From: Pseudorhodoplanes sp.
GTDB taxonomy: Bacteria; Pseudomonadota; Alphaproteobacteria; Rhizobiales; Xanthobacteraceae
Length of the DNA: 64,000 bases
Direction of reading: 5' to 3'
Assembly: GCA_032027085.1 (NCBI GenBank)
Contig: JAVSMS010000001.1
Location: 3,759,730 to 3,823,729 of the forward strand
This document shows, one piece after another, positions 1 through 64,000 of the stretch; within the stretch, counting starts at the first letter, position 1; every line of letters begins with the position of its first letter. Both the position numbers and the translations under genes were made by a program. The notes under the pieces are model-generated. The model was not told the origin of the DNA. It saw nothing but the letters and a program-made list of their open reading frames with translations, and searched no databases.

Positions 1-928
1 CACCGAGATTGGCGTTCTGGATGTTGTGGATCCCGGCCTGCACAAGATTGTGGTGGTGGATGGCAAACGGCAGACCGGCGGGCGTGCCCTCCGCCGGCTT
101 CGCCTTGCCTTCCAGCATGCCGTCCGGCACCGGATCGGTGAAGGGATTGTCGAGCCCGACCAGCACGATCTGTTTCTCTTCCAGATACTTTGCCGCGTCA
201 AAAGCGAGACCCGGCCCCTTGGTGTAGTAGGTCTTTTCGGTGTCGGGATCCTTCCAGCCCTCGCCCCACCCTGTGTAGATGTAAAGCACGTCGCCGGGCA
301 GCAGGCCGCGATCGTTCAGCTTCTGCGCTTTCAGCATGTCCTGGATATGCGCAGCGGTGACGACGCTGCCGGCCGTCATCGGCTGACCCTTGCCGACATG
401 CGCCCTGGCATCGAGCAGAATGGCGGTGGTGATGATCGGCGGCGCTTTCTCAATGCCGAGTTTCTGCAGCGACGAATCCGGCTTGGGCTTCACCTGTTTC
501 TGCGTATAGCCGCCGTAATACATCGCCTTGTCGGACGGAAAATCGCCCTTGCCGTCCCATGGCTGCGGCAGCACCGCGAAATGACCAAGCGCGTCCATCT
601 GTGTGCCCTGCGCGCCGGGCTCGCCGCTGACTGTTTCCTCGCCGTTGAAGGCATGCTTCGTGCCGGGAATGCCGACGGTCGGCCGGAATTTGTCGACCAG
701 CGGCGTACCGAACGGCGATTGCGGCATGGTGTTGGAGCGGATGTGCGAGAGCTCGTAGGATTTTGAGTGCGGGCTGGCGAGATGCGGCGCGCAGCGCTGC
801 CAGGTCTGCGTGCCAAGATTATTGGCCATGCCGATCTCGTCGCCTGCCGGCCAGCGGCTCTGCGCCCATGATGGCGACACCAAAATCAGAGAAACCAAAA
901 GACAGCAGCCATGCGCGATCTGTCCCAT
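1..928 (-). CDS. Secreted cyclase-family (kynurenine formamidase-like) hydrolase, 3' end cut by window
   Basis: Open for 309 codons to the window edge. The start ATG at 928 follows GGGGTGG and opens a signal peptide (hydrophobic LLVSLILV, then a cut after SWAQS), so the product is probably periplasmic. The text reads as the metal-dependent Cyclase fold (PF04199 type). GTQMDALGH at about residues 108-116 occupies the family's H-x-GTH-x-D-x-x-x-H metal motif, with Gln in place of the His of GTH. Later segments such as GLLPGDVLYIYTGWG and the C-terminal FAIHHHNLVQAGIHNIQN are typical of bacterial 'cyclase family protein' members whose substrates are unknown. The substrate cannot be told from sequence; the relatives hydrolyse amide or ester bonds. 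The gene reads away from the PRC-barrel gene. Confidence 0.85.
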   Translation of the reverse strand, partial: MGQIAHGCCLLVSLILVSPSWAQSRWPAGDEIGMANNLGTQTWQRCAPHLASPHSKSYELSHIRSNTMPQSPFGTPLVDKFRPTVGIPGTKHAFNGEETVSGEPGAQGTQMDALGHFAVLPQPWDGKGDFPSDKAMYYGGYTQKQVKPKPDSSLQKLGIEKAPPIITTAILLDARAHVGKGQPMTAGSVVTAAHIQDMLKAQKLNDRGLLPGDVLYIYTGWGEGWKDPDTEKTYYTKGPGLAFDAAKYLEEKQIVLVGLDNPFTDPVPDGMLEGKAKPAEGTPAGLPFAIHHHNLVQAGIHNIQNANLG

Positions 929-1196
929 TCTACCACCCCGTCAGTTTTCGAGTGCTGTCATTGTCTTGAGGAACGGAACACTGCGCCGCCGTCGCACACT
1001 CGACAAGAGGCACGAAGGAGTATTGATGAGGCATCACGTATTTCTCCCTGCCATCGCCGCCCCAACGGCGAGCATCCCGGAGCACTGCACAATCGCGACA
1101 TCGTGATCCCTGGCCGCACCGGGAACGCCCCGGAGCTGTCCGGCATTGCGTAAAATGAGGTGAAATCCAACCACGAAGGAGAGCAAGGAGGAGACC

Positions 1197-1532
1197 ATGA
1201 CCCATCTCCTGGTTCCCAGCGATCGCGTGGAAGGGGCGGCGGTGTATGGCCGCGAAGGCGAGAAACTCGGCACCGTCGAGCGGCTGATGCTGGAAAAGAC
1301 CACGGGCTCCGTCGCCTATGCGGTGATCCGGCATAGCGGCTTTCTTGGCGCCGACACGCATCATTATCCGGTGCTGTGGAAGGCGCTGAAATACAACCCC
1401 GACCGCCACGCCTTTGACGCCGACCTGTCGCTCGACGAATTGCGCGCCGGCCTGTGCGAACTCGACGGCGACAACTTCGACTGGGGCGACCGCTCGCCGC
1501 CCTATGCACAGCGGATGTATTGGGGGATTTAG
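1197..1532 (+). CDS. PRC-barrel domain protein
   Basis: 111 residues, with a strong AAGGAGGAG ribosome binding site 4 nt before ATG. Residues 8-75 (RVEGAAVYGREGEKLGTVERLML, then VAYAVIRHSGFLG) match the PRC-barrel beta-barrel, which is found alone in many rhizobial stress-linked proteins and as the C-terminal domain of RimM. No signal peptide or membrane segment. The acidic C-terminus ending in QRMYWGI is usual for the stand-alone alphaproteobacterial version. Function unknown. The two neighbours on the right are also small stress-type proteins, but a 169-bp gap argues against a shared transcript. Confidence 0.85.
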   Translation: MTHLLVPSDRVEGAAVYGREGEKLGTVERLMLEKTTGSVAYAVIRHSGFLGADTHHYPVLWKALKYNPDRHAFDADLSLDELRAGLCELDGDNFDWGDRSPPYAQRMYWGI

Positions 1533-1701
1533 GCGTCCGCCGTCACCGCGTGCAGGCTGCGCCAGGATGCGCGCGGCTGCCCGCGTGCAAAAACATCCCG
1601 GTTCCCTGCGCCGCCACATCTTCACCTGATCGGCGCAGAAAGGCCGATTTCGGCGCGACAATCAGGCGTCCGCAATCCAACGGCAACGCGAGGAGCGGCC
1701 C

Positions 1702-2157
1702 ATGCCCGCAAAAGCAATTCCCGACGGCTATCACACCATCACGCCTTATCTGATCGTTCAGGGCGCAGCGAAAACGATCGATTTTGCACGGAAAGCGTTC
1801 GGCGCCGAGCTGGTGCATGAGCCGATGACCATGCCCGACGGACGGATCATGCATGCGGAGATGAAGATCGGCGATTCCCGCATCATGCTGTCGGATGCCG
1901 GCGACCGGCATCCGCCGATGCCCTCCATGCTGCATGTCTATGTACCGAATGTCGATGCGGTGTACCAGAAAGCGCTGAAAGCCGGCGGCGCATCGACCAT
2001 GGAGCCAACCGACATGTTCTACGGCGACCGCGGCGCGTCGGTGAAAGATCCCGCCGGCATCGCCTGGTACATGGCGACACACACCGAGGACGTGCCGATG
2101 CCGGAGCTGGAAAAGCGCGCGCGCAAGCACATGGACGAGATGACGAAGACGCACTAG
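1702..2157 (+). CDS. VOC/PhnB-like glyoxalase-fold protein
   Basis: 151 residues, preceded by GCGAGGAGCGG. The N-terminus (PDGYHTITPYLIVQGAAKTIDF, KAFGAE) and the DGRIMHAEMKIGDSRIMLSD block are characteristic of the PhnB/glyoxalase-bleomycin-resistance superfamily (paired beta-alpha-beta-beta-beta units). The conserved EPTDMFYGDRGASVKDPAG segment is where family members place a metal or substrate ligand. Proteins of this group have no settled substrate. The C-terminal helix (MPELEKRARKHMDEM) is normal for the rhizobial subgroup. Single-gene unit. Confidence 0.85.
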   Translation: MPAKAIPDGYHTITPYLIVQGAAKTIDFARKAFGAELVHEPMTMPDGRIMHAEMKIGDSRIMLSDAGDRHPPMPSMLHVYVPNVDAVYQKALKAGGASTMEPTDMFYGDRGASVKDPAGIAWYMATHTEDVPMPELEKRARKHMDEMTKTH

Positions 2158-2191
2158 CCGCGGCTGACTGCGGGTTTCGTCGCGCGCCGTC

Positions 2192-2677
2192 TCAGCGCAA
2201 CGGCACCTCTGCGACCTTGTCGCGATAATCCCGTTTGGGATCGGCGCCGAGCAGCATCTTCAGGCCGGAGAACAGGCTCGAGTCATCCTGCCAGATCTCC
2301 GCGCGCTCGGCGTCAAAACGCAGCAGCGCCAGCTTCGGATCGTCCTTGCCGCCCTCGAACCAGGCGGCGACGTAGGGATTCCACAGCTTCTCGATCATCG
2401 CGCGATTGTTGTCGAGATGCAGGCTGCCATGCAGCGTGGCGAAGAGATCGTGGCCTTTGGATGCGAAGGTCGCGATGGCGCGGTCGCCCTGCCCGAGATG
2501 TTCGACGATCTCGGTGTCCTTCGCGGTGAAGAACCAGATCGGACTTCTGTCGTCCTCCACCATCGCCGTCATCGGCCGCGCATGGCCGTCGTCCACGCCG
2601 TCGAGCCCGAGCATCATGGTGCGGTCGGATGACAACGCCTTCCAGAATTGCGCTTCGAGTTCCTGCGGCGTGGGCAT
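2192..2677 (-). CDS. Pyridoxamine 5'-phosphate oxidase-fold general stress protein
   Basis: 161 residues from ATG 2677, preceded by CGGAGAACG. The open frame continues upstream for over 100 codons, but that part is Arg/Pro-rich, has no homologue that I recognise and lies in the leader described separately. Residues 2-150 (PTPQELEAQFWKALSSDRT, then MTAMVEDDRSPIWFFTAKDTE, IATFASKGHDLFATLHGSL) match the small 'general stress protein 26' group of the split-barrel FMN/F420-binding fold. Such proteins bind flavin, but few have a known reaction. The very long 5' leader is the unusual part. Confidence 0.87.
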   Translation of the reverse strand: MPTPQELEAQFWKALSSDRTMMLGLDGVDDGHARPMTAMVEDDRSPIWFFTAKDTEIVEHLGQGDRAIATFASKGHDLFATLHGSLHLDNNRAMIEKLWNPYVAAWFEGGKDDPKLALLRFDAERAEIWQDDSSLFSGLKMLLGADPKRDYRDKVAEVPLR

Positions 2678-2689
2678 GTCGTTCTCCGT

Positions 2690-3231
2690 TGCGAGGTTCA
2701 CAGAGCGAACGGACGGCGCGCGCGAAGGTTCCTGCGAGGCTGCGGTTGCGGATTCGATTGTCAGACAGCGTGACGCGATCCCGCGGCGCTGAGGCGTCCG
2801 GGGTTTGCACCGTGGCTCCCGACACGGTCCTTGCGTTTCGCATCTCGGGCGAGCCCGACATGCGAGGGAGCGGAGCGCCGGAAGGCGCTGCTTCACCAAC
2901 CACGCTGGACGGCCTTGAGCTTTCGCCTCCGGCCGCCCGGCGCCGGCATCCTTGCGCAGGATGCCCCGCCTTCCAGCGCTCCACTGCGGCGTTCTGATGG
3001 GGCCCGACAGCGCGGGACTGTTCCCCACCAACCCCGGGCCGCGCTTCCCGGACCGCGCACACGTGGCCGGTCCGACTTAAGCAGGCCTGCTGCGCCCCGA
3101 TCATAGTGTCGGAGGGGCGGAGCCCCGGGGCCACCCGAGTGCGGATCGCACGTTACGACCCGCCCGCAGGGCGCCGCACCCACCCCGCGTTGTTGCAGCG
3201 TCCTGCAGAACGCCCCTCGCTGGGATGAGCA
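2690..3231 (-). ncRNA. Candidate structured non-coding RNA or long 5' leader
   Basis: About 540 bp with no credible gene, between the PPOX-fold gene and a near-consensus promoter at 3238-3266 reading into it. In the transcribed (minus) strand several hairpins are visible: GGACCG...CGGTCC near 3040-3070, GGCATCC-TGCGCAA-GGATGCC near 2945-2965, and GGGGAAC...CCCGCGCTGTCGGGCCCC near 3000-3030. All three frames are Arg/Pro/Gly-rich, as expected of untranslated GC-rich DNA. It matches none of the features I know for RNase P RNA, tmRNA, 6S or SRP RNA. It could be an independent RNA, a regulatory leader of the PPOX gene, or decayed DNA that happens to sit behind a promoter. Confidence 0.35.
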
Positions 3232-3237
3232 CAAGAA

Positions 3238-3266
3238 GGTATATATTCTTATAGGAATTTTGTCAA
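3238..3266 (-). promoter_or_regulatory. Sigma70-type promoter, TTGACA-17-TATACC
   Basis: On the minus strand TTGACA (3266-3261) is followed after exactly 17 nt by TATACC (3243-3238); TATATA lies two bases nearer at 15 nt spacing. The block is AT-rich inside very GC-rich DNA. Perfect -35 hexamers are uncommon in this kind of genome and usually mark strongly transcribed units. The predicted start is near 3231, over 550 nt upstream of the PPOX gene. Confidence 0.6.
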
Positions 3267-3328
3267 TAACCCGCGCCGAGAATTTTTCGGCGTCATTCCG
3301 GGGCGCGCCGAAGGCGCCGTTCCCCCGC

Positions 3329-3739
3329 CTAAAAAAATCCGCCGAGGAACGCCGCCGTCTCCTCCGAAATGCCGACGATCTTGTCCGTCGCCTGCCGATA
3401 GAACTTGAAATTCAGCTCCGTCTCCGGCCGGCCATCGTCCCAGTCGGTGAAAGGCTTCAGCTCGCTTCGCCCGAGCGGGCGCTTCGCCAGCGCGGTGCGC
3501 TTCACCGCGATGCTCACGCGCGGCGTCTGCCGGGCGAGGCCGCGCTTCTTCGCCACCGCCGCGGCGGCGGTGACGACCCCGCGCGCGACGAGGCCCTGCC
3601 CGCCCGCGTTCTCGCTGGCGAACAGGAAAATCGTGTCGCCTTCGGCGATCCGCTTGCCGCCATACATGGTCTTCTGCGCGGCGAAGGCGAAGGCCTTCGC
3701 CCGCGGATCGCGTATCTCGGCCTTGATCGCGAAGGCCAT
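3329..3739 (-). CDS. Hypothetical protein, possibly PUA/EVE-like fold
   Basis: 136 residues from ATG 3739, which follows GGGAGG at a good distance; the ATG 33 nt upstream has no such site. The core (AIKAEIRDPRAKAFAF, KRIAEGDTIFLFASENAGG, LVARGVVTA) has the beta-strand pattern 'x-x-G-D-x-I-f-x-f' seen in small PUA/EVE/ASCH domains that bind RNA or modified bases. This is a resemblance, not a firm assignment. The C-terminus (ELNFKFYRQATDKIVGISEETAAFLGGFF) is well formed. It lies 39 bp downstream of the DUF2214-like gene on the same strand and is probably co-transcribed with it. Confidence 0.7.
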   Translation of the reverse strand: MAFAIKAEIRDPRAKAFAFAAQKTMYGGKRIAEGDTIFLFASENAGGQGLVARGVVTAAAAVAKKRGLARQTPRVSIAVKRTALAKRPLGRSELKPFTDWDDGRPETELNFKFYRQATDKIVGISEETAAFLGGFF

Positions 3740-3778
3740 GCGCCGCCCCTCCCGAAAGATCGACCCCGACAACGCCGG

Positions 3779-4225
3779 TCAGACCCAGCCGCCGCGCGCC
3801 ATGATCGCCGCGCACACCAGGATGACCACCACCGCCGCGAGCTCGCCGTGCACCGTCGCCTGGATCATGGCGAATCGTTTCGGTTCGATCTGCGGCAGAC
3901 GGCCGGCGGCGAGGTCCTTGCGCCAGGAGAGGAAATTCAGCGTCGGCATCAGCGACAGCGCGCCGACGCCGAGAAACACGCCGAACTTGATGATGAAGGC
4001 GAGGCTGGAGAAGTAATAATCCGCGCCCTTCTCCAGCAGAAAGACGCGCACGAGACCGGCAATCAGCACCGTGCCGGCGGCGAGCCCCAGCACGGCGTCG
4101 GCCGCGAGCAGGCGGCGCAGATTGGCCTGCGTGATCTCCGCATGCACCAGCACGAATTCCGCCGCCAGCGCGCCGACCAGCGCGAAGGCGGCGAGATGAT
4201 GCAGGAGGGCGAAGAAGGTGGTCAC
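3779..4225 (-). CDS. DUF2214-type inner-membrane protein
   Basis: 148 residues with four hydrophobic helices: about 5-27, 45-62, 75-95 and 125-143. HHLAAFALVGALAAEFVLVH at the start and the central ADYYFSSLAFIIKFGVFLGVGALS identify the DUF2214 (predicted membrane protein) family. A His pair in the first helix and a Lys/Arg-containing loop are conserved in the family. No function is known. The downstream gene starts 40 bp after its stop; the FKBP gene lies 16 bp upstream on the same strand, so FKBP, DUF2214 and the PUA-like gene look like one operon. Confidence 0.85.
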   Translation of the reverse strand: MTTFFALLHHLAAFALVGALAAEFVLVHAEITQANLRRLLAADAVLGLAAGTVLIAGLVRVFLLEKGADYYFSSLAFIIKFGVFLGVGALSLMPTLNFLSWRKDLAAGRLPQIEPKRFAMIQATVHGELAAVVVILVCAAIMARGGWV

Positions 4226-4241
4226 CGGCGCAACCGCCCGC

Positions 4242-4691
4242 TCACTTCACGCCGAGCAGTTCGACGTCGAAGATCAGCGTTGCGTTCGGGGGGATGACGC
4301 TGCCGGCGCCGCGCTCGCCATAGCCGAGCTGCGGCGGAATCACGAGCGTGCGCTTGCCGCCGACCTTCATGGTGGCGACGCCCTCGTCCCAGCCCTTGAT
4401 CACGCGCCCGGCGCCGACCGGAAACTCGAAGGGCTGGCCGCGATCGACCGAGGAGTCGAATTTCCTGCCCTTCTGCCCGTTCGTGTAGAGCCAGCCGGTG
4501 TAATGCACCACGGCGGTCTGGCCCTGTTTCGGCTGCGCGCCCTTGCCGACCGTTGTGTCGGTCATCTGCAGGCCCGACGGCGTGGTGACAGGCTTTGACT
4601 GCGCGGCGGCTTCCTCTGTCATGACGGTGACTCCGATTGTGGTGAAGGTGAGCGCGGCGGTCATCAGAGCAGCGCGGGTGAATTTCATCAT
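4242..4691 (-). CDS. Periplasmic FKBP-type peptidyl-prolyl cis-trans isomerase
   Basis: 149 residues. Start at ATG 4691 with AGGAGG nine bases upstream; an ATG ATG doublet leaves a one-codon uncertainty. A signal peptide ([20 protein letters not shown], cut after EEAAAQ) exports it. Residues 40-149 form one complete FKBP domain: [20 protein letters not shown], then [36 protein letters not shown] and [11 protein letters not shown]. The Tyr, Phe-Asp, Val-Ile-x-x-Trp and Tyr of the proline pocket are all present. It speeds prolyl isomerisation of envelope proteins. It probably heads the small operon that continues into the DUF2214-like gene. Its ribosome-binding region is copied in the tandem repeat just upstream. 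Confidence 0.93.
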
Positions 4692-4695
4692 CGAG

Positions 4696-5152
4696 GCTTT
4701 CCTCCTGTCTGTTGCGGCATCGTAGCGTAGGTTGAGCGGAGCGAAACCCACGATCGCGCTCCTTGGACGTGACGATGGGTTTCGCTGCGCTCAACCCATC
4801 CTACGAATCCTCGACATTGCAGCCCGTACGGAGCGAAGCGGAATGCGAAATTGCGTCAGCTCGAACAAAACCCGGATTTCGCGGAGCCTGTCATCGGGCC
4901 GCGCTTCGCGCGGACCCGTTGGCTCCATCCGGGCTACGTCGCTTTCCTCCTGTCTGCTGCGACATCGTAGCGTGGGTTGAGCGCAGCGAAACCCACGGCT
5001 GCGCTCCTTTGGGTGACCACGATGGGTTTCGCTGCGCTCAACCCATCCTACCAAGCCTCGACATTGTAGCCTGCACGCAGCGTAGCGGAATGCAGGATTA
5101 TCTGCACGCGATGAAAACCCGGAATTCGCTGTCGCTCCATCCGGGCTACGTC
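4696..5152. repeat. Tandem duplication (245 + 212 bp) carrying two palindromic REP-like units
   Basis: Unit A runs 4696-4940 and unit B 4941-5152. The first 40 bases of each match at 37 of 40 positions, and both end in GCTCCATCCGGGCTACGTC. Each unit holds an imperfect palindrome with arms GAGCGnAGCGAAACCCA and TGGGTTTCGCTGCGCTCA, then a second motif (GCGnAGCGGAATGC). The palindrome belongs to a class scattered through Bradyrhizobium-like genomes. The duplicated segment includes the reverse complement of the FKBP gene's AGGAGG leader, so a piece of that leader is present twice. Nothing in it looks coding. Confidence 0.85.
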
Positions 5153-5161
5153 GCGACGCCG

Positions 5162-6370
5162 TTATCCCTTCACCAGTTCCACACGGCGATTTTTCGCGCG
5201 CCCTTCTTCCTTGTCGTTGTCGGCGACCGGCTTGTCGGGGCCATAGCCGGCGGCGCGCAAGCGGTCGGCGGCGATGCCCTGCGCGACGAGGGCGGCGACA
5301 ATGGCGGCGGCACGCTGCTGCGACAGTTTCAGATTGTAATCGCGGCCGCCGATATTGTCGGTGTGCCCGCCGATCTCGAGCTTCAGGCCGGGATTGTCCT
5401 TGAGCAGCTTCACCACCTGCGCCACCACCGGCGCGGCATCCGGCTTCAGCGTCGCCTTGTTGAAATCGAAATTGACGTAGAGCGAAATCCGCCCGTCCTT
5501 GTCGAGCGCGGATTTCATCGCGCTCGCTTCCGGTGCCTTGATGCTCGCCTGGAACAGCTTCTCCTCGATGACATCGAGCTCGATATGGTCTTCCTGGCTG
5601 TAGACGTTGAGCCAGATGGTCTGCCCGTTATGCTCCAGCCGCGCGCTCGTATACTGTTCGTCGGCATACAGCACCTGGCCGCCGAGCGTCTCCACGACAT
5701 GCCGATAGTTGGTGTGGATGTCGAGGTTGCTGGCCATGGTCGCGCCGTCCTTGATGCTGTAGGCGACGCTGTGCCGCGCGCCGCGCGCCTCGACCTCCTT
5801 CGTCTCCTCGCCGTCACGCACGCGGAAGGTGAACTTGTCGAAGTTCCGCTTCTCCGCCTTGCCGCCGTAATTCGGCATGTGGCCGAACAGGCGATGGTCG
5901 GGACCCGAGGACGGCAGCAGCGTCGGCTTGAACGGCTGCTTCTCGATGACCGTCACCTCGATGGAATCCCCCTGGCTGTAGAGCGCCAGCCACGTCTCCT
6001 TGCCGCCCTGCGCGAAGCGCGCATGCAGGTAGCGGTCGTCGGCGAGCAGTTTTTCGCCGCCAAGCTTCTTCAGCTGGCTGAGATAGTTCTCCTGGATCTC
6101 GACGTCGCTCGCCATTTCGGCGCCGTCCTTGATCGTGTAGTGCTGGCGGCAGGCGCGGCCGGCGACGATCACCGTCTCCTCGGCGTCACCCTTGCTGATA
6201 CGGAATTCGGCGGCATCGTAATTGCGCAATTGCGGCTGCGCCTGCGTTTCGTAATTCGGCATCCGCCCGAAGGGCGGACAGTCACCCTTCCCCGCCTGCG
6301 CGGCGGCTACGGAGGGCAGCATCGCGACAATCGCAATCCAGCAAAGCGCGTGAATCCGGTGTTGGGTCAT
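5162..6370 (-). CDS. OmpA-family outer-membrane/peptidoglycan-linking protein with duplicated N-terminal domain
   Basis: 402 residues with a signal peptide (WIAIVAMLPSVAAAQ). Residues about 30-145 and 160-275 are two copies of one domain: each has FG(R/H)MPNY, then N(Y/F)D, a TIKDGA or SIKDGA-x-MAS block, L..LGG..L.AD, and a YSQ(G/E)D-I-E..VIE strand. This looks like the DUF4892-type unit found in some OmpA proteins. Residues about 285-400 are an OmpA C-terminal domain: NFDFNKATLKPDA, IGGHTDNIGGRDYNLKLSQQ, and the final AKNRRVELV. These are the residues that grip meso-diaminopimelate of peptidoglycan. It likely tethers the outer envelope to the wall. The FKBP gene lies downstream beyond the repeat. 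Confidence 0.88.
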   Translation of the reverse strand: MTQHRIHALCWIAIVAMLPSVAAAQAGKGDCPPFGRMPNYETQAQPQLRNYDAAEFRISKGDAEETVIVAGRACRQHYTIKDGAEMASDVEIQENYLSQLKKLGGEKLLADDRYLHARFAQGGKETWLALYSQGDSIEVTVIEKQPFKPTLLPSSGPDHRLFGHMPNYGGKAEKRNFDKFTFRVRDGEETKEVEARGARHSVAYSIKDGATMASNLDIHTNYRHVVETLGGQVLYADEQYTSARLEHNGQTIWLNVYSQEDHIELDVIEEKLFQASIKAPEASAMKSALDKDGRISLYVNFDFNKATLKPDAAPVVAQVVKLLKDNPGLKLEIGGHTDNIGGRDYNLKLSQQRAAAIVAALVAQGIAADRLRAAGYGPDKPVADNDKEEGRAKNRRVELVKG

Positions 6371-6411
6371 CGGCAGTTTCCTTGTGTTGATGTCAGTGAA
6401 TTGGTCGGCGG

Positions 6412-7944
6412 TCAGAGCGGCAGGTTATCGTGCTTCCTCGCCGGCATCTCGACCTTCTTGCCCCGCAGCATGGCGAGGGCGCGGGCGAGGCGCTTGCGCG
6501 TTGAGTGCGGCATGATCACGTCGTCGATATAACCGCGCTCGGCGGCGACGAAGGGCGAGAGAAACCGCTCCTCGTATTCCTTGGTGCGCGCGGCGATCTT
6601 GTCCGGGTCGCCCATGTCGGCGCGGAAGATGATTTCCACCGCCCCCTTCGCGCCCATAACAGCGATCTGCGCGGTCGGCCAGGCATAGTTGAGATCGCCG
6701 CCGACATGCTTTGAGGCCATCACGTCATAGGCGCCGCCGAAGGCCTTGCGCGTGATGACGGTGACCAATGGCACGGTGGCCTGCGAATAGGCGAAGAGAA
6801 GCTTGGCGCCGTGCTTGATCAGGCCGCCATATTCCTGGCTCGTGCCCGGCAGGAAGCCCGGCACGTCGACGAAGGTGACGATCGGGATTTCAAACGCGTT
6901 GCAGAAGCGCACGAAGCGCGCCGCCTTGCGCGAGGCGTCGCTGTCGAGCACGCCCGCGAGCACCATCGGCTGGTTGGCAACAAAGCCGACGCTGCGCCCG
7001 GCGACGCGGCCGAAGCCGGTGACGATGTTCCTGGCGAAGTTCGGAGAAATCTCGAAAAAGTCGCCCTCGTCCACGACCTTCAGGATCAGTTCCTTCATGT
7101 CGTAGGGCTTGTTGGGATTGTCGGGAATGAGCGTGTCGAGCGAGTCGTCGATGCGGTCGGGATCGTCCTCGCTCGGCCATTGCGGAACGCCGGCCTTGTT
7201 GTTGGCGGGCAGAAAATCGATCAGGCGCCGCATCTGCAGCAGGCATTCGACATCGTTCTCGAACGCGCCGTCGGCAACCGAAGACTTCGTCGCGTGCACC
7301 GAGGCACCGCCGAGTTCCTCCGCGGTGACGACCTCGTTGGTCACGGTCTTCACCACGTCAGGGCCGGTCACGAACATGTAGCTCGTATCCTTCACCATGA
7401 AGATGAAATCGGTCATCGCCGGTGAATACACGTCGCCGCCCGCGCACGGCCCCATGATCACGCTGATCTGCGGGATGACGCCGGAGGCGATCACGTTGCG
7501 CTTGAACACCTCGCCATAGCCGCCGAGGGCTGCCACGCCCTCCTGGATGCGCGCCCCGCCGGCATCAAACAGCCCGATGATCGGCGCCCGTGCCTTCAGC
7601 GCCATGTCCTGCACCTTGACGATCTTCTGGGCATGCGTTTCGGAGAGCGATCCGCCGAATACCGTGAAATCCTTGGAGAACAGGAAGACAGTGCGGCCGT
7701 TGACCGTGCCCCAGCCGGTGACCACGCCGTCGCCGGGGATTTTCTGCTTCTCCATGCCGAATTCGTTCGAGCGGTGCTCGACGAACATGTCGAATTCCTC
7801 GAACGAGCCCTTATCCAGCAGCAACTCGATGCGCTCGCGCGCGGTGAGCTTGCCGCGCTTGTGCTGGGCCTCGATGCGGGACTTGCCGCCGCCGAGCTTT
7901 GCGTTGTCCCGGCGCTGTTCGAGCCTTTCGATAATGTCTTTCAT
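6412..7944 (-). CDS. pccB: Acyl-CoA (propionyl-CoA) carboxylase, carboxyltransferase beta subunit
   Basis: 510 residues from ATG 7944 ([20 protein letters not shown]), the usual start and length of alphaproteobacterial PccB; the open frame upstream is an artefact. Two crotonase-like carboxyltransferase halves are complete. The N-terminal half has GFGDGVVTG-type text ([16 protein letters not shown]), [14 protein letters not shown] and [17 protein letters not shown]; the C-terminal half has [36 protein letters not shown] and [19 protein letters not shown]. With a biotin-carrying alpha subunit, not in this window, it makes (S)-methylmalonyl-CoA from propionyl-CoA. The gene stands alone, as is common in this group. 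Confidence 0.93.
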
Positions 7945-8177
7945 TGCAGTCTTGCCGCCCCCTGCCCCTCGGTCCGCGAGGAGAGCCATAGCATGCCTAG
8001 GGGCTTGCGGCGATTGGGCTTTTTGGGGGCCGCGAACCGCTCCGGGCCCCCGGCGCGCTGGTGGCGGACCGCGCCCGATCACGCGCTTGTTCCGGGCGTC
8101 GGCGCCGCCGGATGGTAGGATCACATGTGCGGCTTGGGTCCCCTGATGAGGGTTGGTGAGGCGTAGGGAGATTGGTC

Positions 8178-8549
8178 ATGCGAAAGACATTGTTGACGAT
8201 CGCGGCCACGGCCAGCATTGCGGCCGCGGCGGTGACGGCGCCCAGTCCGGCAGAGGCGCGCTGCAGAGGCTGCTGGATCGGCGCCGGCATTGCGGCCGCC
8301 GCGATCGGCGGCGCCATCGTGGCGGGCAGTGCGTACCGCTATGGCGGCTACGGATATTACGGCGGCTACCGATATGCGCCGGCCTATTATGGCGGCTATG
8401 GCTACGCCCCCGCCTATTATTACGATTATCCGGTCTATGGGCCGACCGTGTATGGCTATTCCTATGCGCCGGCGCCGGTCTATTACGCGCGGCCGCGCTA
8501 TTACCGGGCGTGGCGGCCCTATTATTGGGGACCACGCTATTATTGGTGA
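8178..8549 (+). CDS. Secreted Gly/Tyr-rich low-complexity protein
   Basis: 123 residues from ATG 8178 (AGGGAG upstream). A signal peptide (MRKTLLTIAATASIAAAAVTA, cut near PAEA) is followed by CRGCW, one hydrophobic stretch (IGAGIAAAAIGGAIVAGSA) and then about 75 residues dominated by Tyr, Gly and Pro-Ala in short repeats such as YGGYGYYGGYRYAPAYYGGY. Such YGGY-rich exported proteins are common in Bradyrhizobium-type genomes and have no known role. The Gly-rich hydrophobic segment resembles a Gly-zipper that could insert in the envelope. Stand-alone gene. Confidence 0.8.
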   Translation: MRKTLLTIAATASIAAAAVTAPSPAEARCRGCWIGAGIAAAAIGGAIVAGSAYRYGGYGYYGGYRYAPAYYGGYGYAPAYYYDYPVYGPTVYGYSYAPAPVYYARPRYYRAWRPYYWGPRYYW

Positions 8550-8599
8550 GGCCGTGAGTTTGCGGCGCGGGGCATCGCCGCGCCGCAAAGGATTTGCGG

Positions 8600-9556
8600 T
8601 CAGGCCTTGACGCGCCGGTTGAACATCCACAGGCCGATCGCGATGGCGAGCATGAGCAGGCCGCCGAGCAGCACGGACGCCGGGTTGGCGCCGAGCTTCT
8701 CGAACCACTGCGTGTAGAAATGGATGGCGCCGAACACGGCGGCGATGTTCACCACCCAGCGCCGGTTCTCGCGCGCGCCCCAGACGCCGACCGCGATCAG
8801 CGCCAGCGCCCAGCCGATGCTGAAGACATAAGGCGGGATGACGACGTTGAGCTTGGCGGCCGTGGCGGGCGAGCTTTCGCCCGGCCCCATGGCGCGCAAC
8901 AGCCGCAAGCGATCTCCCCAGAGCGAGCCGATCCAGAATCCAAAATTGACGAGAAAGACCGAGGTGCGCGCGGCGATCAGGGCGATGCGTTCATAGTCCG
9001 CCCGCACCCGCTGCGAGATGAGATAGGTCGCAAGCGCCAGCGCCGAGAAGACAACGATGGTAACGCTCGGCTCCTGGATGGACAGCGAATACATGGCGTG
9101 CATGTAGCCGGTGCGGGCGCCGAAGCAGGCGGCGAGCGAAATGACGGCAAGCGCCGCGAGCATGCTCGAGCGCGCGATGACGGCGGAGACCGCGAGGCCG
9201 AGCGTGACGGCAATGGCCGCGCGCAAAGAGCCGTCATCCAGATAGAGCACCCCTCCCGCCAATGTCAGCGCGCCGATGACAAGGCAGATCTGCGCCAGCA
9301 GATCCCAGGCCTCAACGCGTTGCAGGATCAGCGCGAGGCCCGCGGCAAAGAGCGCCGCGCCGATCACGATGGCGGTGATCGCGCTCGGCACCAGCGCGCC
9401 GACGCCGGCTGCGACCGCGACCACGCCGAATCCGATGAGGATGTTGATGCCGAGCGAGCCGGTGTCGTGTTTGGCCAGCAACTTGAGGCGGTCGGCCTCG
9501 GCCGGCGAAAGCTTGCCCTCTTCCACGAGCCTGGAGAGGTCGAGTGTGATTTTCAT
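8600..9556 (-). CDS. DUF2157-like polytopic membrane protein
   Basis: 318 residues. The first 30 form a soluble helix-turn (DLSRLVEEGKLSPAEADRLK), the DUF2157 signature of a short SPOR-like or HTH-like element before the membrane. Then come about nine hydrophobic segments in pairs (INILIGFGVVAVAAGVGALV through VLLGGLLMLAIAIGLWMF). The C-terminal FNRRVKA is cytoplasmic by the positive-inside rule. No catalytic motif can be seen and the role is unknown. A REP-type palindrome and the flhX-like gene lie upstream on the same strand. Confidence 0.8.
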   Translation of the reverse strand: MKITLDLSRLVEEGKLSPAEADRLKLLAKHDTGSLGINILIGFGVVAVAAGVGALVPSAITAIVIGAALFAAGLALILQRVEAWDLLAQICLVIGALTLAGGVLYLDDGSLRAAIAVTLGLAVSAVIARSSMLAALAVISLAACFGARTGYMHAMYSLSIQEPSVTIVVFSALALATYLISQRVRADYERIALIAARTSVFLVNFGFWIGSLWGDRLRLLRAMGPGESSPATAAKLNVVIPPYVFSIGWALALIAVGVWGARENRRWVVNIAAVFGAIHFYTQWFEKLGANPASVLLGGLLMLAIAIGLWMFNRRVKA

Positions 9557-9624
9557 GATGGATTCGCCCCGATGTTGTGGGCGTTAGTAGCACAAAGGCC
9601 GGTGAAGGTTCACGCCTGCCTCCG

Positions 9625-9722
9625 CCGTCATCCTGAGGTGGCGCAAAGCGCCCTCGAAGGAGATCGGCCGGGGCCGTCGCCCTTCGAGGCCGTCGCTTCG
9701 CGACGGCACCTCAGGGTGACGG
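9625..9722. repeat. REP-type palindromic element
   Basis: Outer arms CCGTCATCCTGAGGTG (9625-9640) and CACCTCAGGGTGACGG (9707-9722) pair at 15 of 16 positions. Inner segments CCTCGAAGG and CCTTCGAGG, and CCGTCGCTTCGCGACGG, give nested hairpins. This 'GTCATCCTGAGG...CCTTCGAGG' type is a dispersed repeat of Rhizobiales genomes. It sits 8 bp after the flhX-like stop and may protect or end that transcript. Confidence 0.85.
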
Positions 9723-9729
9723 AGCTCCG

Positions 9730-9987
9730 CTACCGCAGCCGGCCCGACACGCGCAGGATATAGGTGAGCACTTCCGCCACCGCGCGATAGAGGCTTTCCG
9801 GAATTTCCTGCTCCAGTTCGAGCTGCGACAGCGCCTCCGCCAAGGCCGGGTTGTCGGAGAGCGGCACGCCGTGCTCCTGCGCCGTCTCGATGATGCGCCG
9901 GGCGAGTTCGCCGCGGCCGATGGCGGTGACGCGCGGGGCGTCCGGTTTTTCGTATTTCAGCGCGACGGCGAGTTTCTGTTCGCTCAT
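9730..9987 (-). CDS. FlhB C-terminal-domain-like protein (FlhX type)
   Basis: 85 residues. ATG 9987 overlaps the upstream fliK-like stop as ATGA, so the two are translationally coupled. The text EQKLAVALKYEKPDAPRVTAIGRGELA then RIIETAQEHGVPLSDNPALAEAL and EIPESLYRAVAEVLTYILRV is the cytoplasmic export-switch half (FlhB-CC) of FlhB/YscU. It begins exactly where FlhB continues after the NPTH self-cleavage site (NP|TH-x-AVALKY). The membrane half and the NPTH itself are absent. FlhX-type proteins in other bacteria can stand in for the cleaved FlhB fragment during substrate switching; that role here is inferred from the fold and from coupling to fliK. Confidence 0.85.
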   Translation of the reverse strand: MSEQKLAVALKYEKPDAPRVTAIGRGELARRIIETAQEHGVPLSDNPALAEALSQLELEQEIPESLYRAVAEVLTYILRVSGRLR

Positions 9988-11585
9988 GAGGCGCGATCCA
10001 CGAACAGCCCGGACGCCACGGCGGGCGTTGCCGGCGCACCCCTGGCGCAGCGAATGTCGCCCGGCTCGACCGCGGCTTCGGCAAGTCCCGCCTGCAGCAG
10101 CGGGATGTTGTCGCGGAGCGCCGCCGCGCTGTCGCCGCGCTCGGCGAACAGCGAGACATTGGCGGTGTCGCCGACCATGGCGACGCGCGCATGCACCGGC
10201 CCGAGCGGCTCGGTGTCGATCGAAAACATCGCCTGCCACACCGACGCCTTCTTGCCTTTCGCGGCTCGCTTCTCGTCGCGCTCGATGCGCAGTTGCACGA
10301 TCGCCGTGCCTTGCGGCGTGACCAGCGGAATATCGAGCACAAGACGCTGCGCATTGTCGACGCTGCGCGGCGCCGCCGGATCGTCCGGGAGCGAGGCGAT
10401 CTGCAGCATGGTGTGACGCGCGAGCGCGGCATCGGTCTCGGCGAGCAGGCGCAGCCCGGCCTCACGCAGCGGCAGCGCCGCGAGTCCCGGCAAGGCCGGC
10501 GGCTGCGGCACGGTCGGCCCGTTGCGCAAGGGCGGCGCGGGTGTATGCGCAGGCGCCGGCGCACTTGTCGCCGGCACCGGCAATGACGTTTCGGCTTTCG
10601 GCGCCAGCCAGGTCTGCAGCGCCTGGCGCAAACCGAGCAAGGCGGATTTCAGATCGCCCGCGGACGGCGGCATGGCGGCGTCGCGGGATAGCAGCGCCGT
10701 TTGCTGCAAGGCGTTCTGCAGCTTCAATGCATCGCCGGTGGCCGGGGCAGCCGGGCGCTGCCCGAGCACGGTCTGGATCGCGTCGCGCACCGCCTGCGGC
10801 AGCGGCGCGTCGGTGCGTGCCAGCATCGCCTCGAGATTGGCCTTCAGCGGCGTGTTCGATGTTGCCACTGGTTGCGCCATCGGGCGCTCCAGCATGGCGT
10901 CGGTTTCCGCCAGCAAACGCAAGGCCGCATCGCGCAGCGGCGTAGAAGGCGTCGGTGATAAAGCCTGCTTCAAAGCGGGCGCAGCGGAAGAATTCGGCTG
11001 AGGTAATGCCGGTGTTGTGCGCGGCTGCATGCCTTGCGGCACCGTTTGCGCCTGAGGCGTGGCCGGCGGCGCTGCATTCGGTACGGTCCTGATCGCGGCC
11101 TCCGCGCCCTGTGTCCCGAGCCAGGTCTGCAACGCCTGACGCAGACCAAGGAGCGCCGCCTTCACGTCGCCCTGCACGGGCTGGCCATTGGCCAGACTGG
11201 ATTCCAGAAATGCGCCGGATTGCCTGACGGCGTTCTGCAGCTTGGTTGCGTCGACGCTGCCCTGCCCGACAAGCCGCGTCGCCAGCACATCCTGCAAGGC
11301 GGTTTTCACGTTTAGCGGCAGAGAGGATTTGTCCTGCGCCAGCATGGCTTCCGCATCCGCCATCAGCGGCGCCAATCCACCCTGACGCGGCGCCGCTTCG
11401 CCCAGAGCCTGCTGCAGGACAGCGAACAGCATGGCCTTCTGTTCGGACAGAACGGCCTGCAACGTCGCTGTTGCCTGCGGCGCAGAAGCGGCGGCCCCCT
11501 GGGGGGCGGGAGCGCTCTGGCCAGCCTGACCGGACTGGGTCTGTAGCGCGGCCGGCGAGACTGGTACGGGCCGGATGACGGTCAT
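9984..11585 (-). CDS. fliK: Flagellar hook-length control protein (FliK-like)
   Basis: 533 residues, very rich in Ala, Pro and Gln. The N-terminal 400 residues are internal repeats: KLQNA(V/L)(R/Q)Q followed by DxK(A/S)ALLGLRQALQTWL occurs twice (ending near 155 and 345), and RLLAETDAxL occurs twice more. The last 110 residues (LVLDIPLVTPQGTAIVQLRIERDE, VWQAMFSIDTEPLGPVHARVAMVGDTANVSLFAE) match the Flg_hook domain of FliK, which contacts FlhB-CC and triggers the switch from hook to filament export. Long repetitive ruler regions are normal for FliK. The coupled flhX-like gene supports the assignment. No other flagellar gene lies nearby. Confidence 0.8.
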   Translation of the reverse strand: MTVIRPVPVSPAALQTQSGQAGQSAPAPQGAAASAPQATATLQAVLSEQKAMLFAVLQQALGEAAPRQGGLAPLMADAEAMLAQDKSSLPLNVKTALQDVLATRLVGQGSVDATKLQNAVRQSGAFLESSLANGQPVQGDVKAALLGLRQALQTWLGTQGAEAAIRTVPNAAPPATPQAQTVPQGMQPRTTPALPQPNSSAAPALKQALSPTPSTPLRDAALRLLAETDAMLERPMAQPVATSNTPLKANLEAMLARTDAPLPQAVRDAIQTVLGQRPAAPATGDALKLQNALQQTALLSRDAAMPPSAGDLKSALLGLRQALQTWLAPKAETSLPVPATSAPAPAHTPAPPLRNGPTVPQPPALPGLAALPLREAGLRLLAETDAALARHTMLQIASLPDDPAAPRSVDNAQRLVLDIPLVTPQGTAIVQLRIERDEKRAAKGKKASVWQAMFSIDTEPLGPVHARVAMVGDTANVSLFAERGDSAAALRDNIPLLQAGLAEAAVEPGDIRCARGAPATPAVASGLFVDRAS

Positions 11586-11706
11586 CGGGGGTCCCTGAAT
11601 CGACGCCCCCGAAGCTAGGTCGCAAGCGTGAAGCCGGTCTTAACCGGCCCGGCAAAGGCTCCCGGAATACCGCCAATTCGCCTGCACAGGGCGATCATGC
11701 CGCTCG

Positions 11707-12141
11707 TTGGAGCGGATTTGGCACACCTTCGCGCTCTACATGAAGACGAAGAACTTCCACCGGCATGTGAGCGGGCCGAATTTCCGCGACCATCACCTGC
11801 TGTTCGACGAACAGGGCGAGCAGATTTTTGCCATGACCGACGTGATCGCGGAGCGTCTCCGCAAGATCGGCGGAGCGACCCTCCGCTCGATCGGCGACAT
11901 CGCCAAACACCAGCGCCTGTCGGACAACGATTCCGCCAATGTAGAGCCCAACGGCATGCTGGCCGAATTGCGCGAGGACAATCAGCGCTTCATCGCGTCG
12001 ATGCGCGCAGTGCATGATGTCTGCGACGAGCACAACGACGTCGCGACCGCGAGCCTCTTGGAGAATTTCATCGACGAGGCCGAGAAGCGCGTATGGTTCC
12101 TGCATGAGACCGGACGCCGCGCCGCGCCGACGGGGCAGTAA
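11707..12141 (+). CDS. Dps/ferritin-like DNA-protection protein, N-terminally shortened
   Basis: 144 residues if TTG 11707 is used, 133 from ATG 11740; family members have about 160. Helix A is cut: the readable homology begins at FALYMKTKNFH. All five ferroxidase ligands by alignment with E. coli Dps are present (His18, His30, Asp34, Asp45, Glu49 in TTG numbering), but the Trp right after the first ligand is Arg (NFHRH). KIGGATLRSIGDIAKHQRL and HNDVATASLLENFIDEAEKR are standard. No ribosome binding site precedes either start. Text similar to the missing part may continue in another frame around 11680-11735, so a frameshifted or decaying gene is possible. Dps stores iron and shields DNA in starvation. 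Confidence 0.7.
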   Translation: MERIWHTFALYMKTKNFHRHVSGPNFRDHHLLFDEQGEQIFAMTDVIAERLRKIGGATLRSIGDIAKHQRLSDNDSANVEPNGMLAELREDNQRFIASMRAVHDVCDEHNDVATASLLENFIDEAEKRVWFLHETGRRAAPTGQ

Positions 12142-12155
12142 TTCGATCCAAACCG

Positions 12156-12929
12156 CTAGGTGACAAGCGCAAGGATTTTCGCCGCCGCCTCGAATTCCTT
12201 CTGTCGGAATTCGCGCCGCGCCATCGCCTGCTCGTCGTGGCCCCAGGTCTGCATGTTGTGGTCCTCATCGACATGCGCCGCATTCCAGATTGCGTTCGGC
12301 GTCGCCGCGTTGGCCGCAAGCGCGAGCGCCAGCAGCGCCGAGCCGGTCAGCGTGGTGATGGAATGCATGGCCCCGAGGCGCCATGCGTCGGCGGGCATTG
12401 CCTTCCGCGCGGCGGCGATCGCTTCGTCCGGCTGCGCCACGTGAACAATGCCTTGTGCCAAGATGAAGCGCGCACCGAGCGCGTCGCGCGCCCAGGCGAT
12501 CAGCGGGTCCCAGGTTTCTGTCTGCCGCTCAATCAGGCTTTCCGGTCCGTCGGCGCGATAGAACAACAGATCGCTGCCGAGATATTTGAGAATGTCGCCA
12601 GCAACCGCGGGTTCCTGTCCGGCCACACCGTCGATGATGGAATTGGCGAGGCGCGTAAGCGGCATGCGCGCGGGATCAATCACATCGGTCTGCGCCTCCC
12701 ACTCGGACGCCAACGCCTCGGCGAGTGCACGTGTCGGCGCGGCCAGCGGCTTGCGCGCCGGCGTGCGCACAGCCTTGCCGTCAAGCAACACATGAAAGGC
12801 GCCGCCCTCCTCCTTCACGCCGGCGGATTGATAGAAGCGCTTGCGCAATGCGGGCCGCGCACCCTGGCGCGCGGCTTCCATCGGATCGAGCGGATTGTGC
12901 TTGTAGATGTCCTCGAAAATGTCGCGCAT
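12156..12929 (-). CDS. ATP12-family F1-ATPase assembly chaperone
   Basis: 257 residues from ATG 12929. The start MRDIFEDIYKHNPLDPMEAARQGARP is the usual alphaproteobacterial one. The body (FHVLLDGKAVRTPARKPLAAPTRALAEALASEWEAQ, then MPLTRLANSIIDGV, LGSDLLFYRADGPESLIERQ and LAQGIVHVAQPDEAI) is the ATP12 chaperone, which binds the F1 alpha subunit during ATP synthase assembly in mitochondria and alphaproteobacteria. The C-terminal DEDHNMQTWGHDEQAMARREFRQ is conserved. Its stop lies 14 bp from the convergent dps-like stop. Confidence 0.92.
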   Translation of the reverse strand: MRDIFEDIYKHNPLDPMEAARQGARPALRKRFYQSAGVKEEGGAFHVLLDGKAVRTPARKPLAAPTRALAEALASEWEAQTDVIDPARMPLTRLANSIIDGVAGQEPAVAGDILKYLGSDLLFYRADGPESLIERQTETWDPLIAWARDALGARFILAQGIVHVAQPDEAIAAARKAMPADAWRLGAMHSITTLTGSALLALALAANAATPNAIWNAAHVDEDHNMQTWGHDEQAMARREFRQKEFEAAAKILALVT

Positions 12930-13293
12930 TGTCCGTTTTATTGTTGTTTCGTTCGGTATTAACAAAGCCAAATCGACAATGAATGCCCCTTCGGCCAAAC
13001 GCAAATTTCCTGGCCTCATGGGAAGGCGGGGTTTTCGGCTCCTTTGGAACCCCAGACGCCTCGATACAAGTTTACAGGATTTTGCAGCGGATTGAGGCGT
13101 CCAGGCCCTTTCGGGGCGGCCTTGGGCACGGCCTGCGCGATGGCCGGGAACCCCTGCCTTTCCTGAAGGGATGCATTTTGACGGTGATCAAAGCTGAACC
13201 CGGTCTTTGGGCCCTATATTATTTAATTGAGCGACACGGGAGATCGGCCCCGCCAACGATACGGCTGCCCCGGATGGAAGGCGAGCGCAGACC
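12930..13293. other. Intergenic region between divergent ATP12 and phaC genes
   Basis: 364 bp with no open frame that looks coding. The phaC side holds an AT-rich TATATTATTTAATTG block at 13215-13229 that could contain a -10 element, but no good -35 lies 16-18 nt upstream. Nothing else is recognised. Confidence 0.6.
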
Positions 13294-15120
13294 ATGAACA
13301 TAACCGTGCCAGCGACAACATCAGATCCCGCACGACCGGGCAATCTGACCTCGCCACCCGTGCCGGAACGGCATACACCGCAACCACCATGCGAAACGAA
13401 TGTGTCGTCGTTAGACACGCTCGATCGGGCCACCCGCGCCGTGACGGCGCGCCTCACGCGTGGCGCGTCACCACACGCGCAATTCACCGCATGGCATGAT
13501 TGGATATCTCATCTTATGAGTTCGCCCGGCCGGCAATGGGAGCTGGGCCTGACCGCCGTTCAGAATGCAGGACGCTATCTGCGCTTTGCATCGCGCGCTC
13601 TTGCTGGCCATCCTGAAGAGCTTCCATTCCCGCCCCGCGAACAGGATCGCCGTTTCCAGCACGCCGCCTGGAACGCTTTACCTTATGTGCTGTGGCAGCA
13701 AGCCTTCCTAGCGCAGGAACGTTGGTGGTGCGACGCTACGCGCGCCGTGCGCGGCATGACGCCGAAGAACGCCGCGCGCGTCCGATTCATGATCAGTCAG
13801 ACGCTCGACATCGCATCGCCCTCGAACATCCCCTGGCTCAATCCGGAGGTGACCCAACGGACGATCAAAGAATTGGGTGCCAATCTGGTCCGCGGCGCCG
13901 GGTATCTTTCGGAAGATGTGACACATGCTCTGCTGATGGAGCCGGAACCGGCCAACGGATTCGAAGTCGGCAAGCAGGTCGCAATCACGCCGGGCGAAGT
14001 CGTCTTCCGCAATGACCTGATGGAGCTCATCCAGTACAAGCCGGCCGGCGACGCCGTGATTGCCGAACCCATTCTCATCATTCCCGCCTGGATCATGAAA
14101 TATTACGTCCTTGATCTGCGGCCGGAGAATTCGCTGGTCCGCTTTTTGGTTGAGCGGGGCTTCACAGTCTTCATGATCTCCTGGCGCAACCCGACTGCGG
14201 CCGATCGCGACATCACGTTCGACGACTATCGAAGGTCGGGCATGATGGCGGGGCTCAACGCCATCAACACCATTCTGCCGGGGCGAAAGGTGCACGCCTG
14301 TGGCTATTGCATTGGCGGTACATTGCTCGCGATCGCGGCAGCAACAATGGCGCGCGAGGGGGATGATCGGCTCGCCACGATATCGCTCCTCGCTGCGCAA
14401 ACCGATTTCAGCGAAGCCGGAGATCTGATGCTGTTTGTCGACGAGAGCCAGATCGCCTTTCTTGAGGACATGATGTGGGATCAGGGCGTTCTCGATACGC
14501 ATCAGATGGCGGGCGCGTTCAAGATGTTGCGGTCCAACGATCTGATCTGGTCGAAGGCGATGCGGGAATATCTGCTCGGCGAGCGCGAAGCAGCGACCGA
14601 TCTGACCTCCTGGAACGCCGATCAGACACGCATGCCCTATAGCATGCATTCGCAATATCTGCGGGCGCTGTTTCTGGAGAACCGGCTGACCGCGGGCCGC
14701 TACGCCGTAGAGGGACGCGTGATCGCCCTAAAGGACATCCGCGCACCGATGTTCGTGGTCGGCACCGAGACCGATCATATCGCCCCGTGGCGATCCGTTT
14801 ATAAGGTCAGTCTCTTCACCGACAACGAACTGACGTTTGTACTCACCAAGGGCGGGCACAATGCCGGCATCATTTCCGAGCCTGGCCATCGCGACCGGCA
14901 TTTTCATATGGCGACGCGCAAGACGGACGACCGCTATGTCGATCCCGATACGTGGCTTACGCGCGCCGCGCGGCACGATGGATCGTGGTGGCTGGCCTTC
15001 GCGGACTGGCTGGCGGCGCGCAGCAATGCCGAAAAAGTCGCTCCGCCCGGCATCGGCGCGCCCGAGCACGGTCTTGTTCCGCTCTGCCCCGCGCCCGGCA
15101 CCTATATTCATCAACGCTAG
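13294..15120 (+). CDS. phaC: Class I poly(3-hydroxyalkanoate) synthase
   Basis: 608 residues from ATG 13294 with GGAAGGCGAG upstream. The alpha/beta-hydrolase core has the PHA-synthase lipase box G-x-C-x-G as GYCIGG with nucleophile Cys339, Asp494 in GTETDHIAPW and His522 in KGGHNAGI. These are the catalytic triad that polymerises (R)-3-hydroxybutyryl-CoA into storage granules. The N-terminal domain (HDWISHLMSSPGRQWELGL, FPPREQDRRFQHAAW, FLAQERWW) and the C-terminal APGTYIHQR are complete. Some phaC genes lie near phaA, phaB or phaR; none is here. The stop codon TAG at 15118-15120 includes the TA target of an IS630-type insertion, yet the reading frame is intact. Confidence 0.93.
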   Translation: MNITVPATTSDPARPGNLTSPPVPERHTPQPPCETNVSSLDTLDRATRAVTARLTRGASPHAQFTAWHDWISHLMSSPGRQWELGLTAVQNAGRYLRFASRALAGHPEELPFPPREQDRRFQHAAWNALPYVLWQQAFLAQERWWCDATRAVRGMTPKNAARVRFMISQTLDIASPSNIPWLNPEVTQRTIKELGANLVRGAGYLSEDVTHALLMEPEPANGFEVGKQVAITPGEVVFRNDLMELIQYKPAGDAVIAEPILIIPAWIMKYYVLDLRPENSLVRFLVERGFTVFMISWRNPTAADRDITFDDYRRSGMMAGLNAINTILPGRKVHACGYCIGGTLLAIAAATMAREGDDRLATISLLAAQTDFSEAGDLMLFVDESQIAFLEDMMWDQGVLDTHQMAGAFKMLRSNDLIWSKAMREYLLGEREAATDLTSWNADQTRMPYSMHSQYLRALFLENRLTAGRYAVEGRVIALKDIRAPMFVVGTETDHIAPWRSVYKVSLFTDNELTFVLTKGGHNAGIISEPGHRDRHFHMATRKTDDRYVDPDTWLTRAARHDGSWWLAFADWLAARSNAEKVAPPGIGAPEHGLVPLCPAPGTYIHQR

Positions 15121-15197
15121 AGCCTCGTGCTGATTCTTTGAATCGAAGGGATTCCCTTTGAAGCTTGTCTGTGATTCACCGTTGTTGGAGGTGGATC

Positions 15198-15587
15198 ATG
15201 GGTCGGAGCTATTCGCAGGACATTCGCGGACGTGTGACTTTGGCGGTGGCGGGAGGTTTGTCGCGGCGTGCAGCAGCTCGGCGTTTTGCGGTAAGCGAGA
15301 GCTCGGCGATCCGCTGGGCGGCGCGGACGGTGCGCGAGGGCAGCCCGGCAGCGCGCAAGCAGGGGCGGCCCTTGGGCAAAGGTCCGCTGGCCGATCATGT
15401 TGATTTCCTGATTTCGGCGGTGGAGGCGAAGCCGGACATCACCATGCCGGAACTGGCCGCTCTTCTTTCAGTCGAGCGCGGCGTCTCAGCGCATGCGGCC
15501 TCGCTGTCGCGGCTTCTGTGCCGGGCCGGGTTCTCATATAAAAAAACAACTGATGGCGTCGGAATGCGCACGCGCCGACGTCGCTGA
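15198..15587 (+). CDS. IS630-type transposase, N-terminal part (frame 1)
   Basis: 129 residues from ATG 15198, which follows GGAGGTGG. It carries the helix-turn-helix part of the transposase: SYSQDIRGRVTLAVAGGLSRRAAARRF then SESSAIRW, and a linker KQGRPLGKGPLADHVDFL. The family sequence continues to RAGFSYKK at 15519-15545 and then must change frame, at a run of seven A (15540-15546), to go on in the next reading frame. In this frame the protein ends in the meaningless TTDGVGMRTRRRR. Either programmed slippage or a one-base insertion near ACAACTG explains the break. Confidence 0.85.
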   Translation: MGRSYSQDIRGRVTLAVAGGLSRRAAARRFAVSESSAIRWAARTVREGSPAARKQGRPLGKGPLADHVDFLISAVEAKPDITMPELAALLSVERGVSAHAASLSRLLCRAGFSYKKTTDGVGMRTRRRR

Positions 15588-16119
15588 ACGGCGCAGGCTT
15601 TGGATCGACCGGCGCCAGCTGTGGATGCGCCGCCAGCCCGCTCGTCTGGTGTTCATCGACGAGACCGCAGTCACCACCAGGATGACCCGCTTGCGCGGCC
15701 GCGCCCGCCGTGGCGCGCGTCTCAAGGCGCAGGCTCCGTTCGGCAGATGGGGTACCCAGACCTTCATCGCCGGCCTGCGCAGTGACCGGCTGACTGCGCC
15801 CTTCGTGATCGAGGGCGCCATCGATCGTGACGCTTTCAATGCCTATGTCGAAACTCAGCTCGCACCCTGCCTGCTGCCGGGCGACATTGTCATTCTCGAT
15901 AACTTGTCCGTCCACAAGAGTGCACAGGCCGAGGCTGCCATTCGCGCTCGCGGCGCCTGGCTGCTGTTCCTGCCGCAATACTCACCGGACCTGAACCCCA
16001 TCGAGATGGCATTCGCAAAGCTCAAAGCGCATCTGCGCAGGACGGCAGCCCGAAACTTTGATGCTCTCTTCGAGGCCATCGGCGACGTCTGCAACCTGTT
16101 CGAGCCCAACGAATGCTAG
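15493..16119 (+). pseudogene. IS630-type transposase, catalytic part (frame 2), truncated by an amber codon
   Basis: The catalytic DDE domain runs from about 15541: VFIDETAVTT (first Asp), IVILDNLSVHK (second Asp) and PDLNPIEMAFAKLK (Glu). All three acidic residues are present. The text before 15541 in this frame is not transposase. The frame stops at TAG 16117-16119 immediately after PNEC; the next 11 codons (NFFKAAGYASD) are the normal family C-terminus and end in TAA at 16153-16155. So the last 12 codons are cut off by a premature stop. With the frame change upstream this copy is probably inactive, though cis slippage plus loss of a short tail might be tolerated. Confidence 0.8.
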
Positions 16120-16185
16120 AACTTCTTCAAGGCCGCAGGATATGCGTCAGATTAAATGCACGATGCTCTAGGTGGGCCGTCGCCG

Positions 16186-18432
16186 TCAGGAATCGGCCAG
16201 CCGCAAGTCTTCCGATGTCACGCGCAGGCGCTGTGCGAGCTGGCGCGCGATATTGGTCAGGATCGCCTGCCCGACGCGCGGATGATCGCGCAGCAAAGCC
16301 TCGAACTGCAGGCCGGTCAGCATAAAGGCCTCGACATCGTCGTCCGCCACCACATCGGCGGAACGCGGCTGATGTTCCAGCAATCCCATCTCGCCCACCG
16401 AGCAGCCGGGCGCAAGACTCGCCAGACGCCGGTCTCCGGTTGGCCCGGACACGCGAATGCTCACCGTGCCGCGCGTCAATATCCAGAGCCGGTCGGACGG
16501 ATCACCGGCATGGCAGAGCGCCGTCCCGGCCGGATAGCTGATCGCGGTCAGGTGCCGTTTCAGGATGTCGATGTCAGCCGGCGGCATGCCCAGCGTCAGG
16601 TCGGCCTGGGCCAGATCCTGCTGGAACACCGAATGGCCGCCGGTGCCGGCGCGCAGAATGGCTTCCTCGGCCCATTCCATCGCGGCATCGACATCGTCGA
16701 GGATGAAGGCGTTGTCATTGTCGGCGATCGCGTCGCTGACGATGTTGGCATAGCCGGGCCGCACGCTGCAGACGATGAGCTGACGGTTGCGCTCGAGGCA
16801 GCGCTTAGCGGCCTGTTGCAGGGCAGTGGCGCCGGAGACATCGATGTCCGATACGCGCTTGAAATCGAGAATGATGATCACGGCGCGGTTAGCAATGGCG
16901 CGCAATTCGGTCACCAGATCGTCGGAATTGCCGAAGAACAGCACACCCTGCAGTTCCAGCACCGAAACCAAGGGCCCCGCCGTCTTCAGCACATCAAGGT
17001 CATGGCGGGAACGCACGCGCTTGGAATGCACCTGAGCGCCGCTCGTCCGGCGACGCACAATCGGGCGGCTCATGTCAGCAATGAAGATGAAGCAGGCGAG
17101 CAGCAGACCCACACCGGCACCGATGAGCGGCTGACCGAACACGGTGGCGGCGGCGACGGCGATGATGATCGCAAGGTTGCGGCGCGCACGATTCCGGCTC
17201 GCAGGGTCATCTGCAACAAACGCATCGCGCGCGATGCGCAGCGTCATCGCGTCGAAGGAGCGGATCGACACGATGATCAGCAGCGAGGCCAGCACGATCA
17301 TCGGAATGGCGAAGAGCACCGACGGTGCCAGGAAAACGGCGCCGGCCAGCATCACCGCCGCTGAGATGGTGGAGATGCGGCTGCGGCCCCCGGCGCGATG
17401 GTTGGCGACGGTCACCGAATAGGAAATCGCGACAACCACTGCGCCGACGATGGATGCCACGATATTGCCGGCGCCGAGCCCGATCAGCTCGCGGCGGGGG
17501 CCGATGGGAATGTCGGACAGGTTCTGCGCGGCGCGCAGATCGAGGAACAGATCGAGTGTGCCGAGCAAGGCGAGGATCAGCGACGACAGAACGATGATGC
17601 GCAAGGCTTCCGCGTCGTTCCAGAGCGCGGCAAAGATCGCAAGGTCGAGCTTCGGCATGGCGCCGAAGGAACCGATCGAGACGGCGCCGATGGTCGGGCC
17701 GAGATCGAGTCCGGGAATGACCAGCCGCAACAGATGATAGCCAATGAAGCCGATCAGCAATCCCGACAGCAAAGCCGGAAATTTCGGGAAGATCCGCCCG
17801 ACCACCATCACCGCAAGCACGCTCAGAAGACCAAACGAGGTGGTGAGCGGATGCGGCAGCGACAGGCCTTTTGCCAAACCGAGCAGATCGGAAAGCGACG
17901 CAACGCCGAACAGCACCGGCAGTTGCTTGAGCCCGATCAAGAGGCCGAGGCCGGTGACGAAACCGCCCAGCACCGGATAGGGCGTGAACTTGATGACGCG
18001 CGACAATCCGGAAATGCCGAACAGAATTTGCCAGAACGCGACCAGGAGCACGAAAACGGGATAAGCGGCGAGCACCAGAGCCGGATCACCTTTCCAGGCG
18101 CCCATCAGGGCGGCGCCGAAACTCGCATGCAAAAAGCCGATGGGATTGGTCGGAATATTGGTCACGAAGGACGAAGTGCGCAGAATGGCGGCGACGATGC
18201 CGCCGAACACCGCGCAGGTGAGCCCGGCCAAGGCACCCTGCGCGGCATATTCCGGACCGAGCGGCGAATAGGCCAGCACGCCGGAGGAAATGCAGATCGG
18301 CAGCGCGACACAGGCGACGGTCAGTCCGGCGCCGATTTCGTGCGCGACCGCGGTCCAGCCGCCGGCCGGCAAGATGCTTCGCGTCGGCGCGGCCAAATCC
18401 GGGCTTTCGGGCGCGGTTTCGTTAAGCGCCAT
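16186..18432 (-). CDS. SulP anion transporter with STAS and cyclic-nucleotide-binding domains
   Basis: 748 residues from ATG 18432, which overlaps the end of the upstream HAD gene by 11 bp. Residues about 20-430 form the SulP membrane domain, with 10 or more helices and the motif NPIGFLHASFGAAL. Residues about 470-585 are a STAS domain (VLELQGVLFFGNSDDLVTEL, IILDFKRVSDIDVSGATAL). Residues about 625-740 are a cNMP-binding domain (PAGTALCHAGDPSDRLWIL, VGEMGLLEHQPRSADVV) with the Glu and Arg of the phosphate cassette. Members move sulfate, bicarbonate or dicarboxylates; the substrate cannot be called here. The cNMP domain suggests gating by cAMP or c-di-GMP-like ligands. The IS630 element ends 16 bp from its stop. 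Confidence 0.9.
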   Translation of the reverse strand: MALNETAPESPDLAAPTRSILPAGGWTAVAHEIGAGLTVACVALPICISSGVLAYSPLGPEYAAQGALAGLTCAVFGGIVAAILRTSSFVTNIPTNPIGFLHASFGAALMGAWKGDPALVLAAYPVFVLLVAFWQILFGISGLSRVIKFTPYPVLGGFVTGLGLLIGLKQLPVLFGVASLSDLLGLAKGLSLPHPLTTSFGLLSVLAVMVVGRIFPKFPALLSGLLIGFIGYHLLRLVIPGLDLGPTIGAVSIGSFGAMPKLDLAIFAALWNDAEALRIIVLSSLILALLGTLDLFLDLRAAQNLSDIPIGPRRELIGLGAGNIVASIVGAVVVAISYSVTVANHRAGGRSRISTISAAVMLAGAVFLAPSVLFAIPMIVLASLLIIVSIRSFDAMTLRIARDAFVADDPASRNRARRNLAIIIAVAAATVFGQPLIGAGVGLLLACFIFIADMSRPIVRRRTSGAQVHSKRVRSRHDLDVLKTAGPLVSVLELQGVLFFGNSDDLVTELRAIANRAVIIILDFKRVSDIDVSGATALQQAAKRCLERNRQLIVCSVRPGYANIVSDAIADNDNAFILDDVDAAMEWAEEAILRAGTGGHSVFQQDLAQADLTLGMPPADIDILKRHLTAISYPAGTALCHAGDPSDRLWILTRGTVSIRVSGPTGDRRLASLAPGCSVGEMGLLEHQPRSADVVADDDVEAFMLTGLQFEALLRDHPRVGQAILTNIARQLAQRLRVTSEDLRLADS

Positions 18433-19114
18433 GACGCTCTCGCAGCGTCGGCGCGCCCCAAACCGTCTCCAGCGCAGGAATGAGCGCGGCATAATCGTCG
18501 ATCACCAGATCGGCGCCTTCCGCGTGCAGATCGCCGGCCGGGTGATAGCCCCAGGATACGCCGATCGCCCGCGCGCCGGCCGCACGCGCCATTGCGATGT
18601 CATAGCTGGTATCGCCGATGACAATCGTGTCGGCCGGTCCGACGCCGGCATCCCTCATCGCCGCCTGCACCATACCGGGATGCGGCTTTGAGGGCGCATC
18701 ATCGGCGGTCTTGATGGTGTGGAAGCGCGCGAGCAGATCGTGATGGCCAAGCACCGCGCGCACCCCGCGCTGCGACTTGCCGGTGGCAATGCCGAGCAGG
18801 ATGTCCGCGCGCGCCGAAAGCGCATCAAGCGCAGCGCGCGCGCCGGGGAACAGCGGCTCAAGATGATCCGGCGACTGCCGCAATCCGTGAAATGCCGCCT
18901 TGTAGCTCTCCACCAGCATCCCGAGCGGCACCCGGGTCTTGCCGTTGCCCAGACGCGCAAAGGCCTCCGTGAGCGAAAGGCCTACAATGGACAGAATGCG
19001 CTCGCGCGGCGGACAGGGCAGATCATGCGCGCCATAGGCCTCTTTCATGGCGGCGCAGATCATGTGCTGGCTGTCGACCAGCGTTCCGTCGCAATCGAAA
19101 ACGATAAGTTTCAG
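18422..19114 (-). CDS. HAD-IA family phosphatase (phosphoglycolate phosphatase-like) with probable CTG start
   Basis: 230 residues if translation begins at CTG 19114. This places KLIVFDCDGTLVD, the HAD motif I with both catalytic Asp residues, at the N-terminus, exactly as in homologues that begin MKLIVFDCDGTL. The first ATG (19063) would delete motif I and give a dead enzyme. GGGAGGGG lies 4-11 nt before the CTG, and an in-frame TAA lies upstream with no ATG, GTG or TTG between. Motif II (LLGIATGKS), the Lys of motif III (KPHPGMV) and motif IV (VIGDTSYDI) are intact. Such enzymes dephosphorylate phosphoglycolate or related small sugars. It overlaps the SulP start. Confidence 0.82.
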   Translation of the reverse strand: MKLIVFDCDGTLVDSQHMICAAMKEAYGAHDLPCPPRERILSIVGLSLTEAFARLGNGKTRVPLGMLVESYKAAFHGLRQSPDHLEPLFPGARAALDALSARADILLGIATGKSQRGVRAVLGHHDLLARFHTIKTADDAPSKPHPGMVQAAMRDAGVGPADTIVIGDTSYDIAMARAAGARAIGVSWGYHPAGDLHAEGADLVIDDYAALIPALETVWGAPTLRERHGA

Positions 19115-19567
19115 TCGTCCCCTCCCGCAGGAACGGGCGGCAGCCAGCCGCGCGAGATTCCCCGGCGCACATTATTACAGCTTCCCGCACGCGATTTGCG
19201 GCCGGAATCGCGCCTAGCACTTTCGTATGACGCGCTCTCTTGTGCAGCGCAACACGGCGGCTGCGCAGTTCCTTCGCGCGACTGCCTGCATTCGCAAGGC
19301 CTTTATTTTATGGGCTTAAGCGCGGGCAGTTTCGTAACATGAAACAAGTCTGAGCTTCGAGCCCCGACGTGAACGCATTCGAGAGGTGGGATGGCAGCGG
19401 TGGTATTTGAGAATTTGTCTGACTAAAATTAATTTGGATTCGGCGTCATCTAAACAAGCCGGACCTGGGGATTGGAAAGGCCAGCAGGCCGAACGGCTTG
19501 CCGGTTGCGTAGATGAAACGTCTCCGTCCAGAGGACGTTGACGATATGGTCGCGTAACGAGGAGTCG
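19115..19567. other. Divergent intergenic region upstream of the korC-like gene
   Basis: 453 bp. On the plus strand TTGAGA, 17 nt, TAATTT near 19408-19436 is a weak sigma70-like promoter for the oxidoreductase genes. The DNA is AT-rich between 19300 and 19450. Short frames (11 and 30 codons) are present but show no sign of being real. No RNA gene is recognised. Confidence 0.45.
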
Positions 19568-21370
19568 ATGAAACTTACGGACATCGGCGATCCAAATTAC
19601 TTCCACAAGGTGGTGGATTGCCAATGGGCCTGCCCGGCACACACGCCGGTTCCCGAATATATCCGGCTGATCGCGCAGGGGCGTTACTCCGACGCCTACA
19701 TGATCAACTGGAAGTCGAATGTGTTTCCGGGAATTCTCGGCCGCACCTGCGACCGCCCCTGCGAGCCGGCCTGCCGGCGCGGGCGCGTCGAAAAAGAACC
19801 CGTTGCGATCTGCCGTCTGAAACGGGTTGCGGCTGATTATAAGGACGACGTTCGCGCGCGATTGCCGCGACCCGCCGCGCGGAAGAACGGCAGGCGCATT
19901 GCGCTCGTCGGCGCAGGCCCCGCTTCGCTCACCGTGGCGCGCGACCTCGCCCCTCTTGGTTATGAATGCATCGTGTTCGATGCCGATCCGAAAGCCGGCG
20001 GCATGATGCGCACCCAGATCCCGAAGTTCCGCCTGCCGGATTCGGTCATCGACGAGGAATGCGATTATATCCTCAACCTCGGCATCAGCTTTCAGGGCGG
20101 GCGGCGCATCGACAGCCTGAAGGCATTGCTGGCGGACGGTTACGACGCGGTGTTCGTCGGCTCGGGCGCCCCGCGCGGCCGCGATCTCGACATTCCCGGC
20201 CGCAAGGAAGCGGCGAAGAACATCCATATCGGCATCGACTGGCTCTCCTCCATCTCGTTCGGCCATGTCGACAGGATCGGCAAGCGCGTGATCGTGCTTG
20301 GCGGCGGCAACACCGCGATGGATTGCTGCCGCTCCGCGCGGCGGCTCGGCGGCGAGGATGTCAAGGTCGTCGTGCGCTCAGGCTTCGATGAGATGAAGGC
20401 GTCTCCCTGGGAGAAGGAAGACGCCATGCACGAGGACATTCCGATCCACAATTTTCTCGTGCCCAAGGAATTCACCCACGAGAACGGCAAGCTGACCGGC
20501 GTCGTTTTCGAGAAAGTGAAAGCCGAATACGACGACAAGGGCCGCCGCAAGCTGGTGCCGGCCGGCGAACCCGATCAGCATTTCCCCTGCGACGACGTGC
20601 TGGTCGCGGTGGGGCAGGAAAACGCCTTCCCGTGGATCGAGCGGGACATCGGCATTCAGTTCGACAAATGGAACATGCCGGTCGTGGACGAGAAGACCTT
20701 TGCCTCGACCAACCCGAAAGTCTTCTTTGGCGGCGACGCTGCCTTTGGCCCCAAGAACATCATCTGGGCGGTGGCGCATGGCCACGACGCCGCGCTCTCG
20801 ATCCACCGCATGCTGTCGGGCGAGGACATAAAGGAACGCCCGCTTCCTGAGGTGACGATCGAAAGCCAGAAGATGGGTATCCACGAATGGTCCTATGACA
20901 ACGAGATCACGCTGGACCAGCGTTTTCGCGTGCCGCTGCGCGAGAAGAGTGCGGCCCTGAAGGACATCCGCGCCGAGGTCGAGCTTGGCTACGATCCCAA
21001 TCTGGCGTTGGGCGAAGCCTGGCGCTGCCTGAATTGCGATGTGCAGACCGTCTTCACCGGCCAGCTCTGCATCGAATGCGACGCATGCGTCGACATCTGC
21101 CCGATGGACTGCATCACCTTCACCGAGAATGGCGAAGAGGATGAGTTGCGCACGCGCCTGAACGCCCCGGCCAGGAATCACACCCAGGACCTTTATGTCG
21201 CCGACAATTTGAAGACCGGCCGCGTCATGGTGAAAGACGAGGACGTGTGCTTGCATTGCGGGCTGTGCGCCGAACGGTGCCCGACCGGGGCCTGGGACAT
21301 GCAGAAATATCTGATTTCGATGACTCACGCAGGTGACGGAAAATGCCAGGCGGCCCGATCAGCAGCGTAA
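19568..21370 (+). CDS. FAD/[4Fe-4S] NAD(P)H oxidoreductase subunit of 2-oxoacid oxidoreductase (KorC/GltD-like)
   Basis: 600 residues from ATG 19568, preceded closely by GAGGAG (ATG 19538 would add ten residues). The N-terminal Fe-S module has Cys18, 22, 61, 65 and 69 (CQWACP, TCDRPCEPAC), as in glutamate synthase small subunits. FAD site VGAGPASLTVARDLA near 113; NAD(P) site LGGGNTAMDCCRSARRL near 251. Residues about 495-585 add two [4Fe-4S] clusters (CIECDACVDICP, CLHCGLCAERCP). It should pass electrons between NAD(P)H and ferredoxin-type centres of the partner KorAB encoded just downstream; its stop overlaps the next ATG by 28 bp. Similar three-subunit enzymes are known in denitrifying Azoarcus/Thauera as 2-oxoglutarate:NADP+ oxidoreductase. 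Confidence 0.85.
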   Translation: MKLTDIGDPNYFHKVVDCQWACPAHTPVPEYIRLIAQGRYSDAYMINWKSNVFPGILGRTCDRPCEPACRRGRVEKEPVAICRLKRVAADYKDDVRARLPRPAARKNGRRIALVGAGPASLTVARDLAPLGYECIVFDADPKAGGMMRTQIPKFRLPDSVIDEECDYILNLGISFQGGRRIDSLKALLADGYDAVFVGSGAPRGRDLDIPGRKEAAKNIHIGIDWLSSISFGHVDRIGKRVIVLGGGNTAMDCCRSARRLGGEDVKVVVRSGFDEMKASPWEKEDAMHEDIPIHNFLVPKEFTHENGKLTGVVFEKVKAEYDDKGRRKLVPAGEPDQHFPCDDVLVAVGQENAFPWIERDIGIQFDKWNMPVVDEKTFASTNPKVFFGGDAAFGPKNIIWAVAHGHDAALSIHRMLSGEDIKERPLPEVTIESQKMGIHEWSYDNEITLDQRFRVPLREKSAALKDIRAEVELGYDPNLALGEAWRCLNCDVQTVFTGQLCIECDACVDICPMDCITFTENGEEDELRTRLNAPARNHTQDLYVADNLKTGRVMVKDEDVCLHCGLCAERCPTGAWDMQKYLISMTHAGDGKCQAARSAA

Positions 21371-23184
21371 ACGATTTCGTCGTCCGCTTCGCCAATGTGA
21401 ACGGGTCGGGCTCGGCCAGCGCCAATGAGATGTTCGCCCGTGCCATCATGCGCATGGGCGTTCCGGTGTCCCCGCGTAACATCTTCCCGTCCAACATTCA
21501 GGGATTGCCAACCTGGTACGAGGTGCGCGTCACCGAAGCTGGCCATCTCGGCGCGCGCGGCGGCGTCGACTTCATGGTGGCGATGAATCCGCAGACCTTT
21601 GAAAAGGACATGGCCGGCATCGATCCGGGCGGCTACCTGCTCTATGACTCGACCAAGCCCCTGCCCGCTTCCGCCTTCCGGGACGACATCACCGTGATCG
21701 GCGTGCCGCTGACTGCGATCTGCAACCGCGAATATACCGAGCCGCGGCAGCGGCAATTGTTCAAGAACATCATCTATCTCGGCGTGCTGTCGGCCCTGTT
21801 CGACATGGACCCGAAAGTGATCGAGACGCTGATCGGCGAGCAGTACAAGGGCAAGGACAAACTGATCGGGCCGAATGTCCACGCCCTGCATCTGGGACGC
21901 GACTACGCGCTGCAGAATCTAAAATGCCCGATCGGGCTGCGCGTGCAGAAATCCGACAAGATCGGCGACCGCATCTTCATCGAGGGGAATTCGGCGGCGG
22001 CGCTTGGCGCGGTCTATGGCGGCGCCACCGTCTGCGCCTGGTACCCGATCACCCCCTCGTCCTCGCTCGCCGATGCCTTCACACGGCATTGCGCGAAACT
22101 GCGCGTCGACGAGGACGGAAAGGCAAAATACGCAATCATCCAGGCGGAAGACGAGCTCGCCTCGATCGGCATGGTGATCGGCGCCGGCTGGAACGGCGCC
22201 CGCGCGTTTACCGCCACTTCGGGACCTGGCATCTCGTTGATGCAGGAATTCATCGGCCTGTCCTATTTTGCGGAAATTCCGGCGGTCATTTTCAATGTAC
22301 AGCGGGCCGGCCCCTCCACCGGCATGCCAACCCGCACCCAGCAATGCGACCTTCTCTCCTGCGCCTATGCCTCGCACGGCGACACCAAGCATGTGATGCT
22401 GCTGCCCGAAGACCCGCACGAAGCCTTTGAATTCGGCGCCCTGTCATTCGATCTCGCCGACCGGCTGCAGACCACGATCTTCGTCATGCTCGATCTCGAC
22501 ATCGGCATGAACCACCGGCTTTGCGCACCGCTGCAATGGGACGACAGCCGCGTCTATGACCGCGGCAAGGTGATGACGGCGGAAGAACTTGAAGCCGGCA
22601 AGGAGTTCGGCCGCTATCTCGACGTCGACGGCGACGGCATTCCCTACCGCACCTATCCGGGCACGCATCCGACCAAAGGCTCGTTCTTCACCCGCGGCAC
22701 CTCGCGCGACCGCTATGCCAAATATACCGAGGAAGGCGGACCCTATGTCGACAACATGCAGCGGCTGCTGCGGAAATTCGAAACGGCAAAGGACCTCGTC
22801 CCGCGCCCGCTGACCGCCAACGCCGACAAGCCGACCAAATACGGCGTGATCTATTTCGGCTCGACCTCGCCCGCGATGGACGAGGCAATCGAACTGATCG
22901 AGGCCAAGGGCCACCACCTCGACCGTATGCGCATTCGCGCCTTCCCCTTCCATTCCAGTGTCGCCAGCTTTATCGCCGACCACGATTTCGTGTTTGTCGT
23001 GGAGCAAAACCGCGACGCACAGATGCGCTCGCTGATCGTCAATGAATGCGGGATTGATCCGGTGCGGCTGGTGCCGATCCTGCACTTTGACGGCACGCCG
23101 ATCACCGCGCGCTTCATTGCGAGGGCGATCGGCGAGGATCTCGACAAACTGAAGATCACGCCGCGTCGAACGGTGGGTGCGTGA
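21343..23184 (+). CDS. korA: 2-oxoacid:acceptor oxidoreductase, fused gamma-alpha subunit
   Basis: 613 residues. The first 190 form the gamma domain (GSGSASANEMFARAIMRMGV, GLPTWYEVRVTEAGHLG), and the rest is the alpha (pyrimidine-binding) and linker domains: GNSAAALGAVYGGATVCAWYPITPSSSLAD, TATSGPGISLMQEFIGL and GPSTGMPTRTQQCDLL. The gamma-alpha fusion is the 2-oxoglutarate/2-oxoacid ferredoxin oxidoreductase type, not the pyruvate type with separate subunits. It overlaps the upstream gene by 28 bp, and korB follows after 145 bp. With korB it decarboxylates a 2-oxoacid to its CoA thioester and reduces ferredoxin or the adjacent flavoprotein. Substrate called as 2-oxoglutarate by subunit layout only. 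Confidence 0.88.
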   Translation: MPGGPISSVNDFVVRFANVNGSGSASANEMFARAIMRMGVPVSPRNIFPSNIQGLPTWYEVRVTEAGHLGARGGVDFMVAMNPQTFEKDMAGIDPGGYLLYDSTKPLPASAFRDDITVIGVPLTAICNREYTEPRQRQLFKNIIYLGVLSALFDMDPKVIETLIGEQYKGKDKLIGPNVHALHLGRDYALQNLKCPIGLRVQKSDKIGDRIFIEGNSAAALGAVYGGATVCAWYPITPSSSLADAFTRHCAKLRVDEDGKAKYAIIQAEDELASIGMVIGAGWNGARAFTATSGPGISLMQEFIGLSYFAEIPAVIFNVQRAGPSTGMPTRTQQCDLLSCAYASHGDTKHVMLLPEDPHEAFEFGALSFDLADRLQTTIFVMLDLDIGMNHRLCAPLQWDDSRVYDRGKVMTAEELEAGKEFGRYLDVDGDGIPYRTYPGTHPTKGSFFTRGTSRDRYAKYTEEGGPYVDNMQRLLRKFETAKDLVPRPLTANADKPTKYGVIYFGSTSPAMDEAIELIEAKGHHLDRMRIRAFPFHSSVASFIADHDFVFVVEQNRDAQMRSLIVNECGIDPVRLVPILHFDGTPITARFIARAIGEDLDKLKITPRRTVGA

Positions 23185-23329
23185 TGGACGCGACGACCTT
23201 CTACCGGCCCCATGATGAGGACCATCGCCTGGCGATGCACCTGGGGTCATGGGAGTCCCGTCCTTGCAGGCGCAGGCTTCGGGCCGCGCATCAGGATAAG
23301 ACGAAAGCAGCTCTCAGCAGAGTGGCAGC

Positions 23330-24385
23330 ATGACCTATCTCGCCAAACCGAAATTCCATCATCCCGAGCTCCCGCGCAACGCACTCGGCTATACGCATCG
23401 CGACTATGAAGGCACGGTCTCAACGCTTTGCGCCGGCTGCGGACATGACTCGATCACCGCGGCCATCATCGAAGCCTGCTTTGAATTGTCGATCCAGCCG
23501 CACCGGGTGGCGAAGATTTCCGGGATCGGATGCTCGTCGAAGACGCCGACCTATTTCCTCGGCAATTCGCACGGGTTCAACTCCGTGCACGGCCGCATGC
23601 CGTCGGTGCTGACCGGCGCCAATCTCGCAAACCGGGATCTGATTTATCTGGGCGTGTCCGGTGACGGCGATTCCGCATCGATCGGCTTTGGGCAATTTGC
23701 CCATGCGCTGCGCCGCGGCGTCAACATGGTCTATATCGTCGAAAACAATGGCGTCTATGGGCTGACCAAGGGGCAATTCTCCGCCACTGCGGATCGCGGA
23801 TCGAAATCAAAGCGCGGCGTGATCAATACCGACAATTCCATCGACCTTGCCGCCATGGCGCTGCAGCTCGGCGCAACCTTCGTCGCCCGTTCTTTCTCTG
23901 GTGACAAGGCGCAGCTTGTGCCGATCATCAAGGCAGCGATCGAACATCCGGGCGCGGCCTTCCTCGATGTCATCTCGCCATGCGTTGCCTTCAATAACCA
24001 TGCCGGCTCCACCAAGAGCTTCGACTATGTGCGCGAGCACAATGAAGCAGTGAATCGACTCGACGTGATCCCGGCTCGCGCACCGATCGCGGTCAGCTAT
24101 GCCGAAGGTGCGGTGCAGATCGTGGAACAACATGACGGCTCGAAGCTCGCCCTGCGCAAGCTCGGCGCCGACTACGACCTGCATGACCGGACCGCGGCGA
24201 TGGCATTCCTGCAGAAGCATGCCGCCGCGGGCCAGATTGTGACCGGCGTGCTGTTCATCCAGGACGAACCGCACGACCTGCATCATCATCTGAAAACGGC
24301 GGACAAGCCACTCAACGCGTTGACGGCAAAGGAGCTGTGTCCCGGCTCGACGGCGCTCGCCAGGATCAACGCCGGCTTGCGGTGA
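23330..24385 (+). CDS. korB: 2-oxoacid:acceptor oxidoreductase, TPP-binding beta subunit
   Basis: 351 residues from ATG 23330. The thiamine-diphosphate signature is complete: CAGCGHDSITAAIIEA, ISGIGCSSKTPTYF, then VSGDGDSASIGFGQFAHALRRG and IVENNGVYGLTKGQFSAT (GDG...N metal/TPP-binding motif). The four Cys that usually hold the proximal cluster in the beta subunit are reduced: Cys residues lie in the two motifs above and in SPCVAFN, as in other KorB proteins. The 145-bp gap to korA has no gene. The last 20 bp overlap the convergent amidinohydrolase gene. Confidence 0.9.
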   Translation: MTYLAKPKFHHPELPRNALGYTHRDYEGTVSTLCAGCGHDSITAAIIEACFELSIQPHRVAKISGIGCSSKTPTYFLGNSHGFNSVHGRMPSVLTGANLANRDLIYLGVSGDGDSASIGFGQFAHALRRGVNMVYIVENNGVYGLTKGQFSATADRGSKSKRGVINTDNSIDLAAMALQLGATFVARSFSGDKAQLVPIIKAAIEHPGAAFLDVISPCVAFNNHAGSTKSFDYVREHNEAVNRLDVIPARAPIAVSYAEGAVQIVEQHDGSKLALRKLGADYDLHDRTAAMAFLQKHAAAGQIVTGVLFIQDEPHDLHHHLKTADKPLNALTAKELCPGSTALARINAGLR

Positions 24386-25262
24386 GCCGCGGCTGCGACG
24401 CCTGATACGACTGCTGATCGAGCCGCAAGGTCAGGCAGAAGGCCGCGCCGCCGCTGCGCAGGAATGAATTGAGCGGCACCGTAACGACCTGATAGCCGCG
24501 CTCTTCAAGTTTCGCGCGCAGGCGCTCGCTGCAACCCGACATCACCAGCGTTTTGCCGATGCAGACAGCATTGGCCGACAGCCGGCACGCATCCTTCATG
24601 CCGATCTCGATACGCTGGGGCTTGGGCACGTTGTGCCGGATGGCCGCCCGCCCTTCTGCCGTGAAAGCTCCCGGCACAAACATGACATCGCCATGCGGCA
24701 GGGGGCACAGGGCTGTATCCAAGTGATAGAAGCGCGGATCGCGCAGCTCGAGCGCCAGCGTTTCGACCCCGAATGTTCTCTGCACAACGGCTTGCGCGGC
24801 GGCATCGGACCGCGGCCCGTAGCCCAGCCAGAACATCTGGCGCGCGGCGTCCCACACGCAATCGCCGGCGCCTTCCAGCACGATATCGTCGGGGAGCGTC
24901 TGGATGGAATCGATCACGCCTCGTGCGTGGAATGATCGAAAGGCATCCCTGTAGTGGTTTTCCTCGCCGCGCCGTTGCGCATAGCGGAAGCGCGCCAACA
25001 ATGCCTTGCGGTCGAGCACCACCGCGGAATTTGCGGTGAAGACAAGATCTGGAACACCTGATGCGGCAGGAACAAGCTCGATCTCCGCTCCGAGACCGGC
25101 CAGCGTGCGCCGCAAACCCATCCATTCCTGTCGCGATTGCGCGGCCAAGGCGCGCTCTTCCTGCTCCCAGTCCCTGGGATTCATCCAGGGATTGATCGCG
25201 TAGACCACCCCGAAATGCTCGGGACGGCACATCAGAAGACGTGGTCCCGCCTTTGGGATCAT
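24366..25262 (-). CDS. Amidinotransferase-fold hydrolase (DDAH/citrulline-hydrolase-like)
   Basis: 298 residues from ATG 25262, with ATGGAGGCTG giving an ideal GGAGG eight bases upstream. GTG 25292, overlapping the rocD stop as GTGA, is the alternative. The fold is the pentein barrel of dimethylargininase/arginine deiminase: VPDLVFTANSAVVL, LEGAGDCVWD, FYHLDTALCPL (catalytic His) and RSGGAAFCLTL (nucleophilic Cys). It cleaves a C-N bond of a guanidino or ureido group to release citrulline or ornithine. Because the operon partner is ornithine aminotransferase, an ornithine-yielding activity (CtlX-like citrulline hydrolase) is as likely as dimethylargininase; sequence alone does not decide. Confidence 0.85.
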   Translation of the reverse strand: MIPKAGPRLLMCRPEHFGVVYAINPWMNPRDWEQEERALAAQSRQEWMGLRRTLAGLGAEIELVPAASGVPDLVFTANSAVVLDRKALLARFRYAQRRGEENHYRDAFRSFHARGVIDSIQTLPDDIVLEGAGDCVWDAARQMFWLGYGPRSDAAAQAVVQRTFGVETLALELRDPRFYHLDTALCPLPHGDVMFVPGAFTAEGRAAIRHNVPKPQRIEIGMKDACRLSANAVCIGKTLVMSGCSERLRAKLEERGYQVVTVPLNSFLRSGGAAFCLTLRLDQQSYQASQPRLTASRR

Positions 25263-25288
25263 GGCATCAGCCTCCATCAGAGCGCCCG

Positions 25289-26509
25289 TCACGCTACCGC
25301 CGGCTGCCGCGTCCAGGCGATCTCGTTGAGCGTCTCCTCAAATATGTCGATCGCGAAGTTGAGATCGGCCCGCGCAATAACCAGAGGCGGCGCCAGACGC
25401 ACCACCGTGTCGTGCGTGTCCTTCGACAACACGCCCTTCGCCAGCAGGCGGTGGCAAATATCCCGCGCGCTGGCATAGCTCGGATCAATCTCGGCGCCGG
25501 CCCAGAGCCCGCGCCCACGCACCTCTTTCAGGACCGGGTTTTTGATCGCGCGCAGGCGTTCATGCATATGTGCGCCGAGAATGCGGCTGCGCTCGACAAG
25601 GCCCTCCTCCTGGATGACCCGCAGCGCTTCGAGGCCGACCGCGGATGCAAGCGGATTGCCGCCGAAGGTCGAGCCATGCGAGCCGGGCGTGAATACATCC
25701 ATCACCTCGGCGCGCGCGACAAAGGCAGAGACCGGCAATACGCCGCCGCCCAGAGCCTTGCCAAGGATGACGCCGTCCGGAGCGACGCCGTCATGCCGGA
25801 AGGCGAACCAGTCGCCGGCGCGGCCGAGGCCCGACTGCACTTCATCGAGGATCAGCAGCACATCGTGCGCGTCGCAGAGTTTGCGCAAGCCGGCGAGGTA
25901 GCCAGGCGGGGGCACAATGATGCCGCCCTCACCCTGGATCGGTTCGATCAGGATCGCCGCGGTTTCCGGCGTAATGGCCTGCTCCATGGCGACGAGATCG
26001 CCGAACGGCACGGCGCGAAAGCCCGGGGTGAACGGCCCAAAGCCGTCGCGATAATCGTCTTCCGAGGAAAACCCAACAATTGTGGTGGTGCGGCCGTGGA
26101 AATTGCCTCCGGCGACGATGATCTCGGCGCGGTCGCGCGGAATGCCCTTGACCTTGTAGCCCCAGCGGCGCGCCGCCTTGATGGCGGTTTCCACCGCTTC
26201 AGCACCGGTATTCATCGGCAAGGCGGCGTCGAGCCCGGTGCGCTTGCACAATTCGGCGAGGAACGGACCAAGCCGATCGTTGTAGTAAGCGCGCGAGGGC
26301 ACGGCCAAGCGGTGCGCCTGTGCCTCGAGCGCGGCGAGAATGCGCGGATGGCCATGCCCATGGCTCGCCGCCGAATAAGCGCTCATCATGTCGATGTAAC
26401 GCCGCCCCTCGACGTCCCACAGATATGCTCCCGATCCTCGCGTGAGGACGACAGGGAGCGGTTCGTAATTGCGCGCTACATAGCGGCTTTCCAACTCGAA
26501 GGGGTCCAT
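25289..26509 (-). CDS. rocD: Ornithine--oxo-acid aminotransferase
   Basis: 406 residues from ATG 26509, preceded by GGAGGTGAG; the frame opens upstream without a ribosome binding site. It is a class III PLP transaminase: SAYSAASHGHGHPRI, MNTGAEAVETAIKAARRWGY, GNFHGRTTTIVGFS, LIEPIQGEGG, LILDEVQSGLGRAG and the PLP lysine in ILGKALGGGVLPVSA. MNTGAEAVET and the ornithine-typical N-terminus YVARNYEPLPVVL point to OAT rather than acetylornithine aminotransferase. It converts ornithine plus 2-oxoglutarate to glutamate semialdehyde plus glutamate. Its stop is coupled to the next gene, and an Lrp-type regulator lies upstream. Confidence 0.93.
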   Translation of the reverse strand: MDPFELESRYVARNYEPLPVVLTRGSGAYLWDVEGRRYIDMMSAYSAASHGHGHPRILAALEAQAHRLAVPSRAYYNDRLGPFLAELCKRTGLDAALPMNTGAEAVETAIKAARRWGYKVKGIPRDRAEIIVAGGNFHGRTTTIVGFSSEDDYRDGFGPFTPGFRAVPFGDLVAMEQAITPETAAILIEPIQGEGGIIVPPPGYLAGLRKLCDAHDVLLILDEVQSGLGRAGDWFAFRHDGVAPDGVILGKALGGGVLPVSAFVARAEVMDVFTPGSHGSTFGGNPLASAVGLEALRVIQEEGLVERSRILGAHMHERLRAIKNPVLKEVRGRGLWAGAEIDPSYASARDICHRLLAKGVLSKDTHDTVVRLAPPLVIARADLNFAIDIFEETLNEIAWTRQPAVA

Positions 26510-26632
26510 GGCGCTCACCTCCATAGTTAATTTGGAGAGTCGCCGGCGCAAAGGCGGTCGAATACCGATCCTGCCGCAACAGATTCTGCTGCGCGTCCCC
26601 GCCGGCGCGACAGAAACGGTTGCGGCAATTTT

Positions 26633-27142
26633 TCAGGTGCGCTTGCGAGCGGACGCCGGCGATCCGAGCAGAGAGGCGGGATAACCCGAGAAGCGCCGCA
26701 CTGGCCGCAACGCAATATGGCTGACGACGCGCGCGACGCCGAGATCGGGATCGTCGATCAGATCGGTGGTCAGCGTCTCATAGCGCGCAAGATCGCTGCA
26801 GACGAAACGCGCGAGGTAATCGAGATCGCCGCTCACTTCCCAGCATTCCACGACCTCGTCGATCGTGGTGAGACGTTTCTCCAGGCGGTCCTGCCGTCCC
26901 TGCTTCTCCAGCACGATTTCAGCGAAGACCGTCACCGGATTGGACAGACGTTCGAGCGCCAGCACGGCCTGATAGCCGGCGATAATCCCCGCTGCCTCGA
27001 GCCTGCGCACCCGCTCCAGGCAAGGCCGCGGAGTCAGTCCCGCCACACCGGCGAGCTTCTGAATCGTCATGCGTCCGTTGCGCTGGAGCGCGGCAAGAAT
27101 CTTGATGTCGATCCGGTCCAGAGCAGGCGGTCGCTTGGCCAT
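26633..27142 (-). CDS. Lrp/AsnC-family transcription regulator
   Basis: 169 residues. The winged-helix DNA-binding part is at residues 8-60 (LDRIDIKILAALQRNGRMTIQKLAGVAGLTPRPCLERVRRLEAAGII), followed by the RAM ligand domain (AEIVLEKQGRQDRLEKRLTTI, VVECWEVSGDLDYLARFVC). These proteins sense amino acids. It lies 123 bp upstream of rocD on the same strand, so it may be the local regulator of the ornithine cassette, responding to arginine or ornithine; the ligand is inferred from context only. The C-terminal tail (GYPASLLGSPASARKRT) is longer than the family core and looks disordered. Confidence 0.9.
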   Translation of the reverse strand: MAKRPPALDRIDIKILAALQRNGRMTIQKLAGVAGLTPRPCLERVRRLEAAGIIAGYQAVLALERLSNPVTVFAEIVLEKQGRQDRLEKRLTTIDEVVECWEVSGDLDYLARFVCSDLARYETLTTDLIDDPDLGVARVVSHIALRPVRRFSGYPASLLGSPASARKRT

Positions 27143-27211
27143 GAGACTCTCGATGCAAAAGCGGAGGCTGCAGCCTAACAGAAAACAGCGCCGGTTCGAT
27201 TCGACTGTCCT

Positions 27212-28465
27212 TCACGCGACGCGTGTTTGGTCCGCTCCGTCCTGCACGTCGCCAACCGATGTCGGCGACACATGTGCCGAAGCGCCAAGTTGCCCACTCA
27301 TAATGCCTTTGCGGCCCCGCTTCTTGGCCGCATAGAGCAGCCGGTCGGCCAGGTCCACCAAGGCTTCCGGAGATTCAGCCGGCGGATACGCCGATGCCAC
27401 GCCGATACTGATGGTCAGACAGGGGCCGACGGGCGATGCCGGATGCGGAATGCGAGCGTGATTGATGATCGCCTGCAAACGCTCGGCGACCGAAACCGCG
27501 CCTTGTGGACCGGTATTGGGCAAAAGGCAGACAAATTCCTCGCCGCCATAGCGCGCCACCAGATCCCCGCCCCGGCGGGCGACCTGCGTCAACAGAACGG
27601 CGATCCGCCGCAGACAATCGTCGCCCTGCAAGTGGCCGAAACGATCGTTGTAGGCCTTGAAATAGTCGACATCGATCATCAGGAGCGACAACGGAACGCG
27701 GGCGCGGGCGCAGCGCCGCCATTCGTCGCGCAGCGCCTCATCAAAACGCCGCCGGTTGAAGATGCCGGTCAGCGAATCCGTGGACAGCAAGTGCTGCAGC
27801 AGCCGGTTCTGCGCGAACTGGATGCGCTGGCTGCGCTGCAGCGTGTTGGCGACCGAAAATCCCAGCACATTCGCCAGCATCAGGCGGAGGACGGTGCGGT
27901 AAATGTCATCCGGCGGCGGAACTGGCGCCACCGATATGGTCCAGGTCAGCGGCGCAATCAGGGTGTAACCTGTCGCCAGCACCACCATGGTAGTCAAACG
28001 AAGCGGCAGACAGAAATAGATGATGATCAGAATGCCGATCATCAGGGTCGGCCAGGTTGCGCCAAGCTGTGGATGCAGGTTGAGCAAAGCGAGCGACGAC
28101 GCGCCGCCCGTCACCGCGAAGGCGATAGCGAGCCGTTCCAGGGATCGCCACGACTTCACATGAAAGGCGACCGGCAGGGCAATTATGATCACGATCGCCA
28201 TGGAAATCTGCGGGACCAGTCCCCACCCCAGATCAATGCCGGAGCGGACGGCGTAGACATCGCCCGCAAGATTCAGGATGGTCGCCAAGCCGACAAAGAA
28301 CAGGACGAATTGCAGTCTGCGCCGGTCGTCGGCAAAACGGCTGAGTCGGTAATCGCGCTCGCACTGATCGTCGACAAGGCACGCAGACCAGTGCGTCACC
28401 TTTACCGGAGCCACGTCTTGCGGCGCCGGGATTGTCACCTGCCCTGTCGGAGAAGGATCGCCCAT
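27212..28465 (-). CDS. Membrane-bound diguanylate cyclase (GGDEF)
   Basis: 417 residues. Five to six transmembrane segments fill residues 50-205 (FVLFFVGLATILNLAGDVYAV, ISMAIVIIIALPVAF, LMIGILIIIYFCLPL and others), forming a MASE-like sensor. The GGDEF domain follows: LLSTDSLTGIFNRRRFDEAL, LLMIDVDYFKAYND, and the active-site loop GGEEF at 307-311, with both catalytic acids present. RGGD ends five residues before GGEEF, which is the RxxD inhibitory (I) site for product feedback. It makes c-di-GMP from GTP at the inner membrane. The signal sensed is unknown. Stand-alone gene. Confidence 0.9.
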   Translation of the reverse strand: MGDPSPTGQVTIPAPQDVAPVKVTHWSACLVDDQCERDYRLSRFADDRRRLQFVLFFVGLATILNLAGDVYAVRSGIDLGWGLVPQISMAIVIIIALPVAFHVKSWRSLERLAIAFAVTGGASSLALLNLHPQLGATWPTLMIGILIIIYFCLPLRLTTMVVLATGYTLIAPLTWTISVAPVPPPDDIYRTVLRLMLANVLGFSVANTLQRSQRIQFAQNRLLQHLLSTDSLTGIFNRRRFDEALRDEWRRCARARVPLSLLMIDVDYFKAYNDRFGHLQGDDCLRRIAVLLTQVARRGGDLVARYGGEEFVCLLPNTGPQGAVSVAERLQAIINHARIPHPASPVGPCLTISIGVASAYPPAESPEALVDLADRLLYAAKKRGRKGIMSGQLGASAHVSPTSVGDVQDGADQTRVA

Positions 28466-28525
28466 CGCCCGCCGCCGAATCGTCGACGGTCACTAGAGCA
28501 AGGATGGCCGCAAAGGGCCAGCCCG

Positions 28526-28957
28526 TCAGTTCACACAGCCGCGCGTGTAAGCCCCGATTTGCCCGGCGCCGACGCCACTGGAACCGCCGGAATGAATACA
28601 GTTGATCGTGCGGTCCTGGAAGGATTGGCCGGCCGGCCGCGCCGGCGTGATCGCCGGGCCGGCATTCCCGGTGACGCCCGGGACCACCATCGGCGGTGAG
28701 GGTGCGTGTCCGAGGGGTCGGACGGTGCCGCCCGGGGGAACACGGCCAAGCGGGGTAAGTGGGGATTGATGAGGATTGGCGAGCCAGGGTTGGCGCGGCG
28801 AGGCGCTGCGCATCCCAGGTTCGTCGTTCATGATCGAATAAGGATAGCCGCGAACCACCTTCTTCTGCTTCTTGCGCTTGGCGGCGTCGGCAGAGACGCT
28901 GCCGAGAACCAGCGCAAAAACTGCTGAAAAAACGACGATTTTGGATAGCTGTCTCAT
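28526..28957 (-). CDS. Small secreted Pro-rich hypothetical protein
   Basis: 143 residues from ATG 28957. Signal peptide MRQLSKIVVFSAVFALVLGSVSADA, then a basic patch (AKRKKQKKVVRG), a disordered Pro/Gly-rich middle (SPRQPWLANPHQSPLTPLGRVPPGG) and a C-terminal block with two Cys (TINCIHSGGSSGVGAGQIGAYTRGCVN) that could form one disulfide. No known domain. It is co-directional with the RluC-type gene upstream but separated from it by a strong hairpin, so it is probably its own unit. Confidence 0.75.
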   Translation of the reverse strand: MRQLSKIVVFSAVFALVLGSVSADAAKRKKQKKVVRGYPYSIMNDEPGMRSASPRQPWLANPHQSPLTPLGRVPPGGTVRPLGHAPSPPMVVPGVTGNAGPAITPARPAGQSFQDRTINCIHSGGSSGVGAGQIGAYTRGCVN

Positions 28958-29018
28958 CAAGATGGCTCGACCTGACTATCTTAAATAGGAACGCGCGGCG
29001 GCAAAATCAGGTCCGGCA

Positions 29019-29046
29019 GGGAGCATGACGTTTTCGTCATGCTCCC
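29019..29046. other. Perfect 12-bp hairpin with TTTT loop between genes
   Basis: GGGAGCATGACG, TTTT, CGTCATGCTCCC pair without mismatch. It lies five bases after the pseudouridine synthase stop (minus strand), where a terminator would sit, but no U tract follows on either strand. It may protect the 3' end of that mRNA or be a short dispersed repeat. Confidence 0.75.
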
Positions 29047-29050
29047 GGCC

Positions 29051-30337
29051 CTACTCTTCCGGCGATTCCTCAATCGGATCGTAGCGTTTGGCGTCGAAGC
29101 CAAGCAGGTTCCAGCTCTGCTGCATGTGCGGCGGCAGCGGTGCGGTGACATCGATCTTGCCGCCGCGCGGATGCGGAACCGCGATCCGCCGCGCCAGCAG
29201 GTGGAGCCGGTTCTGAACACCGCCGGGCAATTCCCAGTTCTCGATATTGAAGTATTTCGGGTCACCCACGATGGGATGCTCGATATGCGCCAGTTGCACG
29301 CGCAATTGGTGCGTGCGGCCGGTGACCGGCTTCAGCGACAGCCAGGCGAGTTTGTTGGCCGCTGTCTCCACCACTGCATAATAGGTGACGGCGTGGCTCG
29401 CGCCTTCTTCACCGTGTTTGGCCACCCGCATGATGGAATCGTCCTCGCGTTCCTCCTTGGCGAGATAGGTGGAGATGCGCCCTTGTTTCGGTTTCGGCAC
29501 GCTCGGCACCAGAGCCCAGTAGATCTTGCGCGCCGAGCGCGAACGGAATGTCTTAGCCAGCGCCGCCGCCGAAAAACGGTTCTTCGCCACCAAGAGGCAG
29601 CCGGAGGTGTCCTTGTCGAGGCGGTGCACCAGACGCGGACGCTGGCCGTCGCGCGCGGTCAGCACCGCCAGCATGCCGTCGATATGGCGCGTGGTTCCGG
29701 AACCGCCCTGCACCGCAAGCCCCATCGGCTTGTTCAGCACCATCACGTCATCGTCTTCATAGAGGGTGATGGATTTCAGGAACGCCTTCGTCTCCTCGTC
29801 TTTGGGCGAACCGGGACGTGGCGGCGGCGCCTCCAGCCGAAGCGGCGGAATGCGCACCGCCTGTCCCGCTTCCAGCCGATCCTTCGGCTCGCGGCGCTTG
29901 CCATTCACCCGCAACTCGCCCTTGCGGATGATGCGCTGGATGTGACTGAAGGACAGACCGGGGAATTTCGCTTCCAGAAAGCGGTCAATGCGCATGCCGC
30001 CTTCGTCGGCCGTCACGGTGACAGTCTGCACACCAGTCGCCGCGGGAGCGGCGTCCGGCCGTCTGCTGCCTCCGCTCTCGGGGCTGAAGCCACGCTCCGG
30101 CGCCTGGCGATCCGGCCGTTTCCGGCTCTGGGAAAAGGGTTGGGATGCGGGCTTAGCCGCGGGGCCGCGCGACGGCTTGCCGGACGGACGACCATGCGAT
30201 CCCGCCTCGCCGTGGTCCCGAGCCTTCGAGGATCGCTTGGATTGCGCCTCATGGCGCGACTTCTGACGGTTCCTGCGGCCCTGGGGGCTGGCTTTGCCTC
30301 GGCCGCCCTGTTTGCCTTGTCTGTGCCGCTCGCTCAT
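29051..30337 (-). CDS. RluC/RluD-family 23S rRNA pseudouridine synthase with long basic N-terminal extension
   Basis: 428 residues from ATG 30337. Residues 1-100 are a disordered Lys/Arg/Ser/Gly-rich extension (RQGKQGGRGKASPQGRRNR) absent from most family members. An S4 RNA-binding domain follows (MRIDRFLEAKFPGLSFSHIQRIIRKGELRVNGKR), then the RluA-type catalytic domain with the aspartate in RLVHRLDKDTSGCLLVAKN, plus KPVTGRTHQLRVQLAHIEHPIVGDPKY. It converts chosen uridines of 23S rRNA to pseudouridine; RluC (positions 955/2504/2580) is the best guess from the S4 domain. The basic extension probably adds RNA affinity. Confidence 0.9.
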   Translation of the reverse strand: MSERHRQGKQGGRGKASPQGRRNRQKSRHEAQSKRSSKARDHGEAGSHGRPSGKPSRGPAAKPASQPFSQSRKRPDRQAPERGFSPESGGSRRPDAAPAATGVQTVTVTADEGGMRIDRFLEAKFPGLSFSHIQRIIRKGELRVNGKRREPKDRLEAGQAVRIPPLRLEAPPPRPGSPKDEETKAFLKSITLYEDDDVMVLNKPMGLAVQGGSGTTRHIDGMLAVLTARDGQRPRLVHRLDKDTSGCLLVAKNRFSAAALAKTFRSRSARKIYWALVPSVPKPKQGRISTYLAKEEREDDSIMRVAKHGEEGASHAVTYYAVVETAANKLAWLSLKPVTGRTHQLRVQLAHIEHPIVGDPKYFNIENWELPGGVQNRLHLLARRIAVPHPRGGKIDVTAPLPPHMQQSWNLLGFDAKRYDPIEESPEE

Positions 30338-30501
30338 GGCGCGGCCATAGCACAGGGCAACTTGCTTCGCTCGGGTTTGTTCACAGTCCCTATGCAACTG
30401 AAAAACCCGCGCCAACAATACGCGCGCGCATTCACGCTCCGACGAACCGTCGTCCCATACGGAAGCGCATGGTTAGGACCAAAAACGAGCCCGAAAGTGG
30501 A

Positions 30502-30852
30502 TCACTTGCAGCGGCGCATCTCGCCGGCCGGCGTCTTGTCCCAAGTGACGCTGACCCTGTCCTTGCCGACCAGTCTTAAACCGATGGGCATAATGTGCAT
30601 CTTGCCTTCGTTGGAGCATTGCGCCTGCAAAGCAAGCGTGTCGCCGATGCGGTAGGATTTCTTGATCAGGCAGTTCGCGACGAACCATTTCACCGTCTTG
30701 TCGGTGACGATCATCGGCGCAGTCGACGACGTGTCGCCATGAATGCTGCAACCGGCAGGATCGATCGCCCAACGGCCGAGAAAAGGATCGTCGGCGCGGG
30801 CCGGCTGCATCTGCAAGCCAAGCATCGCCGCAGCGACGATCGTCGCTTGCAT
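30502..30852 (-). CDS. Small secreted hypothetical protein
   Basis: 116 residues from ATG 30852, with GGGAGGT just upstream (spacing is short; ATG 30867 is possible). Signal peptide MQATIVAAAMLGLQMQPARA is followed by ADDPFLGRWAIDPAGCS, a pattern seen in small periplasmic or surface proteins of Rhizobiales. Four Cys (in AGCS, ANCL, AQCS and the final RRCK) could form two disulfides. No domain assigned. It lies 28 bp downstream of rarA on the same strand and is probably the last gene of the degQ-rarA transcript. Confidence 0.75.
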   Translation of the reverse strand: MQATIVAAAMLGLQMQPARADDPFLGRWAIDPAGCSIHGDTSSTAPMIVTDKTVKWFVANCLIKKSYRIGDTLALQAQCSNEGKMHIMPIGLRLVGKDRVSVTWDKTPAGEMRRCK

Positions 30853-30880
30853 GCACCTCCCTCGCATTTGGCCTGCCTGT

Positions 30881-32212
30881 TTATTGCCCGGTTCTGTCTT
30901 TCCGCAGCTTTGCCCAATATTCAAGCCGCTTCCTGATCTCGCGCTCGAAGCCGCGCTCGGGCGGATCGTAAAAAGTCTGGCGGCCGAGCTTTTCCGGGAA
31001 ATAATCCTGGCCGGAAAACGCCTCTTCGGTGTCGTGGTCGTAGGCATAGCCCCGGCCATAGCCCTCGTCCTTCATCAGCCGCGTCGGCGCATTGAGGATG
31101 TGTTTGGGCGGGAGCAGCGAGCCGCCCTCCTTCGCCAGGCGGCGGGCGGCGCCGTAAGCCGTATAGGCCGCATTCGATTTCGGCGCGGTGGCGACGTAGA
31201 TCACCGCCTGCGCGATGGCGAGCTCGCCTTCCGGGCTCCCAAGAAAATCGTAGGCGTCCTTCGCCGCGTTGCAGATCACCAGCGCCTGTGGATCAGCGAG
31301 ACCGATGTCCTCTACCGCCATGCGCACCACACGCCGCGCGATATAGAGCGGGTCTTCGCCGGCGTCGAACATGCGCGCGAGATAATAGAGCGCAGCGTCG
31401 GGATCGGAGCCGCGCACCGATTTGTGCAAGGCGGAGATGAGGTTGTAATGACCGTCCTGCGACTTGTCGTAGATCGGGGGACGGCGCTGCACCACGCCCT
31501 GCAGGCCGGCGGTATCAAAGACCTCGCCCTTGCGTGCGGCACGCCAGATTTCCTCCACCAGCGTCAGCGACGCGCGGCCGTCGCCGTCGGCCATGCGAAC
31601 AAGCGCGGCACGCGCTTCGTCGTCGAGCGGCAGCTTGCGGCCTTCAACCTGCTCCGCTCGCTGCAACAATTTTTCGATTGCCGCCTCGTCGAGCGACTTG
31701 AACACCAGAACCCGCGCGCGCGACAGCAGAGGTGCGTTCAACTCGAAGGAGGGATTTTCGGTTGTGGCGCCGACCAGCACGATGGTGCCGTCTTCCATCA
31801 CCGGCAGAAAGGAATCCTGCTGTGCACGATTGAAGCGGTGGATCTCGTCGACGAAGAGCAGCGTGCCCTGCCCGCTTTCGCGGCGCGCGCGGGCCTGATC
31901 GAACACTTTCTTGAGATCGGCGACGCCTGAGAAGATGGCGGAAATCTGCTCGAAATGCAGATCGGTCTCCTGCGCCAGCAGCCGCGCCACCGTGGTCTTG
32001 CCGGTGCCGGGCGGTCCCCAGAAGATCATGGAACCGAGTGAGCGTGTTGCCAGCATGCGCGTCAGCGCGCCATCGGGACCGAGCAACTGGTCCTGTCCGA
32101 CCACCTGCGACAGTTTCTGTGGACGCAGTCGGTCGGCGAGCGGACGCGGCGTGTCCGCCTCCAGCCCGGCGGCTGTGAACAGATTGGCTCCGCTGGTCGG
32201 GCGCCGTGTCAT
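30881..32212 (-). CDS. rarA: Replication-associated recombination protein A (AAA+ ATPase)
   Basis: 443 residues. The AAA+ core has Walker A GPPGTGKT at 66-73, Walker B LLFVDEIHRFNRAQQD, sensor 1 LVGATTENPSFELN and an arginine-finger region LLSRARV. The C-terminal tetramerisation and accessory domains follow (HYNLISALHKSVRGSDPDAALYYLARM, NAPTRLMKDEGYGRGYAYDHDTEEAF), all typical of MgsA/RarA. It acts at stalled or gapped replication forks with SSB. Its ATG overlaps the upstream protease stop as ATGA, so the two are translationally coupled, a common order in alphaproteobacteria. Confidence 0.94.
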   Translation of the reverse strand: MTRRPTSGANLFTAAGLEADTPRPLADRLRPQKLSQVVGQDQLLGPDGALTRMLATRSLGSMIFWGPPGTGKTTVARLLAQETDLHFEQISAIFSGVADLKKVFDQARARRESGQGTLLFVDEIHRFNRAQQDSFLPVMEDGTIVLVGATTENPSFELNAPLLSRARVLVFKSLDEAAIEKLLQRAEQVEGRKLPLDDEARAALVRMADGDGRASLTLVEEIWRAARKGEVFDTAGLQGVVQRRPPIYDKSQDGHYNLISALHKSVRGSDPDAALYYLARMFDAGEDPLYIARRVVRMAVEDIGLADPQALVICNAAKDAYDFLGSPEGELAIAQAVIYVATAPKSNAAYTAYGAARRLAKEGGSLLPPKHILNAPTRLMKDEGYGRGYAYDHDTEEAFSGQDYFPEKLGRQTFYDPPERGFEREIRKRLEYWAKLRKDRTGQ

Positions 32213-33615
32213 CCGCCGAACTGTGCCGTGATCCTCTGGCCGTTGCGCAGCACCGTGATCCGCCAGAGCCGGTGCTGTTCGCGCATCGCCCGGTCGAGAT
32301 CGCGCGTGCGCGTCATCGGTTGTTCGTTCACGGCCTCGATCACGTCGCCGCGCTTGAAGCCGAGCCGCTGGGCCGGCGAGCCGTTGGCGACATCGAGAAT
32401 AGCGACGCCTTCAACCGATGGATCGATGCGCAATTCGTCTGCCAGCGCCGGCGACAGATTGCCAATCTTGGCACCGGCAAAGGGTGAACGCGACCTGATG
32501 ACAATTTCCTCGCGCGGGAAATCAGGCGCCGCCTCCAGCCCGACCGTCACCGTGCTCTCGCGGCCGCCCCGGATGATGCCGATCTGGGCATGGCCGCCCA
32601 GCGGCTTGGTGCCGAAGCGGTAGTCAAAGGCGTTCTGATCTTCCACGGCCTGCCCGTCGATCGACACGATCAGGTCCCCGGTGCGCAGACCACCACGTGC
32701 GGCCGGACTGTTCGCAATCAGACCGGCCACGAGCGCGCCGGTGGGACGCTTCAGACCCAGGCTTTCGGCGATCTCGGGTGTCACCATCTGCAAACGCGCG
32801 CCAAGCCAGGGACGTTTCACCGCTCCCGACCCAGTCCTGGCGGACGTCGCGACCACTTTCACCATATTGGCCGGGATGGCGAAGCCGATGCCCTGCGACC
32901 CGCCGGAGCGGGAAAAGATGGCGGTGTTGATGCCGACCAGCCGGCCGGACAGATCGACCAGCGCGCCGCCGGAATTGCCGGGATTGATGGCGGCGTCGGT
33001 CTGGATAAAGAACTGATAGTCGGTGATGCCGACCTGCGTGCGCGCCAGCGCCGAGACGATGCCGTGCGTCACCGTCTGGCCGACACCGAAGGGATTGCCG
33101 ACGGCCAACACCAGGTCGCCGACCTGCAGATCGTCGGAATTGCCGAATTCGAGCGCCGGAAAACGCTCGCGCGCCTCCTTGATCTTCAACACGGCAAGAT
33201 CGGTGCGCGAATCCTTCAGCACGATATCGGCCTCGAATTCCCGCTTGTCCGCCAGCGACACCTTGATTTCGGTCGCGCCCTCGATGACGTGGTTGTTGGT
33301 TACGATATAGCCGGCGACATCCACGATCACGCCGGAGCCGAGCGAGCGCTGCACCTGCTCGCGCGGGATGCCCTGGCCGAAGAAACGCCGGAAGATGGGA
33401 TCGTCCAGCAGCGGATTGCGGTTTTCCACCACGCGTGCGGCGTAGACATTGACCACTGCCGGTGAGACGCGCCTCACCACCGGGGCGAAGGACAGTTTCA
33501 CCTCCGCCGCTGATTGCGGCAAACGACGGTCCTGCGCCAGAGCGGCTGGCGCAATCGCCATCGCACTGCACATTAGAGCCACAAGAAAAGTCAAACCCCG
33601 CCGGACAAAATGCAT
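32209..33615 (-). CDS. degQ: Periplasmic Deg/HtrA serine protease
   Basis: 468 residues from ATG 33615, which starts a signal peptide (FLVALMCSAMAIAPAALAQ); the open frame upstream is not coding. The trypsin-like triad is His109 (VTNNHVIEG), Asp139 (DSRTDLAVL) and Ser215 (NPGNSGGALVD). Two PDZ domains follow, near 280-365 (GLRTGDLIVSIDGQAVEDQ) and 395-460 (AQRLGFKRGDVIEAVNEQPMT). It degrades or refolds damaged envelope proteins. The symbol degQ is by layout (two PDZ domains, no long Q-linker); it could equally be named degP-like. Coupled to rarA. Confidence 0.9.
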   Translation of the reverse strand: MHFVRRGLTFLVALMCSAMAIAPAALAQDRRLPQSAAEVKLSFAPVVRRVSPAVVNVYAARVVENRNPLLDDPIFRRFFGQGIPREQVQRSLGSGVIVDVAGYIVTNNHVIEGATEIKVSLADKREFEADIVLKDSRTDLAVLKIKEARERFPALEFGNSDDLQVGDLVLAVGNPFGVGQTVTHGIVSALARTQVGITDYQFFIQTDAAINPGNSGGALVDLSGRLVGINTAIFSRSGGSQGIGFAIPANMVKVVATSARTGSGAVKRPWLGARLQMVTPEIAESLGLKRPTGALVAGLIANSPAARGGLRTGDLIVSIDGQAVEDQNAFDYRFGTKPLGGHAQIGIIRGGRESTVTVGLEAAPDFPREEIVIRSRSPFAGAKIGNLSPALADELRIDPSVEGVAILDVANGSPAQRLGFKRGDVIEAVNEQPMTRTRDLDRAMREQHRLWRITVLRNGQRITAQFGG

Positions 33616-33778
33616 GTCGGAAACCCCACTAGACCGCCAGATATAGGCCCAGCTCAACGGCAAATGAAGTGGCGAAGCCGCCTCCAAGCCGTGAAATCCC
33701 GACAAAAATGCCTTACGTTACGGGAGCTTGCGGGGAAGTTCCCCAGACAGGTAGAGGCCGCTGGCCGGGAGAACAGCC

Positions 33779-35338
33779 GTGGGAGCAAGACCGGGGTTGG
33801 GCGCGTTCGTGATTTACGTGGTCGCCTTCGTGGTCGGCGCGATCGTCATGAGTTTCGAAATGCTGGGCTCGCGCTATCTGAATCCCTATTTCGGCAGCGG
33901 CATTTACACCTGGGCGTCGCTGATCTCCACCGTGCTTGCCTCGCTCACGGTCGGCTATTTCATCGGCGGCTGGCTGGCGGACCGGCGCCCGTCCGCGCCG
34001 GTGCTGGGCGTCACCGTATTGATCGGCTCGCTCTATATCCTGTGTCTGCCGCTCTTCGCGCGGCCAATGCTGGAGGTCGTCATCGAGCGCATCGACGATA
34101 TCAAGGCCGGAAGTCTGGTATCTTCCCTGGTTATTCTGTTCCTTCCGGTGCTTTTTCTGGGCATGTACTCCCCTTTTGCCATCCGTCTTCTGCTCACGTC
34201 CGCCCGACACTCCGGCATGGTGTCAGGCACCGTCTATGGCATCTCGACCGCGGGCAGCATTGTCGACACGCTGGGCACCACTTTCTATCTGATCCCCTCG
34301 ATCGGTTCGCGCGCCATCACGCTGTCACTGGGCATTGCGGGCGTCGTCTCTGCCCTCCTGCTCATGGCGCTACCCGTCCTCACCCGCAAACGCGCGGCGG
34401 CGGCCGCGCTCGCAGTGTTCGCCTGTGCGGCGACGCTCGGCCAATCGCATGCCGAGGATCTGGTGGACGAGAAATTGCGACTGGACCTGCTCAAGCGGCC
34501 GGACGGCCAGCTCGCCCGCATCGAGACCGAATATAACGACATCTACATCAACAAACGCCGCAACGCCCTCACCATGTCATTCCAGCTCAAGGGCTGGCAC
34601 TATACCGAATCGGTCACCAATCTGCGCGATCCAGACGATCTGCCGGTCGCCTACACGCAGATGATGACGGCAAGCCTGATTTATCCGCGCGAGCTCAGGC
34701 GCATTCTGATGATCGGACTCGGCGGCGGCTCGATCTCGACCTATCTCGGCCGCGCGATGCTAGATGCCGAAATCGACACGGTGGAAATCGACCCCGGCGT
34801 GATCGACGTCGCCCGCAAATTCTTCGGCATCAAGGATTCGCCGCGCGTGCGCTATCTCGACGGCGATGGGCGCGTTTTCCTCACCCGCAACAAGAAGCAA
34901 TATGATCTGATCCTGATCGACGCCTTTCACGGCGGCTATGTGCCGTTTCACCTGCTGACCAGGGAATTCTACACACTGGTCAAACAGCGTCTGGCGCCGG
35001 GCGGCGCCGCGGCGTTCAATGTGCATGACGGCACGAAACTTTACGCCTCGACGCTTTTGACGCTGGGCGGCGTCTTCAAGACCATCGACCTCTATCCATC
35101 CGGCGAGGGTGAAATCAGTGTGGTGGCGACTGATGAAACGCTCAATGCCGAAACGCTGGCACGGAAGGCGTCCGCATTGCAGAATGATCACAGCTTCCGC
35201 TATGCCCTGCCGGCACTGCTCGCCAAGCGTCGAACCGACGCCAAGACCCAGAGTGTGAAGGGCGAGCTAATTACCGACGATTTCGCACCGGTCGATCTCT
35301 ACGGCGCCTCCGGCGCGCCGGAAAAGAAGCGGCGCTAA
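33779..35338 (+). CDS. Membrane-anchored spermidine synthase-like aminopropyltransferase-fold protein
   Basis: 519 residues from GTG 33779 (GGGAGA upstream). Residues 8-215 hold six to seven transmembrane helices of the fused-MFS type (FVIYVVAFVVGAIVMSFEMLG, FIGGWLADRRPSAPVLGVTV). Residues 235-500 are a Rossmann methyltransferase-like spermidine synthase domain: ILMIGLGGGSISTYLGR, DTVEIDPGVIDVARKFFGI, YLDGDGRVFL, and LILIDAFHGGYVPFHL. The Asp-containing DAF replaces the usual catalytic DSTDP, so classical putrescine aminopropyl transfer is doubtful. Such fused proteins are common and functionally open. The 3' end overlaps the convergent ankyrin gene by 68 bp. Confidence 0.85.
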   Translation: MGARPGLGAFVIYVVAFVVGAIVMSFEMLGSRYLNPYFGSGIYTWASLISTVLASLTVGYFIGGWLADRRPSAPVLGVTVLIGSLYILCLPLFARPMLEVVIERIDDIKAGSLVSSLVILFLPVLFLGMYSPFAIRLLLTSARHSGMVSGTVYGISTAGSIVDTLGTTFYLIPSIGSRAITLSLGIAGVVSALLLMALPVLTRKRAAAAALAVFACAATLGQSHAEDLVDEKLRLDLLKRPDGQLARIETEYNDIYINKRRNALTMSFQLKGWHYTESVTNLRDPDDLPVAYTQMMTASLIYPRELRRILMIGLGGGSISTYLGRAMLDAEIDTVEIDPGVIDVARKFFGIKDSPRVRYLDGDGRVFLTRNKKQYDLILIDAFHGGYVPFHLLTREFYTLVKQRLAPGGAAAFNVHDGTKLYASTLLTLGGVFKTIDLYPSGEGEISVVATDETLNAETLARKASALQNDHSFRYALPALLAKRRTDAKTQSVKGELITDDFAPVDLYGASGAPEKKRR

Positions 35339-35984
35339 CGCCTGCCCTGCTTTCGAGGATGCGCGCGATCTGAGAATAGCCGTGCCGTTTGGCATGGGTG
35401 AGTGACGTGACGCCGTCACGGTCGGCGATGTTGACGTTGGCGCCGGCCTCGACCAGCAAACGCACAATTTCAGTGTACGTCCTACCGCCGTCGCCCAGAA
35501 TCACGGCCTCCAGCAGAGCAGTCCAGCCCAGTGCGTTGACGTGGTCCTTGTCGATCGCGGTGGCGAGCAGGATTTTCACCGTCTCGGCATGACCGTGATG
35601 AGCGGCCGGGATCAGCGCCGTGCCGCCATAGCGGTTGGTGCTTTTCAGATCAGCGCCCGCTTCAAGCGTCATCTTATTGTCCTTGGCGTTCACGTCCGCG
35701 CCAGCTGCAATCAGCACCCGCGCCGCCTCGACATGGTTGCCGTGGGTGGCGAGCAGCAAGGCGGTGCGGCCGGATCCATCCCTCGCCTGCACCGATGCTC
35801 CCCCGTCCAACAGCCCCTTGACGCTGGCCGTGTCGCCGCGCGCAGCCGCCGCAAGCAAAGCCTGATCCTCTGCAGGTCCTGAATGCGCGGTCGTCATCTG
35901 CGATCCCAAAGCAAGGGCTGCACAGACAAAAAGAGCGGCGCACGGCGCCGCTCTTGAAATCCTTGCCGATAGAAGCGCGGTCAC
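35271..35984 (-). CDS. Exported ankyrin-repeat protein coupled to rplQ
   Basis: 237 residues from GTG 35984, which overlaps the rplQ stop as GTGA. Signal peptide ([18 protein letters not shown]). Five ankyrin repeats follow, e.g. [33 protein letters not shown] and [25 protein letters not shown]. Between NAKDNK and [10 protein letters not shown] the helical part of one repeat (about 24 residues) is missing, so an in-frame deletion is likely. The C-terminal [17 protein letters not shown] is antisense to the spermidine-synthase-like gene and is probably a run-on tail after an original stop was lost. Binds protein partners, target unknown. Confidence 0.75.
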
Positions 35985-36409
35985 GCCGCCGCGGTCGCTT
36001 CTTCGCTCTCCTTCGCCTGCACCGGACCGGAATCCTGACCCTTGGCGTCGACGTCGCGATCCACGAATTCAATCACCGCGACCGGAGCGGAATCGCCATA
36101 GCGGAAACCTGCCTTCAGGATGCGTGTGTAGCCGCCCTTGCGTTCCTTGTAGCGCGGGCCGAGCACCTCGAAGAGCTTCTTGACCATGTCAATGTCGCGC
36201 ATCTGCGCCACCGCCTGGCGGCGGGCGTGCAGATCCCCGCGCTTGCCGAGCGTGACCAGCTTCTCCACGACCGGGCGCAATTCCTTCGCCTTCGGCAACG
36301 TGGTGACGATCTGCTCGTGCTTGATCAGAGCGGCGGCCATGTTGGCAAACATCGCCTTGCGGTGTTCGGCCGTGCGGCCGAGCTTCCTGTGAACCTTGCC
36401 GTGACGCAT
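35981..36409 (-). CDS. rplQ: 50S ribosomal protein L17
   Basis: 142 residues. [51 protein letters not shown] is the invariant L17 N-terminus. The last 25 residues ([19 protein letters not shown]) are an acidic tail beyond the 120-residue core and are variable among alphaproteobacteria. It ends the long ribosomal gene run, 124 bp after rpoA. The downstream ankyrin gene starts on its stop codon. Confidence 0.96.
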
Positions 36410-36533
36410 CGAATTAATCCTTCTCTTCTCTGTGTCGCGACGGTTCGTCGGACGCTGTGCTCAGGTGGGCTTCCTGCGTTCGCCCCTGAAAGACGTCATG
36501 GCAGGACGAAGCCAGCCACAACGATCAACTCGC

Positions 36534-37553
36534 TCAGTAATGGTCTTCGAAACGCTTGGCGAGATCGTCGATATTCTCCGGCGGCCAGCCCGGCACTTCC
36601 ATGCCGAGATGCAGGCCCATCTGCGCCAGCACTTCCTTGATCTCGTTGAGCGACTTGCGGCCGAAATTCGGCGTGCGCAGCATCTCGGCTTCGGTCTTCT
36701 GAACGAGATCGCCGATATAGACGATATTGTCGTTCTTCAGGCAATTGGCCGAACGCACCGAGAGCTCGAGCTCGTCCACCTTCTTGAGGAAGGCCGGGTT
36801 GAAGGCGAGATCCGGGATGGCTTCCGAGACGACTTCCTTGCGCGGCTCCTCGAAGTTGACGAACACGTTGAGCTGGTCCTGCAGGATGCGCGCGGCATAG
36901 GCCAGCGCGTCCTCCGGCGACACGGCGCCGTTGGTTTCGATCTGCAAGGTCAGCTTGTCATAGTCGAGGATCTGGCCCTCGCGGGTGTTCTCGACCTTGT
37001 AGGACACCTTCTTCACCGGCGAATAGAGCGAGTCGACCGGAATGAGGCCGATCGGCGCGTCCTCCGGGCGGTTGCGCTCGGCGGCAACATAGCCCTTGCC
37101 GGTATTGACCGTGAACTCCATGCGGATCTCGGCACCCTCGTCGAGCGTGCACAGAACCAGATCAGGATTCAGCACCTGCACATCGCCGACGGTGGAGATG
37201 TCACCGGCGGTCACGACACCCGGGCCGCTCTTCTTCACCACCATGCGCTTGGGACCATCGCCCTGCATCTTGATGGCGATGTCCTTGATGTTGAGCACGA
37301 TGTCGGTCACGTCCTCGCGCACGCCGGCGATCGACGAGAACTCGTGCAGCACGCCGTCGATGTGAACCGACTGCACCGCTGCGCCCTGCAAGGAGGACAA
37401 CAGGATACGGCGCAGCGCATTGCCGAGCGTGAGACCGAAGCCGCGTTCAAGCGGCTCGGCCACAAGCGTCGCCTCGCGACGCGGGTCATGGCCCGGCGTC
37501 ACCTGCAACTTGTTGGGCCTGATCAGTTCCTGCCAATTTTTCTGGATCGTCAC
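36534..37553 (-). CDS. rpoA: DNA-directed RNA polymerase alpha subunit
   Basis: 339 residues from GTG 37553 ([18 protein letters not shown]), the family's usual start and length. An in-frame ATG at 37670 that overlaps the rpsK stop as ATGA would add 39 residues ([20 protein letters not shown] and onward) with no counterpart that I know. The N-terminal domain ([25 protein letters not shown]) assembles beta and beta', and the C-terminal domain ([42 protein letters not shown]) contacts UP elements and activators. Lies between rpsK and rplQ as in all proteobacteria. Confidence 0.95.
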
Positions 37554-37666
37554 GTTCTCACCCGTTGCCTTGAGTGCCGCTGCGTCTGTCCGCGCGTCCC
37601 ACTCCGCCCTGTGGTCAAGTTCAGCGGCGACGGACGGTGCATCCGTCCGCCGGATCAAAGTCTCGG

Positions 37667-38056
37667 TCATACGCGGCGTCGCTTTCGTGGGCGGCAGCCG
37701 TTATGCGGGATCGGCGTCACATCGCGGATCGACGTCACGGTGAAGCCGGCCGCCTGCAACGCGCGCAACGCGGATTCGCGGCCAGAGCCGGGACCCGCAA
37801 CCTCAACCTCAAGCGTGCGCATGCCGTGTTCCTGCGCCTTCTTCGCGGCATCTTCGGCCGCAACCTGAGCCGCATACGGCGTCGACTTGCGCGAGCCTTT
37901 GAACCCCATGGTGCCGGCCGACGACCAGGCAATGGCGTTGCCTTGCGCGTCGGTTATGGTGATCATGGTGTTGTTGAACGACGCATTCACATGTGCGACG
38001 CCCGAGGCGATGTTCTTGCGCTCGCGGCGGCGGACGCGCGTGGCTTCTTTACCCAT
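37667..38056 (-). CDS. rpsK: 30S ribosomal protein S11
   Basis: 129 residues. [49 protein letters not shown] and the C-terminal [19 protein letters not shown] are the S11 signature that sits by the 690 loop of 16S rRNA in the platform. Sixty bases downstream of rpsM and ahead of rpoA. Confidence 0.97.
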
Positions 38057-38116
38057 TCTCGTTCCCTTCGTGGCGCGTTCAGGCCCGCGCCGGACCGTTC
38101 GTTACAAAAGCTCGAA

Positions 38117-38485
38117 TTACTTCTTCTTGCCGGCGATTGCTTTGGCCGGGCCTTTGCGCGTGCGCGCATTGGTGTGCGTGCGCTGGCCGCGCACCGGCAG
38201 GCCTTTGCGATGACGCAATCCGCGATAGCAGCCGAGATCCATCAGGCGCTTGATGTTGACGGAGACTTCGCGCCGCAGATCGCCTTCGACCGTGTAATCG
38301 CGGTCGATCATTTCACGGATCTGCAGAACCTCGGCGTCGGTCAGTTGCGATACCCGACGCTCGTAAGGCAGGTTGAGCGTCGTCATGATGCTATCGGCCG
38401 CTTTTTGGCCGATGCCGTGAATATACTGGAGCGCGATGACTACGCGCTTATTGGTCGGTAGATTGACGCCTGCGATACGGGCCAC
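38117..38485 (-). CDS. rpsM: 30S ribosomal protein S13
   Basis: 122 residues. [26 protein letters not shown] is the normal start, and [27 protein letters not shown] the rRNA-binding C-terminus. S13 touches the P-site tRNA and bridges to the 50S subunit. First gene of the alpha operon part; 161 bp separate it from adk, with a strong hairpin in the gap. Confidence 0.97.
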
Positions 38486-38501
38486 GATCTCACTCCTCTT
38501 G

Positions 38502-38520
38502 CCGGCAGGCTTGCTGCCGG
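38502..38520. other. Stem-loop upstream of rpsM
   Basis: CCGGCAG-GCTTG-CTGCCGG forms a 7-bp perfect stem 17 nt upstream of the rpsM start. In other bacteria a ribosomal protein binds a leader structure here to control the alpha operon; whether this hairpin does so is unproven. Confidence 0.5.
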
Positions 38521-38646
38521 GCGATCAAATTATCTCTCACCGTTCCGGAGGGGACCGCAAAGGGTTAAGACGACACCCTCCCCTGCCTCTCCGGGGCCCG
38601 GCATCGTCGGTCGTTCTCCTACTGAATGCCGGTGTTATTAGGGGAT

Positions 38647-39585
38647 TCACCGCCGTTTCGTCAACCTCCGGGCGCGCGCCGAACCCCGCTTTTGAGTCCG
38701 TTTTGCGACCTTTTTCCGGGATTTAGGGGCCGTCTTGCGCTTGGCACCGGCCTTGGCAGCCTTTGCCCGGGATTTGGAACCAGACAGGCCGGCCCCTCTA
38801 CTTTTCGCGGCTTTGGACGCCTTCCCGCGGGAGCCCCGCGCCTTGCTTTTTGCCGCTTTTGCCTTGCCGCCTTTGATGGACGTCGCGGCGGCTCGCTTCC
38901 GCCCGGACACCCGGCGGCCGGACGGACGGCCTCTCACCGGGCGCTTGCGCCCGAGCGCGCGGCCTTGGGAGCGGCCGGTGACCGCCTTCTTGCGCGGCGC
39001 CGGACCACGGCCAAGAAGGGCGTCGATGGCTTGGGTGACCTCGTCGATCGAGGCCATGCCGTCGGTCACCTTCAGCATACCCTTACTCCGGTAATGGGCT
39101 GAAAGCGGAGCGGTCTGGGCGTGATAGGCGTCGAGGCGCTTCTTCAACGCTTCCGGATTGTCGTCGGGCCTGACGCTCTCGCCGCGGGCCTGCATCTGCG
39201 CCACGCGGGTTTCGATCCGCTTCAGCAGCGCGCTGTCATCGACTTTCAGTTCGATCACCGCGTCGAGCTTCAAGCCCTTGCGCTCCAGCAGGCGCTCGAG
39301 CGCTTCCGCCTGCGCGACCGTGCGCGGAAACCCGTCGAGAATGAACCCCTTACGGGCATCAGGCTGCTCGATGCGATCCTCGATGATGGCGACCACCACC
39401 TCATCGGGAACCAGTTCGCCGCGCGCCATGATGTCCTTGGCTCGCAGACCGACCGGCGTGCCGGCGGCGACTGCAGCGCGCAGCATGTCGCCGGTGGAAA
39501 GTTGCACAATGCCGTGCTTGGCGACGAGGCGCTGAGCCTGTGTGCCTTTGCCGGCTCCGGGCGGTCCAAGCAGAATCAGCCTCAT
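38647..39585 (-). CDS. adk: Adenylate kinase with histone-H1-like basic C-terminal tail
   Basis: 312 residues, against 180-220 for the family. Residues 1-194 are a complete short-type adenylate kinase: P-loop GPPGAGKGT at 7-15, [26 protein letters not shown], and a short lid ([16 protein letters not shown]) without the zinc-type insertion. Residues 195-312 have no fold and consist mainly of Lys, Arg, Ala, Gly and Ser ([20 protein letters not shown]), like bacterial histone H1/AlgP-type tails. There is no stop or frame break between them. The enzyme interconverts ATP plus AMP with two ADP. ATG overlaps the secY stop (ATGA). Confidence 0.93.
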
Positions 39586-40913
39586 CGTCGGCGGCCCCGC
39601 AGTTTGGATTTCTTGATCAGGCCTTCATACTGGTGCGCCAGTAGATAGCCCTGCACCTGCGCCACCGTATCCATTGTCACGCTGACCACGATCAGCAGCG
39701 AGGTGCCGCCGAAATAGAACGGCACCGCGGCATAGGAGATCAGAATCTCCGGGATCAGGCAGACGATGGCGAGATAGGCCGCACCGACGACCGTAATACG
39801 CGAAAGCACGTAATCGATGTACTCCGCCGTGCGCTCGCCGGGACGGATGCCCGGGATGAAGCCGCCATGCTTCTTGAGATTGTCCGCGGTCTCGGTCGGG
39901 TTGAACACGATCGCGGTGTAGAAGAAGGTGAAAAACACAATCAGCGAGATATACATGATCAGGAACAGCGGCCGGCCGTGGCTGAGCTGCGTCGTGATGG
40001 TGGTGAGCCAGCCCGGTCCCTGCCCCGCGTTGAAGTTGGCGACCGTCGCCGGCAACAGCAGCAGCGACGATGCGAAGATCGGCGGGATGACGCCTGAGGT
40101 GTTGAGCTTGAGCGGCAGATGCGAGGACTGGCCCTCGAACATGCGGTTGCCGACCTGGCGCTTCGGATACTGGATCAGCAGGCGGCGCTGCGCGCGCTCC
40201 ATGAACACGATGAAGGCGATGACGACGATCGCCATCACGCCGACCAGCAGGATCAGGCCGGTCGACAGCGCGCCTTGACGGCCGAGTTCGAAGGTGCCGA
40301 CGAGGGCCGAGGGCAGTTCCGCGACGATGCCGGCGAGAATGATCAGCGAAATGCCGTTGCCGATGCCGCGCTGGGTGACCTGCTCGCCGAGCCACATGAG
40401 GAACATGGTGCCGCCCGTGAGCGAGACCGTGGTCGAGATGCGGAAGAACCAACCAGGCTCGGAAATGACATTGCCCGCGCCTTCAAGACCGATGGAAATG
40501 CCATAGGCCTGGAACGCAGCCAGAAGCACCGTCAGGTAGCGGGTATATTGATTGATGGTCTTGCGGCCCGCCTCGCCCTCTTTCTTCAGGGCTTCCAGCG
40601 TCGGCGACACCGTCGTCATCAACTGGATGATGATCGAGGCCGAGATGTAGGGCATGATGTTCAGCGCAAAGATCGCCATGCGCTGGATGCCGCCGCCGGC
40701 GAACATGTTGAACATGCCGAGAATGCCGCCCGCCTGGGTGCGGAAAATCTGTTCCCAGGCCGAGGGATCAATGCCGGGCAGCGGGATATAGGTGCCGAGA
40801 CGATAGACAAGAAGCGCGCCGAGCGTAAACCAGATGCGCTTCTTCAGCTCTTCGGCCTTGGCGAGCGCCGAGAAGTTGATGTTGGCCGCCAATTGTTCCG
40901 CTGCAGAGACCAT
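39582..40913 (-). CDS. secY: Preprotein translocase channel subunit SecY
   Basis: 443 residues with ten transmembrane helices. Signature stretches: [34 protein letters not shown], and the cytoplasmic loop [38 protein letters not shown]. It forms the inner-membrane protein-conducting channel with SecE and SecG. Lies 55 bp after rplO; stop coupled to adk. Confidence 0.97.
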
Positions 40914-40968
40914 GCGTCGCTCCGGTTGCCGTCATGCGCCCCCTGCGCCCGTCGGGCGCATATGGGGA

Positions 40969-41535
40969 TCACTCGGCCTTCTTGCCCTCTGCCTTCTCAG
41001 CCTTTTTACCGCCCAGCGCAGCGCGCTTGTTCTTGCCCCGCGGCTCCGCCTCTTCTTCCTTGGCGGGAGCGAGGATCGTCACCGAGCCGCCGGCCTTCTC
41101 GACCGCGGCAATGGCGGATTTCGACGCCCGCCACACCTTGAACTCGACCTTGGTCTTGATTTCTCCGCCAGCGAGCAACTTCACGCCGCCCTTGGCGCGG
41201 CTGAGCACGCCGGCCTTGACCAACGCCTCGATATCGACCGGGTTCTTGGCATCGAGTGTGCCGGCGTCGATCGCGGCCTGCACGCGGTTGAGATTGATCT
41301 CGTTGATGCGGGTGGCAAAGGCGGTGTTGCGGAAACCGCGCTTTGGCAGGCGGCGGTGCAGCGGCATCTGGCCGCCTTCAAAGCCCTTGATACTCACGCC
41401 CGAGCGCGCGGTCTGGCCCTTGCCGCCGCGTCCGCCGGTCTTGCCCTTGCCGGAACCGATGCCGCGGCCGACGCGGGTGCGCGCCTTCTTGGCGCCAGGA
41501 CGGCCGGCGAGTTGATTGAGCTTCATGACGATCAC
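40969..41535 (-). CDS. rplO: 50S ribosomal protein L15 with Lys/Glu-rich C-terminal tail
   Basis: 188 residues; the core ends near residue 155. [38 protein letters not shown] is the L15 basic N-terminus that runs deep in 23S rRNA. The last 35 residues ([33 protein letters not shown]) are an extra charged tail. ATG overlaps the rpmD stop as ATGA. Confidence 0.96.
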
Positions 41536-41729
41536 TTTCCTTCTGCGCCGACGACGCGCACGAGGTGCCGCACCTTCGCGATCATGCCGTGGGTCGCCGG
41601 CGTGTCGGGAAGTTCGGCGACGCGGCCGATACGGTTGAGACCGAGGCCGATGAGGGTCTTCCTCTGAGACGCCTCGCGGCGGATCGGGCTGCCGGTCTGC
41701 TCGAGCTTGATGGTTTTCTTCGCTGCCAT
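41532..41729 (-). CDS. rpmD: 50S ribosomal protein L30
   Basis: 65 residues. [51 protein letters not shown] is complete L30. Eighty bases follow the rpsE stop; the gene's own stop is coupled to rplO. Confidence 0.96.
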
Positions 41730-41809
41730 TGTGGGCCTGCTTGTCTCTTTACACTCTATCGCGCGATCGGACGGAAAATCGGTGCCACTTATCCTGATCG
41801 CGCTCCTTG

Positions 41810-42391
41810 TTATTCAGCCGTTGCGTCGGCCTCTCCGCCTTCGCGGCGGCGGGCCTGCAGGGCAGAAACCTTGATGTTGCGGCGAGCGGCGACGGAGCGC
41901 GGCGAATCCTGATGCTTCAGGGCATCGAAGGTAGCGCGCACCATGTTGTAAGGATTCGACGAGCCGAGCGACTTCGCCACCACGTCTTGCATGCCGAGCG
42001 AATCGAACACCGCGCGCATCGGACCGCCGGCGATGATGCCGGTTCCGGGAGGTGCCGCGCGCAGATGCACCTTGCCGGCGCCGTGACGACCGAAGACGTC
42101 GTGATGCAGCGTACGGCCTTCGCGCAGCGGCACGCGGATCAACGCGCGCTTGGCGGCGTCTGTCGCCTTGCGGATCGCTTCCGGCACCTCGCGCGCCTTG
42201 CCATGGCCGAAGCCAACGCGGCCCTTCTGGTCGCCGACAACGACGAGCGCGGCAAAGCCGAATCGTCGGCCGCCCTTCACCACCTTGGCGACGCGGTTGA
42301 TGTGAACGAGCTTGTCGACAAACTCGCTGTCGCGCTCTTCGCGCTCTCCGCCGCGCTCACGGTCGCGTTTCTGCCTGGGTTCACGTGCCAT
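41810..42391 (-). CDS. rpsE: 30S ribosomal protein S5
   Basis: 193 residues from ATG 42391 (AAGGAAAAACG upstream); a further ATG ten codons earlier has no such site. [42 protein letters not shown] is the dsRNA-binding S5 domain, and [31 protein letters not shown] the second. The extra Arg/Glu-rich head ([21 protein letters not shown]) is usual in this order. S5 shapes decoding accuracy. Confidence 0.97.
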
Positions 42392-42430
42392 ATCGTTTTT
42401 CCTTCGGGCGGCTGCGCCCATATCGCCCGG

Positions 42431-42784
42431 TTAGAAGTTGAGCCCACCTTCGCGCGCGGCATCCGCCAGCGCCTTGATGCGGCCATGGAAGAGATACTGT
42501 CCGCGGTCGAACACCACGTCCTTGATGCCCTTCTGCACGGCGCGCTCGGCGACCAGCTTGCCGATCACCTTGGCGGCCGCGATATTCGCGCCCGACTTGC
42601 CGCGCAGATCCTTTTCCAGGGTCGAGGCCGAGGCAATCGTTACGCCCTTCTCGTCGTCGATCACCTGCGCATAGATGTGCATGGACGAGCGATGCACGGA
42701 CAGACGCTTGCGGCCCTTGGCGGCGGCTTTCACCGCGCGGCGGGTGCGCGCCTTGCGGCGCTCTGAGGTTGTCTTGTGTGCCAT
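42431..42784 (-). CDS. rplR: 50S ribosomal protein L18
   Basis: 117 residues: [47 protein letters not shown] then the [25 protein letters not shown] end. It binds 5S rRNA. Only five bases separate it from the rplF stop upstream. Confidence 0.97.
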
Positions 42785-42789
42785 CAGCG

Positions 42790-43323
42790 TTACTTCTTCT
42801 TGCCTTCCTTACGGAAGATGAATTCATCGGCGTATTTCACGCCCTTGCCCTTATAGGGCTCCGGCGAGCGATACCTGCGGATCTCGGACGCGACCTGGCC
42901 GACCTTGCGCAGGTCGATGCCGCTAATCACGATCTCAGTCGGCTTCGGCGTCGCCACCGTGATGCCTTCCGGGATCGGATAGACCACGTCATGGCTATAG
43001 CCGAGCGTGAGCTGCAGGTTCTTGCCCTGCACCGCCGCGCGATAGCCGACGCCGTTGATCTCCAGCTTCTTCTCGAAGCCCTTGGTCACGCCGGTGACCA
43101 TGTTGTCGATCAGAGCGCGCGAGGTGCCCCACATGGCGCGGGCGCGCTTGGTCTGATTGCGCGGATCGACCTTGATTTCGCTCTTGTCCATAACGACCGC
43201 CACGCTCTCGTCCACGACGAAAGACAGCGTCCCCTTCGGGCCCTTCACGCTGACCGTCTGGCCCTGAATATTGGTGGTGACACCCGAAGGCACCGGAATT
43301 GGTTTTTTGCCGACGCGAGACAT
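42790..43323 (-). CDS. rplF: 50S ribosomal protein L6
   Basis: 177 residues from ATG 43323 ([14 protein letters not shown]), the standard start and length. [29 protein letters not shown] and [25 protein letters not shown] are the L6 repeats and tail, near the sarcin-ricin loop and the GTPase centre. It begins two bases after the rpsH stop. Confidence 0.97.
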
Positions 43324-43325
43324 GA

Positions 43326-43724
43326 TCAGAACACCGTGCAAAGGATTTCGCCGCCGACATTTGCGTCGCGCGCGGCGTGATCCGCCATCACGCCCTTGGG
43401 CGTGGACAGGATGGAAATGCCGAGACCGTTATTCACGCGCGGCAGATTCTTCACCGACACGTAAACCCGACGGCCGGGCTTCGACACGCGGGCGATCTCG
43501 CGGATCACCGGCGCACCGTCGAAATATTTCAGCTCGATCTCGACCTCGTTGCGTCCGTCCTTGTGCTCGACGGTCGAATAGCCGCGGATATAGCCTTCCG
43601 ACTTCAGCACATCGAGCAGGTTCACGCGCAGCTTCGAGCTGGGCGAGGATACCTTGGACTTGTTGCGCATCGACGCGTTGCGGATGCGCGTGATCAAATC
43701 GCCGACCGGATCATTCACAGCCAT
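43326..43724 (-). CDS. rpsH: 30S ribosomal protein S8
   Basis: 132 residues: [43 protein letters not shown] and the C-terminal [31 protein letters not shown]. It binds 16S helix 21 early in assembly and in E. coli also the spc mRNA. Follows rpsN by ten bases. Confidence 0.97.
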
Positions 43725-43734
43725 CTGATCCTCC

Positions 43735-44040
43735 TTACCAGCTCGACTTCACGAGGCCCGGAATCAGGCCCTTGTTGCCGAGCTCGCGCAGCGCGATACG
43801 CGACAGCTTGTGCTTGCGGTAGTAAGCACGCGACCGGCCGCTCACCTCGCAGCGATTCTTGATCCGGCTCGGCGCCGAATTGCGCGGCAGCTCGGCCAGC
43901 TTGAGAGAGGCGGCGAAGCGCTCCTCCACCGGCTTGGTCTTGTCCATGACGATCGCCTTCAAGCGCGCGCGGCGGCCGGAAAACTGCTTGGCCATCTTGC
44001 GCCGGCGCTTGTTCTTCTCGATCGAACTAATCTTTGCCAT
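43735..44040 (-). CDS. rpsN: 30S ribosomal protein S14
   Basis: 101 residues, the long zinc-free type (no CxxC pair). [19 protein letters not shown] and [39 protein letters not shown] are diagnostic. Zinc-free S14 is normal in proteobacteria. Confidence 0.97.
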
Positions 44041-44079
44041 TCTGGTCTCCTGGCTATCCGCGTCTGAAAGCTTTCGCTC

Positions 44080-44658
44080 TCACTGCCGGAACGGGAAGTT
44101 GAATGCATTCAAGAGCGCGCGCGCCTCTTCGTCGGTCCGCGCGCTCGTGCAGATGGTGATGTCCATTCCCCAGACGTCGGTCACCTTGTCGAAGTCGATT
44201 TCCGGGAAAATGATGTGTTCCTTGATGCCGAGCGAATAATTGCCCCGGCCATCGAAGCTCTTCGGATTGAGACCGCGGAAGTCGCGGATGCGCGGCAGCG
44301 CGATGTTCACCAGGCGATCGATGAAGTCGTACATACGCGCCTTGCGCAAAGTCACCTTGGCGCCGATCGCCTGACCGTCGCGCAGCTTGAAGGTCGCGAT
44401 CGACTTGCGCGACTTGGTGATCACCGCCTTCTGGCCGGCGATCAAGGTCAGGTCCGCAGCCGCATTGTCGACCTTCTTGCGGTCATTGACGCCCTCGCCG
44501 ATGCCCATGTTGAGAACGATCTTCTCAATCACCGGCACTTGCATGCGGTTGGCGTAATTGAACTGCTTCGTGAGCTCGCCGCGCACGACATCGTCGAAAT
44601 GGGCCTTCAGGCGCGGGATATAGCGCTCGGCCTGACCGGCTTTCTGTGTCTCAGCCAT
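44080..44658 (-). CDS. rplE: 50S ribosomal protein L5
   Basis: 192 residues from ATG 44658. The start overlaps the rplX stop by eight bases. [47 protein letters not shown] and [18 protein letters not shown]-type text ([15 protein letters not shown]) define L5, which binds 5S rRNA and touches the P-site tRNA and S13. Confidence 0.97.
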
Positions 44659-44968
44659 CGATTTCCGCTCCCGAGCGCTTGGCGATACGTACCTTGCGCC
44701 CGTCATTCATGATCTTGAATCCGACACGCGTCGGCTTTCCGTCCTTGGGGTCGGACAGCGCGAGATTGGACAGGTGGATCGTCGCTTCTTTCGAGATGAT
44801 CCCGCCTTCGTGCTGCGCGGTCTGCTTCTGGTGTCGCTTGACCATGTTGACGCCGCGCACCAGCGCGCGGCCCTCAACCGGGCGCACCTCGATCACCTCG
44901 CCGGTGCGACCCTTGTCGCGACCGGTGAGAACGACAACCTTGTCGCCTTTGCGGATTTTTGCCGCCAT
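44651..44968 (-). CDS. rplX: 50S ribosomal protein L24
   Basis: 105 residues from ATG 44968, directly on the rplN stop (TGATG); a GTG one codon earlier is possible. [27 protein letters not shown] is the KOW motif. It starts 50S assembly at domain I of 23S rRNA and lies by the exit tunnel. Confidence 0.97.
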
Positions 44969-45336
44969 CACAGCACCTCCGGCGCAAGCGAGATGATCTT
45001 CATGTGGTTCTTAGCGCGCAATTCGCGCGGCACCGGTCCGAAAATACGAGTGCCGACCGGCTCCGACTGCGCATTGATCAGCACGGCGGCGTTGCGGTCG
45101 AAGCGGATCACCGAGCCGTCATTGCGCTTGATGTCCTTGGAGATGCGCACGACGACGGCTTTCATCACGTCGCCCTTCTTCACACGGCCGCGCGGAATCG
45201 CCTCCTTCACCGAGACGACGATGACGTCGCCGATGGTGGCGTATTTGCGCTTCGAACCACCAAGCACCTTGATGCACATCACGCGGCGTGCGCCGGAATT
45301 GTCGGCGACATCCAGGTTGGTTTGCATCTGAATCAT
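44968..45336 (-). CDS. rplN: 50S ribosomal protein L14
   Basis: 122 residues: [50 protein letters not shown] is invariant L14. It forms an intersubunit bridge. Stop shared with the rplX start. Confidence 0.97.
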
Positions 45337-45380
45337 GACGCACCTAATCCTTCATTGGCTTGTGAAGGCGAAATCCGCGC

Positions 45381-45635
45381 TCACAGCACCTTTTTCTTCT
45401 TCTCGCCCTGAACGACTTTCCAGCGCTTCAGCTTCGAGATCGGCTTGTGTTCTTCGATCCACACGATGTCACCGACGGAGTATTCGTTGGTGTCATCATG
45501 GGCATGGAACTTGGTCGTGCGGCGTATGGTCTTCTTCAGGACCGGATGGGTGAAACGCCGCTCGACCGAGACCACCACGGTCTTGTCTTGCTTGTCGCTC
45601 ACCACGACGCCTTGGAGCTGCCGCTTCGGCATCAC
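45381..45635 (-). CDS. rpsQ: 30S ribosomal protein S17
   Basis: 84 residues: [48 protein letters not shown], an OB-fold 16S-binding protein of usual length. Seven bases after the rpmC stop. Confidence 0.97.
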
Positions 45636-45642
45636 TTAACCC

Positions 45643-45864
45643 CTACTTCTTGGCAGCCGGCGCGGTGCCGGTGCGCTTCTGATTGGCGATCGTCTTCAGG
45701 CGCGCGATGTCACGGCGAACCGCACGCACGCGCGAGGTATTTTCAAGCTGGCCCGTCGCCCGCTGAAAGCGCAGGTTGAACTGCTCCTTCTTGAGCTTCA
45801 GCACTTCATCATCGATCTGGTCGATGGTCATCGCACGTACATCTTCGGTCTTCATGGCGGTCAC
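45643..45864 (-). CDS. rpmC: 50S ribosomal protein L29
   Basis: 73 residues from GTG 45864, which overlaps the rplP stop as GTGA; ATG 45855 would drop three residues. [59 protein letters not shown] is L29, part of the exit-site platform for nascent-chain factors. Neither start has a clear ribosome binding site, fitting coupled translation. Confidence 0.95.
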
Positions 45865-46274
45865 TCGGCGATGCGCTCAACGAAACGGGTCTTGATCGGC
45901 AGCTTGGCGGCGGCGAGCGCCAGGGCTTCTCTGGCCAGAGCCGGCGGAATGCCGTCGATCTCGAAAATGATGCGACCGGGTTTGACGCGGGTCACCCACA
46001 ATTCGGGTGTGCCCTTGCCCTTGCCCATGCGCACTTCAATCGGCTTCTTCGAAACCGGCACGTCCGGGAACACGCGAATCCAGACGCGGCCGGCGCGCTT
46101 CATGTGGCGGGTCAGCGCACGGCGGGCCGCCTCGATCTGGCGCGCGGTGACGCGCTCGGGCTCGAGCGCCTTCAGGCCGAACTGGCCGAAATCGAGGTGT
46201 GTCCCCGACGTCGCGACGCCGTGAATGCGGCCCTTGTGAGCCTTGCGGAACTTGGTGCGCTTGGGTTGCAGCAT
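45861..46274 (-). CDS. rplP: 50S ribosomal protein L16
   Basis: 137 residues: [24 protein letters not shown] then [45 protein letters not shown]. It sits by the A-site tRNA elbow and is needed late in 50S assembly. Twelve bases after rpsC. Confidence 0.97.
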
Positions 46275-46285
46275 AACTCTGTCTC

Positions 46286-46990
46286 TTATCCAGCGGTGGC
46301 TTCGCGGCGCGGACGACCGGCGTCGGCTTCAGCCATCTTCTTGTCCTGGGCCATGGAGTCGTGCTCGAGAATCTCGCCCTTGAAGATCCAGACCTTGACG
46401 CCGCATGTGCCGTAGGTGGTGAACGCGGTGGCAACGCCATAATCAACGTCGGCGCGCAGCGTATGCAGCGGCACGCGGCCCTCGCGATACCATTCCAGAC
46501 GCGCGATTTCGGCGCCGCCGAGACGACCCGAACAGTTGATACGGATGCCCTCGGCACCAAGCCGCATCGCGGTCTGCACTGCGCGCTTCATCGCGCGGCG
46601 GAACGCTACGCGGCGCTCGAGTTGCTGGGCGATCGACTCAGCGACGAGCTGCGCATCGAGCTCCGGCTTACGGATTTCGAGAATGTTGATGACGACGTCC
46701 GACTGGGTCAGGTCGGCCACCGACTTGCGCAGCTTCTCGATATCGGCGCCCTTCTTGCCGATGACGACGCCCGGACGCGCCGAATAAATGGTTACGCGGC
46801 ACTTCTTGTGCGGCCGCTCAATCACGATCTTCGACACCGCCGCCTGCTTGAGCTGCTTCATCAGCGCCTTGCGGATCGCAATATCCTCGTGCAGCAGCGT
46901 GCCGTACTCGGTCTTGCCGGCATACCAGCGCGAATCCCAAGTACGGTTGATGCCGAGCCGCAGGCCAATCGGGTTGATCTTCTGACCCAT
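46286..46990 (-). CDS. rpsC: 30S ribosomal protein S3
   Basis: 234 residues. [45 protein letters not shown] motif [20 protein letters not shown], and [16 protein letters not shown] are canonical. The short tail ([18 protein letters not shown]) is variable. It lines the mRNA entry tunnel. Confidence 0.97.
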
Positions 46991-47001
46991 GAGTGACTCC
47001 C

Positions 47002-47382
47002 TTAAGCCGCAGCCTCGACCTGACGAACCACGATCGTCAGATGCGAGAACGGCTTGAAAATGCGTCCCGAACGGCCGCGGCCGCGGGGGTGGAAACGCTT
47101 GATAACCATCGCCTTGCCGACATGCGCCTCGGCGACGATGAGATCGTCGACATCGAGGTCGTGATTGTTCTCGGCATTGGCAATTGCCGATTCAAGACAC
47201 TTCTTCACGTCGACGGCGATGCGCTTGCGCGAGAACTGCAGATCAGCGAGCGCGGCCGCGACCTTCTTACCGCGGATGAGCTGCGCGACGAGATTGAGCT
47301 TCTGCGGCGACACCCGGATGTTGCGGGCGACGGCCTTGGCCTCGTTATCTGGGAGCGCGCGCTGGCGTGCCGGTTTACCCAT
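47002..47382 (-). CDS. rplV: 50S ribosomal protein L22
   Basis: 126 residues: [57 protein letters not shown] then [18 protein letters not shown]. Its loop reaches the nascent-chain tunnel constriction. Normal length and position after rpsS. Confidence 0.97.
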
Positions 47383-47399
47383 GACGAACCTCTCTCACC

Positions 47400-47696
47400 T
47401 CAACCCGCAGCCGCGCCCGGAGCGCGCTTGGCCTTACGGTCGGACGAATGTCCATGGAACGTGCGGGTCGGAGCAAATTCGCCGAACTTGTGTCCGACCA
47501 TTTCCTCGTTGACCTGCACCGGGATGTGCTTCTGGCCGTTATAGACGGCGAAGGTCAGGCCGACGAATTGCGGCAGGATCGTCGAGCGACGGCTCCAGAT
47601 CTTGATGACCTCATGACGTCCGGACGAACGGGCCTTCTCCGCCTTCTTCAGCAGATAGCCGTCGACAAATGGACCTTTCCAGACCGAGCGCGACAT
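47400..47696 (-). CDS. rpsS: 30S ribosomal protein S19
   Basis: 98 residues, a few more than the 92-residue core: [83 protein letters not shown], tail APGAAAG. It binds the 30S head near the A site. Confidence 0.97.
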
Positions 47697-47708
47697 ACGG
47701 CCGATTCC

Positions 47709-48548
47709 TTACTGCTTCTTCTTCCGAGCGTGACGGCTCGAAACGATGAACTTGGTGGTGGACTTGTTCTTGCGGGTCTTCTTGCCCTTGGTCGGGAAGC
47801 CCCAAGGCGACACCGGATGACGGCCGCCCGAAGTGCGGCCTTCGCCGCCGCCATGCGGGTGATCGACCGGGTTCATGGTGACGCCGCGGTTATGCGGCTT
47901 GCGGCCAAGCCAGCGATTGCGTCCGGCCTTGCCGATCGAAATGTTCATGCGGTCCGGATTGGACACCGCGCCGACGGTGGCGCGGCAGCGGCCGTGCACC
48001 AGGCGCTGCTCCCCGGAATTCAGGCGCAGGATGACATATTCGCCATCGCGGCCGACGATCTGCGCATAGGTGCCGGCGGAACGGGCGATCTGGCCGCCCT
48101 TTCCGATCTTCAGCTCGACATTGTGCACGATGGTGCCGACGGGAATATTGGCCGCCGGCATGGCATTGCCCGGCTTCACGTCGACAAATTCGCCCGAGAC
48201 CACGACATCGCCGACGGCCAGACGCTGCGGCGCCAGGATGTAGGCGAGTTCGCCGTCATCGTACTTCACCAGCGCGATGAACGCGGTGCGATTCGGATCA
48301 TATTCCAGACGCTCGACCTTCGCCGGCACATCCGCCTTGGCGCGCTTGAAGTCAACCGTGCGATAGGCCTTCTTGTGGCCGCCGCCGCGGAAGCGCGACG
48401 TGATGCGGCCGTTATTGTTGCGGCCACCCTTCGACGGCTTGCCTTCCGTCAGTTCCTTGACCGGCGCGCCCTTGTAAAGGCCGGCGCGATCGACAAGCAC
48501 AAGCTGACGCTGGCCTGGCGTGGTCGGTTTGTATTTTCTCAATGCCAT
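47709..48548 (-). CDS. rplB: 50S ribosomal protein L2
   Basis: 279 residues: [59 protein letters not shown] start, the peptidyl-transferase segment with [31 protein letters not shown] (conserved His) and the basic end. It is needed for subunit joining and peptide-bond formation. Confidence 0.98.
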
Positions 48549-48560
48549 GAGACGAATTCC

Positions 48561-48860
48561 TTACAGGCCGGTCGTCACGTCAATGCGGTGACCTTCTTCA
48601 AGAGTCACGATCGCGCGCTTGCTCGGCGACTGAATGCCAAGGCTGCCGCGGAAGGCCTTCACCTTGCCCTTGCGCACCAGCGTATTGACGTTCTTGACCT
48701 TCACGTCGAACAACTTTTCTACCGCTTCCTTGATCTGCGGCTTGGTCGCGGTCGAGGCGACCTTGAAGACGACCTTGTTGTGCTCGGACGCCGTCGTCGC
48801 CTTTTCGGTGATCACCGGCGACAGGATGACGTCGTAATGGCGCGGATCCTTCGAGCTCAT
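48561..48860 (-). CDS. rplW: 50S ribosomal protein L23
   Basis: 99 residues: [62 protein letters not shown]. It is the docking site for trigger factor and SRP at the tunnel exit. ATG overlaps the rplD stop as ATGA. Confidence 0.97.
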
Positions 48861-49477
48861 TTGAAGCGCGCCTCCAGCGCATCGACCGCCGCTTTGGTCA
48901 GCACCAGCTTACCGTGACGGAGAATGTCGTAGACGTTGATGCCCTGGATCGGCAGCACGTCGATATTCGGGATGTTGCGCGCGGCGTTGCGGAAATTCAC
49001 GTCAATTTCCGAACCGTCCACGATCAGCGCGTTGACGATCTCGAGCTTTCCGAAATTCGCGAGCAACGCCTTGGTCTTGGCTTCCTTCACGCTCGCCTTG
49101 TCGAGCACGATCAGGCTGCCGTCCTTGGCCTTGGCCGAGAGCGCGTGCTTGAGCGCAAGCGCGCGCACTTTTTTCGGCAAGCCGCTTTCATGGCTGCGCA
49201 CGACCGGACCGAAGGAACGGCCGCCACCGCGGAACAGATTGACACGCGCCGAACCGTGGCGGGCACCGCCTGTGCCCTTCTGCCGATACAGCTTCTTGCC
49301 GGTGCGCATGATGTCGGCGCGGTTCTTGACCGCGTGCGTTCCGGCGCGACGCTTGGCGAGCTGCCAGTTGACGCAGCGATGGATCAGGTCGGCGCGCGGC
49401 TCGAGACCAAAGATCTCGTCCGAGAGCGTGACCGAACCGGCCTGCTTGCCGTCGAGGGAGAGCATCTTGAGTTCCAT
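48857..49477 (-). CDS. rplD: 50S ribosomal protein L4
   Basis: 206 residues from ATG 49477 (GAGGGCGAG upstream); GTG 49483 overlapping the rplC stop is the alternative. [17 protein letters not shown]-type text ([22 protein letters not shown]), [30 protein letters not shown] and the long tunnel loop define L4. In E. coli L4 also represses the S10 operon; no leader that proves this can be seen here. Confidence 0.97.
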
Positions 49478-49479
49478 GA

Positions 49480-50307
49480 TCACTCGCCCTCTTTGTTCTT
49501 GGCCGCAGCGAGCGCGGCGACTTCAGCCGCGGCGGCCTGTTCGGCCGCGCGCTTCTCGTCGATCGCCGTCTCGGCCTTGGCTTCGTCGCCCTTCGGCGCA
49601 TCAGCCTTGGCCGGCGCAGTCGTCTCCGCACTCAGTTCGCGGAACTTGCCGGGCTTCGGCGCGTCCTTCGGCAGCTTCTTCTTCACGGCGTCGCGCACTG
49701 TGATCCAGCCGCCCTTGGAGCCAGGCACCGCGCCTTCCACAAGGATCAGGCCGCGCTCGACATCGAGCTGCACCACCTTGAGATTGAGCGTGGTGATGCG
49801 GTCGACGCCCATATGGCCGGGCATCTTCTTGTTCTTGAAGGTCTTGCCGGGATCCTGACGGCCGCCGGTCGAACCGATCGAGCGATGCGAGATCGACACG
49901 CCGTGCGAGGCGCGCAAGCCGCCGAAGTTCCAACGCTTCATGCCGCCGGCAAAGCCCTTGCCGATCGAGGTGCCGGTCACATCCACATACTGGCCGACGA
50001 CGAAGTGATCGGCGGTGATCTCCGCGCCGACCGGAATCACGGCGTCATCGCTGACGCGGAATTCCACGATCTTGGCCTTTGGCTCCACCTTGGCGACGGC
50101 GAAACGGCCGCGCTCGGCCTTGGAGACGTTCTTGACCTTACGGGTGCCGGCGCCGAGCTGCAACGCGACATAGCCGTTCTGCTCTTTGGTGCGGTGGGCG
50201 ACGACCTGGCATTGGCCAAGGCGCAGCACCGTGACCGGGACATGCTCACCGCTTTCGGTGAACACCCGTGTCATTCCGAGCTTCTGTGCGATCACTCCGG
50301 AGCGCAT
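49480..50307 (-). CDS. rplC: 50S ribosomal protein L3 with Ala/Glu-rich C-terminal tail
   Basis: 275 residues from ATG 50307 ([17 protein letters not shown]). Core to about residue 222: [50 protein letters not shown] and [18 protein letters not shown]. The last 50 residues ([40 protein letters not shown]) are a low-complexity tail not in most L3 proteins. L3 reaches the peptidyl-transferase centre. Confidence 0.97.
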
Positions 50308-50332
50308 CGTCGTGGTCTTTCCTTCGTTCGGC

Positions 50333-50641
50333 TCAGAGCTTGATCTCGACGTCGACACCGGCGGCGAGGTCGAGCTTCATCAGCGCGTCCACGGTCTGCG
50401 GCGTCGGATCGACGATGTCCAAAAGGCGCTTGTGCGTGCGCATTTCGAACTGTTCGCGGCTCGTCTTGTCGATATGCGGCGAGCGGTTCACCGTGAACTT
50501 CTCGATCTTGGTCGGCAGCGGAATCGGTCCCCGCACCTGCGCACCCGTGCGCTTGGCGGTGTTGACGATTTCGCGCGTCGACGCATCGAGGATGCGGTGA
50601 TCGAACGCCTTGAGCCGGATCCGGATATTCTGGCCGTTCAT
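50333..50641 (-). CDS. rpsJ: 30S ribosomal protein S10
   Basis: 102 residues: [76 protein letters not shown]. It is also NusE, the antitermination partner of NusB and NusG. First gene of the S10 cluster, 123 bp after tuf. Confidence 0.98.
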
Positions 50642-50662
50642 GTTGTTTCTCTCTGACCTGTC

Positions 50663-50751
50663 ATCGTCCGCGCAAACGGACGATCCAGTAATCGCTAGCG
50701 TCTCAGTGGCCCGCGACCTCGCGGGTTACTGGGCCCCCCGCTTTCGCGGGG
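50663..50751. promoter_or_regulatory. Three stem-loops between tuf and rpsJ
   Basis: ATCGTCCG-CGCAAA-CGGACGAT (50663-50684), CCCGCGA-CC-TCGCGGG (50710-50725) and CCCCGC-TTTC-GCGGGG (50736-50751) fill the 123-bp gap. The last lies just after the tuf stop in the direction of transcription, without a long U tract. They could partly end the str transcript, be processing sites, or form the S10 leader. Confidence 0.6.
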
Positions 50752-50764
50752 AGCGACAATTCAG

Positions 50765-51955
<1,191 letters not shown>

Positions 51956-52019
51956 CGAACTCTCCCTTCCGGGTCTTTCTCGTAGTGGCGGTTAACGTGA
52001 CTGGTGAACTTGCGGCGGA

Positions 52020-54092
<2,073 letters not shown>

Positions 54093-54116
54093 AGCGTGTC
54101 CTGCTCTGTTCGCCGG

Positions 54117-54593
<477 letters not shown>

Positions 54594-54618
54594 CTATCTC
54601 TCTGCTTTTGCCTCGGCG

Positions 54619-54648
54619 ATCCCGGATGTCGCTGCGCTCGCCCGGGAT
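54619..54648. repeat. Short REP-like hairpin between rpsL and rpsG
   Basis: ATCCCGG (54619-54625) pairs with CCGGGAT (54642-54648) around TGTCGCTGCGCTCG. The centre resembles the REP units at 4.7-5.1 kb (CGCTGCGCTC). It is the only such repeat inside the ribosomal operons here. Confidence 0.6.
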
Positions 54649-54667
54649 AACCTTCGCTTTGCTCCGG

Positions 54668-55039
54668 TTACTTCGGACGCTTGGCGCCGTATTTCGAACG
54701 GCGCTGCTTGCGGTTCTTGACGCCCTGCGTGTCGAGCACGCCGCGGATGATGTGGTAGCGGACGCCCGGAAGGTCCTTCACGCGGCCGCCACGGATCATC
54801 ACCACTGAGTGTTCCTGCAGGTTATGACCCTCACCCGGGATGTAGCCGATGACCTCGAAACCGTTGGTCAGACGCACCTTGGCGACCTTGCGCAGCGCCG
54901 AGTTCGGCTTCTTCGGGGTCGTCGTGTAAACGCGCGTGCACACGCCACGTTTCTGCGGCGCGGACTTCAAAGCCGGCACGGCGTTGCGGTAGACCGGTTT
55001 TTCGCGACCCTTGCGGATCAACTGGTTAATCGTCGGCAT
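54668..55039 (-). CDS. rpsL: 30S ribosomal protein S12
   Basis: 123 residues: [63 protein letters not shown] and [16 protein letters not shown]. The KKPNSALRK and PGVRYH segments are the decoding-centre loops. First gene of the str operon; its promoter must lie in the 462-bp region upstream. Confidence 0.98.
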
Positions 55040-55501
55040 TCGCTCAAGCCTTCACTGTCAACGTCTGGGGCGGACGCCCCGGCCGGCGCACGTTTCCACG
55101 CGCAAAACGAAATCGCGCCATCCGCTCCGGCGTTTGCGGAATGACGCTTGCGTTCCAGAGGACCCCGTCCGCCCAAAAGCGGCGAGGTCGTGAATCCTGC
55201 ATTTCTGACACTTAAGTCAGCGGCAGCGTTTGAGGCTCATTCGTCGAGGCGAGGTGCCGTCCTGAAAAGCCGAAAGAGATTTAAGTCTCAATGACTTAGC
55301 GTGTCCGGGGATGCCGTGCCGACGAGGCGAAACTCACCGCCTGCCGAGAGTGGGCCGTATGTATCGGCCCGATTCCTGCAAGTCAAGGAGGATTGGCCGA
55401 AAAAGCGGCTCTTTCCGGCCCTCTACGTCATATTCCGCGCTTTCCCGATCCACCTTCAGCCTGTCATTCCCCCTGGCTTTCGGCCGGTCCTTTCGAGGCC
55501 G
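55040..55501 (-). promoter_or_regulatory. Leader and promoter region of the str (rpsL) operon
   Basis: 462 bp with no gene between rpsL and guaD. The motif TTAAGTC occurs at 55212-55218 and 55281-55287 and inverted at 55293-55299, giving the hairpins CTGAC-ACTTAA-GTCAG (55205-55220) and TAAGTC-TCAAT-GACTTA (55282-55298). On the minus strand TTGAGA (about 55291-55286) starts an AT-rich stretch that may hold the promoter, but no good -10 is seen at 16-18 nt. A second promoter closer to rpsL is possible. Confidence 0.45.
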
Positions 55502-56833
55502 TCACCTTCCCGGATAGGCGAACATGTCCGGCCGGTCGCGAACATAGACCGCCTCACCCGCGACATAGGTGGCGCGCACGGCCCGGTCGTCCCCAAGGGT
55601 CATCAGCACGAATAGCTGCTCCAATACATTGCGGCAGAAGCCGCTGCGGAAATCGAGCAACGGCGTCGCCTTGAGATCCAGCACCACCAGATCCGCCTCG
55701 TATCCCGGCTGGATCGAACCGATGATATTGTCGAGATATAGCGCCTCCGCCCCGCCCCGCGTCGCCAGATAGAAAGCATGCGCGGCTGACAGCCGGGTGT
55801 CGTTCAGCGCCGCCACCTTGTAGGCCTCATTCAACGTCGCGAGTTGGGAGAAACTGGTCCCTGCCCCGATATCGGTCCCGAGCCCGAGGCGGACCGGACG
55901 GCTTTTCTTCTTCGCATCAAAGGCGCGAAACAGGCCGCTCCCCAGGAACAAATTCGACGTCGGACAATGCGCCAGCGCCGACCCGGTCTGATGGCATTGC
56001 GCGAAATCCTCCTCGTTCACGTGAACGGCATGACCGAAGATTGCCCGCGGTCCGGTCAGTTTCGCCCGATGATAGACATCGAGATAACTCGCGCTGTCCG
56101 GGAACAGCGTCTGCACCCAGGCGATTTCGTCCCTGGTTTCGCAGAGATGCGTCTGCATATAGGTGCCCGGATGTTCGTTCCAGAGAAGCCCGGCGGCGTC
56201 GAGTTGCGCCTCGCTGCAGGAACCTGCAAAGCGCGGCGTGATCGCATAAAGCTGGCGGCCCTTGTTGTGCCATTTCTCGATCAGCGCCTTCGACTCCGCA
56301 TAGCCGCTTTCGGCGGTGTCGCGTAAAGCCTCCGGTGCGTTGCGGTCCATCAGCACCTTGCCGGCGATCATGCGGGTGTTGAAGCGCGCGGATTCCTCGA
56401 AGAAGGCATCAACCGATTGCGGATGCACGGTGCAATAGACGGCGGCCGTCGTCGTGCCGGCGCGCAGCAACTCGCGCAGGAAGACATGCGCAACCTTGCC
56501 GGCATGCGTCCTGTCGCTGAATTTCTGCTCAGTGATGTAGGTGTATTTTTCCAGCCATTCCAAGAGATGCGCACCAAAGGAGGCGATCATCTCGGTCTGC
56601 GGATAATGCACATGCGTGTCGATGAAGCCTGGCAAGATCAGCGCATTTTCGAAATGCGATACCGGCACTCCCGCGGGCGCCTGCACGGTAGCCGCATCTG
56701 CGATTGACGCGATGCGGCCCTCCTCAATCACGATCAGCGCGTCGGGATAATAAGTGTAACTGCCAGCCGGATCAGTCAGGAACGGGTCGCTGCGGAAGGT
56801 GAGCGCGGCCGCGCGCAGGGCGTGTCTTGTCAT
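55502..56833 (-). CDS. guaD: Guanine deaminase
   Basis: 443 residues of the amidohydrolase fold. Metal-binding HVH in LPGFIDTHVHYPQTEM, then FSDRTHAGKVAHVFLRELLRAGTTTA, MQTHLCETRDEIAWV (His and Glu), AIFGHAVHVNEED (His), HCPTSNLFLGSGLF and the metal Asp in LGLGTDIGAGTSFS. The pattern SNLFLGSG and GTDIGAGTS is specific to guanine deaminase among amidohydrolases. It makes xanthine plus ammonia from guanine. Purine-catabolic genes do not normally sit between rpoC and rpsL; here it does, reading with the ribosomal genes but far enough (462 bp) to be separate. Confidence 0.92.
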   Translation of the reverse strand: MTRHALRAAALTFRSDPFLTDPAGSYTYYPDALIVIEEGRIASIADAATVQAPAGVPVSHFENALILPGFIDTHVHYPQTEMIASFGAHLLEWLEKYTYITEQKFSDRTHAGKVAHVFLRELLRAGTTTAAVYCTVHPQSVDAFFEESARFNTRMIAGKVLMDRNAPEALRDTAESGYAESKALIEKWHNKGRQLYAITPRFAGSCSEAQLDAAGLLWNEHPGTYMQTHLCETRDEIAWVQTLFPDSASYLDVYHRAKLTGPRAIFGHAVHVNEEDFAQCHQTGSALAHCPTSNLFLGSGLFRAFDAKKKSRPVRLGLGTDIGAGTSFSQLATLNEAYKVAALNDTRLSAAHAFYLATRGGAEALYLDNIIGSIQPGYEADLVVLDLKATPLLDFRSGFCRNVLEQLFVLMTLGDDRAVRATYVAGEAVYVRDRPDMFAYPGR

Positions 56834-57207
56834 TGCTGGTGCAGTTCAATTCGCATGGGCACAAGGCGGCGCCGCAAAATCTGCGCGTTTCCAACTTGCC
56901 GGAAGGTCTCCTGACGAAGCAACATTCCTGCCTCTTTCAACTCCCCTCTCACCCACTCCCATGCGCAAGTTGGATGTTGCCGACTGTCGCTTCTTGAATA
57001 GTGGCTCAAGCGCCGCCACTTGCAAAGATTGCCGTGGCAATTCTTGAGCCTTTCTTAAGCATGTCTCACCAACCCCTTCGCTTCTCGCGTCTCGCAGGCT
57101 ACGGTTCTTGAATTCTCAGAGGAACTCAGCACGTGCGCATCATGCGCCTTTCCTAATGAGCGCTCACGAGCTGTCGCATAAAGTTGCCAGCGCAGGGAGT
57201 GCCGGCG
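56834..57207. other. Divergent intergenic region between guaD and the beta-propeller gene
   Basis: 374 bp. Both neighbours read outward, so promoters for both should lie here. I see no convincing -35/-10 pair and no repeat. The long minus-strand frame that overlaps the right part is antisense to the propeller gene and is not a gene. Confidence 0.5.
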
Positions 57208-58581
57208 ATGCGCGTTCGAACCGACATCTGGAATCAACTCGGCGGCAACACGGCAGGCAGCGGGTTCCGCCTCGTCAACAGTACAGTCGCCAATGCCTGG
57301 AAATGGGAATTTGGCAGCATCGGTGAATGCGGTACGCGAAGCCCCGTCATCGGGCCTGACGGAACGATCTTCGTCGGCAACGGCGGTGGCGAATTGATCG
57401 CGATTCAGCCCACTGGCTACGCAAAATGGAGAATCACTATCGGCGGCCCCGCGCTCGGCGTGCAAACCCCAGCGGTGGCAGACGATGGAGTGATCTATTG
57501 CGTTTGCACGCCGCCGCCGACTGTCACTGACCATCGAACCTCCGGCGAGCGGGGTCTGCCGAGTTTTGTCGTCGCAGTGCTGTCTGATGGAACAGTGCGC
57601 TGGCGCGTGCCGATCCGATCCCTCCCCGACCTGTACGGGAGCGCACACGGCGTTTTTCTGGGTGCACCCCGCGTTGTCTCGGGACCGCAAGGGGTTGCCA
57701 GAATCGTCTTCGTGCTGCGCTACGAACTGATGGTGCAGTATCCCGAGATCGGCGGTGTGGGGCCGTCATTCGTGCTTGCACTGGCGATCGTGGACGAGCG
57801 AGGGCGCTTTCTCCTGTTCAACCGTTATGAGGAACAGAAGCTCTTTGTTGATGCACATGGGGGCGGCGGCTTTGGCGACATCTTCGGCGCATCTCTCGGA
57901 GATGCGCCGGAACACGGGCTGGCGAAAGGTGCGCAGCCCTGCCTCGACACGCCCGTCGTTTTCGGATCATTTCCAGCGCGGGAGCCTTGGACGATCGTCG
58001 CACATGGACAACAGGGGCTCTACAAGTTTTCCTGGAGCGAAGCGGAAGGTGCGCTCACGCGCGCGCCAGAACTCTTTCCGCTTGCGAAGTCGTATCCCGC
58101 ACCGGCCGCGTTTCCAAACGGGCTGATGACCGGCGGCAGCGTCAATTCGGCTACTCTGATCGATCCTGAGACGCTGACGCGGCATGTTCCGCAAGCAACT
58201 TCCCTTGGTGGCCGGAGCACAGTGGCCGGGGGTCTGCGGCAGATGTATTTCGTCGTTCGGTCCGGCACCCTTCTGGCAGTGGATTCCAACGGCAGCATCT
58301 GGATGCGGCGCAACCTCAGAGGCGCCAGCGTCGCATTCCCGGCGGTTTCAGCAAACCACGTGCACGTCTCAACAACGGAAGGGCTCGAGACATTCTCGCT
58401 CGATCTGGAGCCTGTAGCCTTCCGAAAAAATGGGTTGGCCGGCTATTCCTCGCCCGCCATCGGACCGGACGGCACCGTTTACATCATCGGCGGACAACGC
58501 CTCTTCGCAGTCTTCGATGCAAATACCCCGCCATCACCAAGAGTAAGAGATCACCGATCGCCGGGGAGCAATCACATCTAG
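57208..58581 (+). CDS. PQQ-like beta-propeller repeat protein
   Basis: 457 residues from ATG 57208 with GGGAG eight bases upstream (TTG 57184 and GTG 57199 are weaker). The chain is a set of blade repeats: SPVIGPDGTIFVGNGGGELIAI, TPAVADDGVIYCV, GGLRQMYFVVRSGTLLAVDSNGSIWMRRNL and SSPAIGPDGTVYIIGGQRLFAV. This 'P-x-I-G-x-D-G-T-x-Y-v-g' spacing is the PQQ/BamB-type propeller. No signal peptide is visible, so it is cytosolic or its export differs. No PQQ-ligand residues can be recognised; a scaffold role is likelier than dehydrogenase. It is the only plus-strand gene between rpoC and the ribosomal genes. Confidence 0.75.
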   Translation: MRVRTDIWNQLGGNTAGSGFRLVNSTVANAWKWEFGSIGECGTRSPVIGPDGTIFVGNGGGELIAIQPTGYAKWRITIGGPALGVQTPAVADDGVIYCVCTPPPTVTDHRTSGERGLPSFVVAVLSDGTVRWRVPIRSLPDLYGSAHGVFLGAPRVVSGPQGVARIVFVLRYELMVQYPEIGGVGPSFVLALAIVDERGRFLLFNRYEEQKLFVDAHGGGGFGDIFGASLGDAPEHGLAKGAQPCLDTPVVFGSFPAREPWTIVAHGQQGLYKFSWSEAEGALTRAPELFPLAKSYPAPAAFPNGLMTGGSVNSATLIDPETLTRHVPQATSLGGRSTVAGGLRQMYFVVRSGTLLAVDSNGSIWMRRNLRGASVAFPAVSANHVHVSTTEGLETFSLDLEPVAFRKNGLAGYSSPAIGPDGTVYIIGGQRLFAVFDANTPPSPRVRDHRSPGSNHI

Positions 58582-58588
58582 TCCAGCA

Positions 58589-58620
58589 AAAAGGCCGCCC
58601 ATTGCACCGGGCGGCCTTTT
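58589..58620. terminator. Bidirectional rho-independent terminator after rpoC and the propeller gene
   Basis: AAAAGGCCGCCC (58589-58600), loop ATTGCACC, GGGCGGCCTTTT (58609-58620): a perfect 12-bp stem with a T run on each strand (TTTT on plus, TTTTT on minus). It lies 7 bp after the plus-strand propeller stop and 21 bp after the rpoC stop, ending both. Confidence 0.92.
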
Positions 58621-58641
58621 CGATGTCGTAGCCTGCGGCTG

Positions 58642-62844
<4,203 letters not shown>

Positions 62845-62954
62845 CGTCGTCTCCTCGACCGGCGGGCCAGGTCCTTTGAAAATCTTGCCCTGTGGTCGTC
62901 TATCGGTTTCGCAGTGACCGGGACGGCGCCTTCGCCGTCCCGTCTCGTTCGCGA

Positions 62955-64000
<1,046 letters not shown>

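Follow-up and report, generated by a model that had tools for sequence, protein, structure and literature searches.

A dispersed, covarying RNA family of Pseudorhodoplanes and its relatives with a palindrome-switching, putatively self-pairing loop

Introduction

Large structured bacterial RNAs without an assigned function make up only a few known classes; three of these, the large and ornate RNAs OLE, GOLLD and ROOL, were recently shown to form RNA-only homo-oligomers (PMC12286853). For OLE L9.3 and GOLLD L21a, the argument for intermolecular bridges includes symmetric loops that covary between palindromes (PMC12286853). Much smaller sequences are also dispersed in bacterial genomes: Br-REP1 and Br-REP2 of Bradyrhizobium relatives are intergenic repeats of tens of bases without a promoter of their own (PMC5082802). 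In addition, candidates for mobile or repeat sequences form a category in genome-wide searches for non-coding RNA (PMC11109978).

The locus described here lies in a 64,000-nucleotide stretch of DNA from Pseudorhodoplanes sp. (hereafter, the window). Its RNA is closest in kind to OLE, GOLLD and ROOL, yet belongs to none of them by family model. Like these, it is a large, elaborately folded and conserved non-coding RNA of unknown function. Unlike these, it matches no Rfam family in the copies tested, is confined among the sampled genomes to one alphaproteobacterial family of soil bacteria and one outlier, reaches up to 18 dispersed copies per genome, and carries a full six-base palindrome in at least seven variants, from which a dimer is predicted. 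The locus probably specifies a large structured non-coding RNA of a new family, which would have its own promoter, homodimerise, act in trans and be amplified as a mobile-like gene. This reading builds on the family, its fold, the conservation of its promoter, the covariation of its palindromic loop, its copy number and its lineage-wise clustering, all of which were established by computation.

Distribution of the RNA family

A DNA search located four other places in the same genome with 89–92% identity over about 220 nt, together with one weaker place, and in relatives many more divergent matches spread along a unit of about 480 nt. A covariance model of the central 138 positions of the RNA (R1), built from 17 copies, detected 16 copies with E<1e-5 in the own genome. 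Within the same GTDB family, 45 of the 120 genomes sampled have copies, at most 18 apiece; G006, a genome of the genus that consists of a single contig, has 11. Eight copies were found in one genome of another family of the same order (249 order genomes sampled), while 289 sampled genomes of the class contained none beyond those of the own genome. There was no copy among the 6–9 Mb genomes listed for g40, a genus of the same GTDB family that is presumably Bradyrhizobium. A single pattern scan of named genomes provided 81 loci, from Pseudorhodoplanes, Pseudolabrys, a metagenome-assembled genome labelled Rhodopseudomonas, and Hyphomicrobiales or Alphaproteobacteria.

The family is previously undescribed and absent from Rfam 15. 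At gathering score, Rfam 15 gave no family match in the window, and its sole match at 14 other loci was a 6S RNA beside one copy; a permissive search of the stretch and six loci returned merely unrelated sub-threshold matches. Open literature on small RNAs and repeats of Bradyrhizobium, and on Pseudorhodoplanes, yielded no description of the family; an overlap with the sRNA BjrC1505 is possible, although the listed genomes of g40 have no copy. Distant blastn searches of plasmid and phage collections gave no match to the RNA. Among contigs classed as viral, one of metagenomic origin has a copy of the RNA at its very edge and starts within it (L180, 1–125), so that carriage by viruses is no more than a possibility.

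Promoter and limits of the transcription unit

The RNA unit appears to be transcribed as a unit of its own from a sigma-70-type promoter, which would yield an RNA of about 470–490 nt, with a predicted start near position 3231 in the window copy. An earlier note on this DNA had read TTGACA, 17 nt and TATACC on the minus strand at 3266–3238, and the sequence is exactly so (Table 1). A generic consensus promoter scan passed over the site, as the -10 hexamer TATACC does not end in T; support for the window promoter comes instead from conservation across copies, since sequence comparison finds it retained in paralogues and relatives. Indeed, the pattern TTGAC-N17-19-TANNN[TC] occurs upstream of 44 of 82 distinct copies, compared to 6 of 2887 equal-length windows from the same loci. 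Approximately half of the copies fail this strict pattern; some of these have a TTGAC-type box that does not fit it, or are preceded by conserved motifs of an unrelated kind, among them GTTACGC.. or TTATCCCCG..CTTACA in some copies of other genomes. Copies without the TTGACA promoter that are preceded by GAAAAAAAGTTACGCACGC.. or CTTATCCCCG-N~17-CTTACA include L142, L150, L152, L128, L096 and L049, as well as L120, L121, L130, L175 and L177–L179; the alternative motifs are perhaps recognised by another sigma factor.

Two further elements were observed around the promoter. A dyad, TAGGATTATATTCCTA or TCCTA-NN-TAGGA, is frequent in the -10 region (window 3238–3262; upstream of L082, L113, L073 and others) and could be an operator. 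Just upstream of the window promoter lies the palindrome CGTCATTCCGGGGCGCGCCGAAGGCGCCG (3291–3319), which is similar to the published Br-REP2 repeat of Bradyrhizobium relatives (PMC5082802), and a sequence similar to it precedes the paralogue L068.

In near-identical paralogues of the own genome, homology extends from the -35 box to just past the 3′ hairpin P10, the flanks being unrelated. A U-run terminator is absent at the conserved 3′ end of the unit. The earlier note had extended the non-coding stretch from the promoter up to a PPOX-fold gene. Its start at the promoter holds, whereas the unit itself begins with the -35 box (3266) and reaches about 2760, and the last ~80 nt before the PPOX-fold gene (ATG at 2677, minus strand; Pfam Pyrid_ox_like match) fall outside it. 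The reading frame of the PPOX-fold gene (window 2192–3031, minus strand) is open far upstream into the RNA gene, with a TTG at 3031, and the family match begins near the ATG at 2677; automatic annotation may wrongly lengthen the protein by about 118 residues.

Table 1. Features of the RNA locus in window coordinates.
Feature	Position	Strand	Remarks
Sigma-70-like promoter	3238–3266	-	-35 TTGACA 3266–3261, 17 nt, -10 TATACC 3243–3238
Structured non-coding RNA gene	2760–3231	-	~470 nt; predicted start; 3′ end (..GCGGGATCGCGTCACGCTGTCTGAC) placed at the limit of conservation
P1 stem	3181–3227	-	Outer arms 3227–3222 and 3186–3181, enclosing P1a; outer column pairs with up to 19 double changes
Hairpin P1a	3197–3214	-	GGCGTT-CTGCAG-GACGCT
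Palindromic apical loop CTGCAG, proposed homodimer kissing loop	3203–3208	-	Palindromic in 53/55 distinct 5′ domains, seven hexamers
Central domain	2986–3177	-	Closed by P2: GCGGCG 3177–3172 with CGCCGC 2991–2986
P3 hairpin (helices 1 and 2 of R1)	3134–3170	-	Double changes in 6/6 inner pairs
P4 long helix	3030–3132	-	3132–3124 with 3038–3030; encloses P5, P6 and P7
P5	3114–3095	-	Conserved loop YAYUAnGR
P6	3093–3080	-	
P7	3076–3048	-	Variable
P8 long hairpin domain	2872–2984	-	Arms GTGGAGCGCTGGAAGGCG 2984–2967 and CGCCTTCCGGCGCTCC 2887–2872; arms covary in all groups
P9 hairpin	2838–2866	-	
P10 3′-terminal hairpin	2780–2803	-	CCCCGGACGCC..GCGCCGCGGG; last conserved element

Fold and covariation

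The predicted fold has three parts: hairpin domains at the 5′ end (P1/P1a) and the 3′ end (P8–P10), with a multibranched core (P2–P7) between them. In a plain MAFFT alignment of the 17 founding sequences, 98.6% of the cells in the R1 stems pair, 15 of 26 pairs are changed in both partners, with a covariation score of 0.471 versus 0.168 ± 0.015 for shuffled alignments. The 80 matched sequences from the named-genome scan, whose alignment was fitted to R1 and somewhat favours the model, give 98.7% of cells pairing, double changes in 16 of 26 pairs (326 double-change cells) and a score of 0.478 versus 0.144 shuffled (0/500). When the pairing partner was slid by one to three columns in the 80 sequences, the score was 0.018–0.065. 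Covariation is also seen beyond the core, in the outer stem of P1 and in the P8 long hairpin.

The unannotated, possibly undescribed structured RNA proposed in the earlier note is borne out by covariation over 80 homologues, a conserved promoter, the absence of an Rfam 15 match in the window and the other copies tested, and 16 own-genome copies beside unrelated genes; the several GC-rich hairpins that it had noticed are present and covary. One of the checks that it had suggested, covariation in related genomes combined with an Rfam search, returned conserved structure, no Rfam family and no protein-coding pattern. The multi-copy state, the dispersal and the self-complementary loop go beyond what had been seen then.

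Dispersed palindromic sequences might also arise at the level of DNA, and a non-autonomous repeat of the MITE or REP type, with stems as relics of palindromic DNA and incidental transcription, is a rather improbable explanation that agrees with several observations: the units are dispersed, intergenic, amplified per genome, and mostly without a common neighbour gene. However, G-U pairs are common among the alternative pairs in the covarying stems, and since these pair in RNA and not in DNA cruciforms, they argue for RNA. Moreover, the promoter is conserved at one fixed end, no terminal inverted repeats of MITE length were seen in the own-genome paralogues, and the unit is far longer and more elaborate than REP elements (PMC5082802). 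It shares with Br-REP1 and Br-REP2 the dispersal in intergenic regions of related bacteria and the RNA hairpins, but unlike them is about 480 nt long and promoter-headed and has a covarying multihelix structure.

A self-complementary loop that switches palindromes

Hairpin P1a has the general form GGCGYY-(N)-hexamer-RCGYC. Its loop was assessed by a column-wise palindrome test, using an alignment blind to palindromes and copies with the short 5′ layout, after 13 copies with another 5′ layout had been left out beforehand. Without slack, 48 of 55 distinct 5′ domains have a palindrome, one of six hexamers, at one and the same column start; when two positions of alignment slack are allowed, the P1a loop is palindromic in 53 of 55, with seven (TCATGA, TCCGGA, TCTAGA, ACCGGT, CTGCAG, CTTAAG and TCGCGA). 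Further copies have the palindromes CTCGAG and TGGCCA. All four self-complementary dinucleotides occur at the centre (AT 19, CG 17, TA 10, GC 7). The remaining strongly palindromic columns are mostly single invariant stem sequences, e.g., GGCGCC. An extension of the stem could explain the outer loop positions, but not the two central ones, because these cannot pair within one molecule. The palindrome is kept, with few exceptions, in copies of other genera and of the outlying family; the divergent copies L079 and fL015 have a four-base palindrome only. Within the own genome, the copies differ from each other, with CTGCAG in the window and TCATGA, TCCGGA or TCGCGA elsewhere.

A self-complementary loop whose palindrome switches between sequences is what P1a has in common with OLE L9.3 and GOLLD L21a (PMC12286853), and by analogy it may serve as a kissing loop for homo-oligomers. 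If dimerisation is real, the different palindromes within the own genome imply that the copies should form separate populations.

P1a is perhaps not the sole state of this region. Its 5′ arm can alternatively pair with the linker before the P1 3′ strand (mean longest helix 4.49 versus 3.81 shuffled, 0/500), and this pairing could, on weaker evidence, provide a monomer/dimer or assembly switch. Dimerisation initiation sites of the HIV-1 type consist of a six-base palindrome in a hairpin loop of 6–9 nt, with a possible alternative pairing of the stem. The new RNA resembles them in both respects, as an analogy of mechanism only, whereas it is bacterial and chromosomal and is unrelated to them in sequence and context. 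When minimum-free-energy hairpins were tested automatically for palindromes, 49 of 97 first hairpins and 26 of 787 control loops were palindromic; this test was dropped as unreliable, because single-sequence folding often chose another first hairpin.

Genomic context and amplification

The copies lie between unrelated genes, the 16 of the own genome included. At 56 of 77 loci the gene downstream runs in the same direction and at 21 it is convergent, and the upstream gene is co-directional at 36 versus 38 (n = 74). This excess of co-directional downstream genes would be expected of a cis-acting leader or a promoter donor for the following gene, in the window the PPOX-fold protein, and repeated occupancy of the same position points in that direction too: the site upstream of hppA is occupied in several genera (L077, L083, L132, L153, L190) and that upstream of serS in three genomes (L099, L106, L138). 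However, the downstream genes are unrelated between copies, the unit ends with P10, about 100 nt short of the PPOX start, and in G007 no copy immediately precedes the PPOX homologue; a copy occurs about 1.2 kb away, beyond another gene. A leader or promoter donor is improbable overall, and the long regulatory leader that the earlier note had offered as its alternative is not favoured, because the downstream gene differs between copies and is convergent in 21 of 77 cases. Still, some copies may affect neighbour genes, and read-through or promoter donation may be exploited at some sites.

The repeated occupancy of housekeeping sites (hppA, serS, rpoH) is unlike most sites, and the recurrence at hppA and serS implies that some sites are old or preferred. 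Copies adjoining rpoH are L075, L101 and L161. The copy 5′ of thrS in the own genome (G000) was not found upstream of thrS in the genus's other seven genomes. In five of these, the upstream sequence available amounts to at least several hundred bases, whereas in G005 the contig ends just upstream, so that this genome carries little weight. The thrS site could not be aligned with those of the other genomes.

Paralogues of the own genome are 95–98% identical over the unit, with sharp ends at unrelated sites. The core tree groups copies largely by genome, and for 50 of 75 copies the nearest neighbour comes from the same genome. L071 and L075 have a common body but not a common promoter, which suggests gene conversion between sites. 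No clear target-site duplication was found, and neither was an exact empty site in two Pseudorhodoplanes sister genomes, in which the flanks lie on different contigs. These patterns are consistent with an RNA gene that spreads or is homogenised as a unit, and amplification could proceed by transposition or by gene conversion.

A mobile-like spread and a large structured RNA might also be expected of an RNA that once served an RNA-guided nuclease or other mobile-element protein as guide or scaffold (IscB/IsrB/TnpB-like omega RNA, HEARO) and has lost this protein. This is very unlikely, given that neither HEARO nor any other Rfam family matches the copies tested and that no nuclease or transposase recurs among the flanking ORFs of the loci examined. 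Recurrent neighbour proteins are restricted to housekeeping contexts such as hppA, serS and rpoH, and genes for transposases, integrases, nucleases or helicases showed no association with these loci; the RNA resembles the mobile or repeat candidates of genome-wide non-coding RNA searches (PMC11109978) in its multiple copies per genome, but differs from them in this respect. A conserved protein-coding region has a negligible chance of being the explanation: the long ORFs that cross the stretch are expected in a high-GC genome and exist mechanically, in line with the earlier note, which had seen no credible gene, whereas single-base and other non-triplet indels between 90%-identical copies, large variation in loop length even between close copies, and compensatory stem changes speak against a conserved reading frame.

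Proposed mode of action

For the promoter-headed, dimerising RNA favoured here, the palindromic P1a loop would allow two molecules of the same copy type to pair loop to loop, and the functional form would most likely be a homodimer or a nucleus for a larger assembly made of RNA only. The RNA would act in trans, not on the gene beside it. Duplication to new intergenic sites, or homogenisation among sites, would involve the complete transcription unit, -35 box and last hairpin included, giving rise to up to ~18 copies per genome. A bolder version is possible, though doubtful: the RNA gene might be a mobile element in its own right, whose RNAs recognise only RNAs with the same palindrome, so that each genome would hold several mutually orthogonal self-assembling populations and assembly itself would be selected.

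The new family extends the few large structured RNA classes by one that covaries strongly, offers many natural variants within single genomes and has a repeatedly switching palindrome. Self-recognition of a natural RNA becomes directly testable: pairing is predicted between copies that share a loop sequence, and not between copies whose loops differ. A further question raised by the family is how a gene for a non-coding RNA multiplies in a bacterial genome without a recognisable mobility protein.

The window contains another apparent dispersed repeat, consisting of two intergenic palindromes (4722–4802 and 4966–5052) of the form GTAG-GTTGAGCG(C/G)AGCGAAACCCAC and its complement, which share one intergenic stretch upstream of the gene at 4242–4700.
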